From positions 1-64,000 of the forward strand of contig JANTHO010000005.1 in the NCBI GenBank assembly GCA_024762335.1: DNA of 64,000 nt, given 5' to 3'. A model generated the notes under the pieces. That model searched no databases. It was given only the letters and a program-made list of their open reading frames with translations, and had not been told where the DNA came from. The DNA comes from Acidimicrobiia bacterium. GTDB lineage: Bacteria > Actinomycetota > Acidimicrobiia > Spongiisociales > UBA5794. This document shows, piece after piece, positions 1 through 64,000 of the stretch (within the stretch, counting starts at the first letter, position 1; every line of letters starts with the position of its first letter). Position numbers and translations under genes: made by a program.

Positions 1-2
1 TG

Positions 3-1523
3 TTGACGGAGGCCGCCCGGATCTCTCTCGCCGGACAGCCATCGTTCGAAGTGTGGTCGTTCATCGGATTCCCGCTGTCGTATCTCATTCCCACGGGGAC
101 TGCCGCCGGGTGGCATCAGGTGTTCTGGGTCGCCCACGTTGTTGCGTTCGTTGCGTTCCTCGTCATCCTTCCGACGACGAAGCTGCGTCACCTGGCGACG
201 TCGCCCGTGAACCTCGCGCTCAATCCGAGGACCCGCCCGAAGGGAGCAATGAGCGCGGTCCCGAACCTGATGGAGGCTGAGGACATCGAGACCATCGGTG
301 CCTCGACCGTTGGGGAATTCACCTGGAAGCAACTCTTCGATACCGATGCATGCACCGTGTGCGGACGCTGCACCGAGGTCTGTCCCGCGAATCAGACGGG
401 GAAGCCACTCGACCCCCGCGAGATCGTGCTGAAACTCGGGCAGGTTGCTGCCGAGACCGCAGCGCAGCCGATCTCCCCGACGGTGAGCGTCGACGGCGGC
501 CTGACCGTCTCCTCCGACCTCGTGTTCGAGCGGATCACCCCGGAGGAGTTGTGGTCTTGCACGACGTGTCGCGCCTGCGACGAGGCGTGTCCCGCCGGTT
601 TGGAGATCGTCGACAAGATCCTCGATATGCGCCGCTATCTGTCGCTCATGGAGGCCGAGTTCCCGTCGGAACTGGGGAAGGCCTACGTCAGCCTGGAGAA
701 CTCCGGGAACATCTACGGCATGGACCAGACCACCCGTGGCGACTGGAGAAACGAACTGGACTTCGAGGTAAAGGTCCTCGGCGATCCCGGTGTCACCGCC
801 GAATACCTCTACTGGGTGGGCTGCGCCGGATCGTTCGATGATCGGAATCGGAAGGTGACGCTGGCAACGGCGCGCCTCCTCCACGAAGCGGGCGTCGACT
901 TCGCCATTCTCGGCAAGAACGAGTCGTGCACCGGGGACCCGGCCCGCCGTACCGGCAACGAGTACGTGTTCCAGGGTCTCGCCCTTCAGAACATCGAGAC
1001 GCTCAACGATCTCGGCGTGAAGAAGATCGTGACCCAGTGTCCGCACTGCTTCAACACCCTGAAGAACGAGTACCCGCAGTACGGCGGCGACTACGAGACG
1101 ATCCACCACTCGGAGCTGCTCATACGACTCGTCGACGAGGGAAAGATCAAGCCCGCGTCCGATGACAAGACCGTCACGTTCCACGACCCGTGCTATCTGG
1201 GACGTCACAACGACGTGTACCAGGCGCCCCGCAGCGTCGTCGACGCGATCGGAACCCGGGTCGAGATGCCCCGGACCGAGAGCAACTCGTTCTGCTGCGG
1301 CGCCGGCGGCGGAAAGATGTGGTTCGAAGAGGACACCGGCAAGAAGATCAACATCGAGCGGACCGAAGAGGCCGTTGCGTGCGGAACCGACATCGTCGCA
1401 ACCGGATGCCCGTTCTGTTACGTGATGCTCGACGACGGCGTCCGTGATCTCGGCGTCGAGGAGACGGTGATCGTGAAAGACATCGCCATGCTGCTAGTCG
1501 AGAGTCTCACTCCGGAAGGGTGA
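3..1523 (+). CDS. (Fe-S)-binding oxidoreductase, HdrD/GlcF-like, probably 5'-truncated by the window edge
   Basis: Two CxxCxxCxxxC 4Fe-4S motifs (CTVCGRCTEVCP, CTTCRACDEACP) and two CCG-type domains; N-terminal TM residues run into the window start. Confidence 0.85.
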   Translation: MTEAARISLAGQPSFEVWSFIGFPLSYLIPTGTAAGWHQVFWVAHVVAFVAFLVILPTTKLRHLATSPVNLALNPRTRPKGAMSAVPNLMEAEDIETIGASTVGEFTWKQLFDTDACTVCGRCTEVCPANQTGKPLDPREIVLKLGQVAAETAAQPISPTVSVDGGLTVSSDLVFERITPEELWSCTTCRACDEACPAGLEIVDKILDMRRYLSLMEAEFPSELGKAYVSLENSGNIYGMDQTTRGDWRNELDFEVKVLGDPGVTAEYLYWVGCAGSFDDRNRKVTLATARLLHEAGVDFAILGKNESCTGDPARRTGNEYVFQGLALQNIETLNDLGVKKIVTQCPHCFNTLKNEYPQYGGDYETIHHSELLIRLVDEGKIKPASDDKTVTFHDPCYLGRHNDVYQAPRSVVDAIGTRVEMPRTESNSFCCGAGGGKMWFEEDTGKKINIERTEEAVACGTDIVATGCPFCYVMLDDGVRDLGVEETVIVKDIAMLLVESLTPEG

Positions 1524-2011
1524 GCGCCGACACGCTGCTCATCGCCCTCGTCGCCGTCGTCATGGTGATCGGTGTCGCCGGGACGGTGCTGCCGATCCTG
1601 CCTGGCCTTCCCGTGATCTGGGCCGCGGCGCTCGCCTACGGACTCGTGACCGGGTTCGGCACGGGCGGGTGGATCGCGATGGCATTGATCACGCTGTTGG
1701 TCGCTGCCGGCACCGCTGCCGGGTTCTATCTCCCGCAACGCTCAGCCGCGTCGATCAATGTGCCCTGGTGGGGGCAACTCATCGCGCTCGGTCTCGCCGT
1801 CGCCGGCTTCTTCACGGTCCCGGTGGTCGGGGCTCCGCTCGGGTTCGTGCTCGGGATCTTCCTCACGACACTCGGTCGGGAGCATCATCTTCCCACCGCC
1901 CTGGGGGCGACGTGGTCGACGCTCAAGACGATGCTGCTCACCTCCGGTGTGCAGTTCGCTACCGGTTTGGCCATGATGGCCGTCTGGGTCGCCTGGGTGT
2001 GGGCGGCCTAA
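1520..2011 (+). CDS. DUF456-like integral membrane protein
   Basis: GTVLPILPGLPVIWAAALAYG with several TM segments; 4 bp overlap with the upstream CDS. Confidence 0.7.
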   Translation: MSADTLLIALVAVVMVIGVAGTVLPILPGLPVIWAAALAYGLVTGFGTGGWIAMALITLLVAAGTAAGFYLPQRSAASINVPWWGQLIALGLAVAGFFTVPVVGAPLGFVLGIFLTTLGREHHLPTALGATWSTLKTMLLTSGVQFATGLAMMAVWVAWVWAA

Positions 2012-2066
2012 CTCTGGCGTTCACCCGAGTGGTATGTGGTTTGCGTCAACGCCAGACGCCCGGGGG

Positions 2067-3053
2067 TCAGCCTTTGACGGCGCCGCCGGTGAGGCCCGAG
2101 ACGATCGCCTTCTGAGCGATGAGGAACGTCAGCACGATCGGACCGGCCGCGACGACAACCGATGCACTCAGCAGGCCCCACTTGGCGCCGTAGTCGGCAT
2201 TCGTGAAGAGCTGGAGACCGACGGCGAGCGTGAAGTTGTTCGTGCTCGACAGCAAGGTTCTGGCGAGGAGGAATTCTCCGAAAAGGTTGATGAAGCTGAT
2301 CACGAAGATGACGGCGAGTGCCGGCCGGGCCAGGGGCAGGATGATCTTCCAGAAGATCGTCCCGACGCCGGCGCCGTCCACTCTGGCGGACTCGTCGAGT
2401 GACTCCGGGACGGAATCCATGAAGCCCTTGATCAGGAAGGTATTGAACCCGATTGCGCCGCCCAGATAGACGAGGGTGAGGCCGGCGAGCGTGTCGAGGC
2501 CGATGGCGGGGAAGACGTTCCCGATGTTGATCATGATGAGCAGGATCGCGACGAACGCCAGGAATTGGGGGAAGATCTGGACGAGGAGGAGGGCGAGAAG
2601 ACCGGTGCGCCGCCCCTTGAACCGGAACCGCGAGAACGCGTAGGCAGCCATCGCTGCGAGCACCACGTTGAGCGAAGCGGCGACCAGCGAGACGATCCAC
2701 GAGTTCCGGAGCCAGGTCGTGAACGGAGTGATGTTGGGTCTCGCCGGATCGAAGAACTCCCGGTAGGAATCGAGCGAGAACTCCTTCGGGATGAGGCTCG
2801 CGCCCGAGAGGTTGTCCTGTGCGCTCAACGATGAAGACACGATGTAGAGGACCGGGTAGATCGCGAAGATCGCCGCGATGATGGCGATGAGGTGACGCCA
2901 GCCGACCGTCTTGAGCCACATCTTCGGCGTCTGCGGCGGGTACTTGGGTTTGGGCTGTTTGGCGCGACGCCACGCGAAGGGCAATCCTCGCCGGCCACCG
3001 GTCTTCGCAGCGGTTTCGACGCGACCTTCGAGTTGTTTGTCAGAGGCTGCCAT
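2067..3053 (-). CDS. malG: Maltose-type sugar ABC transporter permease (MalG-like)
   Basis: Binding-protein-dependent permease EAA-like motif (ESLDESARVDGAG); overlaps the malF-like ORF. Confidence 0.85.
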   Translation of the reverse strand: MAASDKQLEGRVETAAKTGGRRGLPFAWRRAKQPKPKYPPQTPKMWLKTVGWRHLIAIIAAIFAIYPVLYIVSSSLSAQDNLSGASLIPKEFSLDSYREFFDPARPNITPFTTWLRNSWIVSLVAASLNVVLAAMAAYAFSRFRFKGRRTGLLALLLVQIFPQFLAFVAILLIMINIGNVFPAIGLDTLAGLTLVYLGGAIGFNTFLIKGFMDSVPESLDESARVDGAGVGTIFWKIILPLARPALAVIFVISFINLFGEFLLARTLLSSTNNFTLAVGLQLFTNADYGAKWGLLSASVVVAAGPIVLTFLIAQKAIVSGLTGGAVKG

Positions 3054-4677
3054 AGATCTCCTCCAACCGTTTCGTGAAGCGGAAACTGAACGCCGAGATC
3101 ACCAACACGATGAGGAAGATGAACATCGTGATCGCAGCGGCGAGACCGAAGTTGTTCCCCCTCCCCGATGCGGAGGCGAGGTTGAACGTGAACGAGATGA
3201 GGATGTCGGTGTGTCCGACCGGTACCGAGGCGCCGAGCACCGGCGGACCGCCCGCGGTCAGCAGGTAGATCAGGTTGAAGTTGTTGAAGTTGAAGGCGAA
3301 CGAACCGATGAGCAGCGGCGCCAGGGCGACCATCAGCAGCGGGAACGTGATCTTCCAGAACACTCGCATCCCGCTCGCGCCGTCGGTCCGTGCCGCCTCC
3401 TGGATGTCGTGGGGGATCGACTGAAGCGCTCCGGTGGCGAGGAGGAACATGTACGGGAAGCCGAGCCAGAGGTTGACGAGAAGGATGGCGACCTTCGCCC
3501 ACGTCGGGTCGGAGAGCCACCGGATCGGATCCATCCCGACGAGGTCGTACAGGGGAGCCAACGTTGCGTTGATGACACCGAAGGCCGGATTGAGGAGGCC
3601 TCTCCAGACGAGGATGGACAGGAACGCAGGGATGGCGTACGGGATGATGAACAGCGACCGATAGAACCTCAGTCCCTTCATGCGATAGTGGTGGAGGACG
3701 ATCGCCAGCGTCAGTCCGAGAGCGAAGGTGAGGAGAACCGAGAAGAACGCGAAGACCACGTTCCAAAGGAAGACCCTGAAGAACGCCTCGCGAATCAGCG
3801 GGTTCGTCGCCACCCGCGTGTAGTTGCTGCCGCCGATGAACGCGACCCAACCCGGGATGAGGACCTCACCGTCGTCGCAGATGAAGTTGCCCTTCGTCGC
3901 CGTGTCCTCGCCCGGCGAACAGACCCGGTGCTCGACCGTGTCGGTCAGCGTGTCTGCGGCTGCGTCGTAGACATACCGCTTGCTTGCGAGAACGACGCGT
4001 CCCTGCGACAGGCCGAGGATGACGATCTCGCCGTCCGGTGTGTCGATCACCAGATCCTTGAAATCGACGTTGTTCGCGAGGCCGAAAACCTCCCGTTTCG
4101 ACATCAGCCGGAATCCGTTGAATTCGGGGGGTGGGAACTCCTCGCCCTCCGCGAACGTTCCCTGATCCTCGATGGCTCCCTCGACCGGAGGCTCGGTCCG
4201 GAGGCGCGGCTCTCCGAAGAAGTAGGCGCCGTCATCGTTGGCGAGGAGGAACCGGAAGTCGCCGGTGGCGTCGTCCGTGTAGACGAAGAGGTCGAAGAGT
4301 TGGCCCTCAGCGTCCGGGTCGACGTAGGTTTTCGCCTCCCAGAAAGCGATCGTCTGTTCTTTCGACGTCAGGTTCCCGGTCCTCTGGTTCGTGAGCGACA
4401 CGTAGACGGTGTAGAAGATGGGGATCACGACGAAGACGGACATGAAGATCAGGCCCGGGGTGATCCATCGCAGCGCCATCGTGCGGGGCCAGAGATAGAC
4501 CCAGTTGATGAAGACTGTGCCGACGATGAGGCTCACGAGCATCAGCGTCGCGCCGGTGCCGATCAGGACGAGCACCGCGTAAACGGCGAGTGCATCGAGA
4601 ACGGCGATTGCGAAGAGGCGAAACCAGAACGCCCCGCCCCACTGGTTCAGGGTGCGGCGATTCGGCTCGGAGGTCAT
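3040..4677 (-). CDS. malF: Maltose-type sugar ABC transporter permease (MalF-like) with a large extracytoplasmic insertion
   Basis: EAA motif (HDIQEAARTDGASGMRVFWKITFP); adjacent malG and malE homologues. Confidence 0.85.
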   Translation of the reverse strand: MTSEPNRRTLNQWGGAFWFRLFAIAVLDALAVYAVLVLIGTGATLMLVSLIVGTVFINWVYLWPRTMALRWITPGLIFMSVFVVIPIFYTVYVSLTNQRTGNLTSKEQTIAFWEAKTYVDPDAEGQLFDLFVYTDDATGDFRFLLANDDGAYFFGEPRLRTEPPVEGAIEDQGTFAEGEEFPPPEFNGFRLMSKREVFGLANNVDFKDLVIDTPDGEIVILGLSQGRVVLASKRYVYDAAADTLTDTVEHRVCSPGEDTATKGNFICDDGEVLIPGWVAFIGGSNYTRVATNPLIREAFFRVFLWNVVFAFFSVLLTFALGLTLAIVLHHYRMKGLRFYRSLFIIPYAIPAFLSILVWRGLLNPAFGVINATLAPLYDLVGMDPIRWLSDPTWAKVAILLVNLWLGFPYMFLLATGALQSIPHDIQEAARTDGASGMRVFWKITFPLLMVALAPLLIGSFAFNFNNFNLIYLLTAGGPPVLGASVPVGHTDILISFTFNLASASGRGNNFGLAAAITMFIFLIVLVISAFSFRFTKRLEEIYGSL

Positions 4678-4714
4678 GGCGTGCGATTGTAGCCGCGGGC
4701 CTCAGAACGCGGAG

Positions 4715-4739
4715 GAGGGAGGGTCAGGGACCCTCCCTC
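4715..4739. promoter_or_regulatory. Perfect 11-bp stem-loop in the malE-malF intergenic region
   Basis: GAGGGAGGGTC-AGG-GACCCTCCCTC; a second IR GCGTGC-AA-GCACGC at 4743-4756. Confidence 0.75.
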
Positions 4740-4781
4740 GATGCGTGCAAGCACGCGGTTCCGCTTTGTCGTTGTGTGTGA

Positions 4782-6086
4782 TCAGCCTTCGGCGATCACG
4801 GTTGCAACCTGCTCGGCCATGTTCGCTGCCGCGGTTGCGGAGTCGATGTCTCCGTTGCGGAGGGCGAGGAAGTTGTCGCCGACGGGGCCCCAGACGGCGC
4901 CCATCTCGGGAACGTTCGGCATGAACTGTCCGGTGCTTGCCGACAGCGCGAACGTCGCGTTGATCGGGTCATCGGAGATCGCGTCGATCGTGTCGAGATA
5001 GGCGGAACCGCGGGGGTCTGCCTCGAACAGCGCCATCATCGTGTCGGGCGTGGCCACGTAGTTCAGGAGGAACTCCTCGGCAACGGCCGTGTTCTCCGAG
5101 AACGCGCTCAGGTAGAAGCCCTGGACGCCGACGAACGGGCGCATGGTGTCGCCGTCGACCGTCGGGAGGGTCGTGACGCTCCAGTTGACGTCGCTCTGAT
5201 CCGCGAGGGAACCGAGCTCCCACGGGCCGGTGAGCCAGAAGGCTTCCGTGCCGCCCATGAACAGGTTCTTCGCATCGTCGTAGTTGGTCGAAGCGACGTA
5301 GCCGTTCGTGACGAGGTCTTCGAGGACCTGGATGCCTGCGATGGCTTCATCGGTGCCGAGACCGATGTCTTCGACGTCGAAGCCGGTGGCCGGATCGAAC
5401 CCGAAGATGTATCCGCCGTGGACGGAGAGGAACGGGTAGTGGTGATAGGCATCACCGGCGTCGTTGCCGCCGGGCACGCCGAGGCAGTTGTCGACGGTCG
5501 TTGCATCGCACGCAGCGGTGAGCTCGGCCATCGTGGCGGGTGCCTCGGGGACGAGGTCCGTGTTGTAGTAGAGGGCAACAGCTTCCGTGACGTACGGGAG
5601 ACCGTACTGCTGGCCACCCCACTTGAGGGCGTCGAGACCGGTCTCGGTGAACTCGCTCTCACGACCGCCGAGGTCGATGGGAGCAACGGCACCGTTGTCG
5701 GCGAGCTCGCCGACCCAGTCGTGTGCACCGATGAAGATGTCGGGGCCTTCACCCGCCGGACCCTTCGTCGTGACCTCGTCCTTCATGTCGCCGAAGTCGA
5801 CGAGGGTCACCTGGACCTCGACGCCGGTGGCTTCGGTGAATGCGGGAGCGATCGCCTCGACGACGGGAGCGCGCTTCTCATCGGCCCAGACGACGAGCGG
5901 GGGCAGCGCCTCGGCTTCGGTCGTCGTGGTCGGTGCAGCAGTCGTGGTCGTCACGGCTTCGGTCGTGGTCGTTGTTGCCTCGGTCGTCGTCGTGCTCTCT
6001 TCACCGGTGTCGCTGCTGCCACAGGCTGCGGCGACGAGGGCGAGGACGAGAACGAGTCCAACGAGGGTGATGAATCGACTCCTCAT
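4782..6086 (-). CDS. malE: Sugar ABC transporter substrate-binding lipoprotein (MalE-like)
   Basis: Lipobox LVAAACGSS, Thr-rich linker, SBP family 1 fold motifs; start chosen at 6086, ORF is open further upstream. Confidence 0.87.
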   Translation of the reverse strand: MRSRFITLVGLVLVLALVAAACGSSDTGEESTTTTEATTTTTEAVTTTTAAPTTTTEAEALPPLVVWADEKRAPVVEAIAPAFTEATGVEVQVTLVDFGDMKDEVTTKGPAGEGPDIFIGAHDWVGELADNGAVAPIDLGGRESEFTETGLDALKWGGQQYGLPYVTEAVALYYNTDLVPEAPATMAELTAACDATTVDNCLGVPGGNDAGDAYHHYPFLSVHGGYIFGFDPATGFDVEDIGLGTDEAIAGIQVLEDLVTNGYVASTNYDDAKNLFMGGTEAFWLTGPWELGSLADQSDVNWSVTTLPTVDGDTMRPFVGVQGFYLSAFSENTAVAEEFLLNYVATPDTMMALFEADPRGSAYLDTIDAISDDPINATFALSASTGQFMPNVPEMGAVWGPVGDNFLALRNGDIDSATAAANMAEQVATVIAEG

Positions 6087-6156
6087 TGTGGGAGTTCCTC
6101 CTTGTGGATGAATCTCGGACCGCAGGATTGCGGCCGATGTGGAGTGTACGGCCGTA

Positions 6157-6205
6157 TTGCAACAACCGTGAAGAACTTGCAGGAACTTTGCAAGAGAATT
6201 GCAAG
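6157..6205. promoter_or_regulatory. Cluster of TTGCAA/TTGCAG boxes, putative LacI/MalR-type operators
   Basis: TTGCAA 6157-6162, TTGCAG 6177-6182, TTGCAA 6188-6193, TTGCAA 6199-6204; last three spaced exactly 11 bp. Confidence 0.6.
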
Positions 6206-6236
6206 AAGAGCCGGCAGGCTCGTAGCCTTGGAAACG

Positions 6237-7253
6237 ATGAGACCAAAACTCGCAGAAGTAGCGCACATCGCCGACGTCAGTGAAGCGACGGTGAGCCGTG
6301 TCCTGAACGGGCGTCCCGGGGTGGCCGAGGCAACCCGCCGGCGCGTGCTCGAGGCGATGGGTGATCTCGGATATCGTGACGTTCCGTCTCATGCGAGCCG
6401 ATCGGGTGTTGTCGGGATCATTACTCCGGAGCTGGACAACCCCGTCTTCGCGCTCTTCGCCCAGTCGCTCCAGACGCACCTCGCGAGCCGAGGCATGCTT
6501 CCCGTGGTGTGCTCTGCGACGTCGGAGACGGTGAACGAACAGGACTACCTCGATCATTTCCTCACGAGCCGTGCAGCGGGTGTGGTACTCGTCAACGGCC
6601 GGTATGCACAACCCCACATCGGCTACGCGCCCTATCTGGCGCTCCGTGAGCAGGGCCTCCCCCTCGTGCTTGTGAACGGCATCCACGACCCGAGTCCGCT
6701 TCCTGCAGTCGCCGTCGATCTCCCCGCAGCGACGTCGGCCGCCGTCCGTCACCTCGTAACCCTCGGACATGCCAGGATCGGAATGCTCGTGGGCCCGATG
6801 CGCTACTCGACGTCGCTCGACATGGTGCGTGGTTTCCGGAGGGCCGCAGACCGGCTCCATGTCGAATCCGACGAGGGACTGATCTCCGAGACCGTCTTCA
6901 CATTCGAGGGTGGCAGGGCAGGCAGCGCGCAACTGCTCGAAGCAGGCGTGACGGGGATCGTCGCCGCCAACGACCTTATGGCAGCCGGGGCGATCGCCGC
7001 CGTACGAGCCTGGGGCGGCGACGTGCCCGGAGATGTGTCGGTGATCGGTTTCGACGGGACGCCGGCGATGTCGTATACGGCACCGCGTCTCACGACATTG
7101 CGCCAGCCGGTGGATCGGATGTCGGCAGCCGCAGCGGCACTGCTCCTCGAAGCCGCGGCAGGCAACGGGGTGAGTCAGACACAGGTCTTCGCCCCGGAGC
7201 TCCTCGTCGGCCGATCGACGGGACCCGTCCCTGTGGGAGCCGGCAGCCGGTAG
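6237..7253 (+). CDS. LacI family transcriptional regulator
   Basis: N-terminal HTH MRPKLAEVAHIADVSEATVSRVLNGRPGVAE; divergent from malE. Confidence 0.93.
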   Translation: MRPKLAEVAHIADVSEATVSRVLNGRPGVAEATRRRVLEAMGDLGYRDVPSHASRSGVVGIITPELDNPVFALFAQSLQTHLASRGMLPVVCSATSETVNEQDYLDHFLTSRAAGVVLVNGRYAQPHIGYAPYLALREQGLPLVLVNGIHDPSPLPAVAVDLPAATSAAVRHLVTLGHARIGMLVGPMRYSTSLDMVRGFRRAADRLHVESDEGLISETVFTFEGGRAGSAQLLEAGVTGIVAANDLMAAGAIAAVRAWGGDVPGDVSVIGFDGTPAMSYTAPRLTTLRQPVDRMSAAAAALLLEAAAGNGVSQTQVFAPELLVGRSTGPVPVGAGSR

Positions 7254-7285
7254 CCGACCGGAGGGTGCGCACTATCGTGCGTCGT

Positions 7286-8629
7286 ATGAAAATCCTCTTT
7301 GCCGCCGCCGAATTCTCGCCGTTCGTTCGCACCGGTGGGTTGGGGAACGCCGTTGCCGGACTCGCGCACGCCGTCTCGAAAGAGCACGAAGTCACGGTCG
7401 CCGTGCCCGGGTATCGAGACGCGACGATGCCGGGGAGGAAGATGCCGGGGAGACCCTGGCGCCGGTACCGGGACGGAAACCTGGACGTACTGTTCTGGAT
7501 CGACGAAGCATTCGACCGTCCGGGGGTCTACGGGCCGGATCCTGCTTCGGCGTACGATGACAACTGGGAGCGATTCGGCCGATTTTCGGTCGCGGTATCG
7601 GATCTCGCCGGCGATTTCGACGTCGTTCATCTCAACGACGGGCATGTGGGTCCGGTCGCGCTCAAGACGGAGACGCCGAGCGTCTTCACCATCCACAATG
7701 CCTCGTACCCCATGGTGGGTCCGCTCGGCCCGGCGGTCGCCACCCTTGGTCTGGCACCGGAAGCCGCGGCTCTGGGCGGTATCCTCGAGTGGTTCGGCGA
7801 AGCCAACTATCTGAAGGCGGGGATCCTGGGTGCTACGCAGGTGACGACCGTCAGTCCCGGCCACGCCCGTGAGTTGATGATCGACGAAACGTCGTTCGGG
7901 CTCGGCGGCATCATCCGTGGGTTGGATCGTCCGATTATCGGGATCCTCAACGGCATCGACACCGACGAGTGGAATACGAGTCACGACCCCGTGCTTCCAA
8001 AGCCCTTCACGGCAACCAATCCCGCGGGGCGCGGTGTGGCCAGGGGGATGCTCCTGGATCGGACCGGTCTCGATGACGGATTCATCCTTGGCAACGTGGG
8101 GCGCATGTCCGGTCAGAAGGGTCTCGGCCTCCTCGAATACGACCTCGACACGCTCGTCGAGGAGGGGGTGCGGTTCGTGTTCATGGGCAGCGGTGATCTC
8201 GACCCGATAGTGGACTCGTGGGCCGATCGCCATCCGACCGCCGTTGTGCACCTGCGATTCGACGACCCGGCATCCCGGATCGTGTTCGCCGGGTCCGACG
8301 CCTATCTCATGCCGTCGCAATTCGAACCGTGCGGTCTGGGGCAGATCTATGCCATGCGCTACGGCGCTCCACCGATCGCCCACTTCACCGGCGGTCTGCA
8401 GGACACCGTCTTCGACATCGACGAGGACACGGAACATGGGACGGGTTTCGTGTTCCGATCATTCGTCCATCCGTCCCTCACGAAGACGATCCGTCGTGCG
8501 ATGCGGTATCGATCGGCCCTTCCCGACCTATGGCGTGAGATGCGGATCAACGGGATGACGAGGGACTGGTCGTGGGACGCGAGGGCCGTCGAGTACATGG
8601 CGCTCTACGACGCGATCCGCCGTCCCTGA
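7286..8629 (+). CDS. glgA: Glycogen/starch synthase-like glycosyltransferase (GT5)
   Basis: N-term ILFAAAEFSPFVRTGGLGNAVAGL; C-term MPSQFEPCGLGQIYAMRYG. Confidence 0.85.
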   Translation: MKILFAAAEFSPFVRTGGLGNAVAGLAHAVSKEHEVTVAVPGYRDATMPGRKMPGRPWRRYRDGNLDVLFWIDEAFDRPGVYGPDPASAYDDNWERFGRFSVAVSDLAGDFDVVHLNDGHVGPVALKTETPSVFTIHNASYPMVGPLGPAVATLGLAPEAAALGGILEWFGEANYLKAGILGATQVTTVSPGHARELMIDETSFGLGGIIRGLDRPIIGILNGIDTDEWNTSHDPVLPKPFTATNPAGRGVARGMLLDRTGLDDGFILGNVGRMSGQKGLGLLEYDLDTLVEEGVRFVFMGSGDLDPIVDSWADRHPTAVVHLRFDDPASRIVFAGSDAYLMPSQFEPCGLGQIYAMRYGAPPIAHFTGGLQDTVFDIDEDTEHGTGFVFRSFVHPSLTKTIRRAMRYRSALPDLWREMRINGMTRDWSWDARAVEYMALYDAIRRP

Positions 8630-8792
8630 GCACGCTACGAATCCATGCTCGTTGTCTGGGCACAGGGATTTGTGAGACGGCGGATCGTTCCATCTCCGCT
8701 GCATCCCCCGCGCGATGTCGACCGGTGTCCTCACGGTGCAGCGGCGTTCGGTATCGTCTGTAGTGCACAGCGATTGATGAAGAGAGGGTTTC

Positions 8793-9170
8793 ATGAGTGA
8801 TGCGTTCGGGTCGATGCCGGGGACGGGGGATGACACCGCTCGCAGGGTGATCCAACCGATCAGCAGCGCCCGGGGATGGATGAGGCTGATGGCCGTGGTC
8901 ATGTTCATCTCGGGTGGACTCGCAGCGCTCACGATCTTCGGTCTCGTCTTCGCGTGGCTTCCTCTGTGGATGGGCTACTTGCTGTGGAAGTCGGCGTCGA
9001 GCGCCGAGAGCGCGAGTGTGTCGGGGAGCGAAGCGGAAGCCATCGATTCGCTTGCACGGCTCAAGACGTATTTCACCGTCCAGGGCGTCGTGATCCTGAT
9101 CTACCTGGCTCTCACGGCGATGTCCATCGTTCTCCTGATCGGCCTCGCCGTCACCAATTCGTCGAACTGA
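8793..9170 (+). CDS. Small membrane protein, DUF5362-like
   Basis: Two TM helices flanking a polar segment. Confidence 0.6.
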   Translation: MSDAFGSMPGTGDDTARRVIQPISSARGWMRLMAVVMFISGGLAALTIFGLVFAWLPLWMGYLLWKSASSAESASVSGSEAEAIDSLARLKTYFTVQGVVILIYLALTAMSIVLLIGLAVTNSSN

Positions 9171-9199
9171 CGGCGGCCGCGTCTGCCGGAACGGTCGGT

Positions 9200-9724
9200 T
9201 CAGCCGGTGACCGGGGGTTCGTACATCTTCTCGCCGGCCGGTATCGGTTCGGTGATCCAGTTGCCGGGCGGAGGGAGCGGACAGACGAAGTCCTCGTCGT
9301 ACACGCAGTACGGGTTCTGAGCCCGGTTGAAGTCGACGACGACGGTTCCATCCGGTGATGGATCGATGCCGACGTACCGGCCACCGCCATAGGTCTCCTT
9401 CCCGGCGGTACCGTCCCGGAAGGGGATGAACATCCCGCCGTCACCATCGTCGAGCACCGTCAGGGCGTACGTGCTGTCGCCGATGTCGAGGACGACGACA
9501 CCGAGCATCGTGTAGTCGCTGGCGGAACCGGCCGTCGACGGTATGGCAACCTTGCCGGGAACGGATGGTTCGAATACGCCGGGAATCTCCCAGTTCGGAT
9601 CCGGAGAGAAATAGGCGAGACCCGGGAAGCCGGAACGGTGCTCCTCGGGGATCGGCGAGGCATAGTGATCCGCCATGAACCGGTCACGTTCGGTCCGCTC
9701 TTCGATGAGGGTTTCGAGATCCAT
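9200..9724 (-). CDS. DUF1684 domain-containing protein
   Basis: Family-like GGGRYVGID...VVDFNRAQNPYCVYDEDFVCPLPPPGNW. Confidence 0.8.
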   Translation of the reverse strand: MDLETLIEERTERDRFMADHYASPIPEEHRSGFPGLAYFSPDPNWEIPGVFEPSVPGKVAIPSTAGSASDYTMLGVVVLDIGDSTYALTVLDDGDGGMFIPFRDGTAGKETYGGGRYVGIDPSPDGTVVVDFNRAQNPYCVYDEDFVCPLPPPGNWITEPIPAGEKMYEPPVTG

Positions 9725-9734
9725 GGTGATGCGG

Positions 9735-11276
9735 CTAGACCCCGCCGAGGTCCCAGATGGCGGCCGACCTCGGGGCGATCGAGATGCTCGTCTGATTCTC
9801 CCCGACGGTCAGATCGCCGTGTCCCCACATCAAGGTCGCTTCGCCGAACCGGATCCTGTTGTGTGAGAGTGAGACGGTCTCGCGTTCCCGCCCTGCATTG
9901 ACCGCAACGAGGATGCGTTCGTCCCCGGAGACACGGGCGACCACGTACGTCATCGACTCGTCCGACCCGTCGGGCGGCCAGAGAATCCGGTAGTCGGACG
10001 AGCGGAGCGCCGGATGGCGATGTCGAAGTCCGACGAGGTCCTTCGAGGTGTCGAGCAGGCGACGGTTCCAGTGATCCTCGTGCGCCCAGGGGAACGACCG
10101 CCTCGAATCCGGGTCCTTGCCTCCTTCGAGACCGATCTCGGTTCCGTAGTACACGCTCGGTGCCCCGGGGAAGGTCAGGAGCAGCACGAGCGCGAGGACG
10201 ACCGAGTCCTCGTCACCCGACGCGATCGTCAGGATCCGTGCCGTGTCGTGCGAGTCGAGCAGGTTGAGGTTCGCCAGCGTCACCGGATCCGGGTAGTGGC
10301 TGAGAAGCCAGTGGATACGGTCGCGGTAGCCGGCGGCATCCAGGCCGGGCGCGATGTTGTAATACGGGTTGTCCATCATGGTCGATGTGTCGAGGCGGTC
10401 CCCGACGGTGTACGCGATCGTTGCCGTCGTGAACGGGTAGTTCATGGCTCCGTCGAAACGCGTGCCGTCGTCGACGTAGCCGGCAGCGTCTCCCCAGATC
10501 TCACCGACGATGTAGAGATCGGGATTGATGGCCCGTGTTCGCTCCCGGAACTCTTCCCAGAATCCCGGGGTTCGGATCTCCTCGGGAACATCGAGTCGCC
10601 ACCCGTCGATGCCTCGCTCCGCCCAGTGCTCGCCAACTTGCATGAGGAATTCACGGGCCTCGGCGTTGTCCGTGTTGAACTTCGGGAGGGCCCGCAGTCC
10701 CCACCAGGCTTCATAGTTAGCGGGTTCGTCGAGATCGTAGGGATTGAGCGGGAATCCGTTGATGTGGAACCACCCGACGTACGGCGACTGTTCACCGTTC
10801 TCGAGCACGTCGTGGAAGCGGAAGAAGCCGCGGCTCGAGTGGTTGAAGACGCCGTCGAGCACCACGCGAATTCCACGGTCGTGGCAGGCCGCGATCAGCG
10901 TGTCGAAGTCTTCATCGCTTCCCAGGATCGGGTCGACACGGAAGTAGTCGTGGGTGTGGTACCGGTGATTGGATGCCGACTGGAAGATCGGGTTGAAGTA
11001 GATGGCGTTGACCCCGAGATCGGTCAGCCAGTCGAGCCGATCGACGACGCCGAGGAAGTCTCCTCCCTTGTAGCCGTGGTAGGTCGGTGGCGAGTCCCAG
11101 GGTTCGAGGTTCACGGGTTTGTGGGCGGAGTCGCTCATGGCGAACCGGTCGGGGAAGATCTGATAGAACACGGCATCGGCGACCCATGAGGGGCGCTCAT
11201 GAAGTGCCGTATCTGCCGTCCGGTTCCGGCGGCAGAGCACGCAGATTTCAGAGTCGTGTGACGAGGGGGGTGTCAA
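9735..11276 (-). CDS. GH13 alpha-amylase family protein (neopullulanase/cyclomaltodextrinase-like)
   Basis: VFYQIFPDRFA, DGVFNHSSRGF, GWRLDVPEE, LLDSHDT motifs. Confidence 0.9.
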   Translation of the reverse strand: MTPPSSHDSEICVLCRRNRTADTALHERPSWVADAVFYQIFPDRFAMSDSAHKPVNLEPWDSPPTYHGYKGGDFLGVVDRLDWLTDLGVNAIYFNPIFQSASNHRYHTHDYFRVDPILGSDEDFDTLIAACHDRGIRVVLDGVFNHSSRGFFRFHDVLENGEQSPYVGWFHINGFPLNPYDLDEPANYEAWWGLRALPKFNTDNAEAREFLMQVGEHWAERGIDGWRLDVPEEIRTPGFWEEFRERTRAINPDLYIVGEIWGDAAGYVDDGTRFDGAMNYPFTTATIAYTVGDRLDTSTMMDNPYYNIAPGLDAAGYRDRIHWLLSHYPDPVTLANLNLLDSHDTARILTIASGDEDSVVLALVLLLTFPGAPSVYYGTEIGLEGGKDPDSRRSFPWAHEDHWNRRLLDTSKDLVGLRHRHPALRSSDYRILWPPDGSDESMTYVVARVSGDERILVAVNAGRERETVSLSHNRIRFGEATLMWGHGDLTVGENQTSISIAPRSAAIWDLGGV

Positions 11277-11362
11277 GGTCGTGGTCTTTCAGATCGACGG
11301 TGCCAACCACGTCATGATATGCCGATGTCCGCTGGAGATTCCATCGCTCTATCGTTTCGACC

Positions 11363-12187
11363 ATGCGTATCGGATATCAGGGAGAGCCGGGCTCCTACAG
11401 CTACCGGGCCGTCGGTGAACTGTTCCCCGACTGCGACACCGTCGGGATGATCGGATTCGCCGCAGCGTTCTCGGCGCTCGAGGATGACGAGGTCGATCGG
11501 CTCGTCCTCCCGGTGGAGAACTCGACAACCGGTTCGGTCCTTCCCGTTCTCGACCGTCTCCCCGGAGGGGACGGTCGCCGGCCGTTCGCGATCGTCGCCG
11601 AGCACCTCGTCGAGGTTCGTCACGCGATCCTCGGCGTGTCGGGAGCGACACTCGCCGGAGTGAGCGAAGTGCGCTCTCACCCCGAAGCCCTCTCCCAGGC
11701 CGAACGACGCCTCCTCGAGTTGGGAGTCGAACCCGTCGCCCGCCGTGATACGGCCGGTGCCGTGCGGGAGGTCGCCGAACTCGCAGACCCGTCGATCGCA
11801 GCGCTTGCACCGCCCGGGGCGGCGGAGATCTACGGCCTTGAGATCCTCGAACGCAACGTCATGGATCGTTCGCACAATACGACCCGGTTCGTCGTCCTCG
11901 CCCCCGGAGCCCCGCAGGTCGATCCAGACGATGACAAGACGACGCTGCTGTTCACCGCGTCGCACACGCCCGGAGCGCTCGCCCTCGTGCTCGCCGAACT
12001 CGGCCTGCGCGGAGCCAACCTCACCAGGATCGAGTCCCGTCCGGCCGACGAGGCCTGGTCGTACCGGTTCTTCGTCGATCTGGTCCATGCCCCCGGACCG
12101 GAGGGTCTTGCGGCCGTCATCGATCCACCGCCTGCAACCTGTGTCGACCTGCGCGTCCTCGGCAGCTACACGCGCGTCGTCGAGTAG
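11363..12187 (+). CDS. pheA: Prephenate dehydratase with C-terminal ACT domain
   Basis: RIGYQGEPGSYSYRA, VLPVENSTTGSV, HNTTRFVVL and an ESRP-type ACT region. Confidence 0.9.
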   Translation: MRIGYQGEPGSYSYRAVGELFPDCDTVGMIGFAAAFSALEDDEVDRLVLPVENSTTGSVLPVLDRLPGGDGRRPFAIVAEHLVEVRHAILGVSGATLAGVSEVRSHPEALSQAERRLLELGVEPVARRDTAGAVREVAELADPSIAALAPPGAAEIYGLEILERNVMDRSHNTTRFVVLAPGAPQVDPDDDKTTLLFTASHTPGALALVLAELGLRGANLTRIESRPADEAWSYRFFVDLVHAPGPEGLAAVIDPPPATCVDLRVLGSYTRVVE

Positions 12188-12244
12188 TCGATCCGCCTCG
12201 ACGGCCGGTTCTGCAACTACCGTTGTGCTCAGGAGGAGCAACGG

Positions 12245-13123
12245 ATGGCGACCAGCACGGCGAGTTTCGGCGCGAGCAAACGCGAGAGCCACGACGCATC
12301 CGCGTACTACGCCCGCCGGATGACACGCACGCCCGAGCCGGGGAAGGCCCGTGAGGTCCGCGATGCGCCGGCGAACGTGCTCGACCGGGTGTTCGTCCAG
12401 TCGTCGGAATCGATGGACCAGCTCCCCGACGACTGCGTCGCACTCATGGTCACGTCTCCGCCGTACAACGTCGGCAAGGACTACGACGAGGACCTCGATC
12501 TCGGTGAGTACATCGACCTTCTCCGACGGGTGTTCACTGAAACGTACCGGGTGATCGAACCGGGCGGTCGGGTTGCCGTCAACGTGGCGAATCTCGGGCG
12601 GAAGCCGTACCTCCCGCTCAACCATCTCGTCGGCTCCCTCCTGACCGAGATCGGATTCCTGCTGCGTGGCGAGATCATCTGGAAGAAGGCGAAAGCAGCC
12701 GGCGGGTCGACGGCGTGGGGATCGTGGCAGTCTGCGAAGAACCCGACGCTGCGCGACATCCATGAATACGTCCTCGTGGGGTCGAAGGAGTCGTTCCGGC
12801 GGGAGCGGGCGGGAACCGACACGATCTCGAAGGAGGGCTTTCTCGAAGCGACGATGTCGGTGTGGGACATCCTTCCGGAGTCGGCACGGCGCGTCGGGCA
12901 CCCGGCTCCATTCCCCGTCGAACTGCCGCAGCGACTGATCGAGCTCTACACGTTCGAGGGCGACCTCGTCCTCGATCCTTTCCTCGGATCGGGCTCGACC
13001 GCCGTCGCCGCCGTGCAAACGGGCCGGCACTACGTCGGCTACGAGACCGACCCGTCCTACGCCGAGCTGGCAGAGAAGCGGATCGGGGCTGCTCACGCGG
13101 GCCGCGGGGCGACGAGCCGGTGA
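12245..13123 (+). CDS. Site-specific DNA methyltransferase, beta-class N4/N6 type
   Basis: Motif IV TSPPYNVG precedes motif I DPFLGSGSTAVAA. Confidence 0.88.
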   Translation: MATSTASFGASKRESHDASAYYARRMTRTPEPGKAREVRDAPANVLDRVFVQSSESMDQLPDDCVALMVTSPPYNVGKDYDEDLDLGEYIDLLRRVFTETYRVIEPGGRVAVNVANLGRKPYLPLNHLVGSLLTEIGFLLRGEIIWKKAKAAGGSTAWGSWQSAKNPTLRDIHEYVLVGSKESFRRERAGTDTISKEGFLEATMSVWDILPESARRVGHPAPFPVELPQRLIELYTFEGDLVLDPFLGSGSTAVAAVQTGRHYVGYETDPSYAELAEKRIGAAHAGRGATSR

Positions 13124-13779
13124 CCGAACGTCCGGCGGGTTCGGATGCGCCGATGGAGCGTGCCGTACTCGGAACGATCCCGTTTCTCGTCGGCGGTCTT
13201 GTCGCGTCGCTACCGCTCCTCTTCGTGACCTGGGCTTCGCCACCGCTCACGATCTTCATCATCCAGCTCGCAGCGCTCGTGCTACTGGGCCTCATCGCGA
13301 CGGTCCGGCTCGTTCCGTTCGCCGGATCCGACTGGTTCCTCGGACACGCCTGGTCGCCGTTCTGGCGGCTCGCCTCCTCCGGTGTCGCAATCGTGTTTCT
13401 CGTCACCGGCATCACGGGACTGGTCACGCTCGCGTCATCGGCGGCCCTCGGATACCCGCCGTCCCTGCAGTTCCTACAGCTCCTATCGGCGCTTGACATC
13501 GCATGGGCCGGCGCTGCACTCGTCGTCGGCGGATACCGGGCGTGGGGCCGTCCGGTTGCGGTCACGATCGGGACGTTGCTCGGGATCGCATGTATCTGGT
13601 CGATCCGGGCATACCTCGGTGCCGTCGGGTTCGGACCGGCGGGCGAGTGGATCGTCGACTCCGGCGCGCTGGCCCGGTACGTATTGCCGTTCGACGTGGC
13701 CGCCGCCGTGATGGGTATCGGGGTCTTTGTCTTCGGGACCCGCCGTCAAGCGATCGAGCAGGCGAGGCCCCAGTCGTAG
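13120..13779 (+). CDS. Hypothetical integral membrane protein
   Basis: Multiple TM segments; GTG start overlaps the MTase stop by 4 bp. Confidence 0.65.
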   Translation: MTERPAGSDAPMERAVLGTIPFLVGGLVASLPLLFVTWASPPLTIFIIQLAALVLLGLIATVRLVPFAGSDWFLGHAWSPFWRLASSGVAIVFLVTGITGLVTLASSAALGYPPSLQFLQLLSALDIAWAGAALVVGGYRAWGRPVAVTIGTLLGIACIWSIRAYLGAVGFGPAGEWIVDSGALARYVLPFDVAAAVMGIGVFVFGTRRQAIEQARPQS

Positions 13780-14522
13780 TCGCCATACTCGACCGTTGGG
13801 ATGGATCGAGTCACCCACGCTGCGTCCCCGGCCGGCAGCCAGGTCGAGACGACCCTCGCGAGATCGCGTTTCGGGGCCGGCAGCCACGTCGGCATCCGTC
13901 GCGGTCTGGTGAAATCTCCGCCGTACCAGAGGAAGATGCGGGAGAGGCGGAGTGTGCCGGTGAGGCGGTTGACGGAGGCTCCCCCTCCGGCGAGGAACGA
14001 GCGCATCTGGTCATCGAGTTGACGATCGAGGTCGGTTCCGAACGGCTCGTACCGCAGCGTCGGGCACGACGCCGATCCGCATACGAGGGCGCCGTGCACC
14101 CGGGGGTCACCGAAGCGCCGGATCTTGCCGTGTTCGATGCCGTTCAGCGAGAGGGCCTCGCCGGAGATCTCTGCCCAGGGTCGATCGAAGGCACCCGGAA
14201 TGCGCAGAACCGTTGCCGTGGCAGACTCGAATGCATCCGCTGCAAGCCACAGCGCCCCCGCGTTGTAGAGATTGAGCCAGAACGCAAGCGAGCCTTTCCT
14301 GGAGAGTGCGTCCGGATCGATCCGTTCCATGCGGTCCCGGAACGATCGAAGGTGCCCGCGCTCATCCGGGAGTGCTGCGATTCCTCCCGTGTGCAAGACG
14401 GTGAGCGTTGCGGCGAGATCCGGAGTGTCGATGGATCCACGGCCCGTCGGCTCGGGTCTCCTCGTCCGCCTCGCTCCTGCGATCGAACGAGCCACGGAGA
14501 GGGGGTTGGGTTGATCGGACAT
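13746..14522 (-). CDS. DUF547 domain-containing protein
   Basis: AFWLNLYNAGALW...LSLNGIEHGKIRRFGDPRVHGALVCGSASCP. Confidence 0.85.
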   Translation of the reverse strand: MSDQPNPLSVARSIAGARRTRRPEPTGRGSIDTPDLAATLTVLHTGGIAALPDERGHLRSFRDRMERIDPDALSRKGSLAFWLNLYNAGALWLAADAFESATATVLRIPGAFDRPWAEISGEALSLNGIEHGKIRRFGDPRVHGALVCGSASCPTLRYEPFGTDLDRQLDDQMRSFLAGGGASVNRLTGTLRLSRIFLWYGGDFTRPRRMPTWLPAPKRDLARVVSTWLPAGDAAWVTRSIPTVEYGDYDWGLACSIA

Positions 14523-14568
14523 ATCCAGGTCAACGGGGCGGACGAGAGATCTGTTCCGGGGTTAGCGA

Positions 14569-15948
<1,380 letters not shown>

Positions 15949-16030
15949 GGAGAACGCGAGGTTAGCGTCACGGTGCGCCGAGTCGACCAGGGGCACCGGT
16001 ACCATCGGGAGCGTCTTCCGAAAGATTCCG

Positions 16031-17002
16031 GTGCTCATCGACATTCTCAAGATCGCGGCAGGTCTCGTCGCACTCATCTACGCGGCGGATCGCCTCGTGA
16101 AGTCGGCGGTGCGTATCTCCCGGGCCTTCGGTGTGTCGGTCGTGCTGATCGGAGCCGTGATCGTCGGTTTCGGTACGTCGGTGCCCGAGTTCGTCGTGTC
16201 GGCCCTGGCGTCGCTCGAAGGGAATCTCGATCTCGCCGTCAGCAACGTCATCAGTTCGAACACGGCGAACGTGACACTCGTCCTCGGCTCCGGTGCCGTG
16301 CTTTGGCCACTCGTCGCGAGGCGCCGAATCATCAGACGGGAAGGCGCCCTCATGTTCGCCGCAGTGGCGGCTTTGACGGCGATGCTCGCCGGGGGATCGT
16401 TGAATCTTTGGGAGGGGTTCGTTCTCCTCGCCATGCTCGGTCTCGCCATCTGGCAGATGGTCCGGTGGTCATCCGAAGACCCGGACGCCGCCCTCGCACA
16501 GATCGACGACATCGACGAGGAGGACGACGACGAGGAACCGGACGACTTTGCCAGGTGGAGAGCCACCGTCGGCAAGGAGATCTTGATCGGTCTGGCTGCG
16601 TTGATCGTCACGGTGATCGCAGCAGACTTTCTGCTCGACGGTGTGGTCGGGATCGGGGCCCGTCTGGGATTCTCGGCCGTCGTCCTTGGTCTCATCACGG
16701 GGGTCGGGACGAGCCTTCCTGAACTCGCTGCGGCGATCTCCGCGGCACGTCAACGACAGCCTGAACTGGTACTCGGCAACGTGCTCGGATCGAACATCTT
16801 CAATTCGCTCGGCGTCATCGGCCTCGCGGCTGTGCTCGGACCCGGAAGGCTGTACGAGGTCACGCCGACGCTCATCGCAATCATGGTCGGTTCGGCGCTC
16901 GTCGCCGGCTTCTTCGCCTTCACCGGTCAACGCATCAACCGGTTCGAGGGCCTGATCCTGCTCGGGGCATTCGGCGCCTACGCGGTGTACGCCTTCGTCT
17001 GA
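16031..17002 (+). CDS. Calcium/sodium antiporter (CaCA superfamily, YrbG-like)
   Basis: Two alpha repeats GFGTSVPEFVVSALASLEGNLDLAVSNVISSN and GVGTSLPELAAAISAARQRQPELVLGNVLGSN. Confidence 0.92.
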   Translation: MLIDILKIAAGLVALIYAADRLVKSAVRISRAFGVSVVLIGAVIVGFGTSVPEFVVSALASLEGNLDLAVSNVISSNTANVTLVLGSGAVLWPLVARRRIIRREGALMFAAVAALTAMLAGGSLNLWEGFVLLAMLGLAIWQMVRWSSEDPDAALAQIDDIDEEDDDEEPDDFARWRATVGKEILIGLAALIVTVIAADFLLDGVVGIGARLGFSAVVLGLITGVGTSLPELAAAISAARQRQPELVLGNVLGSNIFNSLGVIGLAAVLGPGRLYEVTPTLIAIMVGSALVAGFFAFTGQRINRFEGLILLGAFGAYAVYAFV

Positions 17003-17027
17003 TCCCGAACCGCAAGCATATTCTCTA

Positions 17028-17061
17028 TTGACAGAGAAAACCTGAGCGAAATATACTCAAC
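17028..17061 (+). promoter_or_regulatory. Near-consensus promoter (TTGACA-N18-TATACT) overlapped by a HAIR-like inverted repeat
   Basis: TTGACA 17028-17033, TATACT 17052-17057; CCTGAGC-N7-ACTCAAC 17041-17061 versus HspR consensus CTTGAGT-N7-ACTCAAG. Confidence 0.65.
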
Positions 17062-17161
17062 TTGTGCGTATCGGCTTCGAGTCCCGGTCGCCGACACCTC
17101 CGTGGCCCGAAACCGATGCGACCGCATTGTCACCGTGCAGACGACATCGAAAGGAGGAACC

Positions 17162-17596
17162 GTGACGATGCTCCGTTTCAGGGACCCGTTCGAAGAGATG
17201 GACCGGATGCTCGGTTCGTTCGGCAACCCGCTTCGCGGCGGCATCATGCCGATGGACGCCTTCGAAACCGATGATGCGTACGTTCTCCGCTTCGACCTTC
17301 CCGGGGTCGATCCCGACCACGTCGATATGACCGTGGAAGGGAACGTGTTGACCGTGACCGCCGAACGGCACGAGGAAGAGACCGAGGGCGCCACCTGGCT
17401 GCTGCGCGAACGTCCTGCGGGCTCGCACCGCCGCGAGGTGCGACTCGGAGCCCGTCTCGACCCAGGTGAGATCGCGGCGAACTACGAGAACGGTGTGCTC
17501 ACCGTCAAGATCCCGATCCGGGAAGAGGCCAAACCGCGCAAGGTCGCCATCCAGTCGGGAACGAACGAAAAGCTCACAGCCGGCGTCGCAGCCTGA
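17162..17596 (+). CDS. Hsp20/alpha-crystallin family small heat-shock protein
   Basis: ACD motifs YVLRFDLPGVDPDHVDMTVEGNVLTVTAER and YENGVLTVKIP. Confidence 0.93.
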   Translation: MTMLRFRDPFEEMDRMLGSFGNPLRGGIMPMDAFETDDAYVLRFDLPGVDPDHVDMTVEGNVLTVTAERHEEETEGATWLLRERPAGSHRREVRLGARLDPGEIAANYENGVLTVKIPIREEAKPRKVAIQSGTNEKLTAGVAA

Positions 17597-17614
17597 CGCC
17601 GCCGAACTCCGATG

Positions 17615-17645
17615 GGCCCTCCCGATCTCCCGGATCGGGAGGGCC
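17615..17645. terminator. 13-bp stem-loop downstream of hsp20
   Basis: GGCCCTCCCGATC-N5-GATCGGGAGGGCC; no T-tract. Confidence 0.6.
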
Positions 17646-17664
17646 ACATGGCGGGGGATGAACC

Positions 17665-18759
17665 ATGCGAAGACATTCCGGTCTCACGGTGCTCGCCGGT
17701 GCGGCACTCGTGGCGTTCTCATTGACCGCACTGGGTGCCTGCTCGGCGCAAACGACGACGCCGTCGACAACGAGGACCGTCGCAGGAACCAGCGCCGGCT
17801 CCTCGGGTTCGGACTCGGGCGACCTCGATCTGTACGACGTTTCGGATCTGGTGAAGGAGGCGCGTGACGGCGTCGTCTCCGTGACGCAGGAACGGGTCCT
17901 ACTCACGTTCACCGGCGTGCCGGAGGAGGTTTCCTCCGGGGCCGGAACCGGCATCGTCGTAGACGACGACCTCATCCTGACGAACTACCACGTCATCGAA
18001 GGGGCGTCCAAGGTGATCGTGACCGGTCGGGACGGAGACCCGCGCGACGCAACCGTCGTTGCCCAGTCGTCTGGCAGGGACATGGCACTGCTCGAACTCG
18101 AAGACAGATCGGGGCTCCAGCCCCTGCCGCTCGGATCGGTCGACGACGTCGAAGTCGGCGATCCCGTCATCGCCATCGGCAACGCTCTCGACCTCGACAC
18201 GTCCGAACCGACCGTGTCGGCGGGCATCGTGTCTGCGAAGGACCGGACGATCCGCACCAGGAACGGCACGATGCAGCACCTCATTCAGACCGACGCTGCG
18301 ATCAACCCGGGCAACTCCGGCGGCCCGCTGCTCGATGCTGCCGGACGCGTCGTCGGGATGAGCACCGCGATCGCCGGGAACGCGCAGAACATCGGCTTCG
18401 CTATCGCGGTCGATGTTGCCGAGAGCTTCATCGAGCGGTACCGACTCGGGATCGGCGAGCCCTTCCTCGGCGTACAGATGATCGACAATTCTCAGGCCGC
18501 TGCGGACCGGTTCAACCTCGCAGCATCGACCGGTGCACTCGTCGTCGACGTTCTCGAAGGGAGTGCGGCGGACACGGCCGGCATCCAACAATGGGATGTC
18601 ATCGTGAGGATCGACGACACTCCGATCGAAACGGCCGACTCCGCCGTCGACGCGATCCTCGCATCGGTTCCCGGAGATCTCGTAGACATGGAACTCGTCC
18701 GGGGCCAGGAACGTTTACAGGTCGAGGTGACCATCGGTGAGCGTCCCATCGGGACATGA
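17665..18759 (+). CDS. Trypsin-like serine protease with PDZ domain (HtrA/DegP family)
   Basis: GTGIVVDDDLILTNYHVI, DMALLEL, NPGNSGGPLLDAAGRVVGM, C-terminal PDZ. Confidence 0.92.
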   Translation: MRRHSGLTVLAGAALVAFSLTALGACSAQTTTPSTTRTVAGTSAGSSGSDSGDLDLYDVSDLVKEARDGVVSVTQERVLLTFTGVPEEVSSGAGTGIVVDDDLILTNYHVIEGASKVIVTGRDGDPRDATVVAQSSGRDMALLELEDRSGLQPLPLGSVDDVEVGDPVIAIGNALDLDTSEPTVSAGIVSAKDRTIRTRNGTMQHLIQTDAAINPGNSGGPLLDAAGRVVGMSTAIAGNAQNIGFAIAVDVAESFIERYRLGIGEPFLGVQMIDNSQAAADRFNLAASTGALVVDVLEGSAADTAGIQQWDVIVRIDDTPIETADSAVDAILASVPGDLVDMELVRGQERLQVEVTIGERPIGT

Positions 18760-18935
18760 CCGCGGAGAACGAACCTTGAACAACTGCAATCCGACCACCA
18801 TCAGTACCGAGGATGCCGGTCACCGCCGATCGTGTCTCCCGGGTCATCACCATCGTTGCCCGAGCCGATCCAGGGCCCCCTAACTCGCTCCGCGTTGGAC
18901 CGCACAGGAGAGAACTCAGGATCGAGCATCAGGAG

Positions 18936-20129
18936 ATGATGATGGTCATGCATCGATGGCCGATCAGAGGAAGCATCGTGGCGTTGCTTGCTGTGATCGT
19001 CGCATTTGGGATCGGAACTGCCGTTCCCGCACAAGAGACCCCTTCGAACACGGCGAGCGCGGCAGTGGGCTTGCTCTCGCCCTACGTCGGAATCGCTGTA
19101 GAACCCGGCGACACCGCCTCGTTCACGCTCGAGGTGGTCGGACCCGAAGAGGATGAGATTCAACTATCGACCGAAGACGTCCCGGACGGCTGGACGGCGA
19201 AGATCCGTGGAGGCGGATTGTCCGTCGACCGCGTGATGATCGGCGATTCGCTCACCCACAACCTCAAGCTCGACATCGACGTGCCGCCGACGGCCGCTGA
19301 AGGTACCTACCGCATCGGTGTGCTCGCCGAAGGGGTGAGCTCGAATGACCTCCTCGACTTCGATATCACGGTGGCGCAGGCTGTGGGCGGGGGAGTGACC
19401 CTCGACACGGAGTTCCCGGCGCTTCGAGGTCCATCCGATGTGACGTTCACGTTCAACCTCGATCTGAAGAACGACACGGGCGACGACATCCAGTTCGGTC
19501 TGGAGACCCAGGGCCCGGACGGCTGGCAGATCGACGCGAAACCGTCCGGTCAGAGCCGGGCCTCGACGGTAACGGTGACGGCCGGAAGCTCCGAACGGAT
19601 CACGGTTGAGGTCGACCCGCCCGATTTCACTCCGGCAGGGACGTATCCGGTGATCGTGCAGGCCTCCGGAGGTGGACAGACCGCGTCGATGGAGCTCGCC
19701 GTTCAGGTGACCGGCAATTTCGTCATGACGCTCGCGACTCCCGATGAGCGACTCAATGTCGATGTGCAGGCCGGCAAGACGACCGAACTTCCTCTCGTGG
19801 TCCGCAACGACGGAACGGCGCCGCTGCTCGGCGTGACGCTGTCCGCGACACCCCCGCGAGGATGGGACGTCACGTTCACCCCCGACGGCATCGACGACAT
19901 CGAACCCGGAGCCACGGCTGATGTGGTCGCCACGATCACACCGGCCGACGATGCCATCGCCGGGGATTATCGGCTCACGGTGCGTGCACAGGTACCTGAA
20001 ACCAGCGACTCGATCGAGGTACGGGCCACCGTGAAGACATCGGCGCTATGGGGGCTCGTCGGTGTGGGGATCATCCTCGTCGCACTCGCCGCGGTGGCGC
20101 TCGTCTTCCGCCGATTCGGTCGGAGGTAG
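18936..20129 (+). CDS. NEW3-domain exported protein with C-terminal TM
   Basis: Signal peptide, repeated Ig-like GTYPVIVQASGGG / GDYRLTVRAQ units, C-term LWGLVGVGIILVALAAVALVFRRF. Confidence 0.75.
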   Translation: MMMVMHRWPIRGSIVALLAVIVAFGIGTAVPAQETPSNTASAAVGLLSPYVGIAVEPGDTASFTLEVVGPEEDEIQLSTEDVPDGWTAKIRGGGLSVDRVMIGDSLTHNLKLDIDVPPTAAEGTYRIGVLAEGVSSNDLLDFDITVAQAVGGGVTLDTEFPALRGPSDVTFTFNLDLKNDTGDDIQFGLETQGPDGWQIDAKPSGQSRASTVTVTAGSSERITVEVDPPDFTPAGTYPVIVQASGGGQTASMELAVQVTGNFVMTLATPDERLNVDVQAGKTTELPLVVRNDGTAPLLGVTLSATPPRGWDVTFTPDGIDDIEPGATADVVATITPADDAIAGDYRLTVRAQVPETSDSIEVRATVKTSALWGLVGVGIILVALAAVALVFRRFGRR

Positions 20130-20132
20130 GTC

Positions 20133-21095
20133 GTGACTACCACGACCATGCCGCTCGTCGAAACGAGTGACCTGACCAAGACCTACGGCGAGACCATCGC
20201 CGTCGACGGTATCGACCTGACGATCCAGGCGGGTGAGGTGTTCGGCCTTCTCGGACCCAACGGTGCCGGCAAGACGACGACGGTGCTCATGCTGCTCGGA
20301 TTGAGCGAACCGGATCACGGTGACGTTCGCGTCTGCGGTCTCGAACCGACGCGAAGCCCACTCGCTGTGAAACGGCAGGTCGGATACCTGCCCGATACCG
20401 TCGGCTTCTACGAGCATCTCACCGGCCGCCAGAACCTTCGCTACACGGCACAGTTGAACGATCTCGACGACGATGAGGCCGAACATCGGATCGAGCAGCT
20501 TCTCGAACGCGTCGGACTCGTCGGAGCGGCCGACCGGCCGGTCGGCGAGTATTCACGCGGCATGAGGCAGCGTCTCGGGCTCGCCGACACGCTCGTGAAG
20601 GATCCGCTCGTCGTCATCCTCGACGAGCCGATGGTCGGCATCGACCCCGAGGGGGTCATCGAGATGCAGTCGCTGATCGTCGGCCTGGCCCACGACGAGG
20701 GGCGCGCCGTACTACTCACCAGCCACCTGCTCCACCAGGTTCAGCAGACGTGCGACCGGATGGCGATCTTCGTCGATGGGAACATCATCGCCGAGGGCAC
20801 CGCAGAAGATCTGGCCACACGGCTCGGAGACGGCGGAGTCACGTACGAGGTCGCGACCGGGAGCGAAGACGATCGTGTGGATCTCGCAGTGGCCGCCGCA
20901 TTGGGTGACGGTCCGGGTGTTCACAACACCGGCGGCCGCCGCTGGCGGGTCGATGTCTCTTCCGACGATGCGCCGCTGCTGATCCCGGCGCTGGTTCGTG
21001 CCGGAATCGACGTGCTCGAGGTCAAGAACCTCGGACTGGATCTCGACGAGATCTACCACCGATACTTCCACGAAGGGGAGGAGGTGACTGTATGA
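20133..21095 (+). CDS. ABC transporter ATP-binding protein
   Basis: Walker A GPNGAGKTTT, signature YSRGMRQRLGLA, Walker B LVVILDEP. Confidence 0.93.
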   Translation: MTTTTMPLVETSDLTKTYGETIAVDGIDLTIQAGEVFGLLGPNGAGKTTTVLMLLGLSEPDHGDVRVCGLEPTRSPLAVKRQVGYLPDTVGFYEHLTGRQNLRYTAQLNDLDDDEAEHRIEQLLERVGLVGAADRPVGEYSRGMRQRLGLADTLVKDPLVVILDEPMVGIDPEGVIEMQSLIVGLAHDEGRAVLLTSHLLHQVQQTCDRMAIFVDGNIIAEGTAEDLATRLGDGGVTYEVATGSEDDRVDLAVAAALGDGPGVHNTGGRRWRVDVSSDDAPLLIPALVRAGIDVLEVKNLGLDLDEIYHRYFHEGEEVTV

Positions 21096-22078
21096 GTGCC
21101 ATCGAGTCCCCGGTTCTGGAAACGTGGACCCGAAGAAGACCCGGGTGGATGGTCGTGGCGAGGAAGGAGTTCTCCGACCACGTGTTGTCGGCCCGGTTCG
21201 TGGCGCTGTTGATCCTGCTCGGTCTCGTCGGGGTCGCGAGCGTCTATGCGGCAGCGGGTGCACTTCGCGACGTCGCGCCGCAGACCGCCGGGGTCTCCGG
21301 CATGTTTCTGCGACTCTTCACCGTGCAAGGGGATCCCGTTCCGTTCTCGTTCCTGACCTTTGTCGGGTTCCTGGCCCCCATCCTGGGGATCGCGTTCGGG
21401 TTCGACGCAGTCAACGGAGAGCGATCACAGGGCACGCTGCCGCGACTCGTCGCTCAACCGATCCACCGCGACGACATCATCAACGGCAAATTCGTGGCCG
21501 GTCTCGGTGTCATCGGATTGATCGTCATCGTCGTGACGCTGATCGTGGCCGGCCTCGGGATCGTGATGCTCGGCATCGTTCCGACGGCGGCCGAGGTGAC
21601 TCGACTGCTCGTGTGGCTGGTGGCTGCGATCATCTTCGTCGGCGTCTGGTTGGCATTCGCGACGCTGTGCTCGGTGTGGATGAGGCGTGCGTCGACGGCG
21701 GCGCTCGTTGCCCTAGGCGTGTGGCTGATCGTCGCACTGTTCGGCACATTCGTCGTGCAGATCGCCGCCGACGTCGTGTCGCCGATCGATCCCGGGAACC
21801 CGCAGACGCAGATCGACAACGCGAAGACCGAACTCGCGCTGTCCAGGCTCTCACCGGTCGTGCTCTACGAGGAGACATCGACGGCGCTGCTCAACCCGGA
21901 GGTACGGAGCGTCGGCCTCGTCACGCTTGCTCAACTGGATCGGGCCATCGTTTCCGATCTCACCGTGCCGCAGAGTCTGCTGCTGGTCTGGCCGCAGCTC
22001 GTGGGGCTGATCGCGGCCATGGTGGTGATCTTCTCGATCGCCTACGTCGTGTTCATGCGTCAGGAGATCCGGGCCTGA
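21092..22078 (+). CDS. ABC-2 type transporter permease
   Basis: Six-TM pattern; 4 bp overlap with the ATPase gene. Confidence 0.88.
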   Translation: MSAIESPVLETWTRRRPGWMVVARKEFSDHVLSARFVALLILLGLVGVASVYAAAGALRDVAPQTAGVSGMFLRLFTVQGDPVPFSFLTFVGFLAPILGIAFGFDAVNGERSQGTLPRLVAQPIHRDDIINGKFVAGLGVIGLIVIVVTLIVAGLGIVMLGIVPTAAEVTRLLVWLVAAIIFVGVWLAFATLCSVWMRRASTAALVALGVWLIVALFGTFVVQIAADVVSPIDPGNPQTQIDNAKTELALSRLSPVVLYEETSTALLNPEVRSVGLVTLAQLDRAIVSDLTVPQSLLLVWPQLVGLIAAMVVIFSIAYVVFMRQEIRA

Positions 22079-22082
22079 CTTC

Positions 22083-22109
22083 CCCCGGAGCCGACGATCA
22101 GCTCCGGGG
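22083..22109. terminator. Convergent hairpin between ABC permease and penicillin acylase genes
   Basis: CCCCGGAGC-N9-GCTCCGGGG. Confidence 0.5.
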
Positions 22110-24632
22110 TATCAGGGTCTGGACCGTTTCGGCCGCATTGTCGACCTGTGAATCCGTCCAGTTCATCGGCGAATACTTGCCGTTGAGCCAGAGGGGGATC
22201 ATGTCGTCGTAGTGCGGATGGTCGGTATGTCCCGACTGCCCGGTGGTATGCGTCGTCCTCGAACGGGACAGGTCGCTCATGTCGACGATCATTCGCATCG
22301 ACGGCAACCAGGTGGTCTCGAACCCCTCATACGCCGTCCATCCGGTGGCATTCACCAGGTCACCGCCGCCCGTCGTCTCGAACGGTCCCCGGTTGAAGCG
22401 GTCCTCGATGATACCGATACCGGACTCACCGAGGGTCTGGTTCCTGAACGTAGAGACGTGCATTGCTCCCCATCGCCAGTCGGCCGGGTCGTCGCCGAAC
22501 CATCCCTTGAGATCCTCGTATGCGGTGTCGAGCGAGCGCTGGAGGATGGCGTCGCGGTCCTCGATTTCGGGGGTCGCCGTGTCATCCCAGAACGGATCGT
22601 TCGGCTTCTCGAGCATCCGGTCGACGACGAAGAACCAGCGTCCCGCACCGTTGGGCCGGTAGTCCTCGGGCAGGTCGTCCCAGAAGGTGAACTCGAGGAT
22701 GCGGGACCATACGGCGTTGAACGCGGCAGCGCCCGACGAATCTGCCTGGTTGCCCAGATCCCATTTCGCGAAGACCGCGTCGAAGGGAGAGTTGAGCGAA
22801 GTGAGGTATGGGACGACCTTCTCGGCGTTGAGGCTGTACGAATCGAATTGGATCGACGCGATTTCATCGAGGCCGATGGGGGCGTTGGAGCCAACCAGGT
22901 CTACGATGCGGCGTGCGCGATACCCGTAGTTCCAGTCGTATGTGATCCAGTACGGGAAGGAGTCGTCGACAACGGCGTTGTTCGCTGTCACGATGTAGCC
23001 GCTCTCCGGATTGAACGAGCGGGGGAGTTCGTCGAACGGGATGAACCCGGTCCACTCGTACTCGTCGGTCCAGCCCGGGACGGGGAGAGTCCCGTCTCCG
23101 TTCGCCCGGATCGGGATGGCGCCCGGTGACTGATAGCCGATGTTCCCCTCAACGTCGGCGTAGAGGAAGTTCTGCGCGGGAACGGTGAAGGTCCGCAGCG
23201 CATCACGGAAGTCATTCCAGTTCGCGGACGAGTCGAGGTGGAGGAAGGCAGTCACGATCCCAGGGTTCGTGTCGAGCGCCGTCCATCGCAGTGCGATCGC
23301 ATACGGGTCCGGCGTGTCGATTCCGCTGCTCGAGAAGTCTTCGAGGCTTCCATAGGTATCGGAGATGATCGGCCCGTGGCGTGTGGATCTCACTTCGATC
23401 GTCACCGGGTCGCTGCCTGCTACGGCGATCGTCTCCTCGTGAACGTTCATGTCGACCCATTGTCCGTTGACTTCGTACTGGTTCGGGTTGTCGGGGTTGA
23501 TCTTCTCGATGTAGAGGTCCTGGACGTCGGGACCGAGGTTGGTGACGCCCCAGGCAATGTTCGCGTTGTGTCCGATGATGACGCCGGGGACACCGGCGAA
23601 CGAGAAACCGGCGACGTCGTATGGGCACGCTTCAGTGACCGTCGTGCAGTGCAGGCTGTTCTGGTACCAGATCGACGGCATCTGGATCGCCAGGTGTGGG
23701 TCGTTGGCGAGGATCGGCATTCCGGTGTTCGTGCGATCGCCCGATATCGCCCACGAATTCGATCCGATGCCTGCACCCGGATCGTTCGCGCCCATGGCCG
23801 CGACCAGGTCGAGTTTGTCGCGCACGGATTCGAGTGCCACCTGAACTCCCGGGATACTGTGCATCGAGGCGGTGGGCGTGCTGTTTCCGACGAGTTCGTT
23901 CGCAGGGACGATGTATGGATTGATGTCGCCGGGGTACGGCGGGAACAATTGGGCGACCTGTTCTGCGGGCAACGTGCCGAGAAGCATTGCACGCTCGATC
24001 TCGTTGTCCATGTTGCCGCGCAGGTCCCAGGCCATGGCGATGCCCCACGTCAGCGTGTCGATCGGGGTCCAGGGTTCCGGGTCGTAGCTGTGATTCAGGA
24101 GTTCGAGCACCGTGTATTCGAAACTGAGTTCTGACGGCGAGCGGGATGCGAGGTAGGCGTTGACGCCGTCCGCGTAGGCCTCCATCGCCGCCCGGTCATC
24201 GGGTGCGGCCGCGGCGAACTGCGCGGCAGCGACGTCGTGCCATCCCATCGTTCGGAGGAACATGTCCGTTTCGACCTGCGAGTCGCCGAACATCTCGGAG
24301 AGGCGACCGGAGCCGATATGGCGCCAGAAGTCCATCTGCCAGAAGCGTTCCTGGGCATGGACATAGCCCTGGGCCATGAACAGATCATGCGTGTTGTCGG
24401 CATAGATGTGAGCCACGCCCATGTCGTCACGTACGACCTGTACGGGTGCCTGGAGGCCGGCGATCGCGACTTCTCCTTCGACGTCGGGGAAGGCGCGGTG
24501 AACGGAGAACCGCATGAACAGGCCCACCCCGACGGCGGTCAACAATGCGAGCCCGGCGATGACCCCGAGCGTGATCTTCCACCATTTGTGCGATCGTTTC
24601 GGCCCGTCGCCCGGCGCAGGAGAATCCGTCAT
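22098..24632 (-). CDS. Penicillin acylase family Ntn-hydrolase
   Basis: Catalytic Ser context IGSNSWAISGDRTNTGMPILANDPHL; N-term TM. Confidence 0.92.
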   Translation of the reverse strand: MTDSPAPGDGPKRSHKWWKITLGVIAGLALLTAVGVGLFMRFSVHRAFPDVEGEVAIAGLQAPVQVVRDDMGVAHIYADNTHDLFMAQGYVHAQERFWQMDFWRHIGSGRLSEMFGDSQVETDMFLRTMGWHDVAAAQFAAAAPDDRAAMEAYADGVNAYLASRSPSELSFEYTVLELLNHSYDPEPWTPIDTLTWGIAMAWDLRGNMDNEIERAMLLGTLPAEQVAQLFPPYPGDINPYIVPANELVGNSTPTASMHSIPGVQVALESVRDKLDLVAAMGANDPGAGIGSNSWAISGDRTNTGMPILANDPHLAIQMPSIWYQNSLHCTTVTEACPYDVAGFSFAGVPGVIIGHNANIAWGVTNLGPDVQDLYIEKINPDNPNQYEVNGQWVDMNVHEETIAVAGSDPVTIEVRSTRHGPIISDTYGSLEDFSSSGIDTPDPYAIALRWTALDTNPGIVTAFLHLDSSANWNDFRDALRTFTVPAQNFLYADVEGNIGYQSPGAIPIRANGDGTLPVPGWTDEYEWTGFIPFDELPRSFNPESGYIVTANNAVVDDSFPYWITYDWNYGYRARRIVDLVGSNAPIGLDEIASIQFDSYSLNAEKVVPYLTSLNSPFDAVFAKWDLGNQADSSGAAAFNAVWSRILEFTFWDDLPEDYRPNGAGRWFFVVDRMLEKPNDPFWDDTATPEIEDRDAILQRSLDTAYEDLKGWFGDDPADWRWGAMHVSTFRNQTLGESGIGIIEDRFNRGPFETTGGGDLVNATGWTAYEGFETTWLPSMRMIVDMSDLSRSRTTHTTGQSGHTDHPHYDDMIPLWLNGKYSPMNWTDSQVDNAAETVQTLIPRS

Positions 24633-24685
24633 GAGCGTGGATCGTACTCGTCTCAACGGGCGCCCAGGCGCCGTACCATTGGGGC

Positions 24686-25180
24686 ATGAGCAAGACCACG
24701 GAACCCAACCACAACGAAGGCAAGCCGGAACCGATCGAAGGTCACGTCGTCGAAGGCGAGACGGATGCCGAGGAAGAGGAAGGCAGTTTCGTCACGGAAC
24801 CGTCGAAGCTGATCCGAATCGCGTCGATGACGCGGGCGATGCTCGAGGAGGTGCGCGCGTCGGAGCTCGATGAGAGTGGCAGGAAGCGCCTCCTCGCCGT
24901 TTACGGACAGTCCATCAACGAGCTGCGCGATGTGCTGTCGGACGATCTCAAAGAGGAGTTCGATTCGATCTTCGTTCCACTCGAGGCTGAGGCTCCCTCC
25001 GAGTCGGAGCTGCGTGTCGCCCAGGCGCAGCTGATCGGCTGGCTCGAAGGGCTGTTCCACGGGATCCAGGCGACTTTGTGGTCGCAGCAGATGTCGACGC
25101 AGGCGCAACTGGAGCAGATGCGTCGCCGCCGGGCCCTCGAACCTGCGACCGACGAGAACCCTTCGGGGCTCTACCTGTAG
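24686..25180 (+). CDS. bpa: Bacterial proteasome activator Bpa/PafE-like
   Basis: Helical core RIASMTRAMLEEVRASELDESGRKRL and C-terminal GLYL (HbYX-like). Confidence 0.8.
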   Translation: MSKTTEPNHNEGKPEPIEGHVVEGETDAEEEEGSFVTEPSKLIRIASMTRAMLEEVRASELDESGRKRLLAVYGQSINELRDVLSDDLKEEFDSIFVPLEAEAPSESELRVAQAQLIGWLEGLFHGIQATLWSQQMSTQAQLEQMRRRRALEPATDENPSGLYL

Positions 25181-25226
25181 AGAATCCCGTGATGCGATCG
25201 TTCCGAACTGAGTAGGGTCGTGACAG

Positions 25227-26099
25227 ATGAGCACACTCTCGTTCACAACCGACGTTGAACTCGAAGATCCGGTGATGCTGCTCGCCCTCTCCGGATGGGT
25301 GGACGCGGCATCCGTCGGCACCGGAGCGGCTGAAACCGTTGCCGAAGGGGGCGAGGTGATCGCACGGTTCGACCCGGATGCGCTGTTTGACTACCGCTCG
25401 TCTCGTCCCACGCTGCACTTCACCGCCGGTGAGTTGAGCAAGGTCGTGTGGCCGAGGCTCGAAGTCGTTCACCGACGCGTCGATGGACGGGATGTACTCG
25501 TGGTCGTCGGCAACGAGCCAGATTTCCGGTGGATGGAGCTGACACGGGACATCGTCGATCTGGCCGAGCGATACCGGGTGAAGAAGTTGGTGACGCTCGG
25601 CGCGGTCCCGGCGCCGGTTCCGCACACGAGACCGGTCCGGATCGTCTGCACGACATCGGATGCATCGATTCTTCTCGATGGCGACACCGTGCTGCCCGAT
25701 GACCTCGTGGTTCCGGGAGCCGCCGTGAGCGTGTTCCGTCAGGGGGTTGCCGATGCCGGCATTCCGGCGATCGGGTACTGGGTGCAGGCCCCGCATTATC
25801 TCCAGAGTCCGTTCCACGCCGGGGTGCTGGGCTTGCTTGATCGCGCGGGGGCTCAGATCGGCGTTGCACTGCCGCTCGGTGATCTCGCCGAGAAGGCCGC
25901 CGATCAGATCGAAGAGATCAACCGGGATCTCGCGGGGAGAGAGGATGCCCGCGAGTACGTGGAGCGCCTCGAACGGATCCACGACGCAGAGGATGAGGAG
26001 AAGCCGAGACCGATGATCACGTTCGACGATATCCCCTCGCCCGATGAGATCGGGGCGGAGATCGAGAAGTTCCTGAGATCGGCGTCGGACGAGGAGTGA
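25227..26099 (+). CDS. PAC2 family protein
   Basis: LALSGWVDAASVGTGAAETV, VVVGNEPDFRWMELTRDIVDL. Confidence 0.8.
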   Translation: MSTLSFTTDVELEDPVMLLALSGWVDAASVGTGAAETVAEGGEVIARFDPDALFDYRSSRPTLHFTAGELSKVVWPRLEVVHRRVDGRDVLVVVGNEPDFRWMELTRDIVDLAERYRVKKLVTLGAVPAPVPHTRPVRIVCTTSDASILLDGDTVLPDDLVVPGAAVSVFRQGVADAGIPAIGYWVQAPHYLQSPFHAGVLGLLDRAGAQIGVALPLGDLAEKAADQIEEINRDLAGREDAREYVERLERIHDAEDEEKPRPMITFDDIPSPDEIGAEIEKFLRSASDEE

Positions 26100-26128
26100 C
26101 GCAGACCGGAGAACGGTGGTGGCCGAGC

Positions 26129-26189
26129 GAACCGCGGGCTCGCAACGCCATATAGGGCGCAGAGAACCCTGGGTTCGTGTCGGGGTTAG
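26129..26189 (+). repeat. Stop-codon-associated repeat, copy 1 (diverged)
   Basis: GAACCGCGGGCTCGCAACGCCATATAGGGCGCAGAGAACCCTGGGTTCGTGTCGGGGTTAG; right edge supplies the TAA stop of the FHA gene. Confidence 0.85.
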
Positions 26190-26731
26190 TTGCCGATGAT
26201 CCCGACGAAGAGGGTGAGGAGTGCCAGCACCGCCGTTACGGCGATCATCGCCCACACGGACCACGTGAGGCCCTTGATCGATTTCACCGTGTCATTCAGC
26301 GACGCCACGAGATCGTCGAGTCTGGGATCGGAGCTGCCGGAAGCAGTGGCCGGAGTCGTCGGCGTGACCCGGGTCCTGGCCAGCGGCGGCGGTGTCGCCG
26401 GTTTCGCGGACCCGGCCGTCGGAACAGGCTTGGCCGCTACGTTTGACGGGACGAGGACGACTTCCGCACCCTCGGTGGGATGACCGAGGCGAATCGTCGT
26501 CGGGCCTTTGATATCGATCGTCTGTACTCGGGTCCCGTTGTGGAACGTGCCGTTTCTGCTCGAAGCATCCTGCACGACCCACTGTGAGTCCGTGTACTTG
26601 AGGACGGCGTGGCGGCGGGAGATGCCGGGGCGCGCCAACCTGATCGTCGCAGACGGATCTGCACCGATCACGGCCGTTGTCCCCTCAGGAACGATGACCT
26701 GTTCACCTGCTGCCGAAACCTTCAAGTCCAT
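26186..26731 (-). CDS. FHA domain protein with C-terminal TM helix
   Basis: IRLARPGISRRHAVLKY...VVQDASSRNGTFHNG. Confidence 0.88.
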   Translation of the reverse strand: MDLKVSAAGEQVIVPEGTTAVIGADPSATIRLARPGISRRHAVLKYTDSQWVVQDASSRNGTFHNGTRVQTIDIKGPTTIRLGHPTEGAEVVLVPSNVAAKPVPTAGSAKPATPPPLARTRVTPTTPATASGSSDPRLDDLVASLNDTVKSIKGLTWSVWAMIAVTAVLALLTLFVGIIGN

Positions 26732-26815
26732 GAATCCCCCGACGATCGAAACGCTCTAGGGCCAAGAATCTAGTCGCTTTCTGCACTTGCCGGGAAGTGA
26801 ATCGACCGAAGGAGG

Positions 26816-27931
26816 TCAGAGTGGCAGCGTCGCACGCACGACCGTTCCGGATCCGGTCGTTGAATCGATCGAGATCTGGCCCCCTGCTCGTGTCGCTCGC
26901 TCGCGCAGATTCGTGAGCCCGAGCCCCCATGCCACGGCCGAGGGATCGAACCCGATCCCGTTGTCCGAGATGAGGAGGGCCAGGCGATCATCCCCGGCGT
27001 GGATCTCGATCGTGATCCGGTCGGCGTTCGAGTGACGGAGCGAGTTGCTCAGAGACTCGCGTACGAGCTGGGTCGCGTCGTCGACGACCTTCTGGGGGAG
27101 GGAGTCGAGCGATCCGGTGTACGCGACGTTGACTTCCGCATCGTGCGGTCCTGCAAGTCGGGTGACCAGCTCGCGAAGCTCCGAACGCAGGGTCCGGTGT
27201 TCGTCTGGAGGGGCTCCGAGGTTGAAGATGAAGCCACGCAAGGAAGTGATCGTTCGATCAAGGCTCTCGACATCCTGTTCGAGAGCCCGCCGGACGTCCG
27301 GGTCTGCGACCTTGAGCGCCTGGCCCTGAAGCGAGAGACCGACGGCAAACAGATCCTGGATGATGGCATCGTGCAAGTCCCGTGCGATTCGCTCGCGATC
27401 CTCCGCGACGGCGAGGCTCTGCAACCGTTGCTGGAGTCGCACCGTCCGGATGGCGGTTCCGGCGATCATGGCGAGCGCCTCAACGAGCGCCTCGTCCTCT
27501 TCGGTGAATCCACCTTCCTTGTCGGTGAGGTAGAGGTTGCCGAACAGGGTCGGGCCTGCGCGGACCGGCACACCGAGGAACGACTCCATGTGCGGGTGGT
27601 TCGGCGGCATGCCGCTCGAATCGGGGTGGTCGGAGATCCGATCCGTCCGGATCGTACGGCCTTCCTTCGAGATGAGGCCGAGCAGGCCGCGGCCGTGCGG
27701 AGGAGCCCCGATCGTTTCCGCTTCATCAGGATCGAGACCGGCATGGACGAAGTCGATCAGGCCGCCGTGGGCGCCGACCACGCCGAGGGCGCCGTGGGGG
27801 GCGCCGGTGAGGTCCCGTGCGATCTCGACGGTCGTGGCGAGGATCGCCTGAAGATCGGTCTGCCCGGCCACGGCTGCAGCGCCTTCGACGAGATCGCGCA
27901 ACCGCGCCGGCGTAAACTGGTTGAACACCAC
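26816..27931 (-). CDS. GAF-domain sensor histidine kinase, DevS/DosT-like (HisKA_3)
   Basis: GAF with NHPHMESFLGVPVRAGPTLFGNLYLTDK; DHp ERIARDLHDAIIQDLFAVGLSLQ. Confidence 0.88.
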   Translation of the reverse strand: MVFNQFTPARLRDLVEGAAAVAGQTDLQAILATTVEIARDLTGAPHGALGVVGAHGGLIDFVHAGLDPDEAETIGAPPHGRGLLGLISKEGRTIRTDRISDHPDSSGMPPNHPHMESFLGVPVRAGPTLFGNLYLTDKEGGFTEEDEALVEALAMIAGTAIRTVRLQQRLQSLAVAEDRERIARDLHDAIIQDLFAVGLSLQGQALKVADPDVRRALEQDVESLDRTITSLRGFIFNLGAPPDEHRTLRSELRELVTRLAGPHDAEVNVAYTGSLDSLPQKVVDDATQLVRESLSNSLRHSNADRITIEIHAGDDRLALLISDNGIGFDPSAVAWGLGLTNLRERATRAGGQISIDSTTGSGTVVRATLPL

Positions 27932-28004
27932 GGGTGAAGGCTACTCGGTTCTGAACGGGGCCATTCGGCCCTCCCCGTGACCCGAAATGAGGTAGGTTGC
28001 GGTC

Positions 28005-28700
28005 GTGCCACGAAAGAAGAAACCAGAAGGTCCCCTCCGCGTCGTACTCGTCGACGATCACGAAGTCGTGAGACGGGGCCTCCGTTCGCTCATCGACTCG
28101 TACGACGATCTCACCGTCGTCGGCGAAGCAGGCACTGCCAAAGAGGGGGTGCGGCGGGTCGGGTACGACGCTCCGGATGTGGTCGTCATGGACGTCCGGC
28201 TTCCCGACGGATCGGGCGTGGAGGCCTGCCGGGAGATCGTTGATCGGTGGCCGGACGTCGGCGTTCTGATCCTCACATCGTTCGCAGATGAGGAAGCGTT
28301 GATGTCGGCGATCATGGCCGGAGCGGCCGGCTACGTCTTGAAACGGATCGATGCGGAGGCCCTCGTCGACAGCATCCGGAGGGTCGGCGCGGGCGAGACC
28401 CTGCTCGATCCGGCGATGGCCGAGCCGCTGTTCGATCGGCTTCGTGGGCACACCGTCGACGATCCGTTGATCCGTCGTCTCTCCCCTCAGGAGCGACGCA
28501 TCCTCGATCTGATCGCAGACGGGAAGACGAACCGGCAGATCGCCGATGAGATGTTCCTCGCGGAGAAGACGGTGAAGAACTACGTGTCGAACCTTCTCGC
28601 GAAGATGGAGATGTCGAGGCGCAGCGAGGCTGCGGCGTACGCTGCCCGGGTTGCAACGCGACATGAGCATCAATATCCGCCGGAGGAATGGACCGAGTGA
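28005..28700 (+). CDS. NarL/FixJ response regulator, DevR/DosR-like
   Basis: VVLVDDHEVVRRGL receiver; HTH TNRQIADEMFLAEKTVKNYVSNLLAKM. Confidence 0.92.
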   Translation: MPRKKKPEGPLRVVLVDDHEVVRRGLRSLIDSYDDLTVVGEAGTAKEGVRRVGYDAPDVVVMDVRLPDGSGVEACREIVDRWPDVGVLILTSFADEEALMSAIMAGAAGYVLKRIDAEALVDSIRRVGAGETLLDPAMAEPLFDRLRGHTVDDPLIRRLSPQERRILDLIADGKTNRQIADEMFLAEKTVKNYVSNLLAKMEMSRRSEAAAYAARVATRHEHQYPPEEWTE

Positions 28701-28737
28701 CCGGGCGACGAACCCGGTCGCCGAGTAGGGAGCAACC

Positions 28738-29394
28738 ATGAGAGTCGTCGATGTGATGACGGCAGATGTCGAGACCGCCCGTCCGGACTGGTCGCTGAAG
28801 CAGGCGGCCCGATCGATGATCGAGTCCGGTGTATCCGGACTCCCGGTCGTGGATGAAGACGGGACGGTCGTCGGGATCATCACCGAAGCCGACTTCATCG
28901 AAGCCGAGGCCGATCGATCGACGGGGAAGCGGCGATTGTTCGAAACCGTGTTCGGTGAGAGGAAGACGCTCGTTCCCTCGACCGTCGGAGCGGCGATGAC
29001 CCGTCAACCGATCAGCGTCGATCGCAACACGTCGATCTCCGAGGCGGCACGGCTGATGACCAGGCACAACGTGAAGCGACTTCCGGTGATCGACCCGGAC
29101 GGGCGCCTCGAAGGGATCATCAGCCGCGGCGATGTCCTCGTGGCATTCGCCCGGGACGATGACGTGATCGCGGACGCGGTGCAGCGCGGCGTCGTTCACA
29201 AGATTCTCATGCTGGATTCGTCCGATGTCTCGGTGCACGTCAACGATGGTGTTGTCAGACTGTCCGGCGAGGTGCCAAACCGGAGCGATGCCCGGCTCCT
29301 GGAGGAACTCGTCTGTCGGATCGAAGGCGTTGTTCGATGTGACAGCGACCTGTCGTGGGCGTTCGACGATATCGCTGCGGGTTCTGCCCCGTAG
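28738..29394 (+). CDS. CBS-pair plus BON domain protein
   Basis: Two CBS motifs (GVSGLPVVDEDGTVVGIITEADFIE; VKRLPVIDPDGRLEGIISRGDVL) and C-term BON VHVNDGVVRLSGEV. Confidence 0.85.
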   Translation: MRVVDVMTADVETARPDWSLKQAARSMIESGVSGLPVVDEDGTVVGIITEADFIEAEADRSTGKRRLFETVFGERKTLVPSTVGAAMTRQPISVDRNTSISEAARLMTRHNVKRLPVIDPDGRLEGIISRGDVLVAFARDDDVIADAVQRGVVHKILMLDSSDVSVHVNDGVVRLSGEVPNRSDARLLEELVCRIEGVVRCDSDLSWAFDDIAAGSAP

Positions 29395-29475
29395 TCCCAC
29401 ACCCGTTCGAAATCCGGGAACAATCGAACCATCCGATGCGTTGTTGTGGAACGAACGCAAGGTGGTGAAACCCGC

Positions 29476-29760
29476 ATGATGTCTGTATCGGCAGATCTGT
29501 ACCTCGACGGCGCCGAGCCGTGGCATGAACAGGCCGCCTGCGCTTCGTATCCAGCGGAGATGTTCTTCCCCGCGCTCGAAACACCCGGGGCGTCGCGGGC
29601 GGCGAAGCTCGTGTGTGCCGCATGCCCGGTGCGAGAGGAGTGCCTGTCCTTCGCTCTCGACACCGCCCAATCAGAAGGCGTATGGGGCGGAATGGACGCA
29701 GGGGAACGCCGCCGTATGCGCAGGAGGATCCGGGACCGCGCCCGTCGCCGGGCTTCCTGA
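29476..29760 (+). CDS. WhiB family Fe-S transcriptional regulator
   Basis: Conserved Cys residues (CAS, CAACPVREEC) and GVWGGMDAGERR. Confidence 0.92.
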   Translation: MMSVSADLYLDGAEPWHEQAACASYPAEMFFPALETPGASRAAKLVCAACPVREECLSFALDTAQSEGVWGGMDAGERRRMRRRIRDRARRRAS

Positions 29761-29804
29761 GATCCGAACCGGACGCACGCTTGTTGTTCGCTACAGTCCG
29801 GTCC

Positions 29805-30575
29805 ATGAAGCGCAAGGAATATGAGAAACGGCTTGCAGAAGCCGAGGTCGAGCTCGCCAAACTCCAGGCATGGATCAAGGACCGGGGTCTCCGGGTCGTC
29901 GTCATCTTCGAGGGTCGCGACGCCGCCGGCAAGGGCGGAACGATCAAAGCGATCACCCGCAGGTTGAACCCCCGTGTCGTGAGAACCGTCGCGCTTCCCG
30001 TGCCGACCGACCGTGAGAAGACGGAGTGGTACCTGCAACGCTACGTCCCGCACCTCCCCGCCGCAGGCGAGATGGTGCTCTTCGACCGATCCTGGTACAA
30101 CCGGTTGAACGTCGAGCGGGTGATGGGATTCTGCACGGATGAGCAGTACGAGCAGTTCCTCCGGCTGTGTCCTGAGTTCGAGGAAACGCTCGTCGAGGAT
30201 GGGATCATCCTGATCAAGTTCTGGCTCCACACGAGTGACGACGAGCAGGAACGCCGTTTCCAGGCGCGGAATACCGACCCGAAGAGACGGTGGAAACTGA
30301 GTCCCATGGACTTGACGGCGCGATCCCGTTGGGTCGACTACTCGAAGGCACGGGATGTGACGTTCGAGCACACGAGCACGGAATGGGCCCCCTGGCATCT
30401 CGCTGATCTCGAGGACAAGAAGGCGGGCCGGTTGAACGTCATCAACTTCCTCCTCAGCGAGATCCCGTACGAGGATCTGACACCGCCGCCACTCGAACTA
30501 CCCGAGCGCCAGCCGGCCGAGGGGTACGAGTCGCCCGACTGGAGTGCGTTGGAGATTCCCCGGGTGTTCGAGTAG
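29805..30575 (+). CDS. ppk2: Polyphosphate kinase 2 family protein
   Basis: VVVIFEGRDAAGKGGTIKAIT, MVLFDRSWYNRLNVERVMGF. Confidence 0.93.
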   Translation: MKRKEYEKRLAEAEVELAKLQAWIKDRGLRVVVIFEGRDAAGKGGTIKAITRRLNPRVVRTVALPVPTDREKTEWYLQRYVPHLPAAGEMVLFDRSWYNRLNVERVMGFCTDEQYEQFLRLCPEFEETLVEDGIILIKFWLHTSDDEQERRFQARNTDPKRRWKLSPMDLTARSRWVDYSKARDVTFEHTSTEWAPWHLADLEDKKAGRLNVINFLLSEIPYEDLTPPPLELPERQPAEGYESPDWSALEIPRVFE

Positions 30576-30656
30576 CCGTTCGCGGCCTGGAGGGTCGTTG
30601 CACAACTGGGGTTCTGCCATACACTTGAGCCCACTCAGGACCACACGGGGGACCCC

Positions 30657-32468
30657 TTGCGCCGAATCCTCATCTCGATAGCGATCGCGATACCGCTCGT
30701 GATCGTGCTTGCGATCGGTGGTCTGTTCGTCTACGAGGAGGTCATGCATCCTGATCGCGTCGGCCGTAACGTCACGGCAGAGGGGGTCGATCTCTCCGGG
30801 TTGTCCACGGCCGACGCGGTTGCGAAAGTCGCCGCATACGAGGTCCGGCTCGTCGCCGCGCCCGCTCCGTTCATCGTCGATGGGGAAGATGTGGTGCTCG
30901 ACCCCGCCTCGGCCGGCCTGTCGATCGACGAGGAAGCCGTGGTTGAAGACGCCCTATCGCAGCGCCGCGAAGGTGGGTTCTGGTCGGATCTCGGCGGATG
31001 GATCCAGTCGTGGCAGACGCCGATCTCGATCCCGATCCCAACCAGTGTCGACGAGGAGATGATCGAGGCCGTTCTCGTCGACTGGGACCGTTCGTTGGTC
31101 GATCACCCGGCATACGAGGGCGCGGTACTCATCGAGAGTGGCGCGGCTGTTCCCGAGTATCCGCGACCGGGCGCGCTCATCGATCGCCCATCGGCATTCG
31201 CGGTCATTGCCCGATCGTTGGCTACGTTCGATCGCCTCCCCGCGGCGCTGCCGCTCACGGATCTCTCCCCGACCCTGACGAACGACGACATCGACGAGGC
31301 GGTCGCCCTTGCCAATGCGTACATCGGCAACCCGGTGACGCTCTGGCTCGAGGGGATGGATGAACGGATGACGTTTACGACGGCCGAACTGACGTCGGCC
31401 CTGCACAGCGAGATCGTCGTTCACTCCCCGCCGGAGATCGTGGTTGAACTGGATGAGGAGATGCTCCTCGACCTCGCCCGGGCGGATGCCGATCGCTTTG
31501 AGATCCTGCCGGTCGACGCATCGTTCGAATTCGACAAGGACACGCAGCAGATCACGATCAACGAATCGAAGCCGGGATGGGCCGTCGACGTCGACGCTGT
31601 TCCGGCCGTGGTCGAGAAGGCCGCTCTCGAGACTGGTGCGGCACGGTTGCCGATGAAACCGGGACAACAGCCGGAACTCACCACCGAGATGGCCGAAGCG
31701 ATGGGGCCGTTCGACGAGGTTTCCACGTTCACGACCTACCACCCATGCTGCCAGAGCAGGGTCACCAACATCCAGTTGCTCGCCGACACGATCGACGGTT
31801 CGATCGTGATGCCGGGCGAGACATTCTCGATCAACGACACGGCCGGTCAGCGGACGACGGCGAAGGGGTACGTGCGGGCAGGGGCGATCATCAACGGTGA
31901 GGTTCAGTGCTGCGACAGCCCGATCAACGTCGGCGGCGGAACGAGCCAGTTCGCCACCACGTTCTACAACGCCGTGTTCTTCGGTTGCTACGAGGATGTG
32001 GAGCACAAGCCCCACAGCCTCTACTTCAGCCGCTACCCGTACGTTCGCGAGGCGACGCTCGGATTCCCGTGGCCGGATGTGAAGTTCCGCAACGATTCGG
32101 CTGCGCCGGTGTTCATCGACACGTCTCACACCGGGGGATCGATCACCGTGACGTTCTACGGCAACAACGGCGGACGCACCTGCACCGCCGAGCGATCCGG
32201 CGACACGGTGACGCGTGTGATGACCTACCCGGACGGGAGCGTCACGACCCAATCGTGGACGTGGCACTACAAGAAGCCGGAGCCCAAAGACCCGACGACG
32301 ACGACCACTACGGCCGCGACGACCACCACGACTCAGGCGACGACGACGGTGCCGCCGCCTCCCGACACGACGGTGCCGCCGCCTCCCGACACGACGGTGC
32401 CGCCGCCTCCCGACACGACGGTGCCGCCGCCTCCCGACACGACGGTGCCGCCGACAACCGTGCCGTAG
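30657..32468 (+). CDS. VanW family protein with Thr/Pro-rich C-terminus
   Basis: VanW core SRVTNIQLLADTIDGSIVMPGETFSINDTAGQRTTAKGY...GGGTSQFATTFYNAVFFGC; TTG start. Confidence 0.88.
   Translation: MRRILISIAIAIPLVIVLAIGGLFVYEEVMHPDRVGRNVTAEGVDLSGLSTADAVAKVAAYEVRLVAAPAPFIVDGEDVVLDPASAGLSIDEEAVVEDALSQRREGGFWSDLGGWIQSWQTPISIPIPTSVDEEMIEAVLVDWDRSLVDHPAYEGAVLIESGAAVPEYPRPGALIDRPSAFAVIARSLATFDRLPAALPLTDLSPTLTNDDIDEAVALANAYIGNPVTLWLEGMDERMTFTTAELTSALHSEIVVHSPPEIVVELDEEMLLDLARADADRFEILPVDASFEFDKDTQQITINESKPGWAVDVDAVPAVVEKAALETGAARLPMKPGQQPELTTEMAEAMGPFDEVSTFTTYHPCCQSRVTNIQLLADTIDGSIVMPGETFSINDTAGQRTTAKGYVRAGAIINGEVQCCDSPINVGGGTSQFATTFYNAVFFGCYEDVEHKPHSLYFSRYPYVREATLGFPWPDVKFRNDSAAPVFIDTSHTGGSITVTFYGNNGGRTCTAERSGDTVTRVMTYPDGSVTTQSWTWHYKKPEPKDPTTTTTTAATTTTTQATTTVPPPPDTTVPPPPDTTVPPPPDTTVPPPPDTTVPPTTVP
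32342..32450 (+). repeat. 24-bp tandem repeat, about 4 copies, encoding VPPPPDTT
   Basis: acgacggtgccgccgcctcccgac repeated in frame. Confidence 0.9.
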
Positions 32469-32479
32469 TCGAGCTTCGG

Positions 32480-32992
32480 CTACTCGCTTTCGACGATGTC
32501 GATCGAATCGATCGTGACGGGGTTGTGCGGGCGATCCTGTGCCCCGGTCGGATTCTCGGCGATCGTGTCGACGACGTCCATGCCGTCCGTCACCTCACCG
32601 AAGATCGTGTAGGCGTTCGGAAGACCGACGTTGTCGTGGCAGATGAAGAACTGCGAACCGTTCGTGTTCGGCCCGGCGTTCGCCATCGCAACAGTCCCGC
32701 GTGAGTACTTCGTCTTGTCGTGGAACTCGTCGCGGAACCGGTAGCCGGGACCGCCGGTTCCCGTGCCGGTCGGATCGCCGCCCTGGATCATGAACCCCTT
32801 GATGGTGCGGTGGAAGATCACGCCGTCGTAGAACCCGTCGCGGGCGAGGAAGACGAAGTTGTTGACGGTCTGGGGGGCATCGGCGGCGAAGAAGCGGATC
32901 GTGATGTTCCCCGCGCTCGTGTGCAGCGTCGCCGAGTAGGTCTTCGAGAGATCGATCGTCAACTCGGGCGGGGTCGTGTACTGGGTGGCCAT
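32480..32992 (-). CDS. Cyclophilin-type peptidyl-prolyl isomerase
   Basis: VIFHRTIKGFMIQGGDPTGTGTGGPGY, GSQFFICH. Confidence 0.94.
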   Translation of the reverse strand: MATQYTTPPELTIDLSKTYSATLHTSAGNITIRFFAADAPQTVNNFVFLARDGFYDGVIFHRTIKGFMIQGGDPTGTGTGGPGYRFRDEFHDKTKYSRGTVAMANAGPNTNGSQFFICHDNVGLPNAYTIFGEVTDGMDVVDTIAENPTGAQDRPHNPVTIDSIDIVESE

Positions 32993-33066
32993 GAGGGACT
33001 CCTGTGGTCGGGTGTGCGCCCCGAACCCTACGTCGATGCCCGTCGTTGTTTCCGATGTACCGGGCG

Positions 33067-34299
33067 TCAGAACCCGCGGCGGCGACGGAGCTTGCGTTGG
33101 GAGCCCGGCTTGAACGGAGCGAGTTCTGCCGGGGGCTGCCAGGAGAACAGGTCGTCGACGCGTTCATCGTTCGAGAACATCTTGATGATCGGGACGTTGA
33201 GTCCCGCACGCCGCTGGATTCCGAGCACCTCGTTGACCTGGTCCCATTCGACGAGGGTCACGACGAGCCCTTCTTCGCCGGCGCGGGCCGTCCGCCCGGA
33301 CCGGTGGAGGTAGGTCTTGGGATCGTCCGGCGGGTCGTAGTGGATGACGATGTCGACGCCTTCGATGTGAAGACCCCGTGCAGCCACGTTCGTGGCGACG
33401 AGAACCGTGGCCCTGCCCTCGCGAAAGCGGGTCAGCGACTGCTCGCGCTTCTGCTGGGGAAGATCACCGTGGATGGCAGCGGCATTGATGCCGAGATCCC
33501 GGAGCTTCCTCGTGAGATCGTCCGCCGCCCATTTCGTGCGAGTGAACATGAGCGTCCGCTCGGCGCCGCGGCTGATCTGCGCAGCCATCTTGGGCTTGTC
33601 GAGATGATGAACCTTCAGGAAACGATGCTCCATCGTGTCGACCGTCTCCGAGTCGGATTCGACCTCGTGACGGACCGGGTCGGTCATGTACCGGTCGACC
33701 AGCTCCTGGACCTGCGAGTCGAGTGTCGCCGAGAAGAGGTATGTCTGATGGACGTCCGGTACCGCCGACATGATCCTCCGGACCTGAGGCATGAACCCCA
33801 TGTCCGCCATCTGATCCGCCTCATCGATACACGCAACGGTGATCTCGTCGAGCCTCGCCTTGCGACGCTCCATCAGGTCGATCAGACGGCCCGGTGTTGC
33901 GATGAGGAGTTCGACCCCCGCGGTGAGCGCGTCGATCTGGTCCTTCATCGATGCGCCGCCGTAGACGGTCACGAGCCGAAGCCCGCGTGCAGCGATGAGC
34001 GGTTCGAGATCGCGTGTCACCTGCATGGCCAGCTCCCTCGTCGGCACGAGAACGAGTGCCTTCGGGTGGAACGGCTCTGCAGGCTCGAGCCCCTCGACGA
34101 TCGGCAGACCGAACGCGAGCGTCTTGCCCGAGCCCGTCTTGGCCTTTCCGAGAACGTCGGATCCGGCAAGACCGTCCGGGATGGTCATCGCCTGGATGGG
34201 GAACGGTTCTTTGAACCCCGCCTCGTTGAGAACGGCGAGGAGTTCGGCGCCGACACCGAGGTCGGCAAAGGTCGTGTTTGTGGTGAGTTCGTTGGTCAT
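33067..34299 (-). CDS. DEAD-box RNA helicase
   Basis: GKAKTGSGKTLAFGLP, PTRELA, DEAD (as CIDEADQM), SAT, HRSGRTAR. Confidence 0.94.
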   Translation of the reverse strand: MTNELTTNTTFADLGVGAELLAVLNEAGFKEPFPIQAMTIPDGLAGSDVLGKAKTGSGKTLAFGLPIVEGLEPAEPFHPKALVLVPTRELAMQVTRDLEPLIAARGLRLVTVYGGASMKDQIDALTAGVELLIATPGRLIDLMERRKARLDEITVACIDEADQMADMGFMPQVRRIMSAVPDVHQTYLFSATLDSQVQELVDRYMTDPVRHEVESDSETVDTMEHRFLKVHHLDKPKMAAQISRGAERTLMFTRTKWAADDLTRKLRDLGINAAAIHGDLPQQKREQSLTRFREGRATVLVATNVAARGLHIEGVDIVIHYDPPDDPKTYLHRSGRTARAGEEGLVVTLVEWDQVNEVLGIQRRAGLNVPIIKMFSNDERVDDLFSWQPPAELAPFKPGSQRKLRRRRGF

Positions 34300-34363
34300 G
34301 AAGAGGTTGGCCGTGATGGCCTTTTCCAAAGGTAGCGGCCGCGGCGAGCTACCCGGGTTCTCT

Positions 34364-35179
34364 TCAGTTGAGAACGCGCCGGATGAGGCTCTTGCGTGCG
34401 GCGGCGCGCTTCCCCGCGGTGATTCCGGCAGCGAACGCAGCACCTGCGATTCCGGCCGCGCCGATGCCCGCCGTGGTTCGTTTCATCACCTTCTTGCGGG
34501 CTCTGCTGAACTCGACGATCGGCCAGCCGCGGTGGTAGGCGATCGTTTCCAGCGCCCGGTCCGGGTTGACGGCAACGGGATGGCCAACGATCTCCAGCAT
34601 CGGGAGATCGCCCGCAGAGTCGGTGTATGCGTATGAGAGGCGAAGGTCGTAGCCGCGTTCGTCGGCGATCTTTCGGATGGCGATGGCCTTCCCCTCGCCG
34701 TAGCAGAAGGGTTCCGCCAGTTCCCCCGTGTAGGTGCCGTTCCGAATCTCGGCGACGGTTCCGATCCCACCCGTCAGACCGATGGCGTTTGCGAATTCAC
34801 CGACGATTTCGATCGGTGAGGCGGACACGATGTAGGTGTCGCGATCGGCCGCGTGATGCAGGTCGATCAGGCCTCTCGCCTCTCGCCTCACGTCGGTCTC
34901 GAGGCGGGGAATGACCTGCTCGCCGAGTTCGGCCATGTGCTCGACTGATACACCGGCGATCGCCTGGAGAACCCGATTCTTGACGGCATCGGTCTTCTGA
35001 TCTGAAGCACCGGCGAATAGGAAGGTCACAGCGTTGGCAACATCGGCGGCCAGTTCCCTGTTCGAGACCATGCCCGCCCGGTAGGCAGCCCACCCGAGAG
35101 CGAAGACGGAAGATCCGCTGATGATCGTCCGGTCGAGATCGAAGAACGCCGCGCCCCTCGCCGGTGTCCGCTCGGTCAT
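34364..35179 (-). CDS. HAD-IB family hydrolase
   Basis: AAFFDLDRTIISGSS, YIVSASP, YAYTDSAGDLPMLEIVGHPVAVNPD. Confidence 0.9.
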   Translation of the reverse strand: MTERTPARGAAFFDLDRTIISGSSVFALGWAAYRAGMVSNRELAADVANAVTFLFAGASDQKTDAVKNRVLQAIAGVSVEHMAELGEQVIPRLETDVRREARGLIDLHHAADRDTYIVSASPIEIVGEFANAIGLTGGIGTVAEIRNGTYTGELAEPFCYGEGKAIAIRKIADERGYDLRLSYAYTDSAGDLPMLEIVGHPVAVNPDRALETIAYHRGWPIVEFSRARKKVMKRTTAGIGAAGIAGAAFAAGITAGKRAAARKSLIRRVLN

Positions 35180-36954
35180 CGCACCGAGTCCAATCCCGCG
35201 ACCGGAATCGAGAAGAGATCGGACGCACCGGCCGTGACCGATGGCAGGATGCCTGCCGCTCGGGGGAGCAACTGATGCGCGTAGAACGCGGCGGTGTCGA
35301 TCTTCGCCTCGTACCAGGGGTCGGGTTCCTCATCGAGCGCGGCGAGGGCCAGCCGTGCGAGGTAGTAGCCCCCGGCGACGGTTCCGAACATCTCGAGATA
35401 CGGTGTTGCTCCTGCGAGACGGTCGTTGGCGTCGGCGGTGCCGAGGAGCCACTCCGTCGCCTCGCTGAGACGTCCGACGGCATCGCCGAGTGCGGCACCC
35501 ATCGTGGTGAAGCGGGGATCGCCGGACGCTGGGAGCGCCTCAGCGAGCTCGGCCATCTCCTCGAGGTACGCTCGCACGACGGCGCCATCGTCCATCGGGA
35601 TCTTGCGCATGACCAGATCGATCGCCTGGATGCCGTTCGTGCCCTCGTAGATGGGGGTGATGCGGGCATCCCTGAGATGCTGCGCTGCACCGGTCTCCTC
35701 GACGTATCCGACGCCTCCGTGGATCTGGACGCCGATCGAAGCCATGGAAACACCGAGGTCCGTGCACCACGCCTTCGCCACCGGTGTGAGCAGTGCAACA
35801 CGAGCGGCCGCCGTCGCCCGGCCCGTCTCGTCCGGATGGCGGTGGCTTCGTTCTCCCGCTGCGGCCGTGTCATAGAGCAGGCCGCGGGCGGATTCGTTGT
35901 AGGCCTTCATCGTCATCAGCATCCGGCGTACGTCCGGATGCTCGATGATCGGGCTCTGCTCCGTCTTCGGCGCACCGACGGCCCTGCCCTGTCTGCGCTC
36001 CTTCGCATACGCGAGTGCCTGCTGGTATGCGCGGTCGGCGATACCGAGACCCTCGAGGCCGACCTCGCGTCTGGCCTGGTTCATCATCTTGAACATGTAA
36101 CGCATCCCGCGGTTCGGCTCACCGATGAGGTAGCCGACCGAGTCCTCATAGGCCAGGACACAAGTCGGGCTGCCGTGGATACCGAGCTTGTGCTCGATAG
36201 ACACCGTCTCGATGTGGTTCGAACCACCGATGGTCCCATCGTCGTCGACGAGCATCTTCGGTACGAGGAACAGCGAGATGCCCCGTGTCCCCGGTGGGGC
36301 ATCGGGGAGGCGGGCGAGGACGAGATGCACGATGTTGTCAGAAAGATCGTGATCGCCCCACGTGATGAAGATCTTCGATCCGTTGATGCGATACGTTCCG
36401 TCGTCGTTCGGGATCGCCTTCGTCCGGAGCGCTCCCACATCCGAACCGGCTTCGGGTTCGGTCAGGACCATGGTGCCCGTCCACTCCGCGGTGACCAATT
36501 TCTCGAGATAGATCGCTCGCAACTCGTCACCCGCATGGTCGGCGATGACGGTGATGGCCGATCCGGTCAGCATCGGGTTGAGGGAGAACGCCAGGTTCGC
36601 GGACACGAACATCTCGCTGAGAGCGAAACCCACGGCATCGGGAAACCCGTGGCCGCCGTACTCGAGCGGACCCGTAACCGCGCTCCAGCCGGTCTCGACG
36701 TACTTCTGCCACGCATCCTTGAAGGAATCCGGCGTGACGACGTTGCCGTCCACCCAGATCGACCCGATCTCGTCGCCGTCGCGATTGGTCGGAGCGATCA
36801 CCTCAGACATGAACCGCCCGGCCTCATCGAGAGCGCCATTGATGGTGTCGAGATCGACGTGCTCGAAACCCGGGTATTCGACGAGGTCTTCGATGCCGAC
36901 GATGTGACGAAGAACGAACTTGATATCACGCAGGGGTGGTGTGTAGTCGACCAT
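35176..36954 (-). CDS. Acyl-CoA dehydrogenase family protein
   Basis: [57 protein letters not shown]; 4 bp overlap with HAD gene. Confidence 0.94.
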   Translation of the reverse strand: [592 protein letters not shown]

Positions 36955-37002
36955 GCCCTGAGGATAGGCGCAGGGAGATCGGCCCGGTCCGGCCGGAAGA
37001 GG

Positions 37003-37194
37003 CTAGGCGTCGACGCCGACGGGTTCGCGCTCGGGCCCGTGGGTGGCCGGCTCCGTCACGAGGAGCGTTCGAACGTCGAGTGCGAAGTCCATGACGCGCG
37101 AATCGATCCACATGGCGTTCTCGTTCAACCATGCGTCGATGAACTCCACCGTTCGGAGTGTGTTCGTCGTGTCGTTCGGTTCGTGAGCGGTCAT
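37003..37194 (-). CDS. Small hypothetical protein (63 aa)
   Basis: Plausible start and coding composition; fills the gap between flanking genes. Confidence 0.4.
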   Translation of the reverse strand: MTAHEPNDTTNTLRTVEFIDAWLNENAMWIDSRVMDFALDVRTLLVTEPATHGPEREPVGVDA

Positions 37195-37270
37195 GACATC
37201 CCGTTCGATCGGTTATTCAAGGGTACGACGTAGGCTCCGTTACTCCATCATCATCGACACGAGGAGCCAG

Positions 37271-37867
37271 ATGCTCAAGCGTCCTGTGATCATCATCTCG
37301 ATCGCCGCAGCGATCGTCCTTGCAGCGTGCTCCGGGGACGGTGCCGGTGCAGATGACGCCGGTGCTGAAGCCGCGCCGGCGGCCACGTCGGTCGCGTCCA
37401 CCACTCCGACGACAACATCGCCTCCCCAGGGGGCCGAAACGGAAGGAACGCTCATCGTGCAGGACGGAGATCTGGTCGAGGTCCACTACGACGGTACGCT
37501 CGACGACGGCTCGACCTTCGACTCGTCCCGGGAGCGCGGCACGCCCTTCTCGTTCACCGTGGGGACCGGTCAGGTCATCGCCGGGTTCGACGAGGCCGTC
37601 CGGGGGCTCCGTGTCGGCGAGTCCCGGGAGGTACGTATTCCTGCCGAGGACGCCTACGGGGAGTGGTCTGAAGCGAACGTCATCGAGGTACCGATCGGAG
37701 ATGATCAGGGCGACGTTGCGGTCGGCGACCGGGTCTATCTCAACACGGGTCAAGCGGCCGTCGTCCTCGAGGTCAAAGACGGCACGGTCGTTCTCGACGC
37801 CAACCACGAGCTCGCAGGCAAGGCCCTGACGTTCAACATCGAGGTCCTGTCGATCACCAGACCGTAG
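37271..37867 (+). CDS. FKBP-type peptidyl-prolyl isomerase lipoprotein (SlyD-like)
   Basis: Lipobox VLAACSG; VEVHYDGTLDDGSTFDSS, VIAGFDEAVRGLRVGE. Confidence 0.92.
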   Translation: MLKRPVIIISIAAAIVLAACSGDGAGADDAGAEAAPAATSVASTTPTTTSPPQGAETEGTLIVQDGDLVEVHYDGTLDDGSTFDSSRERGTPFSFTVGTGQVIAGFDEAVRGLRVGESREVRIPAEDAYGEWSEANVIEVPIGDDQGDVAVGDRVYLNTGQAAVVLEVKDGTVVLDANHELAGKALTFNIEVLSITRP

Positions 37868-37898
37868 GCCGAATCGCATCCGGACGGTTCGGGCCGCT

Positions 37899-39689
37899 CT
37901 ACTCTTCGACCGCCCACAGACTCCGGAATTCGGCAGAGCTCTCGAGAAGCTCCTCGGCGGTTCCCCTCGATTCGATTCTGCCGCCCTTCATCACGACGAC
38001 GAGATCCGCACGCTGGAGAGCCGGTTTCCGGTGCGACACGACGAGCGCCGTCGCCCCGGAACCGTCGGCGAACAGGCGATCCCACAGCGTCTGTTCCGTT
38101 TCGACGTCGAGGGCGCTGGAGAGATCATCGAAGACGAGGAGTTCTGGGCGGCGCACCAACATGCGCGCAGCCGCCGACCGCTGGATCTGGCCTCCCGAGA
38201 GCCGAACGCCGCGGGGACCGACGAGCGTATCGAGACCATCGTGCATGGCGGCCAGGTCGTCCTCCATCGTGGCCGTGTGGATCGCCGCTGCGACGTCGTC
38301 TTCGTTCGCGTCGATACCGAGCGTCAGGTTCTCAACAAGGGTCAACGAGAACAGTTGTGGCACCTGCGGGGTGTACGCCGTGCGCGGAGGAGTCATGATT
38401 GCTGCCGGATTTCGAACGGGCTCCCCCTTCCACTTGATGGTGCCGCCGTCGGCGGGGACGAGCCCCAGGATGGCGCGCAGCAGCGTCGTCTTACCGGAAC
38501 CGATCCGGCCGGTCACGACTACAAACCGGCCCGCGTCGACGTCGAGGTCGACGGCCTCGATGCCCGCCCCGGACGACGGATACCGATAGGTGAGATCGCG
38601 AACGGAGAGCAGCGGATCGCCGTTGGACGAGCCGTTCGCCTCGTAGGCGGACCCGGGCCGGATGTGCGGTGCCGGAGCAGTAGACAGGCTCCGGTCGGCG
38701 ACGAGATCCCGCCACGTCGCACCGCGCATCAGCGAGATCATGCGATCTGCAGAGACGCCTGCCTGTTTCACCCGTGCGATGAACAGACCCACGAAGTAGG
38801 CGGAGTCCGTCACCATGGCCAGCAGATAGACGAACAGGCTGAACTCACCCACCGTGATCCCTGCCGACCCGTCGGTCGAGATCGTTCCCGCTGCGAGGAT
38901 CAGGATCAGCCCGGTACCGATGCTCACCGTGTTGTGAAACACCGCTTCGAGCCCGGCGCTGAATGTGCGGTCGCGAACCATCATCTTCTTGCGAACCGCA
39001 TTCAGTTCGTCGAAGTGGTGGAGCATCGTCGCTTCAGCCCCGGCGACCTTCACCGACTGAACGGAGCTGAGGGTCTCACCGAGGAAGCCGGTGATCGCTT
39101 CGGTCGACTCCCGGGCCGCCGTCCGGTACCGCCGGATCGTCGACCCGGTACGACTGACGATGAGGATCACGATCGCCACCGGGGCGAACACGACCATCGT
39201 CATCGTGGGATCGATGGTGAACAGGATCACGATCGCCACGATCGCCGACACGGTCGATCCGAGGAAGTCGACCGTGAAGTCGAGCGCCTCGAGCGTGTGG
39301 TTGACGTCGTCGCGGAACCGCGACACGACTTCACCGGGTGTTTCTTCGACGGGTCGTGCACCGGGCAGCGAGAAGATCCAGGCGAGCATCGATGCCCGCA
39401 TCCCTGCTCCCGCACGGAACAGGAGTCCGGAGTGGAGACGCATCGCACCGAACACGGCGATGATTCGAGCAGCCAGATAGGCCCAGAGGACTCCGAGGAT
39501 CGTCGGGAGGTTCCAGCCTGCGGTTTCGCCGGTGAGCTGGTCGAAGAAGGCGGCGATGAGGAGTCCGACGATGATCGGAGCCGTCCAGATCGTGATCCAC
39601 ATGACGAGGCTCGCAAAGTAGCGGATCCTTTGATTCGCGATCAGGGAGGCAACGATGCGGCCGATGGGGGCGTCCGAGCGGGTCGTCAT
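37899..39689 (-). CDS. ABC transporter ATP-binding/permease, half-transporter 2
   Basis: TM domain plus Walker A GRIGSGKTTL, signature LSGGQIQRSA, LLVFDDLSSALD. Confidence 0.93.
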   Translation of the reverse strand: MTTRSDAPIGRIVASLIANQRIRYFASLVMWITIWTAPIIVGLLIAAFFDQLTGETAGWNLPTILGVLWAYLAARIIAVFGAMRLHSGLLFRAGAGMRASMLAWIFSLPGARPVEETPGEVVSRFRDDVNHTLEALDFTVDFLGSTVSAIVAIVILFTIDPTMTMVVFAPVAIVILIVSRTGSTIRRYRTAARESTEAITGFLGETLSSVQSVKVAGAEATMLHHFDELNAVRKKMMVRDRTFSAGLEAVFHNTVSIGTGLILILAAGTISTDGSAGITVGEFSLFVYLLAMVTDSAYFVGLFIARVKQAGVSADRMISLMRGATWRDLVADRSLSTAPAPHIRPGSAYEANGSSNGDPLLSVRDLTYRYPSSGAGIEAVDLDVDAGRFVVVTGRIGSGKTTLLRAILGLVPADGGTIKWKGEPVRNPAAIMTPPRTAYTPQVPQLFSLTLVENLTLGIDANEDDVAAAIHTATMEDDLAAMHDGLDTLVGPRGVRLSGGQIQRSAAARMLVRRPELLVFDDLSSALDVETEQTLWDRLFADGSGATALVVSHRKPALQRADLVVVMKGGRIESRGTAEELLESSAEFRSLWAVEE

Positions 39690-41455
39690 GCGAGTACCTC
39701 CTCCATGCCGGTTGCCAGGAGAGTCGAGAAGCGGGACCCGGGATCCGCTGCGAGCGTCCGGCGCTCACCGAACTCGACCACCCGTCCGTCGTCGAGGATC
39801 AGAATGTCGTCCGCCCGCGTGACGGTACCGAGACGGTGGGCGATGACGATGCCGGTACGACCCTCGAGCAGGTGATCGACGGCGCGTTCAATGAGGGCCT
39901 CGGTTGCCGGGTCGAGGCGCGATGAGGCTTCGTCGAGGACAACCACTCCCGGGTCTTCGAGGAAGATCCGGGTGAAAGCGAGCAGCTGGGCCTGGCCCGC
40001 AGACAGCCCGCCGCTCCCGGACTCCAGGAGCGTGTCGAGACCGTCCGGCAACGAGGCCAGCCAGGAATCGAGCTCGAGGCGGTGGATCGCATCGAGGATC
40101 TCTTCGTCCCCGATCTGATCGTTGAAGAAGGTCAGGTTGTCACGGACCGATGCGCGGAAGAGCTGGACGTCCTGGGTGACCATCCCGACCCGCTTGCGAA
40201 GATCGACGATGTGGGCATCCCACGTAGCGACGTCATCCAGCATCACTGTCCCGCTCTGGGGTTCATACAGCCGGGTGATGAGGCGGGCGATCGTCGACTT
40301 TCCACTACCGGTTCTGCCGAGGAGACCGACCACTCGGCCAGGAGCGATATCGAAGGTCACGTCGTGCAGGACGATCTCGTCGTCCGGATCGCTTTCCTCG
40401 TCTTCCCCATCGGCGTAGGAGAAAGTCACCTGATCGAACGTGACGCGAAGCGGACCGGCGTTGATCGTCTCGTCCCCGTCCGGCCGCAAGCGCGTCGTCG
40501 CCGCCATCAGCTCGTCCACGCGGGCGATCGCGGCACCGGCCTTCTGGAGGTCCTCCATTTGGGACCGGATCTGCTCCATCGGATGGCGCGTCATCTCGAC
40601 GTAATGGAACACCAGGTAGACCGAGCCGATCGTCAGCGTTCCGATTCCGAACAGCCATGAACCGAGAATGAAAACGATCGATGTGGAAAGACCGTAGAGC
40701 ACGATCGTCGTGCTCCACATCCATGCCCAGCCCATCCATCCTCGGATCGTCTGCGGGAGCCAGCGGCGGTGGATGTCGTTGAAGCGTTCCTCCATGTACG
40801 GGGCCGAGCCGTTCGCCGTGATGTCCTCGGTACCTTCGACCACCTCGCCGACGAAGCCGAATGCCTCGGCCGCAGTCGCACGGACGGCGCGCCATCTGGG
40901 GACGGCGATCCGGTGCAACCCGGTCATCGTTCCGAGCGCGAGGATGGTGAAGATCGTGACGCTGACGCCGACGATCCAGCTCTCGAGCCACAGCATCACG
41001 AGGATTCCGATGACGAGCGTCCCGTTTCCGACAACCTTGATCATCATCGCCGAGAAGAAGTTCGAGAGCGATGTCACGTCACCGTCGATGCGTTCGATGA
41101 GCTCTCCGGACGAGTGGCCTTTGTGGAACCCCATGTCGAGATGGAGCACGTGGTCGGTGAGGTTCGCCCTGAGCCGGTTCGTGGCGGTCCACCCGATGTC
41201 CTCGGCGAGATAGGTCGACCAGATCGCGAGCGCCTGCTGCCCGACGGCGATCAGCATGAACGCGACCGCGATGGGGACGAGTTCGCTCGTACCCCGGCCT
41301 TCGAGTGCCCCGTCGATGAACCGCTTGATGAGCTGCGGATTCACGAGTTGAAGCCCGATGGTCCCGAAGAGGACGACGGCGAGGAGGGCCACCCGCGGTC
41401 TGAGGGGACGTAGGTAGTCGGAGAGGAGGTTGAAATAGGCTCGTACGGGGATCAT
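39686..41455 (-). CDS. ABC transporter ATP-binding/permease, half-transporter 1
   Basis: TM domain plus Walker A GRTGSGKST, signature LSAGQAQLLA, VVVLDEASSRLD; 4 bp overlap with partner. Confidence 0.94.
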   Translation of the reverse strand: MIPVRAYFNLLSDYLRPLRPRVALLAVVLFGTIGLQLVNPQLIKRFIDGALEGRGTSELVPIAVAFMLIAVGQQALAIWSTYLAEDIGWTATNRLRANLTDHVLHLDMGFHKGHSSGELIERIDGDVTSLSNFFSAMMIKVVGNGTLVIGILVMLWLESWIVGVSVTIFTILALGTMTGLHRIAVPRWRAVRATAAEAFGFVGEVVEGTEDITANGSAPYMEERFNDIHRRWLPQTIRGWMGWAWMWSTTIVLYGLSTSIVFILGSWLFGIGTLTIGSVYLVFHYVEMTRHPMEQIRSQMEDLQKAGAAIARVDELMAATTRLRPDGDETINAGPLRVTFDQVTFSYADGEDEESDPDDEIVLHDVTFDIAPGRVVGLLGRTGSGKSTIARLITRLYEPQSGTVMLDDVATWDAHIVDLRKRVGMVTQDVQLFRASVRDNLTFFNDQIGDEEILDAIHRLELDSWLASLPDGLDTLLESGSGGLSAGQAQLLAFTRIFLEDPGVVVLDEASSRLDPATEALIERAVDHLLEGRTGIVIAHRLGTVTRADDILILDDGRVVEFGERRTLAADPGSRFSTLLATGMEEVLA

Positions 41456-41499
41456 GTGGTGTCCTTGGTGGTCAGGTGGGACGGGAGCGTGAGGGCATG

Positions 41500-41523
41500 A
41501 AAAAAGCCGCCCGGTGGGCGGCC
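41500..41523 (-). terminator. Intrinsic terminator in the leader of the ABC exporter operon
   Basis: Minus strand GCCGCCC-ACC-GGGCGGC followed by TTTTTT, between the uORF and the exporter start. Confidence 0.85.
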
Positions 41524-41548
41524 GTCTCGCTTGAACGCTGCTGCCGGG

Positions 41549-41614
41549 TCAGAACCGGAAACGGGCGCGCGCGAGGGCCGCCGGAAGGTTGTTCGGCTGG
41601 GTACGCCGGATCAT
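41549..41614 (-). CDS. Candidate 21-aa leader peptide MIRRTQPNNLPAALARARFRF
   Basis: SD GAGGAGGA 6 nt before ATG; stop lies upstream of the terminator hairpin. Confidence 0.65.
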   Translation of the reverse strand: MIRRTQPNNLPAALARARFRF

Positions 41615-41693
41615 CCTGACTCCTCCTCGCTCGACGCCGCGGCCGGGTGACCGCCTGACAGGGTGAATGCTCGCGCACATCCCCCCACCTGTC

Positions 41694-41752
41694 AACCCCG
41701 ACACGAACCCAGGGTTCTCTGCTTTCTATATGGCGTCTCGGGCCCGCGGTTC
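41694..41752 (-). repeat. Stop-codon-associated repeat, copy 2
   Basis: Reverse complement GAACCGCGGGCCCGAGACGCCATATAGAAAGCAGAGAACCCTGGGTTCGTGTCGGGGTT; overlaps the TGA of the zinc-ribbon gene. Confidence 0.92.
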
Positions 41753-42437
41753 ACGGAAACGTGAGTGGCTCCACCGTCATCTGGTCGACATCGCATCGGA
41801 TCGTGACGATCTTTGTCGATGGTGTCTCCACGTTCCACGCCGCGATCTCCCCGGGTCCGAGTCGTTCCACGACGGCCGGGAGACGCGCCAATCGAGTTCC
41901 CAGGCGGTCCCGAACGATGTCGACAGTCAACCCGTACGTAAAGGTCTGATCGAGCGAGGAATCGTTCCTGATCGTTCCGCTCGCTACCAGCATCCCGTCG
42001 TGTCGCCCGCATTCGTCCATGGTGAGTCGGGCGACGACGACGGCGCCCGACCGGTGGTATCGGGTCGAGGGTCCGAGACGGGGAGACTCGATGACGACGG
42101 TCTCCATGACCGGGGTGTCGATGATTTCGATCGCTTTGAGCGCTTCTGTTGATGCTTCAGTGGGTACGGTCGTTGGCGCGCCAGAAGCGATCGATGGCGC
42201 CCGATCGACGCCCGGCGTCCCCTGCAAGGCAACCATGATGATGACCGCGACCGCTGCGGCGGCGATGCCGACCGCGGCCCATGTGATGATCTGCCACTGA
42301 CCGTCGGAGAGGCGCTTCGGCTCGTAGACCGTCGGCTCCGGCGTGCCGTCCCGTATCGATGTACCGCACTCGCTGCAGAAACGGGCGTTGGTGAGGACGA
42401 TGTCCGCTCCGCATGTGGGGCATGTTGCCGGCTCCAT
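41751..42437 (-). CDS. Zinc-ribbon single-TM protein of unknown function
   Basis: CPTCGADIVLTNARFCSEC zinc ribbon, TM helix, extracytoplasmic domain; upstream 24 codons derive partly from the repeat. Confidence 0.7.
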   Translation of the reverse strand: MEPATCPTCGADIVLTNARFCSECGTSIRDGTPEPTVYEPKRLSDGQWQIITWAAVGIAAAAVAVIIMVALQGTPGVDRAPSIASGAPTTVPTEASTEALKAIEIIDTPVMETVVIESPRLGPSTRYHRSGAVVVARLTMDECGRHDGMLVASGTIRNDSSLDQTFTYGLTVDIVRDRLGTRLARLPAVVERLGPGEIAAWNVETPSTKIVTIRCDVDQMTVEPLTFP

Positions 42438-42486
42438 CTTCCTGATGTCGACGGGTTTTGGCCCGATCTTGACCCTGTTGGTCTCC

Positions 42487-42546
42487 GAACCGCGGGCCCG
42501 AGACGCCATATAGAAAGCAGAGAACCCTGGGTTCGTGTCGGGTTAG
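42487..42546 (+). repeat. Stop-codon-associated repeat, copy 3
   Basis: GAACCGCGGGCCCGAGACGCCATATAGAAAGCAGAGAACCCTGGGTTCGTGTCGGGTTAG; supplies the TAA stop of the CPBP gene. Confidence 0.92.
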
Positions 42547-43376
42547 AGGAGGTGGACGACGAGGAGGGCTGCGAGTAGCGCGAAGGTGTTCGTCGCGATG
42601 TGGGCGAGGACCGGGGCGACCGTGCTGTTGGCACGGAGACGGAGCCAGAGGAACGCAAGCCCGGCGATGGCGGTCCCCGCAACGGCGCCGGCGGCGGCCG
42701 CGACGACCCCGGCCACGCCCTGGAAGAGTCCGCCGGCCGGGTTGGTGTCCAACGTCTGGATCGTCGGCAGGATGTGCCACAGTCCGAAGAAGGTGCTGGT
42801 CGCCAGCGCCGCCCACAGCGGACGCCAGCGTCGGACGAACATGCCGAAGAGAACCCCGCGAAAGAGGGTCTCTTCATAGAACGCCGTTGCGATCGGGATC
42901 CGGATGAACGCGTCGAAGACCACTGCGGACACCGATCGATCGATCACCCGGTCGTCGTAGAAGAATTCGCGTGTCGCCGGGATGGCGACTCCGATCGTGA
43001 TTCCCCCGCCGATGATCGCCATGACGATCCCTCCCACGACGAGGCCGCGGCGGATCCGATCCTTCCGGTATCCGAGATCGGTGACGGTCAGCCCTGCATG
43101 GCGCGCGATCGCAACGGCGACACCGAGGATGCCGAGGTTGAACGGAATGTGCCACCACGGGTCGAGGACCCGGTTGGCGACGACGTTCGCGTATCCGGTG
43201 AGCGCCAGGATGGCGGCGATGTGCCAGGCATGGATGTGATGTCCGCCGGGGGGTTTGCGGAGCCACGTCGATGGGTGCCACATGCGGTCCCATGCTGCCA
43301 ACGTCCACGGCTCGTCGGCCTGGGACGGTGTGGGTGCGGGATCGCTCGGCGACTGCTCATCCTCGGTGTCGGACAT
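42543..43376 (-). CDS. CPBP family intramembrane metalloprotease
   Basis: FYEETLFRGVLFGMFVRR and ATSTFFGLWHILPT. Confidence 0.9.
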   Translation of the reverse strand: MSDTEDEQSPSDPAPTPSQADEPWTLAAWDRMWHPSTWLRKPPGGHHIHAWHIAAILALTGYANVVANRVLDPWWHIPFNLGILGVAVAIARHAGLTVTDLGYRKDRIRRGLVVGGIVMAIIGGGITIGVAIPATREFFYDDRVIDRSVSAVVFDAFIRIPIATAFYEETLFRGVLFGMFVRRWRPLWAALATSTFFGLWHILPTIQTLDTNPAGGLFQGVAGVVAAAAGAVAGTAIAGLAFLWLRLRANSTVAPVLAHIATNTFALLAALLVVHLL

Positions 43377-43426
43377 CTCGGGGGAACCCTACCGGCGAAT
43401 CGGGCGGTGGCGCTACGCTTGTGCTC

Positions 43427-44020
43427 ATGGCGCTCCTCGATGCATTCAAACAGCAGGTGTTGAGCCTTGGACGGAGTGAAGCCCGAGCCAAAGCACGGCC
43501 GCTTCTCGTCGGCGACGAATCCTTCGAGCGCTCGGCGGCCGGTCTCGATCAACGTACCTCCGAGAAGTTCGTGCTGTTCTGGCTGCTCTCGGACCGGGCG
43601 CTGTACCTCGTCGCCGGAGGATCGGACGCCGACTGGGCGTTCTGTGTGCCGTATGCGGACATCGCCGAGATGTCGCTCGAATTCGATGAGGACGCGGAGA
43701 TGCTGCCGTGGCACATCCGAATCGAGTTGCTGGAGAGCGGTCCGGACGAGGTCACGACGCTGGGGGAAGAGGCCGATCCCGGGAATCCACTTGCCCCGCC
43801 GCCACCGCGCACGATAGGGGAAGACGAATGGCGGCGCCTCGTCCGCGGGGAGATCATCCCTATCGAGGGCTACGCCGCAACGTCGCGCAAGTTCCGATCG
43901 ACCCTCGCCCATCACCTTGCATCAACCGATGGGATTCTCCGCATTCGCGGCGAGGACAAGGCCGAGGCCCAACGTCGCCTGAAGATGAAGCGAAAGTCGG
44001 CTTCGAAGGCCGACGGCTAG
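43427..44020 (+). CDS. Hypothetical protein
   Basis: High-GC3 ORF with ATG start, flanked by credible genes. Confidence 0.6.
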   Translation: MALLDAFKQQVLSLGRSEARAKARPLLVGDESFERSAAGLDQRTSEKFVLFWLLSDRALYLVAGGSDADWAFCVPYADIAEMSLEFDEDAEMLPWHIRIELLESGPDEVTTLGEEADPGNPLAPPPPRTIGEDEWRRLVRGEIIPIEGYAATSRKFRSTLAHHLASTDGILRIRGEDKAEAQRRLKMKRKSASKADG

Positions 44021-44169
44021 CGGCGCCACCGGTACGGCCGATCACAAAGGGCCTTGACAGTTCTCCTCGCCTTTGCGACACTCGGTGAACCAGGCCGTCC
44101 GCTCCTCACGGGAGCGACGGCGTTTGTCGTCCAGGGAAACCGGACGAGCGGGTAGAGAGAGGAGGCGAC

Positions 44170-44259
44170 ATGAACACTCACACGACGGAAACCGGTCGGG
44201 TGGCGAACGGCATCGTGTCGCTGGTGCTCACCGGAATGGATGCTCCTCGCGAAAGCTGA
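44170..44259 (+). CDS. Candidate 29-aa leader peptide MNTHTTETGRVANGIVSLVLTGMDAPRES
   Basis: SD AGAGGAGG 5-6 nt before ATG; followed by antiterminator/terminator-like structures. Confidence 0.55.
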   Translation: MNTHTTETGRVANGIVSLVLTGMDAPRES

Positions 44260-44284
44260 CACGACGATTGATCGTGACCGCGAG

Positions 44285-44311
44285 GAGCCGCCCGCAGGGG
44301 CGGCTCTCTTC
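44285..44311 (+). terminator. Intrinsic-terminator-like hairpin after the leader peptide
   Basis: GAGCCGCCC-GCAG-GGGCGGCTC then TCTTC. Confidence 0.65.
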
Positions 44312-44439
44312 ATGGGCCATCGAGCATGACCCGACCGTTCAGAGCCCTGCCCCACCACACGACCCGAAGTCGCCGGCACGACGGCCTGGAATCCCGTGCC
44401 GGCGGCCTCGGAGTCGCAGACGCAAGGAAGGAGGGAGAG

Positions 44440-44571
44440 ATGGCTGCACGCAACAGAAAGCGTGGTGATCACTGCTGTTACGGACACCGGTCGCCGCGAT
44501 GGATCGAAGAAGCCAGCGCTTCGGCGATCCACGAAGTCGAGCGAGCTCGCAGTGCCGTCGCAGTGCGGTGA
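44440..44571 (+). CDS. Possible 43-aa small protein MAARNRKRGDHCCYGHRSPRWIEEASASAIHEVERARSAVAVR
   Basis: Very strong SD AAGGAGGGAGAG-ATG; GC3 lower than neighbouring genes, so coding status uncertain. Confidence 0.35.
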   Translation: MAARNRKRGDHCCYGHRSPRWIEEASASAIHEVERARSAVAVR

Positions 44572-44617
44572 CACGCCGTTCAGGACGGGAGCCATGGCTC
44601 CCTCAACACGGCAACCA

Positions 44618-44652
44618 GGCGGGTGGCACTCATCGTGTGAGTGCCACCCGCC
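44618..44652. terminator. 15-bp perfect stem-loop 3' of tnaA
   Basis: GGCGGGTGGCACTCA-TCGTG-TGAGTGCCACCCGCC. Confidence 0.65.
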
Positions 44653-44655
44653 TCC

Positions 44656-46035
44656 CTACGCGTCGATCGGAGCGAATCGGGCCGTGAAGTGGCGGAGCCA
44701 CGGTGCCTGATCGACGATGCGATAGCCGCCCATATCCGACGCGCCGTTTGCGACGTCGATGACCACTTCCGCGACGTAGTCGATGTGGCTCTGCGTGTAG
44801 GTCCGGCGTGGGATGGCGAGACGCACGAGTTCCATCGCTGCCGGGGCATCCTCCCCGCCGTCGGGGTTCGGTCGTCCGAACATCACCGTGCCGATCTCGA
44901 CGCCGCGCACACCGCCGTTGCGGTACAACTCGATCGCCAACGCCTGCGCCGGATACTGGTGCGGCGGGATGTGCGGGAGCATGGCCTTCGCATCGATGTA
45001 GACGGCATGTCCGCCCGCCGGTTGCACGATGGGGACACCGGCCCCGGTGATCTTGTCTGCCAGGTATTCGGTGGACCGGATCCGGTACCGCAGGTAGTTC
45101 TCGTCGAGAACCTCTTCGAGCCCCTGAGCCAGCGCCTCGAGGTCGTACCCGGCGAGCCCGCCGTATGTCGGGAATCCCTCGGTCAGGATGAGCAGATTCC
45201 TTGCCTGGAGGGACGTGTCGTGGTCGTTCATCGCGAGGAAGCCGCCGATGTTCACCAGACCGTCCTTCTTCGCCGATACGGTGCACCCGTCGGCGAGTGA
45301 GAACATCTCCTGCGCGATCTCTTTCGGTGTCCGGTCGGCGTACCCCTCTTCGCGGAGCTTGATGAACCAGGCGTTCTCGGCGAAGCGGCAGGCGTCGAGG
45401 AACATCGGGATGCCGTACTCATGGCAGACGGCGCGAACGGCCTTCAGGTTCTCCATCGAAACGGGCTGTCCGCCGCCGGAGTTGTTTGTGACGGTCATCA
45501 TCACGAGCGGGACCCGGTCGGCCCCGACCCGCTCGATCGTCGCCCGCAACGCCTCGATGTCCATGTTGCCCTTGAACGGAAGGATCTCAGACGGTTCGGA
45601 CGGCACGACTAGATCCATCGCCTCAGCACCCTGATACTCGACGTTGGCCCTCGTCGTGTCGAAGTGCGTGTTGTTCGGCACGACATCGCCGTCGGACACC
45701 ATCACCGAGAAGAGGATCTTCTCCGCCGCACGGCCCTGATGGGTCGGAATGACCTCCGAATAGCCGGTCAGATCCTTGACGGCCGACTCGAACCGGAAGA
45801 AGCTCCGGCTCCCTGCGTACGACTCGTCGCCGCGCATCATCCCCGCCCACTGTTCGGATGACATCGCTCCCGTTCCCGAGTCGGTCAGCAGATCGATGAT
45901 CACCTCGTCGGCGTGGAGGCCGAAGAGATTGTACCCGGCACGCTGCAATGCCGCTTCACGTTCGGAGGCGGAGGGAAGATCGATCGCCTGAACCGTGTGG
46001 ATCCGAAACGGTTCGATGATGGTGCGGTACGGCAT
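44656..46035 (-). CDS. tnaA: Tryptophanase (or tyrosine phenol-lyase) beta-eliminating lyase
   Basis: Colinear with TnaA: IDLLTDSGTGAMS, MMRGDESYAGSRSF, PTHQGRAAE, DACRFAENAWFIK, SAKKDGLVNIGG, EGFPTYGGL, PAGGHAVYIDA. Confidence 0.88.
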   Translation of the reverse strand: MPYRTIIEPFRIHTVQAIDLPSASEREAALQRAGYNLFGLHADEVIIDLLTDSGTGAMSSEQWAGMMRGDESYAGSRSFFRFESAVKDLTGYSEVIPTHQGRAAEKILFSVMVSDGDVVPNNTHFDTTRANVEYQGAEAMDLVVPSEPSEILPFKGNMDIEALRATIERVGADRVPLVMMTVTNNSGGGQPVSMENLKAVRAVCHEYGIPMFLDACRFAENAWFIKLREEGYADRTPKEIAQEMFSLADGCTVSAKKDGLVNIGGFLAMNDHDTSLQARNLLILTEGFPTYGGLAGYDLEALAQGLEEVLDENYLRYRIRSTEYLADKITGAGVPIVQPAGGHAVYIDAKAMLPHIPPHQYPAQALAIELYRNGGVRGVEIGTVMFGRPNPDGGEDAPAAMELVRLAIPRRTYTQSHIDYVAEVVIDVANGASDMGGYRIVDQAPWLRHFTARFAPIDA

Positions 46036-46104
46036 GGGGTCCTTTCGATCGGTGATCAGATTCTGGCAGCAGTCGGGAGCGTCCGAACCGGTAGGCTGCA
46101 ACGT

Positions 46105-47970
46105 ATGGAACTTCTCGGCGATCTCGACGTCCATCTTTTCAACGAGGGAACCCAAACTCACCTCTACGACCATCTCGGGGCGCAGATGCTGCCGACCGGC
46201 GGGGCGCACTTTGCCGTGTGGGCGCCGTCGGCCCGGGCCGTCTCCGTGATCGGCGAGTTCAACGCCTGGGACGCATCGACCCATGCGATGTTTCCGACCG
46301 ACTCCGGGATCTGGAAAGCGTACGTGTCCGGTGCCCGTCTCGGCGATACGTACAAATACGCGATCACGACGGCGTCCGGGGAACGCATCGAGAAAGCGGA
46401 TCCGGTCGCGTTTCTCGCCGAAGTGCCGCCGAAGACGGCCTCGGTCGTCTGGAACCTCGACTACGAATGGGACGACGAACAGTGGATGGGGAACCGCATG
46501 GGGCGCCAGTCGCACGATGGAGCGATGGCGATCTACGAGCTGCACCCGGGATCGTGGAGGAAGGGTGGCGACGGCAACTCTCTTTCGTACCGGGAGTTGG
46601 CCGATCCGCTCGCGGCCTACCTGAATGAGATGGGGTACACGCACGTCGAGTTCATGCCACTCTCCGAGCATCCGTACTACCCGTCGTGGGGGTATCAGGT
46701 GACGGGCTACTTCGCTCCGACGAGCCGGTTCGGCACGCCCCAGGATCTCATGTATCTGATCGACCGCCTCCACCAGGCGGGGATCGGGGTGATCGTCGAC
46801 TGGGTCCCATCCCACTTCGCGACCGATGCGCACGGCCTCTCGCGGTTCGACGGAACGGCGCTCTACGAGCATGAGGATCGCAGGAAGGGATTTCATCCCG
46901 ATTGGGGGAGCTTCATCTTCAATTACGGGCGCAACGAAGTCCGCTCGTTCCTCGTGTCGTCGGCCAACTTCTGGCTCGACCGCTATCACGTGGACGGGCT
47001 TCGCGTCGACGGGGTCGCGTCGATGCTCTACCTCGACTACTCGCGGGCCGAAGGCGAGTGGGAGCCGAACATCTACGGCGGGAACGAGAATCTCGAAGCG
47101 ATCGAATTGTTGAAGCAGGTCAACACCGTCGCCTACGGGGAGCATCCCGGGATTGCCACGATCGCCGAGGAGTCGACCGCGTTTGCCGGCGTCTCCCGGC
47201 CGGTCGACATGGGTGGTCTCGGATTCGGATTCAAATGGGACATGGGGTGGATGCACGACACGCTCCAGTACTTCGCACACGAGCCCGTCCACCGGGCGTT
47301 CCACCAGAACGATCTCACGTTCAGGATGCTGTACGCCTACGACGAGAACTTCGTTCTCGCCCTGTCACACGACGAGGTCGTGCACGGCAAAGGCTCGCTG
47401 ATCAACAAGATGCCGGGAGACGAGTGGCAGCAGTTCGCCAACCTGCGTGCGCTCTACGGCTACCAGTACGGCCTGCCCGGCAAGAAATGCCTGTTCATGG
47501 GCGGCGAGTTCGCCCAACGATCCGAGTGGTCGGTCGATCGGCAGCTCGAATGGTTCGTGCTCGAGCACCCCAACCACGCAGGAATGCAGCGATGGGTGAC
47601 CGATCTCAACGACCTGTACCGAAGGGAAGAGTCGCTGTTCGTCGAGGACGGTGATCCCGCCGGGTTCGAGTGGATCGACGCGAGCGATGCCGGCTCGAGC
47701 ATCCTCAGCTTCATCAGGAAGGGCGGCGCCCGGCCGATCCTCGTCGTGCTGAACCTGACACCCATCACCCGGCCGGGGTATCGCATCGGCGTGCCGGTCG
47801 GGGGACGTTGGGAGACCCTGCTCAACAGCGATGACGTCCGCTACTGGGGGTCGGGCGCCGGCACATCCGGCACGGTCGAGGCGGCAGAGGCGCCGGTGCA
47901 TGGACGGGCTCATTCCGTGTCGTTGGAACTCCCGCCGCTCGGTGTCTTGTTCATGGCGCCGGTCGATTGA
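46105..47970 (+). CDS. glgB: 1,4-alpha-glucan branching enzyme
   Basis: CBM48 plus GH13: YELHPGSWRK, VDWVPSHF, GLRVDGVASMLYLDY, LALSHDEVVHGKGSL, LFMGGEFAQ. Confidence 0.96.
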   Translation: MELLGDLDVHLFNEGTQTHLYDHLGAQMLPTGGAHFAVWAPSARAVSVIGEFNAWDASTHAMFPTDSGIWKAYVSGARLGDTYKYAITTASGERIEKADPVAFLAEVPPKTASVVWNLDYEWDDEQWMGNRMGRQSHDGAMAIYELHPGSWRKGGDGNSLSYRELADPLAAYLNEMGYTHVEFMPLSEHPYYPSWGYQVTGYFAPTSRFGTPQDLMYLIDRLHQAGIGVIVDWVPSHFATDAHGLSRFDGTALYEHEDRRKGFHPDWGSFIFNYGRNEVRSFLVSSANFWLDRYHVDGLRVDGVASMLYLDYSRAEGEWEPNIYGGNENLEAIELLKQVNTVAYGEHPGIATIAEESTAFAGVSRPVDMGGLGFGFKWDMGWMHDTLQYFAHEPVHRAFHQNDLTFRMLYAYDENFVLALSHDEVVHGKGSLINKMPGDEWQQFANLRALYGYQYGLPGKKCLFMGGEFAQRSEWSVDRQLEWFVLEHPNHAGMQRWVTDLNDLYRREESLFVEDGDPAGFEWIDASDAGSSILSFIRKGGARPILVVLNLTPITRPGYRIGVPVGGRWETLLNSDDVRYWGSGAGTSGTVEAAEAPVHGRAHSVSLELPPLGVLFMAPVD

Positions 47971-47989
47971 CCCGTATGCGGCTTCGCCT

Positions 47990-48916
47990 TCAGGACGGTT
48001 GCGCGACCGGATGTTCTTTCCTGCGTTGTTCGACCCTGCGGGCGAGATCGCCGAAATCGGCGTCGATCCGGAATCGGTAGGCGTCCCACCAACCGTCCCG
48101 TTCGGGAGAGTAACGGCGGGGGGACGGCGTCCCCGTGAGCGCGATTCGCTTCATGAGGCGTTCGGTCCGGCGCATTCGTTCGACGGCGAACTCCGGAGGG
48201 ATCGGGGTCAGGATCGTGACGCGAACGGATTGGCCCGGTCGGAGTGTCGGACCATACGGGTACTCCCATACCCGGTGGGTTCCGCTGACGACGACCGGCA
48301 GGACGGGGCGCCCGAGCCGTTCGGCGGCACGGAACGGACCGGCGTAGAACCCGGCTTCCACACCCAGGATGCTGCCCTGTGGGAACGCGACGAAGCTCTC
48401 GCCGCGAGCGAACGTAGCGGCGGCCCCGCGAAGCAGAGCCCGAAAGCCGACGGGGCCGGAGTCGGTGGAGATGCTCGTCTGGTCCGATGCCCGGAGGTAC
48501 GGGCCGAGCAACCTCCACGAGAACAACTCATCGCGGGCAGCGAACGAGAGGTCGATCGGCAAACCGGCGAGGACCAGCGGATCGGCGAGTCCCTCATGGA
48601 GCGGTGCCACCAGATACTGCTCGCCCGGTTCGATGTGCTCGACGCCCGTCACGGTGAGGTGTACGTCCAGGGTGTCGATCACGGCGCTCGACCAGAAGCG
48701 TTCGAGGCGATGCAGAAGCCCGCGGCGCCCCGATCGTCCGGCCAAGATCATGGCCAGTCGGAGCGGTCCGAAGAGCACGAACCCGATGAGCGAGAGGCGG
48801 ATCCACGTCGGACGGTCCTCGACGCGGGCGGTGCCGCGTGAGAACGGAATCGAGTAGGGCGGTCCAGAGGTCATCGGAAAGGGAACGAAGATCGAGCGAA
48901 GGTCATTCCGGGCCAT
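47990..48916 (-). CDS. 1-acyl-sn-glycerol-3-phosphate acyltransferase family protein
   Basis: VAPLHEGLADPLVL (variant of HxxxxD), FVAFPQGSILGVEAGFYAGPFRAAERLGRPVLPVVVSGT. Confidence 0.78.
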   Translation of the reverse strand: MARNDLRSIFVPFPMTSGPPYSIPFSRGTARVEDRPTWIRLSLIGFVLFGPLRLAMILAGRSGRRGLLHRLERFWSSAVIDTLDVHLTVTGVEHIEPGEQYLVAPLHEGLADPLVLAGLPIDLSFAARDELFSWRLLGPYLRASDQTSISTDSGPVGFRALLRGAAATFARGESFVAFPQGSILGVEAGFYAGPFRAAERLGRPVLPVVVSGTHRVWEYPYGPTLRPGQSVRVTILTPIPPEFAVERMRRTERLMKRIALTGTPSPRRYSPERDGWWDAYRFRIDADFGDLARRVEQRRKEHPVAQPS

Positions 48917-48943
48917 CGATATGGAGCGGGAAGGGCGGCGTTG

Positions 48944-49594
48944 CTACCGGTGCTTCACAACGTCGTCGGCCCGCACGACCTCCACGTCGTGAGAGCCGCA
49001 CGCATTGCAGCGGTACACGAAACCTTCGGGAGGAGCGGCCGCCGACGTCGTCCCACGGAGCGAAGCGCCGCAAACCCTGCAGTTGTCCAGCGTGTGATGC
49101 TGATTCGTTCCGCACCCGGGACAGTCGATCCACTCTTCCTCGCGGAAGTCGGTCTTGCCCCAATCGGCGAAGGCTTTGGTCAACTTCTCTTCCTCCGCCA
49201 CGACTTCAGTGAACGGCGCCGGAGGTTCGTCGGTCGGTGCGATGGCCGAGGCGCGACCATTCTGAGGACGAGCCCGTCCGTTCCGGTCGAGTGAGAACAG
49301 GGCGATGCCCTGCGCCTGGGCAATGCTGATCGCGGCCGGTGTGAATCCGGCGGCAGAGAAGATGATGCGGGTTCGGGCATCCGGCTCCGAAGCAAGAACG
49401 GCCAGCACCGTCCGCTGTCCGATGGGGCGATCCGGAACGCGAACGAACACCGCGAACCTTGTCGAGCGGAGCTCAACGGCCTGAAGGCCGCGTTCGGCAA
49501 CCTCGGTCGGCGGCTCCCCGACGTGGAACATCCACAGGTACGTGGCTTGATATGCCTGATCGAGTGTCAGGACTGATCCCGGTCCGTCTCGCAT
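48944..49594 (-). CDS. Putative Mrr-like nuclease-fold protein with two C-terminal zinc ribbons
   Basis: RIIFSAAGFTPAAISIAQAQGIALFSLD resembles the Mrr_cat C-terminal segment; CPGCGTNQHHTLDNCRVCG and CNACGSHDV. Confidence 0.55.
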   Translation of the reverse strand: MRDGPGSVLTLDQAYQATYLWMFHVGEPPTEVAERGLQAVELRSTRFAVFVRVPDRPIGQRTVLAVLASEPDARTRIIFSAAGFTPAAISIAQAQGIALFSLDRNGRARPQNGRASAIAPTDEPPAPFTEVVAEEEKLTKAFADWGKTDFREEEWIDCPGCGTNQHHTLDNCRVCGASLRGTTSAAAPPEGFVYRCNACGSHDVEVVRADDVVKHR

Positions 49595-49651
49595 TCCCTC
49601 CGGCCTTTCGAGCACACGTTCACGATCGTTATCGGCAGCGACGCCGCTCTT

Positions 49652-50542
49652 CTAGAGGGCTGTCCGCGGAATCGAGTGATCCCAGTCCGCGAGGAGGGTT
49701 CTCAATGCCGCGACGAACGCCAGCGGCTGGTCGAGGATCAGATGGTGATGTGCTTCCGGGATGGAGACGACCGGTGCACTTCGTCCCATGAGTTCGTACA
49801 TGTAGGCGGCCGTGTTCTCCGGGACGACGGTGCTTGACTCGCCGCGGAACAGGGCGATCCGACAGCGGACCGAGGCAAGTTGGTCCCGCATCGAGACCAG
49901 CGTCTGGTCGAACAGATGGGGATCGAACTTCCACGTCCATCCCCCTTCGGTCTCATGGAGCGACAGCCGGGCGACGTGGTCCACGATGTAGTCGTTGTCG
50001 CATGGCTGCGGGGGGATGAGACGGAAGTGTTCGATGGCCGTTGCCTCGTCCGGGTACGTGCCGGGGGTGCGGAACGCCTGGCCTCGTGCCCCGGCGCGAG
50101 ACTCGGGGTCGGGTTCCCGAACCGGGGAGTCGACGATGACCGCTCCTGCGAGGTGGTCACAGTGAGTCGAAGCGAGCTGGATCGTGACCAGCCCTCCGAG
50201 GGAGTGACCGACCACGACCGGCGGTCCCGGAAAGCCGGCCGCGTCGGCTACGGCGACGACCTCTTCTGCCCAGAGCCGGTGGTCGTAGCGGTCGCGTCTG
50301 CCGCTGTCGCCGTGACCCGACAGATCGAGGGCCACGGCGTGCCACCGTTTGGCGAACATGGGAGCGAGGAACGACCACCAGTGTGCGTGAGCGGCTCCGC
50401 CGTGGACGAATACGAGCCCGGGAAGGCCCGGCTCACCCCATTCGAGATAGTGGATGTCTGTCCCTTCCACGGGGACCCACCCCTCTCGATACGGTGTGTC
50501 GACGGCGCGTGTGAACCAGTCCGGTGCAGGTACCTCAGCCAT
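49652..50542 (-). CDS. Alpha/beta hydrolase
   Basis: VFVHGGAAHAHWW, ALDLSGHGDSGRR, VVVGHSLGGLVTIQL. Confidence 0.93.
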   Translation of the reverse strand: MAEVPAPDWFTRAVDTPYREGWVPVEGTDIHYLEWGEPGLPGLVFVHGGAAHAHWWSFLAPMFAKRWHAVALDLSGHGDSGRRDRYDHRLWAEEVVAVADAAGFPGPPVVVGHSLGGLVTIQLASTHCDHLAGAVIVDSPVREPDPESRAGARGQAFRTPGTYPDEATAIEHFRLIPPQPCDNDYIVDHVARLSLHETEGGWTWKFDPHLFDQTLVSMRDQLASVRCRIALFRGESSTVVPENTAAYMYELMGRSAPVVSIPEAHHHLILDQPLAFVAALRTLLADWDHSIPRTAL

Positions 50543-52205
50543 CGGCCGCCTCGGAGGGGAGTGTGAACCAGCGCAACCGTTCGAAGTTCTCCGTGAATGA
50601 CTCCGGTTCGATCTCCCGGTCGGTCGGGAGCGCTCCCGCGAGGATCGCGCGCGCTTCATCGAGGTAGCGGGGGAGAACGGTGTCGGGGTCCCGTTGCGGC
50701 CGATGGTCGTAGCGCATCCAGCCGTCGGAGTAGTCGATCTCGGACAGGCTGAGTGGCGCTTCGCCACGCCCTCCGGTGTGCTCCCAGAGCCCGGTCGCTG
50801 CGTCGAACGTGTAGTGCGGGAGAAGCCGCCATCCTTCGTCCGCCACGAGGTGCACGGCCGCCACGATGAAGTCGAAGACTTCTTCCGTGACGAAGTAGTT
50901 GAAGTTGACGCGAACCCATCCGGGCTTGATGCCTTCGCATCCGCGCTCGATCTCCTTCTCGAATTCGAGCGAGGTATCGAGATCGATTCCGAGCAACTTG
51001 TGACCGTAGGGGCCGGCGCACGAACAGCCGCCTCTGGACTGGATCCCGAACAGGTCGTTGAGCAGCGCAACGACGAAATTGTGATGGAGATAGCGGTCGC
51101 CGTGGCGGATCACGAACGAGACGATCGACAGCCGATCGGCTTCCGGGTTCCCGAGGACCTTGATGTTCGGATTCTCGCTCCATGAAGCGATCGCCCGTTC
51201 GATGAAACTCTCTTCGAGACTCCGGATCCGTTCGCTCCCGACGGCCCGTTTCAACTGGAAGACGAGACCGGCGCGGATGGAATCGATGATCGCCGGGGTG
51301 CCGCCCTCCTCGCGATGCTCGATGTCGTCGAGATACCGATGTTCGTTCGCGTTGACGAACGCGACGGTGCCACCACCGGGGTTTGCCGGAACGCGGTTCT
51401 TGAAGAGTTCCTTGCGAGCAACGAGGACTCCCGGTGTTCCCGGCCCACCGATCATCTTGTGTGGCGAGATGAAGATCGCATCTTTGTACGCGAGCGGATC
51501 GTCGTCGGGGAGAACGTCGATCGCCACATAGGGAGCAGCCGCCGCGAAGTCCCAGAAGGACAGCGCCCCGTGATCGTGGAGGAGATGGGCGATCGCGCGA
51601 GTGTCGGAGATGATCCCGGTGACGTTCGAGGCTGCGGAGAAGCTGCCGATCTTCAGGGGACGATCCGCATGCGCTTCGAGTTGGCGTTCGAGATCTGCGA
51701 TGTCGACGTGGCCGTCGGCGTCCTCGGCGATCCTGATCACGTCCGCGATCGACTCCCGCCACGTCAACTCGTTGGAGTGGTGCTCGAACGGTCCGATGAA
51801 AACGACGGGTCGCTCCGATGCCGGGACGTGATCCGACAGGTGATAGCGATCGTCGAGCGTGCACGGAATACGAAGGCCGAGCACGTTGACGAGATGATTG
51901 ATTGCCCCCGTTGCCCCCGACCCGGCGAAGATCACCGCATAGGTGTCATCTGCGTTCACACAGGTGCGGATCATCTCGCGTGCTTCCTCGCGGAACCGGG
52001 TCGTTTGGAGGCCGGTGCCGGACGACTCTGTGTGCGTGTTGGCGTACAGGGGGAGGACGACATCGCGTATGTAGTCCTCGATGAACGACAGTGAACGGCC
52101 GGAGGCCGTGTAGTCGGCGTAGGTGACCCTGCGGTGTCCGAACGGCCCGGGAACGGCGTACTCGGATCCGATGACGGACGTGCGAATCGTCTCGATGAGG
52201 TCCAT
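50535..52205 (-). CDS. Class V aminotransferase-fold PLP enzyme (cysteine desulfurase-like)
   Basis: YADYTASGRSLSFIEDYI, WDFAAAAPYVAIDVLP, ISPHKMIGGPGTPGVLV. Confidence 0.85.
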   Translation of the reverse strand: MDLIETIRTSVIGSEYAVPGPFGHRRVTYADYTASGRSLSFIEDYIRDVVLPLYANTHTESSGTGLQTTRFREEAREMIRTCVNADDTYAVIFAGSGATGAINHLVNVLGLRIPCTLDDRYHLSDHVPASERPVVFIGPFEHHSNELTWRESIADVIRIAEDADGHVDIADLERQLEAHADRPLKIGSFSAASNVTGIISDTRAIAHLLHDHGALSFWDFAAAAPYVAIDVLPDDDPLAYKDAIFISPHKMIGGPGTPGVLVARKELFKNRVPANPGGGTVAFVNANEHRYLDDIEHREEGGTPAIIDSIRAGLVFQLKRAVGSERIRSLEESFIERAIASWSENPNIKVLGNPEADRLSIVSFVIRHGDRYLHHNFVVALLNDLFGIQSRGGCSCAGPYGHKLLGIDLDTSLEFEKEIERGCEGIKPGWVRVNFNYFVTEEVFDFIVAAVHLVADEGWRLLPHYTFDAATGLWEHTGGRGEAPLSLSEIDYSDGWMRYDHRPQRDPDTVLPRYLDEARAILAGALPTDREIEPESFTENFERLRWFTLPSEAADG

Positions 52206-52271
52206 GAGACGGAAGGGTAGAGCAGCACCGATCCAGATCCGAATGGTCCTCGGGGGGCATCCTCCTGCTTA

Positions 52272-52307
52272 GGGACTTTCGCCGCGGCGCGCGGGACTTC
52301 GGTCCCT
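52272..52307 (+). promoter_or_regulatory. DosR/DevR-type palindrome plus upstream half-site
   Basis: GGGACTTTCGCC (52272-52283) and GGGACTTCGGTCCC (52293-52306), register 21 bp apart; published DosR motif TTSGGGACTWWAGTCCCSAA. Confidence 0.55.
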
Positions 52308-52439
52308 AGAGAACGGGTCCGCTTCCGGCAAACAATGACGGCATAGCGATCCGCGGGTACGTGGACGTCTCTGGATCGGAGAAGGATCCAGGCGACGAAG
52401 TAGCCACGCAACGAGGATCTTCCAAAAGGGAGTTTCCGC

Positions 52440-54731
52440 GTGGCCAGAGTCGATCTCCAGATCACCAGACGACAGTTTCTTGCAACGGGTCTCGCCGGCA
52501 CGGCGCTTGCCGGGACCGGCATGGGACCCGGACGCTCCAACCTCTCGATGCGCTACCCCGACCCCCCGTGGTTCGCGACCGGCGAGGTCGTCACGACCTA
52601 CAACTACTGCGACATGTGTCCGTGGAAGTGTGGCATTGCGGTGCAGAGCGTCGACGGCAAGGTCATCAAGATCGACGGCAACGCTCCCGATCCGAAGAGC
52701 CGTGGAAGGCTCTGCGGGCGAGGACAGGCCGGTGTGTCGTTCATGAACGACCCGGACCGTCTCCAGTCGCCGATGATCCGCACCGGAGAGCGCGGCGAAG
52801 GGAAGTTCCGGGAGGTTACGTGGGAAGAGGCGCTCGACTACACCGCGGAGAAACTCCTCGCAATCAAGGACCAGTACGGTCCCGAGTCGCTGGCGATCTT
52901 CGGCCATACGTCGGGCGATTTCTGGTTCACCGATTACTTCGCGCAGGCATGGGGCACGCCGAACGCGGCGAAACCTTCATCAGCCCTGTGTCTCAGTCCG
53001 AGGGATGAAGCATCGACGCTCACATTCGGGCACGCGGTCGGCGGACACGAGCCGATGGACTGGGAGGAGATGCAGTGCATCACACTAATCGGGAGCCACA
53101 TCGGTGAGGATGCGCGCAACACCGTCATGCAGGACTTCGTCGAGGCCCGGGCGCGTGGCGCACAAGTGATCGTTGTCGATCCCCGGTTCTCCACCGCCGC
53201 GGCCAAGGCCGACTACTGGCTGCCGATCAAGCCGGGAACGGACACGGCGCTGCTGCTGGCATGGATCAACGTGCTCATCACCGAGGAGCGCTACGACCGG
53301 GCCTACATCGATCAGTGGGCGACAGGGTTCGATGAACTGGCATCCCACATTCAAGAGTTCACACCCGAGTGGGCGGCCGGTATCACGGACCTGAGTGCCG
53401 ACCAGATCCGAACGACCATTCGCGTCATGGCGGATCGCTCACCGCAGGCGGTCATCATGCCGGGCCGTCACGTCACGTGGTACGGGAACGACACCCAGCG
53501 GATGCGGGCTGAGTACCTCGTCAACTCGCTCCTCGGCGTCTACGGACGGCACGGGGGCATGTACTTCAACAAGTCTCCGTTCCTCGACTCGTATCCGCAT
53601 CCCCCGTTCGCCGTGCACGGAAGCTCGGGCGGATGCTCCGCGGAACCGGGAGAGGAGAGCGACGTCCTGCCGCTCGGTCCTTCCGGCAAGGCCCGTGCGG
53701 ACGGTGCCCGGGAGGCCTTCCTGCGTGGACCGACGGCGATGCAGGAATTGATCGATCCCATGATCACCGACGATCCGTACCGGATCGCGGGTCTGATCGT
53801 CTACGGAACGAACCTCCTCAACTCGGTCCCGATGCCGAACCGTACGATCGAGGCACTCAAGAAGCTCGACTTTGTGCTGGCCGTCGATGTCCTGCCACAG
53901 GAGCACGTCGCGTGGGCGGACGTGGTCTTCCCCGAAGCGACGTACCTCGAGCGGTACGACCAGCTCTCGACCGTTCCACACAAGACGCCGTTCATCCAAC
54001 TGCGAGAGCCGGCCGTTCCTCCCATGTACGACACGATGCCCGGATGGATGATGGCGAGGGAACTCGGCCTGCGGGTCGGGCTCGACGCCTTCTTCAAGTG
54101 GGAGACGATCGAGGAGTACCTGAACACGCGGCTGCGATCCGTCGGCTCCAACCTCGAGAAGATGCACGAGGCCGGCGGTGTGATCATCCAGGAAGGCAAG
54201 CCGTACCTCGAGGACTTCGAAGCCGACGGAGGCACGCCGTTCCACACGCCGTCCGGGAAGATCGAACTGTCGGTGGCAGAACTGGCAGAAGCCGGACTCG
54301 ATTCGATCCCCGTTTACGAGCCGACGGAGGAGCCGCCGGACGGGTACTACCGGTTGTTGTACGGCAGGGCGCCCGTCCACACGTTCGCCAAGACGCAGAA
54401 CACCCCGGACCTGAGCGCGGTCTACCCGGAGAATGAACTGTGGATCAACGAGGACGAAGCCGTCGCCCTCGGGTACGCCAACGGTGATCGTGTGTGGCTC
54501 GAGAATGAAGCGGGAGATCGAACCGGGCCGATCGCCGTCAAGGCAACGCAGCGGATCCGGAAGGATGCGGTCTTCATGGTGCACGGGTTCGGCCAGCAAT
54601 CCTCCGGGCTCACGAATGCGAACGGCAAGGGGGCGAGTGACACGAAACTCATGAGCCGCTACAAGCTCGATCCGATCAGCGGGGGAGCCGGTCTCCGTGT
54701 CAACTTCGTTCGATTGACGGAGGGAGGCTGA
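52440..54731 (+). CDS. TAT-exported molybdopterin oxidoreductase, polysulfide/thiosulfate reductase (PsrA/PhsA)-like catalytic subunit
   Basis: RRQFLATG twin-Arg; 4Fe-4S CDMCPWKCG...GRLCGRG; molybdopterin dinucleotide-binding C-term. Confidence 0.9.
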   Translation: MARVDLQITRRQFLATGLAGTALAGTGMGPGRSNLSMRYPDPPWFATGEVVTTYNYCDMCPWKCGIAVQSVDGKVIKIDGNAPDPKSRGRLCGRGQAGVSFMNDPDRLQSPMIRTGERGEGKFREVTWEEALDYTAEKLLAIKDQYGPESLAIFGHTSGDFWFTDYFAQAWGTPNAAKPSSALCLSPRDEASTLTFGHAVGGHEPMDWEEMQCITLIGSHIGEDARNTVMQDFVEARARGAQVIVVDPRFSTAAAKADYWLPIKPGTDTALLLAWINVLITEERYDRAYIDQWATGFDELASHIQEFTPEWAAGITDLSADQIRTTIRVMADRSPQAVIMPGRHVTWYGNDTQRMRAEYLVNSLLGVYGRHGGMYFNKSPFLDSYPHPPFAVHGSSGGCSAEPGEESDVLPLGPSGKARADGAREAFLRGPTAMQELIDPMITDDPYRIAGLIVYGTNLLNSVPMPNRTIEALKKLDFVLAVDVLPQEHVAWADVVFPEATYLERYDQLSTVPHKTPFIQLREPAVPPMYDTMPGWMMARELGLRVGLDAFFKWETIEEYLNTRLRSVGSNLEKMHEAGGVIIQEGKPYLEDFEADGGTPFHTPSGKIELSVAELAEAGLDSIPVYEPTEEPPDGYYRLLYGRAPVHTFAKTQNTPDLSAVYPENELWINEDEAVALGYANGDRVWLENEAGDRTGPIAVKATQRIRKDAVFMVHGFGQQSSGLTNANGKGASDTKLMSRYKLDPISGGAGLRVNFVRLTEGG

Positions 54732-54732
54732 C

Positions 54733-55515
54733 ATGGCATCTGCATTCCTGCTCGACATGACCCGCTGCATCGGCTGTGAAGCCTGCGTCCTGGCATGCAA
54801 GGCCGGGAATGAGCTTCCCGTCGAGATGCAGTACATCGAACTCATCGAACGCACTTCCGGCACGTTCCCGAACCTCGTGGGAGGCTTCGAGAACCACCGG
54901 TGCTACCACTGCACCGATGCCGCATGCGTGGCGGTCTGCCCGACCGGCGCCTTGTTCAAGGAAGACGGTCTTACCAGACTGGATCGGGATGCATGCAGCG
55001 GCTGCGGCTACTGCGTCCAGGCCTGTCCCTACGGGGTCCCGAAGATGGTGGGCGGCCGATCCAGCAAGTGCGATGCCTGTGCATCGAACGTCGGGGCGGG
55101 CGGGTCACCCTGGTGCGTGACCACCTGTCCGGCGCAGGCCCTCCAGTTCGGAGACCGCGAGAAGATCCTTGCTGAAGCCAAGTCGCGAGTGGCGGCGCTG
55201 AAGGACCGGTACCCGAAGGTGCAGGTATACGGAGAGACGCAGGCCGGTGGCTTGGGCCTCGTCCTGGTCCTCCCGGACGATCCGGAGACCCTCGATATCC
55301 CGGCAGATCCGCCGCTCGTTCCCGTCACCGTCGATGTGTGGAAGCACATCGTCCAGCCGGTTTCGATGGGGGCTACCGCTCTCGCCGCCGTCGGCGCCGG
55401 CGTTCTCGGTGTCATCGCCAGACGAAATCACCTTGCCGAACTCAAGGAGCTCGAGGAGCAGGAGAAGGCAGGCGTTGCCGCAGGTGGGTCTGAGAGCACG
55501 GAGGAAGAACGATGA
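54733..55515 (+). CDS. 4Fe-4S ferredoxin-type electron transfer subunit (PsrB-like) with C-terminal TM
   Basis: CIGCEACVLACK, CYHCTDAACVAVCPTGAL, CSGCGYCVQACPYGVP, CDACASN...CVTTCP. Confidence 0.93.
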   Translation: MASAFLLDMTRCIGCEACVLACKAGNELPVEMQYIELIERTSGTFPNLVGGFENHRCYHCTDAACVAVCPTGALFKEDGLTRLDRDACSGCGYCVQACPYGVPKMVGGRSSKCDACASNVGAGGSPWCVTTCPAQALQFGDREKILAEAKSRVAALKDRYPKVQVYGETQAGGLGLVLVLPDDPETLDIPADPPLVPVTVDVWKHIVQPVSMGATALAAVGAGVLGVIARRNHLAELKELEEQEKAGVAAGGSESTEEER

Positions 55516-56168
55516 GCGGCCATGACCACGAAGGGGAGATCCTTCGCTACCGGACCCGTCAACGGATCGTCCATGCGGTCATGGCGAGTTCGTTCCTGAT
55601 CCTGCTCATCACCGGGCTTGCCCTCGTCTGGGGTCCGCTGGCGTTCATCGCCGCAGGGGGATGGTCCCGGTATCTGCACCGGATCGCCGCCGTCGGGTTC
55701 ATCTCGGTGCCGTTCCTCTACATCCTGCTCGACCGTGCGGGTGCCAGGGAAGTGCTCGTGGAGTCCTTCCAGTACGACCACGACGACGTCGTGTGGTTCA
55801 AGAAGATGTACCGCTACGCGCTCGGACGTACGTCCGACATGCCGCCGCAGGGACGATTGAACGCCGGGCAGAAGCTGCACCACTCGGCAGTGATCATCTT
55901 CTCGGCCGTCATCGTGGCCACGGGGATCGTCCTGTGGGGATTCAAGTCGAGCCTGAGCCCGACGATGCTCGCATGGACCGCGATGATCCACGATCTTTCG
56001 ATGCTCGCGCTCACGCTGCTCCTCGTCGGACACGTCTTCTTCACATACGTCTACAAGGCCTGGTCCTCGATGGCCACCGGTTACGTCCCGGAGGACGAGA
56101 TGAAGCTCGAACACGGCAAGTGGGTCGAGGAGCTCGAGCACCAGGTTGCCACGGGTTCAGAGTCGTGA
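55512..56168 (+). CDS. Cytochrome b-type membrane subunit (FdnI/formate dehydrogenase gamma-like)
   Basis: Four TM helices with His residues (RIVHAVMASSFLILLITGLAL, LHHSAVIIFSAVIVATGIVLW, GHVFFTYVYKAW). Confidence 0.88.
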   Translation: MSGHDHEGEILRYRTRQRIVHAVMASSFLILLITGLALVWGPLAFIAAGGWSRYLHRIAAVGFISVPFLYILLDRAGAREVLVESFQYDHDDVVWFKKMYRYALGRTSDMPPQGRLNAGQKLHHSAVIIFSAVIVATGIVLWGFKSSLSPTMLAWTAMIHDLSMLALTLLLVGHVFFTYVYKAWSSMATGYVPEDEMKLEHGKWVEELEHQVATGSES

Positions 56169-56241
56169 GTAACCGCGGCAGCAAATGTTGAAAGGGAACC
56201 GGAGAGGGGTCGCGAGACTCCCATACAGAGAAAGGGAAACC

Positions 56242-57147
56242 ATGAGAAGGATGCATCGAGCATCACTCCTGATTGGGCTCATGCTCGTGCTGGCGATGAT
56301 TTCGGCGGCATGCAGTTCGAGCAGCGAAGAGACAACGACGACGGCGGCGCCGACAACGACGGTCGCCACAACGACGACGATGGCGTTCGATCTGACGGCG
56401 TCCGTCGACGAATACCTGAAGGCGCTGCCGGACGGCTACTACGCCATCGGTGATGTCCAGGTGTTCAAGGACGGCGTCGCTGCGAGCAGTGCTCTCGTGA
56501 TCGATGTTCGTGAAACGAGCGAGTACGAAGAGGGCCATATTCCGGGAGCGGTGAACATTCCGATTCGGACACTCGCACAGAATCTGGACAAGATCCCGAC
56601 CGACAGCCAGGTCTACGTCTATTGCGCCTCCGGGTTCAGGGCGGCACAGTCCCTGGCCTCGCTCGGCATGCTCGGCTACGACAACGTTCTGTCCTACAAG
56701 CCGGGTTGGGCCGGATGGACCGACGCTGGTGAAGAGGTCAGCACCGAGGCCGCAGAAGCACCGGTCGTCGGTGCGCCGGACATCGAGCCGGCGCTGCTTG
56801 CAGCGGTCGACGGCTATCTGTCGAGCATCCCCGACGGTTTCTACTCGGCGGGCAAGGCCGACGGCGTTCTCGAAGCCGCCGCGGCAGGGACGGCCCTGGT
56901 CGATGTGCGGACGGCCGGAGAGTACGAGAAGGGACACGTTGACGGCGCTCAGAACATCGACATCCACAATCTCGCGATGGACTTCGATGCGATTCCGACC
57001 GGTTCGAACGTGATCAACTACTGCGGATCCGGTCATCGAGCCGGCATGTCGGTTGCGGTGGTGCACGTGCTCGGCGCGGACAACGTCAAGGCCTACGGCG
57101 GGAGCTACCAGTCGCTGGTTGATGCCGGCGCACCGGTCGCACCGTAG
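56242..57147 (+). CDS. Tandem rhodanese-domain lipoprotein
   Basis: Lipobox ISAACSS; two rhodanese domains with active-site loops CASGFR and CGSGHR. Confidence 0.92.
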   Translation: MRRMHRASLLIGLMLVLAMISAACSSSSEETTTTAAPTTTVATTTTMAFDLTASVDEYLKALPDGYYAIGDVQVFKDGVAASSALVIDVRETSEYEEGHIPGAVNIPIRTLAQNLDKIPTDSQVYVYCASGFRAAQSLASLGMLGYDNVLSYKPGWAGWTDAGEEVSTEAAEAPVVGAPDIEPALLAAVDGYLSSIPDGFYSAGKADGVLEAAAAGTALVDVRTAGEYEKGHVDGAQNIDIHNLAMDFDAIPTGSNVINYCGSGHRAGMSVAVVHVLGADNVKAYGGSYQSLVDAGAPVAP

Positions 57148-57177
57148 GGAAGACAACAAGCATCCGAACCTACAGAT

Positions 57178-57207
57178 CGGAGGGGAGCGGAGCGCCGCTC
57201 CCCTCCG
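57178..57207. terminator. 12-bp convergent hairpin
   Basis: CGGAGGGGAGCG-GAGCGC-CGCTCCCCTCCG. Confidence 0.6.
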
Positions 57208-57219
57208 GCGCGTCCGGGA

Positions 57220-57996
57220 TCAGGCTGCGGCCGGGCGACAGACCTTGCAGGGGCGGAACCCGGCCGTTTCGGCGTCGGCTTCGGATCGGAATTCGACGCG
57301 ATGCGCATCGCTGATGCCCCGTGCGTGACGGCACGTCGGATAGCAGTAGATGCCGGTCGTATCGCTTCCGATGAGCCGGATGCCGCGTCCCGCCAGGGCC
57401 TCGATCTCATCCGGGTCGATGCCCTCTCGTTGGAGCAGGGACCGCTTCATCGGAGACCCGTACGCATAGTTGCCGATCTTGCCGTCGGTTCGGACGACAC
57501 GGTGGCAAGGGATCAGGACCGGCACCGGATTCCGTCCCAGGGCGGTGCCGACGGCGCGCACCGCACCGGGATTGCCGATCTCTCTGGCGATCCATCCGTA
57601 GGGGCGGATCTCCCCCGGCGGAATCTCCGCACATTTTTCTAGCACCTTGCGTTGGAACTCTCCGATCGAAGACAGGTCGATCGGGAGACGGCCGAGGCGT
57701 CCCGTGTGGAGCGTCTGCTCGAGGTGCTTCTCCAAACGTGCGGGCGGTGTGTCCGTGGGGATCGCCGTTCGCGGGTGTCGACGCTCGAAGTCGCCGGCTT
57801 CCCCAACCGCGTCCACGGGGACGAAGGCGGTCACGCCCCGGCCGTTCCATGCGACGTATGCGGGGCCGGTGGGTCCTTCGACAACGGCGTACTCGTCGAC
57901 GAAGTCGGTCCTTCGGAGCACATCGTCGAGAACGGTTTTCGGTGCCGAGCGCCGGAGCGAGGCGAGGTTCTCTGTCAGGTCATCGGGTCGACTCAT
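57220..57996 (-). CDS. Methylated-DNA-protein cysteine methyltransferase with C-terminal Ada-type zinc-binding domain
   Basis: MGMT active site PVLIPCHRVVRTDGKIGNYA; C-term TTGIYCYPTCRHARG...AGFRPCKVCRP matches Ada Zn domain. Confidence 0.9.
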   Translation of the reverse strand: MSRPDDLTENLASLRRSAPKTVLDDVLRRTDFVDEYAVVEGPTGPAYVAWNGRGVTAFVPVDAVGEAGDFERRHPRTAIPTDTPPARLEKHLEQTLHTGRLGRLPIDLSSIGEFQRKVLEKCAEIPPGEIRPYGWIAREIGNPGAVRAVGTALGRNPVPVLIPCHRVVRTDGKIGNYAYGSPMKRSLLQREGIDPDEIEALAGRGIRLIGSDTTGIYCYPTCRHARGISDAHRVEFRSEADAETAGFRPCKVCRPAAA

Positions 57997-58544
57997 TGTT
58001 CCTCCTCTGCGATGATCGTGCGAAGTCGTGCGAGGCCGCGCCGCACGTCCGAGCGACTGGTGCTCTGAGATCGTCCGGTCGCTTGCGAGATCTCTTCATA
58101 GGTCAGGCCGACGACATGGTGGAGCACGACCGCCGTTCGCTGCGGTCCCGAGAGGAAGGCGAGTCTGACGCGCCACATGGCGAGATCCGCGTTGGCAGTT
58201 GCCTCGGTCGCCGTGTCGATGGAACGGTCGCGGTGCTCATCGACCGGCGGATCCTCCGGGTGCCTGGCCCGTGATCGGAGCAGGTTCCTGCACCGGTTCA
58301 GCGCGATGGTCCAGAGCCACGGCCGGAGTTGGAGATCTCGGATGCGTTCCGGGTCGTACGTGCCGAGTGCCCGGTAGGCACGGACGAAGGTGTCCTGCGT
58401 CACGTCCTCGGCGTCGGAGCGATTGCGAGTGAACTGGAGCGCGCCGGAGTAGATGCCGTCCTGGAAGGAACGGACCAGATCGGGAAACGCCCCGTCCCGG
58501 TTGCTTGCGAGCCGCTCGGTCAATGTATCGAGTGTCATGGTCAT
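57993..58544 (-). CDS. RNA polymerase sigma-70 factor, ECF type
   Basis: Region 2 NRSDAEDVTQDTFVRAYRAL; region 4 LTYEEISQATGRSQSTSRSDVRRGLARLR; 4 bp overlap with next CDS. Confidence 0.92.
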   Translation of the reverse strand: MTMTLDTLTERLASNRDGAFPDLVRSFQDGIYSGALQFTRNRSDAEDVTQDTFVRAYRALGTYDPERIRDLQLRPWLWTIALNRCRNLLRSRARHPEDPPVDEHRDRSIDTATEATANADLAMWRVRLAFLSGPQRTAVVLHHVVGLTYEEISQATGRSQSTSRSDVRRGLARLRTIIAEEEQ

Positions 58545-58714
58545 CTCACTGGAAGAACCCCGGACGTGTGTCCTGCGTTGCAGCACCTGAGGTTCGCAGA
58601 TCGATCTCGGAGTCGACGGCGTTCGTCGAGGCGCTGTCGTCCGCACGAGCGTAGACGGTTCGGGTGGGTCGCGGCGATGGATCCCACCGACCCCGACGGC
58701 GCTACCTTTCCCCC

Positions 58715-59605
58715 ATGGATCGTTCGACACGCAGCGGGATCGGCTTTGCTCTCCTCGCCGCCCTCTTCTGGGGCGTGAGTGGAGCAGTGGCGGCCGATGC
58801 GTTCGCCGCGGTGACTCCCGCACAGGTTGCCGAAGTCCGTGCCTTCGTTACGACGCTGTTCTTCATTCCGTTCGCGTGGCGCCGCGGCGTGCTCTCTCCG
58901 CGCGGAGGCCTCGTCTGGTTCGCGGCGTTCGGAGCGAACCTGGCCCTTGTCAACGTGACCTTCTACTGGGCGATCGACCGGCTCGGCGTCGGTCCCGGTG
59001 CGACCATTCAGTTCCTGGCGCCGATCTTCATTCTCATATGGATGGTCGTCGTCGAGCGCCGGAGTGTCGCGCCCGTCGTCTGGGGGGCGGCCGTCGTGGC
59101 CGTCACCGGCGTTGCCCTCATCACCCAAGCCTGGCAACTCGAAGGCGGAGACTGGATCGGCGTCATGTGGGGCCTGATCTCGGCGGTGGCGTTCGCCTCC
59201 TATCTGGTCTTCGGCGAGCACCTCGGGCGCCGATACCCGTCGATGACGATCGTCACGTGGGGTTTCATCTTCGCCTCGGTGATCTGGCTCGTGTTCCAGC
59301 CGTTGTGGGTGTTCCCGACGGATCTCGCGGGAATCGTCTGGTTCGAACTCGTGTGGGTCGGCATCATGGGGACGGCACTGCCTTTCCTGTTCGAAGTGTC
59401 GGCGTTGCGGCGGGCATCGTCTGGGATCGTCGGCGTGATCGCAACGACAGAGCCCGTGTTCGCTGCGGCGGTCGCATGGGTCTGGCTCGGTCAGAACCTG
59501 AGCGGCGTTCAGATTCTCGGAGGTGCCATGGTGCTCGGCGCGGCTGCGTCGATCCAGCGGTGGGGTGCCTCGGACGTCGAGATTCCGCTCGAGCCGGCTC
59601 GCTAG
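58715..59605 (+). CDS. EamA/DMT family transporter
   Basis: Ten-TM pattern, two EamA repeats. Confidence 0.92.
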   Translation: MDRSTRSGIGFALLAALFWGVSGAVAADAFAAVTPAQVAEVRAFVTTLFFIPFAWRRGVLSPRGGLVWFAAFGANLALVNVTFYWAIDRLGVGPGATIQFLAPIFILIWMVVVERRSVAPVVWGAAVVAVTGVALITQAWQLEGGDWIGVMWGLISAVAFASYLVFGEHLGRRYPSMTIVTWGFIFASVIWLVFQPLWVFPTDLAGIVWFELVWVGIMGTALPFLFEVSALRRASSGIVGVIATTEPVFAAAVAWVWLGQNLSGVQILGGAMVLGAAASIQRWGASDVEIPLEPAR

Positions 59606-59633
59606 GCGGTCTGTCGCTGGTACCGTGACCCGC

Positions 59634-60080
59634 ATGAGACTCTTCAAACGCGTCGCACTCGGTGTCTTCCTGCTGAACGTTCTGCTCGTCGTGGCCGCGC
59701 AAGTGGCCAAGCGGATCCTCCCGTCGTACGGAGACGAGAGTTCCGATGTGTTCGCAGCCGTGGCAGCGATGGACGGCGCCGAGGTGACCAACCACTCGGA
59801 CTCGTTCCGGGCGGGTTCGGGCACCGCTGTGATGGGCGGGATCGCCATCGACCTCACCCATGCGACGATCGCGCATTCGGCGACCCTCGAGCTGACGGCG
59901 ATTGCAGGCGGAATCGACGTCGTCGTGCCGCCGACGTGGCGGGTCGAAATGACGGTCTCGGCATTCGCAGGGGGAGCGGAGAACGCAACGAATCCCGACG
60001 CCGTCGGTGACGATGCGCCCCTCCTCGTGATCGACGCCCGTACCTACTTCGGAGGAGTCAGCATCCGCACCGCGTCCTGA
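59634..60080 (+). CDS. LiaF-like/cell-wall-active antibiotics response-type protein
   Basis: TM anchor plus GTAVMGGIAIDLTHATI...LELTAIAGGIDVVVPPTWRVEM repeats. Confidence 0.65.
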   Translation: MRLFKRVALGVFLLNVLLVVAAQVAKRILPSYGDESSDVFAAVAAMDGAEVTNHSDSFRAGSGTAVMGGIAIDLTHATIAHSATLELTAIAGGIDVVVPPTWRVEMTVSAFAGGAENATNPDAVGDDAPLLVIDARTYFGGVSIRTAS

Positions 60081-60085
60081 GCGGA

Positions 60086-60931
60086 TTACGGTTCGGAGGA
60101 TTCGATCGACGCCTGGACGATCCGGGCGAACGCGAGAACACTCTCGGACCGATTCGGGTATTCGAGTGCACGTGAGAGAGCTTCGATCGCTCCGCTTCGA
60201 TCCCCCGAGTCTCGAAGGGCGATTGCGCGATACACGAGTGTCATCGCGGTGACATCGTCGTCGTTGAGAACACGCTCCGTCAAGGCGATCGCTTCCTCGA
60301 AGCGTCCCGAAGCGCAAAGCAGTTCGACCTGTGAGAGGACCACGTGTGTGGTGCGGTCGACGAGGTCGAGCATCGCGATCGCCGATCCGAAGTCACCGTT
60401 CTCCTGAGCGAGTTCCGCGACGGTGAGGGCGATGGCGGTCCTCATGATCGGAAGGGCGACGGCTACACCGGGAGCGATCGGGACGACGATCCCAGCATCG
60501 GGGAGGTAGGTCCTGATGAACGTGTCCTCTCTGGGCTCGAAGCCGCCGACGACCGTCCGACCGAGGAGCTCGGCAGCGTAGGTGCGTCGACTCTCGAGCG
60601 AGAGCAGGCCGGCGAGGACGTCGGCCGTGTTGCGGTACTGGGGGTGCCGGCCACCGGCGAGGTCGATCGCATGAGGATCACCCGTAACGACTGCAGCGTG
60701 CAGCGCCTTCTCTCCGGCCCGTGCGAACCATCCGGGGCTCTTGCGGGCGGCCAGTTCGGCGTACTCGTCGGGACCCGGGAAGTCCCACTTCGTGTCTGTC
60801 CACTCGCGGCTTTGCCGACCGCCGAGACGGAATCCGAACTCGTTGTTGAGCGGGTCGTACCACCAGTCACCGTCGCTGTAGACCAGCGCGTTCCATCGGC
60901 GTCGTGAGCCATACCCGAACGACCAGGACAT
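60086..60931 (-). CDS. TPR-like hypothetical protein
   Basis: C-terminal helical repeats AIALTERVLNDDDVTAMTLVYRAIALRDSGDRSGAIEALSRAL. Confidence 0.6.
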   Translation of the reverse strand: MSWSFGYGSRRRWNALVYSDGDWWYDPLNNEFGFRLGGRQSREWTDTKWDFPGPDEYAELAARKSPGWFARAGEKALHAAVVTGDPHAIDLAGGRHPQYRNTADVLAGLLSLESRRTYAAELLGRTVVGGFEPREDTFIRTYLPDAGIVVPIAPGVAVALPIMRTAIALTVAELAQENGDFGSAIAMLDLVDRTTHVVLSQVELLCASGRFEEAIALTERVLNDDDVTAMTLVYRAIALRDSGDRSGAIEALSRALEYPNRSESVLAFARIVQASIESSEP

Positions 60932-60995
60932 GGAGCCTCTTCCACAGTGTGCGTTCGGCTCACCCTATCGCACGATCCGGCGGTACCCTCGCGCC

Positions 60996-61553
60996 ATGGC
61001 CGTCGATCTCGCAGGAACCATCACCTATCTGAAAGACCATGCCGTCGAGCACGGTTTCCACGTCCACGACGAACGGCATTTCGTTGAGACCTACACCCTC
61101 CGACAGGCGTGGGAGGTGGATCTTCACCCCGCCGAAGCATGCGAGGGGCCGCTCGATCTGCACCTCGCGATCGACCTCGACCCCCGAATCGTGTTGGATC
61201 TCGAGGACCTCCTCATGTCGTCATCCGACACGCCGGAGGATCCCGACGGTCGATTCGCGGTTCCGTTCCTCTTCAACTGGGGGTTGCCGGCGTTGGCGAG
61301 TCCGCCCGACCTGATCGTGCTCTCTGCCGAACTCGCGGGGATCGGCGGCGTCGACCTGCCCATCGAGGTGTCCGCCGTTGACAGTTTCGGCGCTCTCTCC
61401 GACGGCGAAGAGCGGCGGCTCTCGCTCGTGGCGGGGGTCCAGCATTCGCTCGTCGACCTCATGTATCGCCAGGACAGCCTGTGTGAGACGCTGGATCGTG
61501 TCCACGCCGTCAGCATGTACATCGTCGACCAGGCACCCGACTGGATCGGCTGA
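60996..61553 (+). CDS. Hypothetical protein
   Basis: High-GC3 ORF with ATG start. Confidence 0.65.
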   Translation: MAVDLAGTITYLKDHAVEHGFHVHDERHFVETYTLRQAWEVDLHPAEACEGPLDLHLAIDLDPRIVLDLEDLLMSSSDTPEDPDGRFAVPFLFNWGLPALASPPDLIVLSAELAGIGGVDLPIEVSAVDSFGALSDGEERRLSLVAGVQHSLVDLMYRQDSLCETLDRVHAVSMYIVDQAPDWIG

Positions 61554-61558
61554 TCGAC

Positions 61559-62584
61559 TCAGGCTTCGGCCCCGTGCTGGTCGAGCCACTTCGTGATCGG
61601 TGCAGGCATCTCGGCCGGCCGATCCCCCCAGTAGTACACCACGACCGAACCGCCCGCTGCATCGTGGAGCGTTCGCCGTTCCGGGCTGATGAACATGCCG
61701 AGGAACCCCAGACCGAAGAACATGAAGGAGATCGGATAGACGAGTTGCCGAACGGCGGCCCTGCGCGCCGAGATCGGCGTTCCATCCCGCGCGACGACGC
61801 TGACCCCGATGACGCCCATGCCGATTGTTCGCCCGGCGAGAGCGATGCCAACCCAGTGGTAGAGGAAGGTCCACAGTCCCGCCAAGAAAAGGCCGAGGAG
61901 CGCACCCTCCCACTCCGTTCCGAGCTGGATGCTGAAGAGATAGTTGAGTACGAAACTCACGCCGAACACCATGAACAAGAACGCAAACGAGGCGATGACC
62001 GAGTCGAGAACCACTCCGAGGATCCGTGACACCGGCCCTGCGTAATGGCCGGTGAGTTGACCGCGTCCGTCTGCATCGACTCCCATGGTCGCCTCGAGAG
62101 CGGGCGGGGCGGTCGGTCTGACCGACGGGTCCCGCCTGAGGAGGCGATAGATCGTGCGTTCGACGATCTGATCCACGGCGACGATCTGCCGGCGGACGAC
62201 ATCCATCGCCGATCCGGCGAGCGCTCCCGTGCTCTCACGCACGATGTCGGGGATCCCGGCCCGGTCGGTGAGATCTTTCACGTCGACGCGGTCGAGGAGT
62301 GCGTCGACGTCGACCCGGTCCATCAACGCGTTCACGTCGACGCGGTCGAGGAGTGCGTCGACGTCGACCCGGTCCATCAACGCGTTCACGTCGACGTTGT
62401 CGAGGATCACCTGCGGATCGACGCGGTCGAGGAGTGCGTTGACGTCGACCCGGTCCATGAGTGCGTTGACGTCGACCTGGTCGATGATCGTGTCCGGATC
62501 GACCGCATCGACCACCACGCCGGTTGCACGCGAGAAGACCTTCGAGAAGAGGCTTCCGCTGTTCGGTCCGGTGTCGTTCGTCAT
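61559..62584 (-). CDS. RDD family membrane protein with N-terminal nonapeptide repeats
   Basis: C-term RDD (AGPVSRILGVVLDSVIASF...AGRTIGMGVIGVSVV); N-term DVNALMDRV repeats. Confidence 0.85.
   Translation of the reverse strand: MTNDTGPNSGSLFSKVFSRATGVVVDAVDPDTIIDQVDVNALMDRVDVNALLDRVDPQVILDNVDVNALMDRVDVDALLDRVDVNALMDRVDVDALLDRVDVKDLTDRAGIPDIVRESTGALAGSAMDVVRRQIVAVDQIVERTIYRLLRRDPSVRPTAPPALEATMGVDADGRGQLTGHYAGPVSRILGVVLDSVIASFAFLFMVFGVSFVLNYLFSIQLGTEWEGALLGLFLAGLWTFLYHWVGIALAGRTIGMGVIGVSVVARDGTPISARRAAVRQLVYPISFMFFGLGFLGMFISPERRTLHDAAGGSVVVYYWGDRPAEMPAPITKWLDQHGAEA
62281..62490 (-). repeat. 27-bp tandem repeat (two alternating versions, 54-bp higher-order unit)
   Basis: gtcgacgcggtcgaggagtgcgtcgac / gtcgacccggtccatcaacgcgttcac alternate. 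Confidence 0.9.
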
Positions 62585-62664
62585 TGAGATTGCCTCACCG
62601 GCATACACGCCCCGGGTCGTTCATGAGGCGACGATATCACGCTTGAGCGCCTGGCTCTCCTCTC

Positions 62665-64000
62665 CTATTCGTAGGCGATCGCTTCGAGAACGTTGAGTCG
62701 GGAGGCCTTCCACGACGGGTAGATCGCTGCGATCAGGCCGGCGAATGCCGCCAGGAGGACGAGTACGGAGACTTGACCAGCCGGAATCGAGAACGATCCG
62801 AGTCCTTCGTCCGCAAGCGCCCGCACGACGGCCCAACCCAGGAACAGGCCGACACCGACGCCCATGACGGCACCGAAGAGGGCGATGACCACGGCCTCCC
62901 AGCGGATCATGCGTCGAACCTGGCTGCGCACCATGCCGACGGCACGGAGGAGGCCGATCTCTCTCGTCCGTTCGATGATCGAGAGGGCCAACGTGTTCGT
63001 GATGCCAAGCACCGCGATGATGATGGCGAGGAACAGCAATCCGGTGAACAAGACGAGCATCTGATCGATCTGAGACTCGGCGTCCGCGATGATCTCGCTC
63101 TTATTCTGGACTTTCACGTTGGGGTAGTCGGCGGCCACACCGTCGATGGCCGCTCGAGCATCAGCGAGTGCCACACCGTCGGCCCTGTTAGCGAAGACCC
63201 AACCGTCGGTGGGGTCGCTGAAGCCAACGGCATATGCGGTGTCGGTGATGACGTAGTTGCCGAAGTTTGCGGAAGCGATCGTGCCTGCGATCTCGAATTC
63301 GCCGCCCGAATCTTGTGGGAACACGATCGCTACCGAGTCACCGACCGACCACCCGTTGTCCTGCATCAGCGACTCGGCGACGAGCACCCCATCGGTCTCG
63401 GCGAGTCTCTCGTACGCATCCGGTGATACGTCGAAATTCGTGACGGTATCGATCGTTTCAGGGTCGACCGCGACGACGGACGTGCCTTCGCCCTCTACAG
63501 CGGCGGTGCCGATCTTCACGGTGGAGACATCGCCGATCTCGGGCAACGCTCGAACTTCGTCGGCGAACGTGGGGCTCACGCCGACGGCGAAGTTCGTTGA
63601 TTGCGCCGAGAAATCGCCGGGGAACGTGTCGGTGACCGACTCCGAAATGGAGGTCTTGATCGAGGCGCCGAACACCGCGACGAAGACGACGAGCGCCACG
63701 CCGATCATCAACGCAGACGCGGTCGAAGCCGTCCGCCGAGGCTTGCGTCTCGTGTTGTCCTGGGCCAGTTGCCCTGCGACTCCGAACATTCTCGGGAGCG
63801 GCCAACCGAGGACTGCCGCGATGGGATCTGCAGCAAGCGGGGCGATGATCGAGACGCCGACGAAGAACACGAGTGCTCCGATTCCGACGAACCAGAGTCC
63901 TCCGCCGATCGACGCGAACAACCCGAGGAACAGTGCCGCCACGCCCGCACCGAGAGTGATCGAGCCTGCGATCGCGCGGGTGTGCAGCGATCGGCGCTTG
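62665..64000 (-). CDS. FtsX-like ABC transporter permease, truncated by the right window edge
   Basis: MacB/FtsX topology, IIERTREIGLLRAVGMVRSQVRRMI; frame open to 64000. Confidence 0.88.
   Translation of the reverse strand, partial: KRRSLHTRAIAGSITLGAGVAALFLGLFASIGGGLWFVGIGALVFFVGVSIIAPLAADPIAAVLGWPLPRMFGVAGQLAQDNTRRKPRRTASTASALMIGVALVVFVAVFGASIKTSISESVTDTFPGDFSAQSTNFAVGVSPTFADEVRALPEIGDVSTVKIGTAAVEGEGTSVVAVDPETIDTVTNFDVSPDAYERLAETDGVLVAESLMQDNGWSVGDSVAIVFPQDSGGEFEIAGTIASANFGNYVITDTAYAVGFSDPTDGWVFANRADGVALADARAAIDGVAADYPNVKVQNKSEIIADAESQIDQMLVLFTGLLFLAIIIAVLGITNTLALSIIERTREIGLLRAVGMVRSQVRRMIRWEAVVIALFGAVMGVGVGLFLGWAVVRALADEGLGSFSIPAGQVSVLVLLAAFAGLIAAIYPSWKASRLNVLEAIAYE

Follow-up and report, generated by a model that had tools for sequence, protein, structure and literature searches.

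The DosR/DevR hypoxia switch is known mainly from mycobacterial dormancy and from Streptomyces. Promoters of the DevR type are typified by close packing of their boxes and by overlap with the -35 region (PMC3029386). In the sensor kinase DevS, His149 is the proximal haem ligand and Tyr171 serves in gas discrimination (PMC4082495), and the dos regulon of M. smegmatis includes the hydrogenases Hhy and Hyh (PMC8125079). Streptomyces OsdR is a functional DevR orthologue and binds targets of M. tuberculosis DevR; in the available part of that report, its consensus is AGGGCCGATCGGCCCT and its targets are universal stress protein (USP), nitroreductase and developmental genes, with no polysulfide reductase described (PMC5069765). 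Further points of comparison for the locus reported here are PsrABC of Thermus thermophilus (PDB 2vpw-2vpz) and the Moco riboswitch candidate, a structured leader that precedes a molybdoenzyme gene (PMC2408646). Our literature search yielded no report of DosR from Acidimicrobiia, its matches being incidental. Here we analyze a 64-kb stretch of an Acidimicrobiia genome (the window, meaning the whole stretch of DNA analyzed), in which an initial annotation had interpreted sites upstream of a molybdenum oxidoreductase operon as DevR boxes. This interpretation is supported by comparative genomics.

A reductase operon preceded by paired DevR-type boxes

The operon, its divergent neighbor, and the elements between them are as follows.

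50535 to 52205, minus strand: divergent class V aminotransferase or SufS-like protein (PF00266; SufS model below its cut-off)
52269 to 52288, plus strand: distal DevR-type box TTAGGGACTTTCGCCGCGGC, with a strong left half-site and a degenerate right half
52290 to 52309, plus strand: proximal DevR-type box CGCGGGACTTCGGTCCCTAG, core at 52293-52306, with core and TAGA invariant in five genomes
52331 to 52336, plus strand: putative -10 element AACAAT, with NA(C/G)AAT kept in 5/5 genomes
52440 to 54731, plus strand: PsrA-type Mo-bisMGD catalytic subunit of a putative polysulfide/thiosulfate reductase, with a Tat signal (PDB 2vpw-2vpz)
54733 to 55515, plus strand: 4Fe-4S electron-transfer subunit (PF13247; DmsB/FDH-beta-like)
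55512 to 56168, plus strand: cytochrome b561-type membrane subunit (PF01292)
56242 to 57147, plus strand: secreted tandem-rhodanese lipoprotein (PF00581 in two stretches; lipobox seen in the translation)

The sulfur-metabolism operon that had been predicted downstream of the boxes agrees with these assignments, the catalytic subunit being classed as PsrA-type by full-length homology. It matches Thermus PsrA at 928 bits over residues 9-760 and, as in Thermus PsrABC, is encoded with a 4Fe-4S subunit; unlike in PsrABC, the membrane subunit is of the cytochrome b561 type and a tandem-rhodanese lipoprotein is added. Because the PhsA equivalog cut-off is missed (NF012032, 484 bits against 694), we regard the substrate as putative. 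The closest loci to the reductase are found in Acidimicrobiia metagenome-assembled genomes and then in Chloroflexi, and the divergent SufS-like neighbor is kept in same-genus relatives.

The initial annotation described a perfect 5-4-5 palindrome, GGGAC-TTCG-GTCCC, unique in the window, with a partial site 21 bp upstream and a possible -10, and each of these elements is present. The core GGGACTTCGGTCCC at 52293-52306 has the palindromic GGGAC-type form of DosR/DevR promoters (TTSGGGACTWWAGTCCCSAA or AGGGCCGATCGGCCCT), and a motif scan finds it to be the sole perfect GGGAC-N4-GTCCC of the 64-kb window. Its 5-4-5 core is perfect and its outer flanks differ from the DosR consensus (CTAG here, not the mycobacterial SAA). 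The partner GGGACTTTCGCCGC lies at 52272-52285, in register with the proximal core and starting exactly 21 bp before it, and GGGACTTTCGCC is read from 52272. With a predicted +1 near 52343 for the -10 at 52331-52336, the proximal box would be centered near -43, as had been suggested. No sigma-70 consensus promoter was called at the reductase promoter, as would be expected if the promoter is activator-dependent. Among the own-genome regions scored for DevR-type boxes, which were chosen by motif matches, the proximal box has the top intergenic score. Taking these features together with their conservation, we consider it highly probable that the region 52269-52309 is a DevR/DosR-activated promoter of the reductase operon.

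Conservation and genomic distribution of the motif

By its sequence alone the box would be weak evidence, and it rises above chance because of its conservation. Composition predicts about 0.23 perfect sites per 64 kb, and 4 are present in the whole genome, where a mirrored control gives 2; raw motif counts in the genome thus show no excess over the control, and a 20-bp home-made box score was uninformative at low threshold. The genome-wide motif scan that the initial annotation had proposed as a check therefore gave no raw enrichment, its signal being positional and phylogenetic instead. In seven same-genus genomes the exact TA-flanked GGGMCNNNNGKCCCTA is found at 21 places, every one of them intergenic, compared with 2/30 for the mirrored control pattern. 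Because TA is rare in coding DNA, a permuted palindrome retaining TA was run as a second control; it occurs at only 5 places, 3 of them intergenic. The Fisher p of 1e-12 for the intergenic bias used 22 places, one overlapping palindrome having been counted twice (the true number is 21), and it is to be read with the recurrence of orthologous promoters, which makes the places non-independent, and with intergenic status taken from the gene calls of our own codon-model finder.

Five same-genus genomes carry the operon. In each of them the proximal core with its TAGA is unchanged, and a GGG[AC]C half-site precedes the proximal one by exactly 21 bp, while the spacer beside the invariant box is only 55-70% identical. 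Two closely packed boxes, as at DevR promoters, are found with this 21-bp spacing in 5/5 reductase promoters and in 3/3 promoters of a hydrogenase operon. Other Acidimicrobiia families have related GGGMC-N4-GKCCC sites before the operon, with GGGACGTCGGTCCC, GGGACCTCGGTCCC or TAGGG[AC]C-type sites before the reductase, and several DevR-like boxes lie upstream of the reductase in genus g8 (L011, L024, L068, L071, L072). The box score upstream of the reductase is above that of shuffles (p<=0.065) in most DevR-bearing Acidimicrobiia. No DevR-type box was found at the Chloroflexi reductase orthologues tested, and none upstream of the reductase in G098, a genome without a DevR match. Three reductase orthologues from DevR-bearing genomes (L074, L075, L076) have no significant box, so the coupling between box and DevR is imperfect.

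The upstream regions of other genera contain additional palindromes. In the g8 reductase promoters, a CGCATATGCG-type palindrome is located further downstream of the DevR-like boxes. The regions upstream of the reductase at L021, L069, L071, L072 and L074 contain, besides DevR-like sites, CRP/FNR-type palindromes, TGTGA-N6-TCACA (for example, TTGTGAATTCCTTCACAAG), suggesting that in these genera the reductase may be under joint CRP/FNR and DevR control.

A DevR and a DevS-like kinase in the window

A DevR with a matching recognition helix, also claimed in the initial annotation, is encoded in the window next to a sensor kinase.

26816 to 27931, minus strand: single-GAF sensor kinase of the DevS/DosT type (2vzw/2w3d GAF-A matches)
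27958 to 27971, no strand assigned: putative DevR autoregulatory box GGGCCATTCGGCCC in the devS-devR gap
28005 to 28700, plus strand: DevR/DosR-type response regulator, the proposed activator (best match 3c3w)

The response regulator combines a receiver domain (PF00072) with a GerE domain (PF00196). Its best match is M. tuberculosis DevR (PDB 3c3w, 1.5e-62), with which it shares an identical recognition helix, EKTVKNYV(S). The kinase gene is divergent from devR, and the GAF residues aligned to DevS His149 and Tyr171 are conserved. Since a single GAF (24-161) precedes HisKA_3 in place of the tandem GAFs, we class the kinase as DevS-like rather than as a full DevS/DosT. The palindrome in the devS-devR gap (27955-27974) is of the OsdR type. 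In several other families a DevR-type box is found about 30-60 bp from devR, and in all of these the EKTVKNYV helix is present; two of the seven same-genus devR copies (L209, L212) have no good upstream box.

Other predicted targets of DevR

The motif also precedes genes that point to the content of the regulon. First, a group 3b [NiFe]-hydrogenase operon, which encodes a beta subunit, cNMP-binding and NAD-binding proteins, small and large subunits, and a protease, is preceded by the motif and has the 21-bp box pair in three genomes. Second, box GGGACTTTGGGCCCTAGAGA precedes an octaheme cytochrome of the tetrathionate reductase family (TIGR04315, 560 bits against a cut-off of 375) encoded with a cytochrome b561; the spacing of boxes in this promoter is 51 bp. 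Weaker boxes are associated with malic enzyme and with a YaaH acetate transporter, and four same-genus genomes carry HTH_17-PocR genes with upstream DevR-type boxes (L083:8506, L146, L153, L165). The expectation that the motif would be found upstream of stress genes was not borne out, as none of the five USP genes has a good box, and the predicted regulon is for this reason not the classic dormancy regulon.

Some individual sites are recorded here as well. Two closely spaced GGGCC-type sites lie before a YaaH acetate transporter gene at L137:7510-7558 (C18). At L141:2876-2957 (C33), box GGGACTTTGTTCCCTAG is 68 bp upstream of the gene for a 191-aa membrane protein without a Pfam match, which is divergent from a cyclopropane-synthase-like gene.

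A structured leader in the reductase mRNA

Between the predicted start site and the reductase gene lies a conserved leader with two predicted folds, a feature that the initial annotation had overlooked.

52343 to 52439, plus strand: 97-nt 5' leader, conserved and structured, running from the predicted +1 up to the GTG
52348 to 52419, plus strand: fold A, GAUCC 52348-52352 with GGAUC 52415-52419 and CGUGG 52360-52364 with CCACG 52404-52408
52403 to 52444, plus strand: fold B, GCCACGC 52403-52409 with GCGUGGC 52438-52444 across the GTG start

Compared with the closest relative (G083), the leader is 100% identical, the reductase coding sequence 85% and the spacer 70%; at its 3' end the constraint on the leader is partly coding. 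The leader extended through codon 2 (103 nt) has a predicted energy of -48.1 kcal/mol (MFE z -4.93), and none of 200 shuffles is as stable. Fold A encloses an apical stem (52366-52397) and is the MFE of transcripts of about 76-94 nt. In fold B, CUUCC 52419-52423 is also paired with the Shine-Dalgarno GGGAG 52428-52432, so that this fold, which is mutually exclusive with A, is predicted to bury both the ribosome site and the start codon. Fold B is the full-leader MFE in 5/5 genomes, with Shine-Dalgarno and start pairing above 0.95. When the Shine-Dalgarno and start were held fixed, 0/300 shuffles were as stable and 1/300 occluded both. Three pairs of the apical stem are changed on both sides among the 4 distinct sequences, and the other leader helices never vary, which leaves covariation thin. 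With few sequences and most pairs invariant, the case for a leader switch rests on energetics and conservation, and we would give about even chances that the leader RNA functions as one.

The leader appears to be confined to this genus. Its covariance model gives one match per genome and only in this genus; no convincing distant homologue was found in 138 genomes of the order (the best match outside the genus has E 0.011) or upstream of other reductase orthologues. No Rfam family matches at the leader (a lone P17 match, E 5.2, is meaningless), and the Moco riboswitch covariance model finds no match there even at E<=10. The leader is like the Moco riboswitch candidate (PMC2408646) in preceding a molybdoenzyme gene, and unlike it in being restricted to one genus and matching no Rfam family. 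Elsewhere, L078:1286-1329 matches the Rfam model of DUF2693-FD RNA at E 0.0015, with a score of 30.8 bits that is below the gathering threshold of 44.5.

Conservation of the leader could instead reflect a leader peptide, or overlapping DNA sites combined with coding constraint, and a GTG-initiated frame (52361) does run over part of it. However, a 1-nt deletion in G080 puts a stop into this frame, G082 and G084 have a 2-nt insertion, the variable columns fall in the apical stem and hairpin loop, where some changes are compensatory, and joint occlusion of Shine-Dalgarno and start is rare in shuffles (1/300). We find this explanation rather unlikely, though it deserves weight beside RNA switching.

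Alternative readings of the boxes

Three other explanations bear on the promoter itself. In the first, the main target of the boxes is the divergent SufS-like gene and not the reductase operon. The boxes are 73-94 bp from the start of that gene and the divergent pair is conserved in same-genus relatives, but the conserved -10 is on the reductase side with DevR-like spacing, and in other families the boxes go with reductase orthologues, which makes this explanation improbable. The boxes could also serve both genes, as happens at divergent DevR promoters (PMC3029386). Taking the reductase operon as the target, it might still be asked whether the boxes are bound by another NarL-family response regulator, given that the genome encodes four other GerE proteins and that one of these (C30) has the partly similar helix SENTVKNHIR. 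Among the five strong GerE-domain proteins of the genome, however, this DevR alone has the full DosR helix, and the motif is directly upstream of devR in several families; a different regulator is accordingly quite improbable, and DevR is retained as the proposed activator. Finally, a role of the palindrome as an RNA hairpin, terminator or leader element is rejected as very unlikely on position and loop variation: although GGGAC-UUCG-GUCCC would form a perfect stem with a stable C(UUCG)G tetraloop, and some GGGCC..GGCCC sites elsewhere, such as those close to genes for alanine racemase, may be terminators, the palindrome sits between two divergent starts, upstream of a conserved -10 and without a T-tract, its loop is GTCG or CTCG in L013 and L024 with the GGGAC/GTCCC arms unchanged, the hairpin is absent from local MFE folds (which many shuffles equal), and the conserved partner half-site 21 bp away cannot form this hairpin.

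Proposed mechanism and relation to known systems

In the model we propose, low O2 (or NO) would lead the haem-GAF kinase (26816-27931) to phosphorylate DevR (28005-28700). DevR~P would then bind cooperatively to both boxes of the 21-bp pair, of which the proximal one would overlap the -35 region, and would recruit RNA polymerase to the -10 at 52331-52336. The PsrA-type reductase operon would thereby be switched on along with the group 3b hydrogenase, the octaheme tetrathionate reductase and devR. In the 97-nt leader, structure A would form first and then rearrange to B, burying the Shine-Dalgarno and the GTG; given this occlusion, translation of the reductase probably requires an additional signal that favors A, whether from a ligand, a protein, temperature or the timing of ribosomes. 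Drawing on sequence comparison and predicted folds, the model predicts binding by DevR, induction under hypoxia and switching of the RNA; anaerobic sulfur respiration would then be controlled at two levels. More tentatively, and as a possibility that we would not yet favor, the leader may be a new genus-restricted translational regulatory RNA, either a riboswitch or protein-controlled, that gates the reductase after its DevR-driven promoter and so makes the operon an AND-gate that combines low oxygen with another signal, which may be related to sulfur or Moco.

The system is like the DosR/DevR regulon of M. tuberculosis and M. smegmatis in its recognition helix, its GGGAC-type palindromes, its paired boxes near the predicted -35, the box at devR, the haem-GAF kinase and the group 3b (Hyh-type) hydrogenase target. 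It is unlike that regulon in that its targets center on sulfur-compound respiration, its USP genes lack good boxes, and its kinase has a single GAF and is divergent from devR. The devS-devR and hydrogenase boxes (GGGCC-N4-GGCCC) closely match the Streptomyces coelicolor OsdR consensus (PMC5069765). What the regulon contains, together with a leader that resembles a switch, makes the system a variant among DevR systems and not an ordinary example of them.

If these predictions are correct, the DosR/DevR hypoxia switch would extend to the deep-branching Acidimicrobiia, where DevR would govern polysulfide/thiosulfate and tetrathionate reduction and H2 cycling rather than a USP-dominated dormancy. 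The leader would add an unrecognized RNA layer on a sulfur-respiration gene, and the regulon as a whole would hint at an older respiratory role for DosR/DevR.
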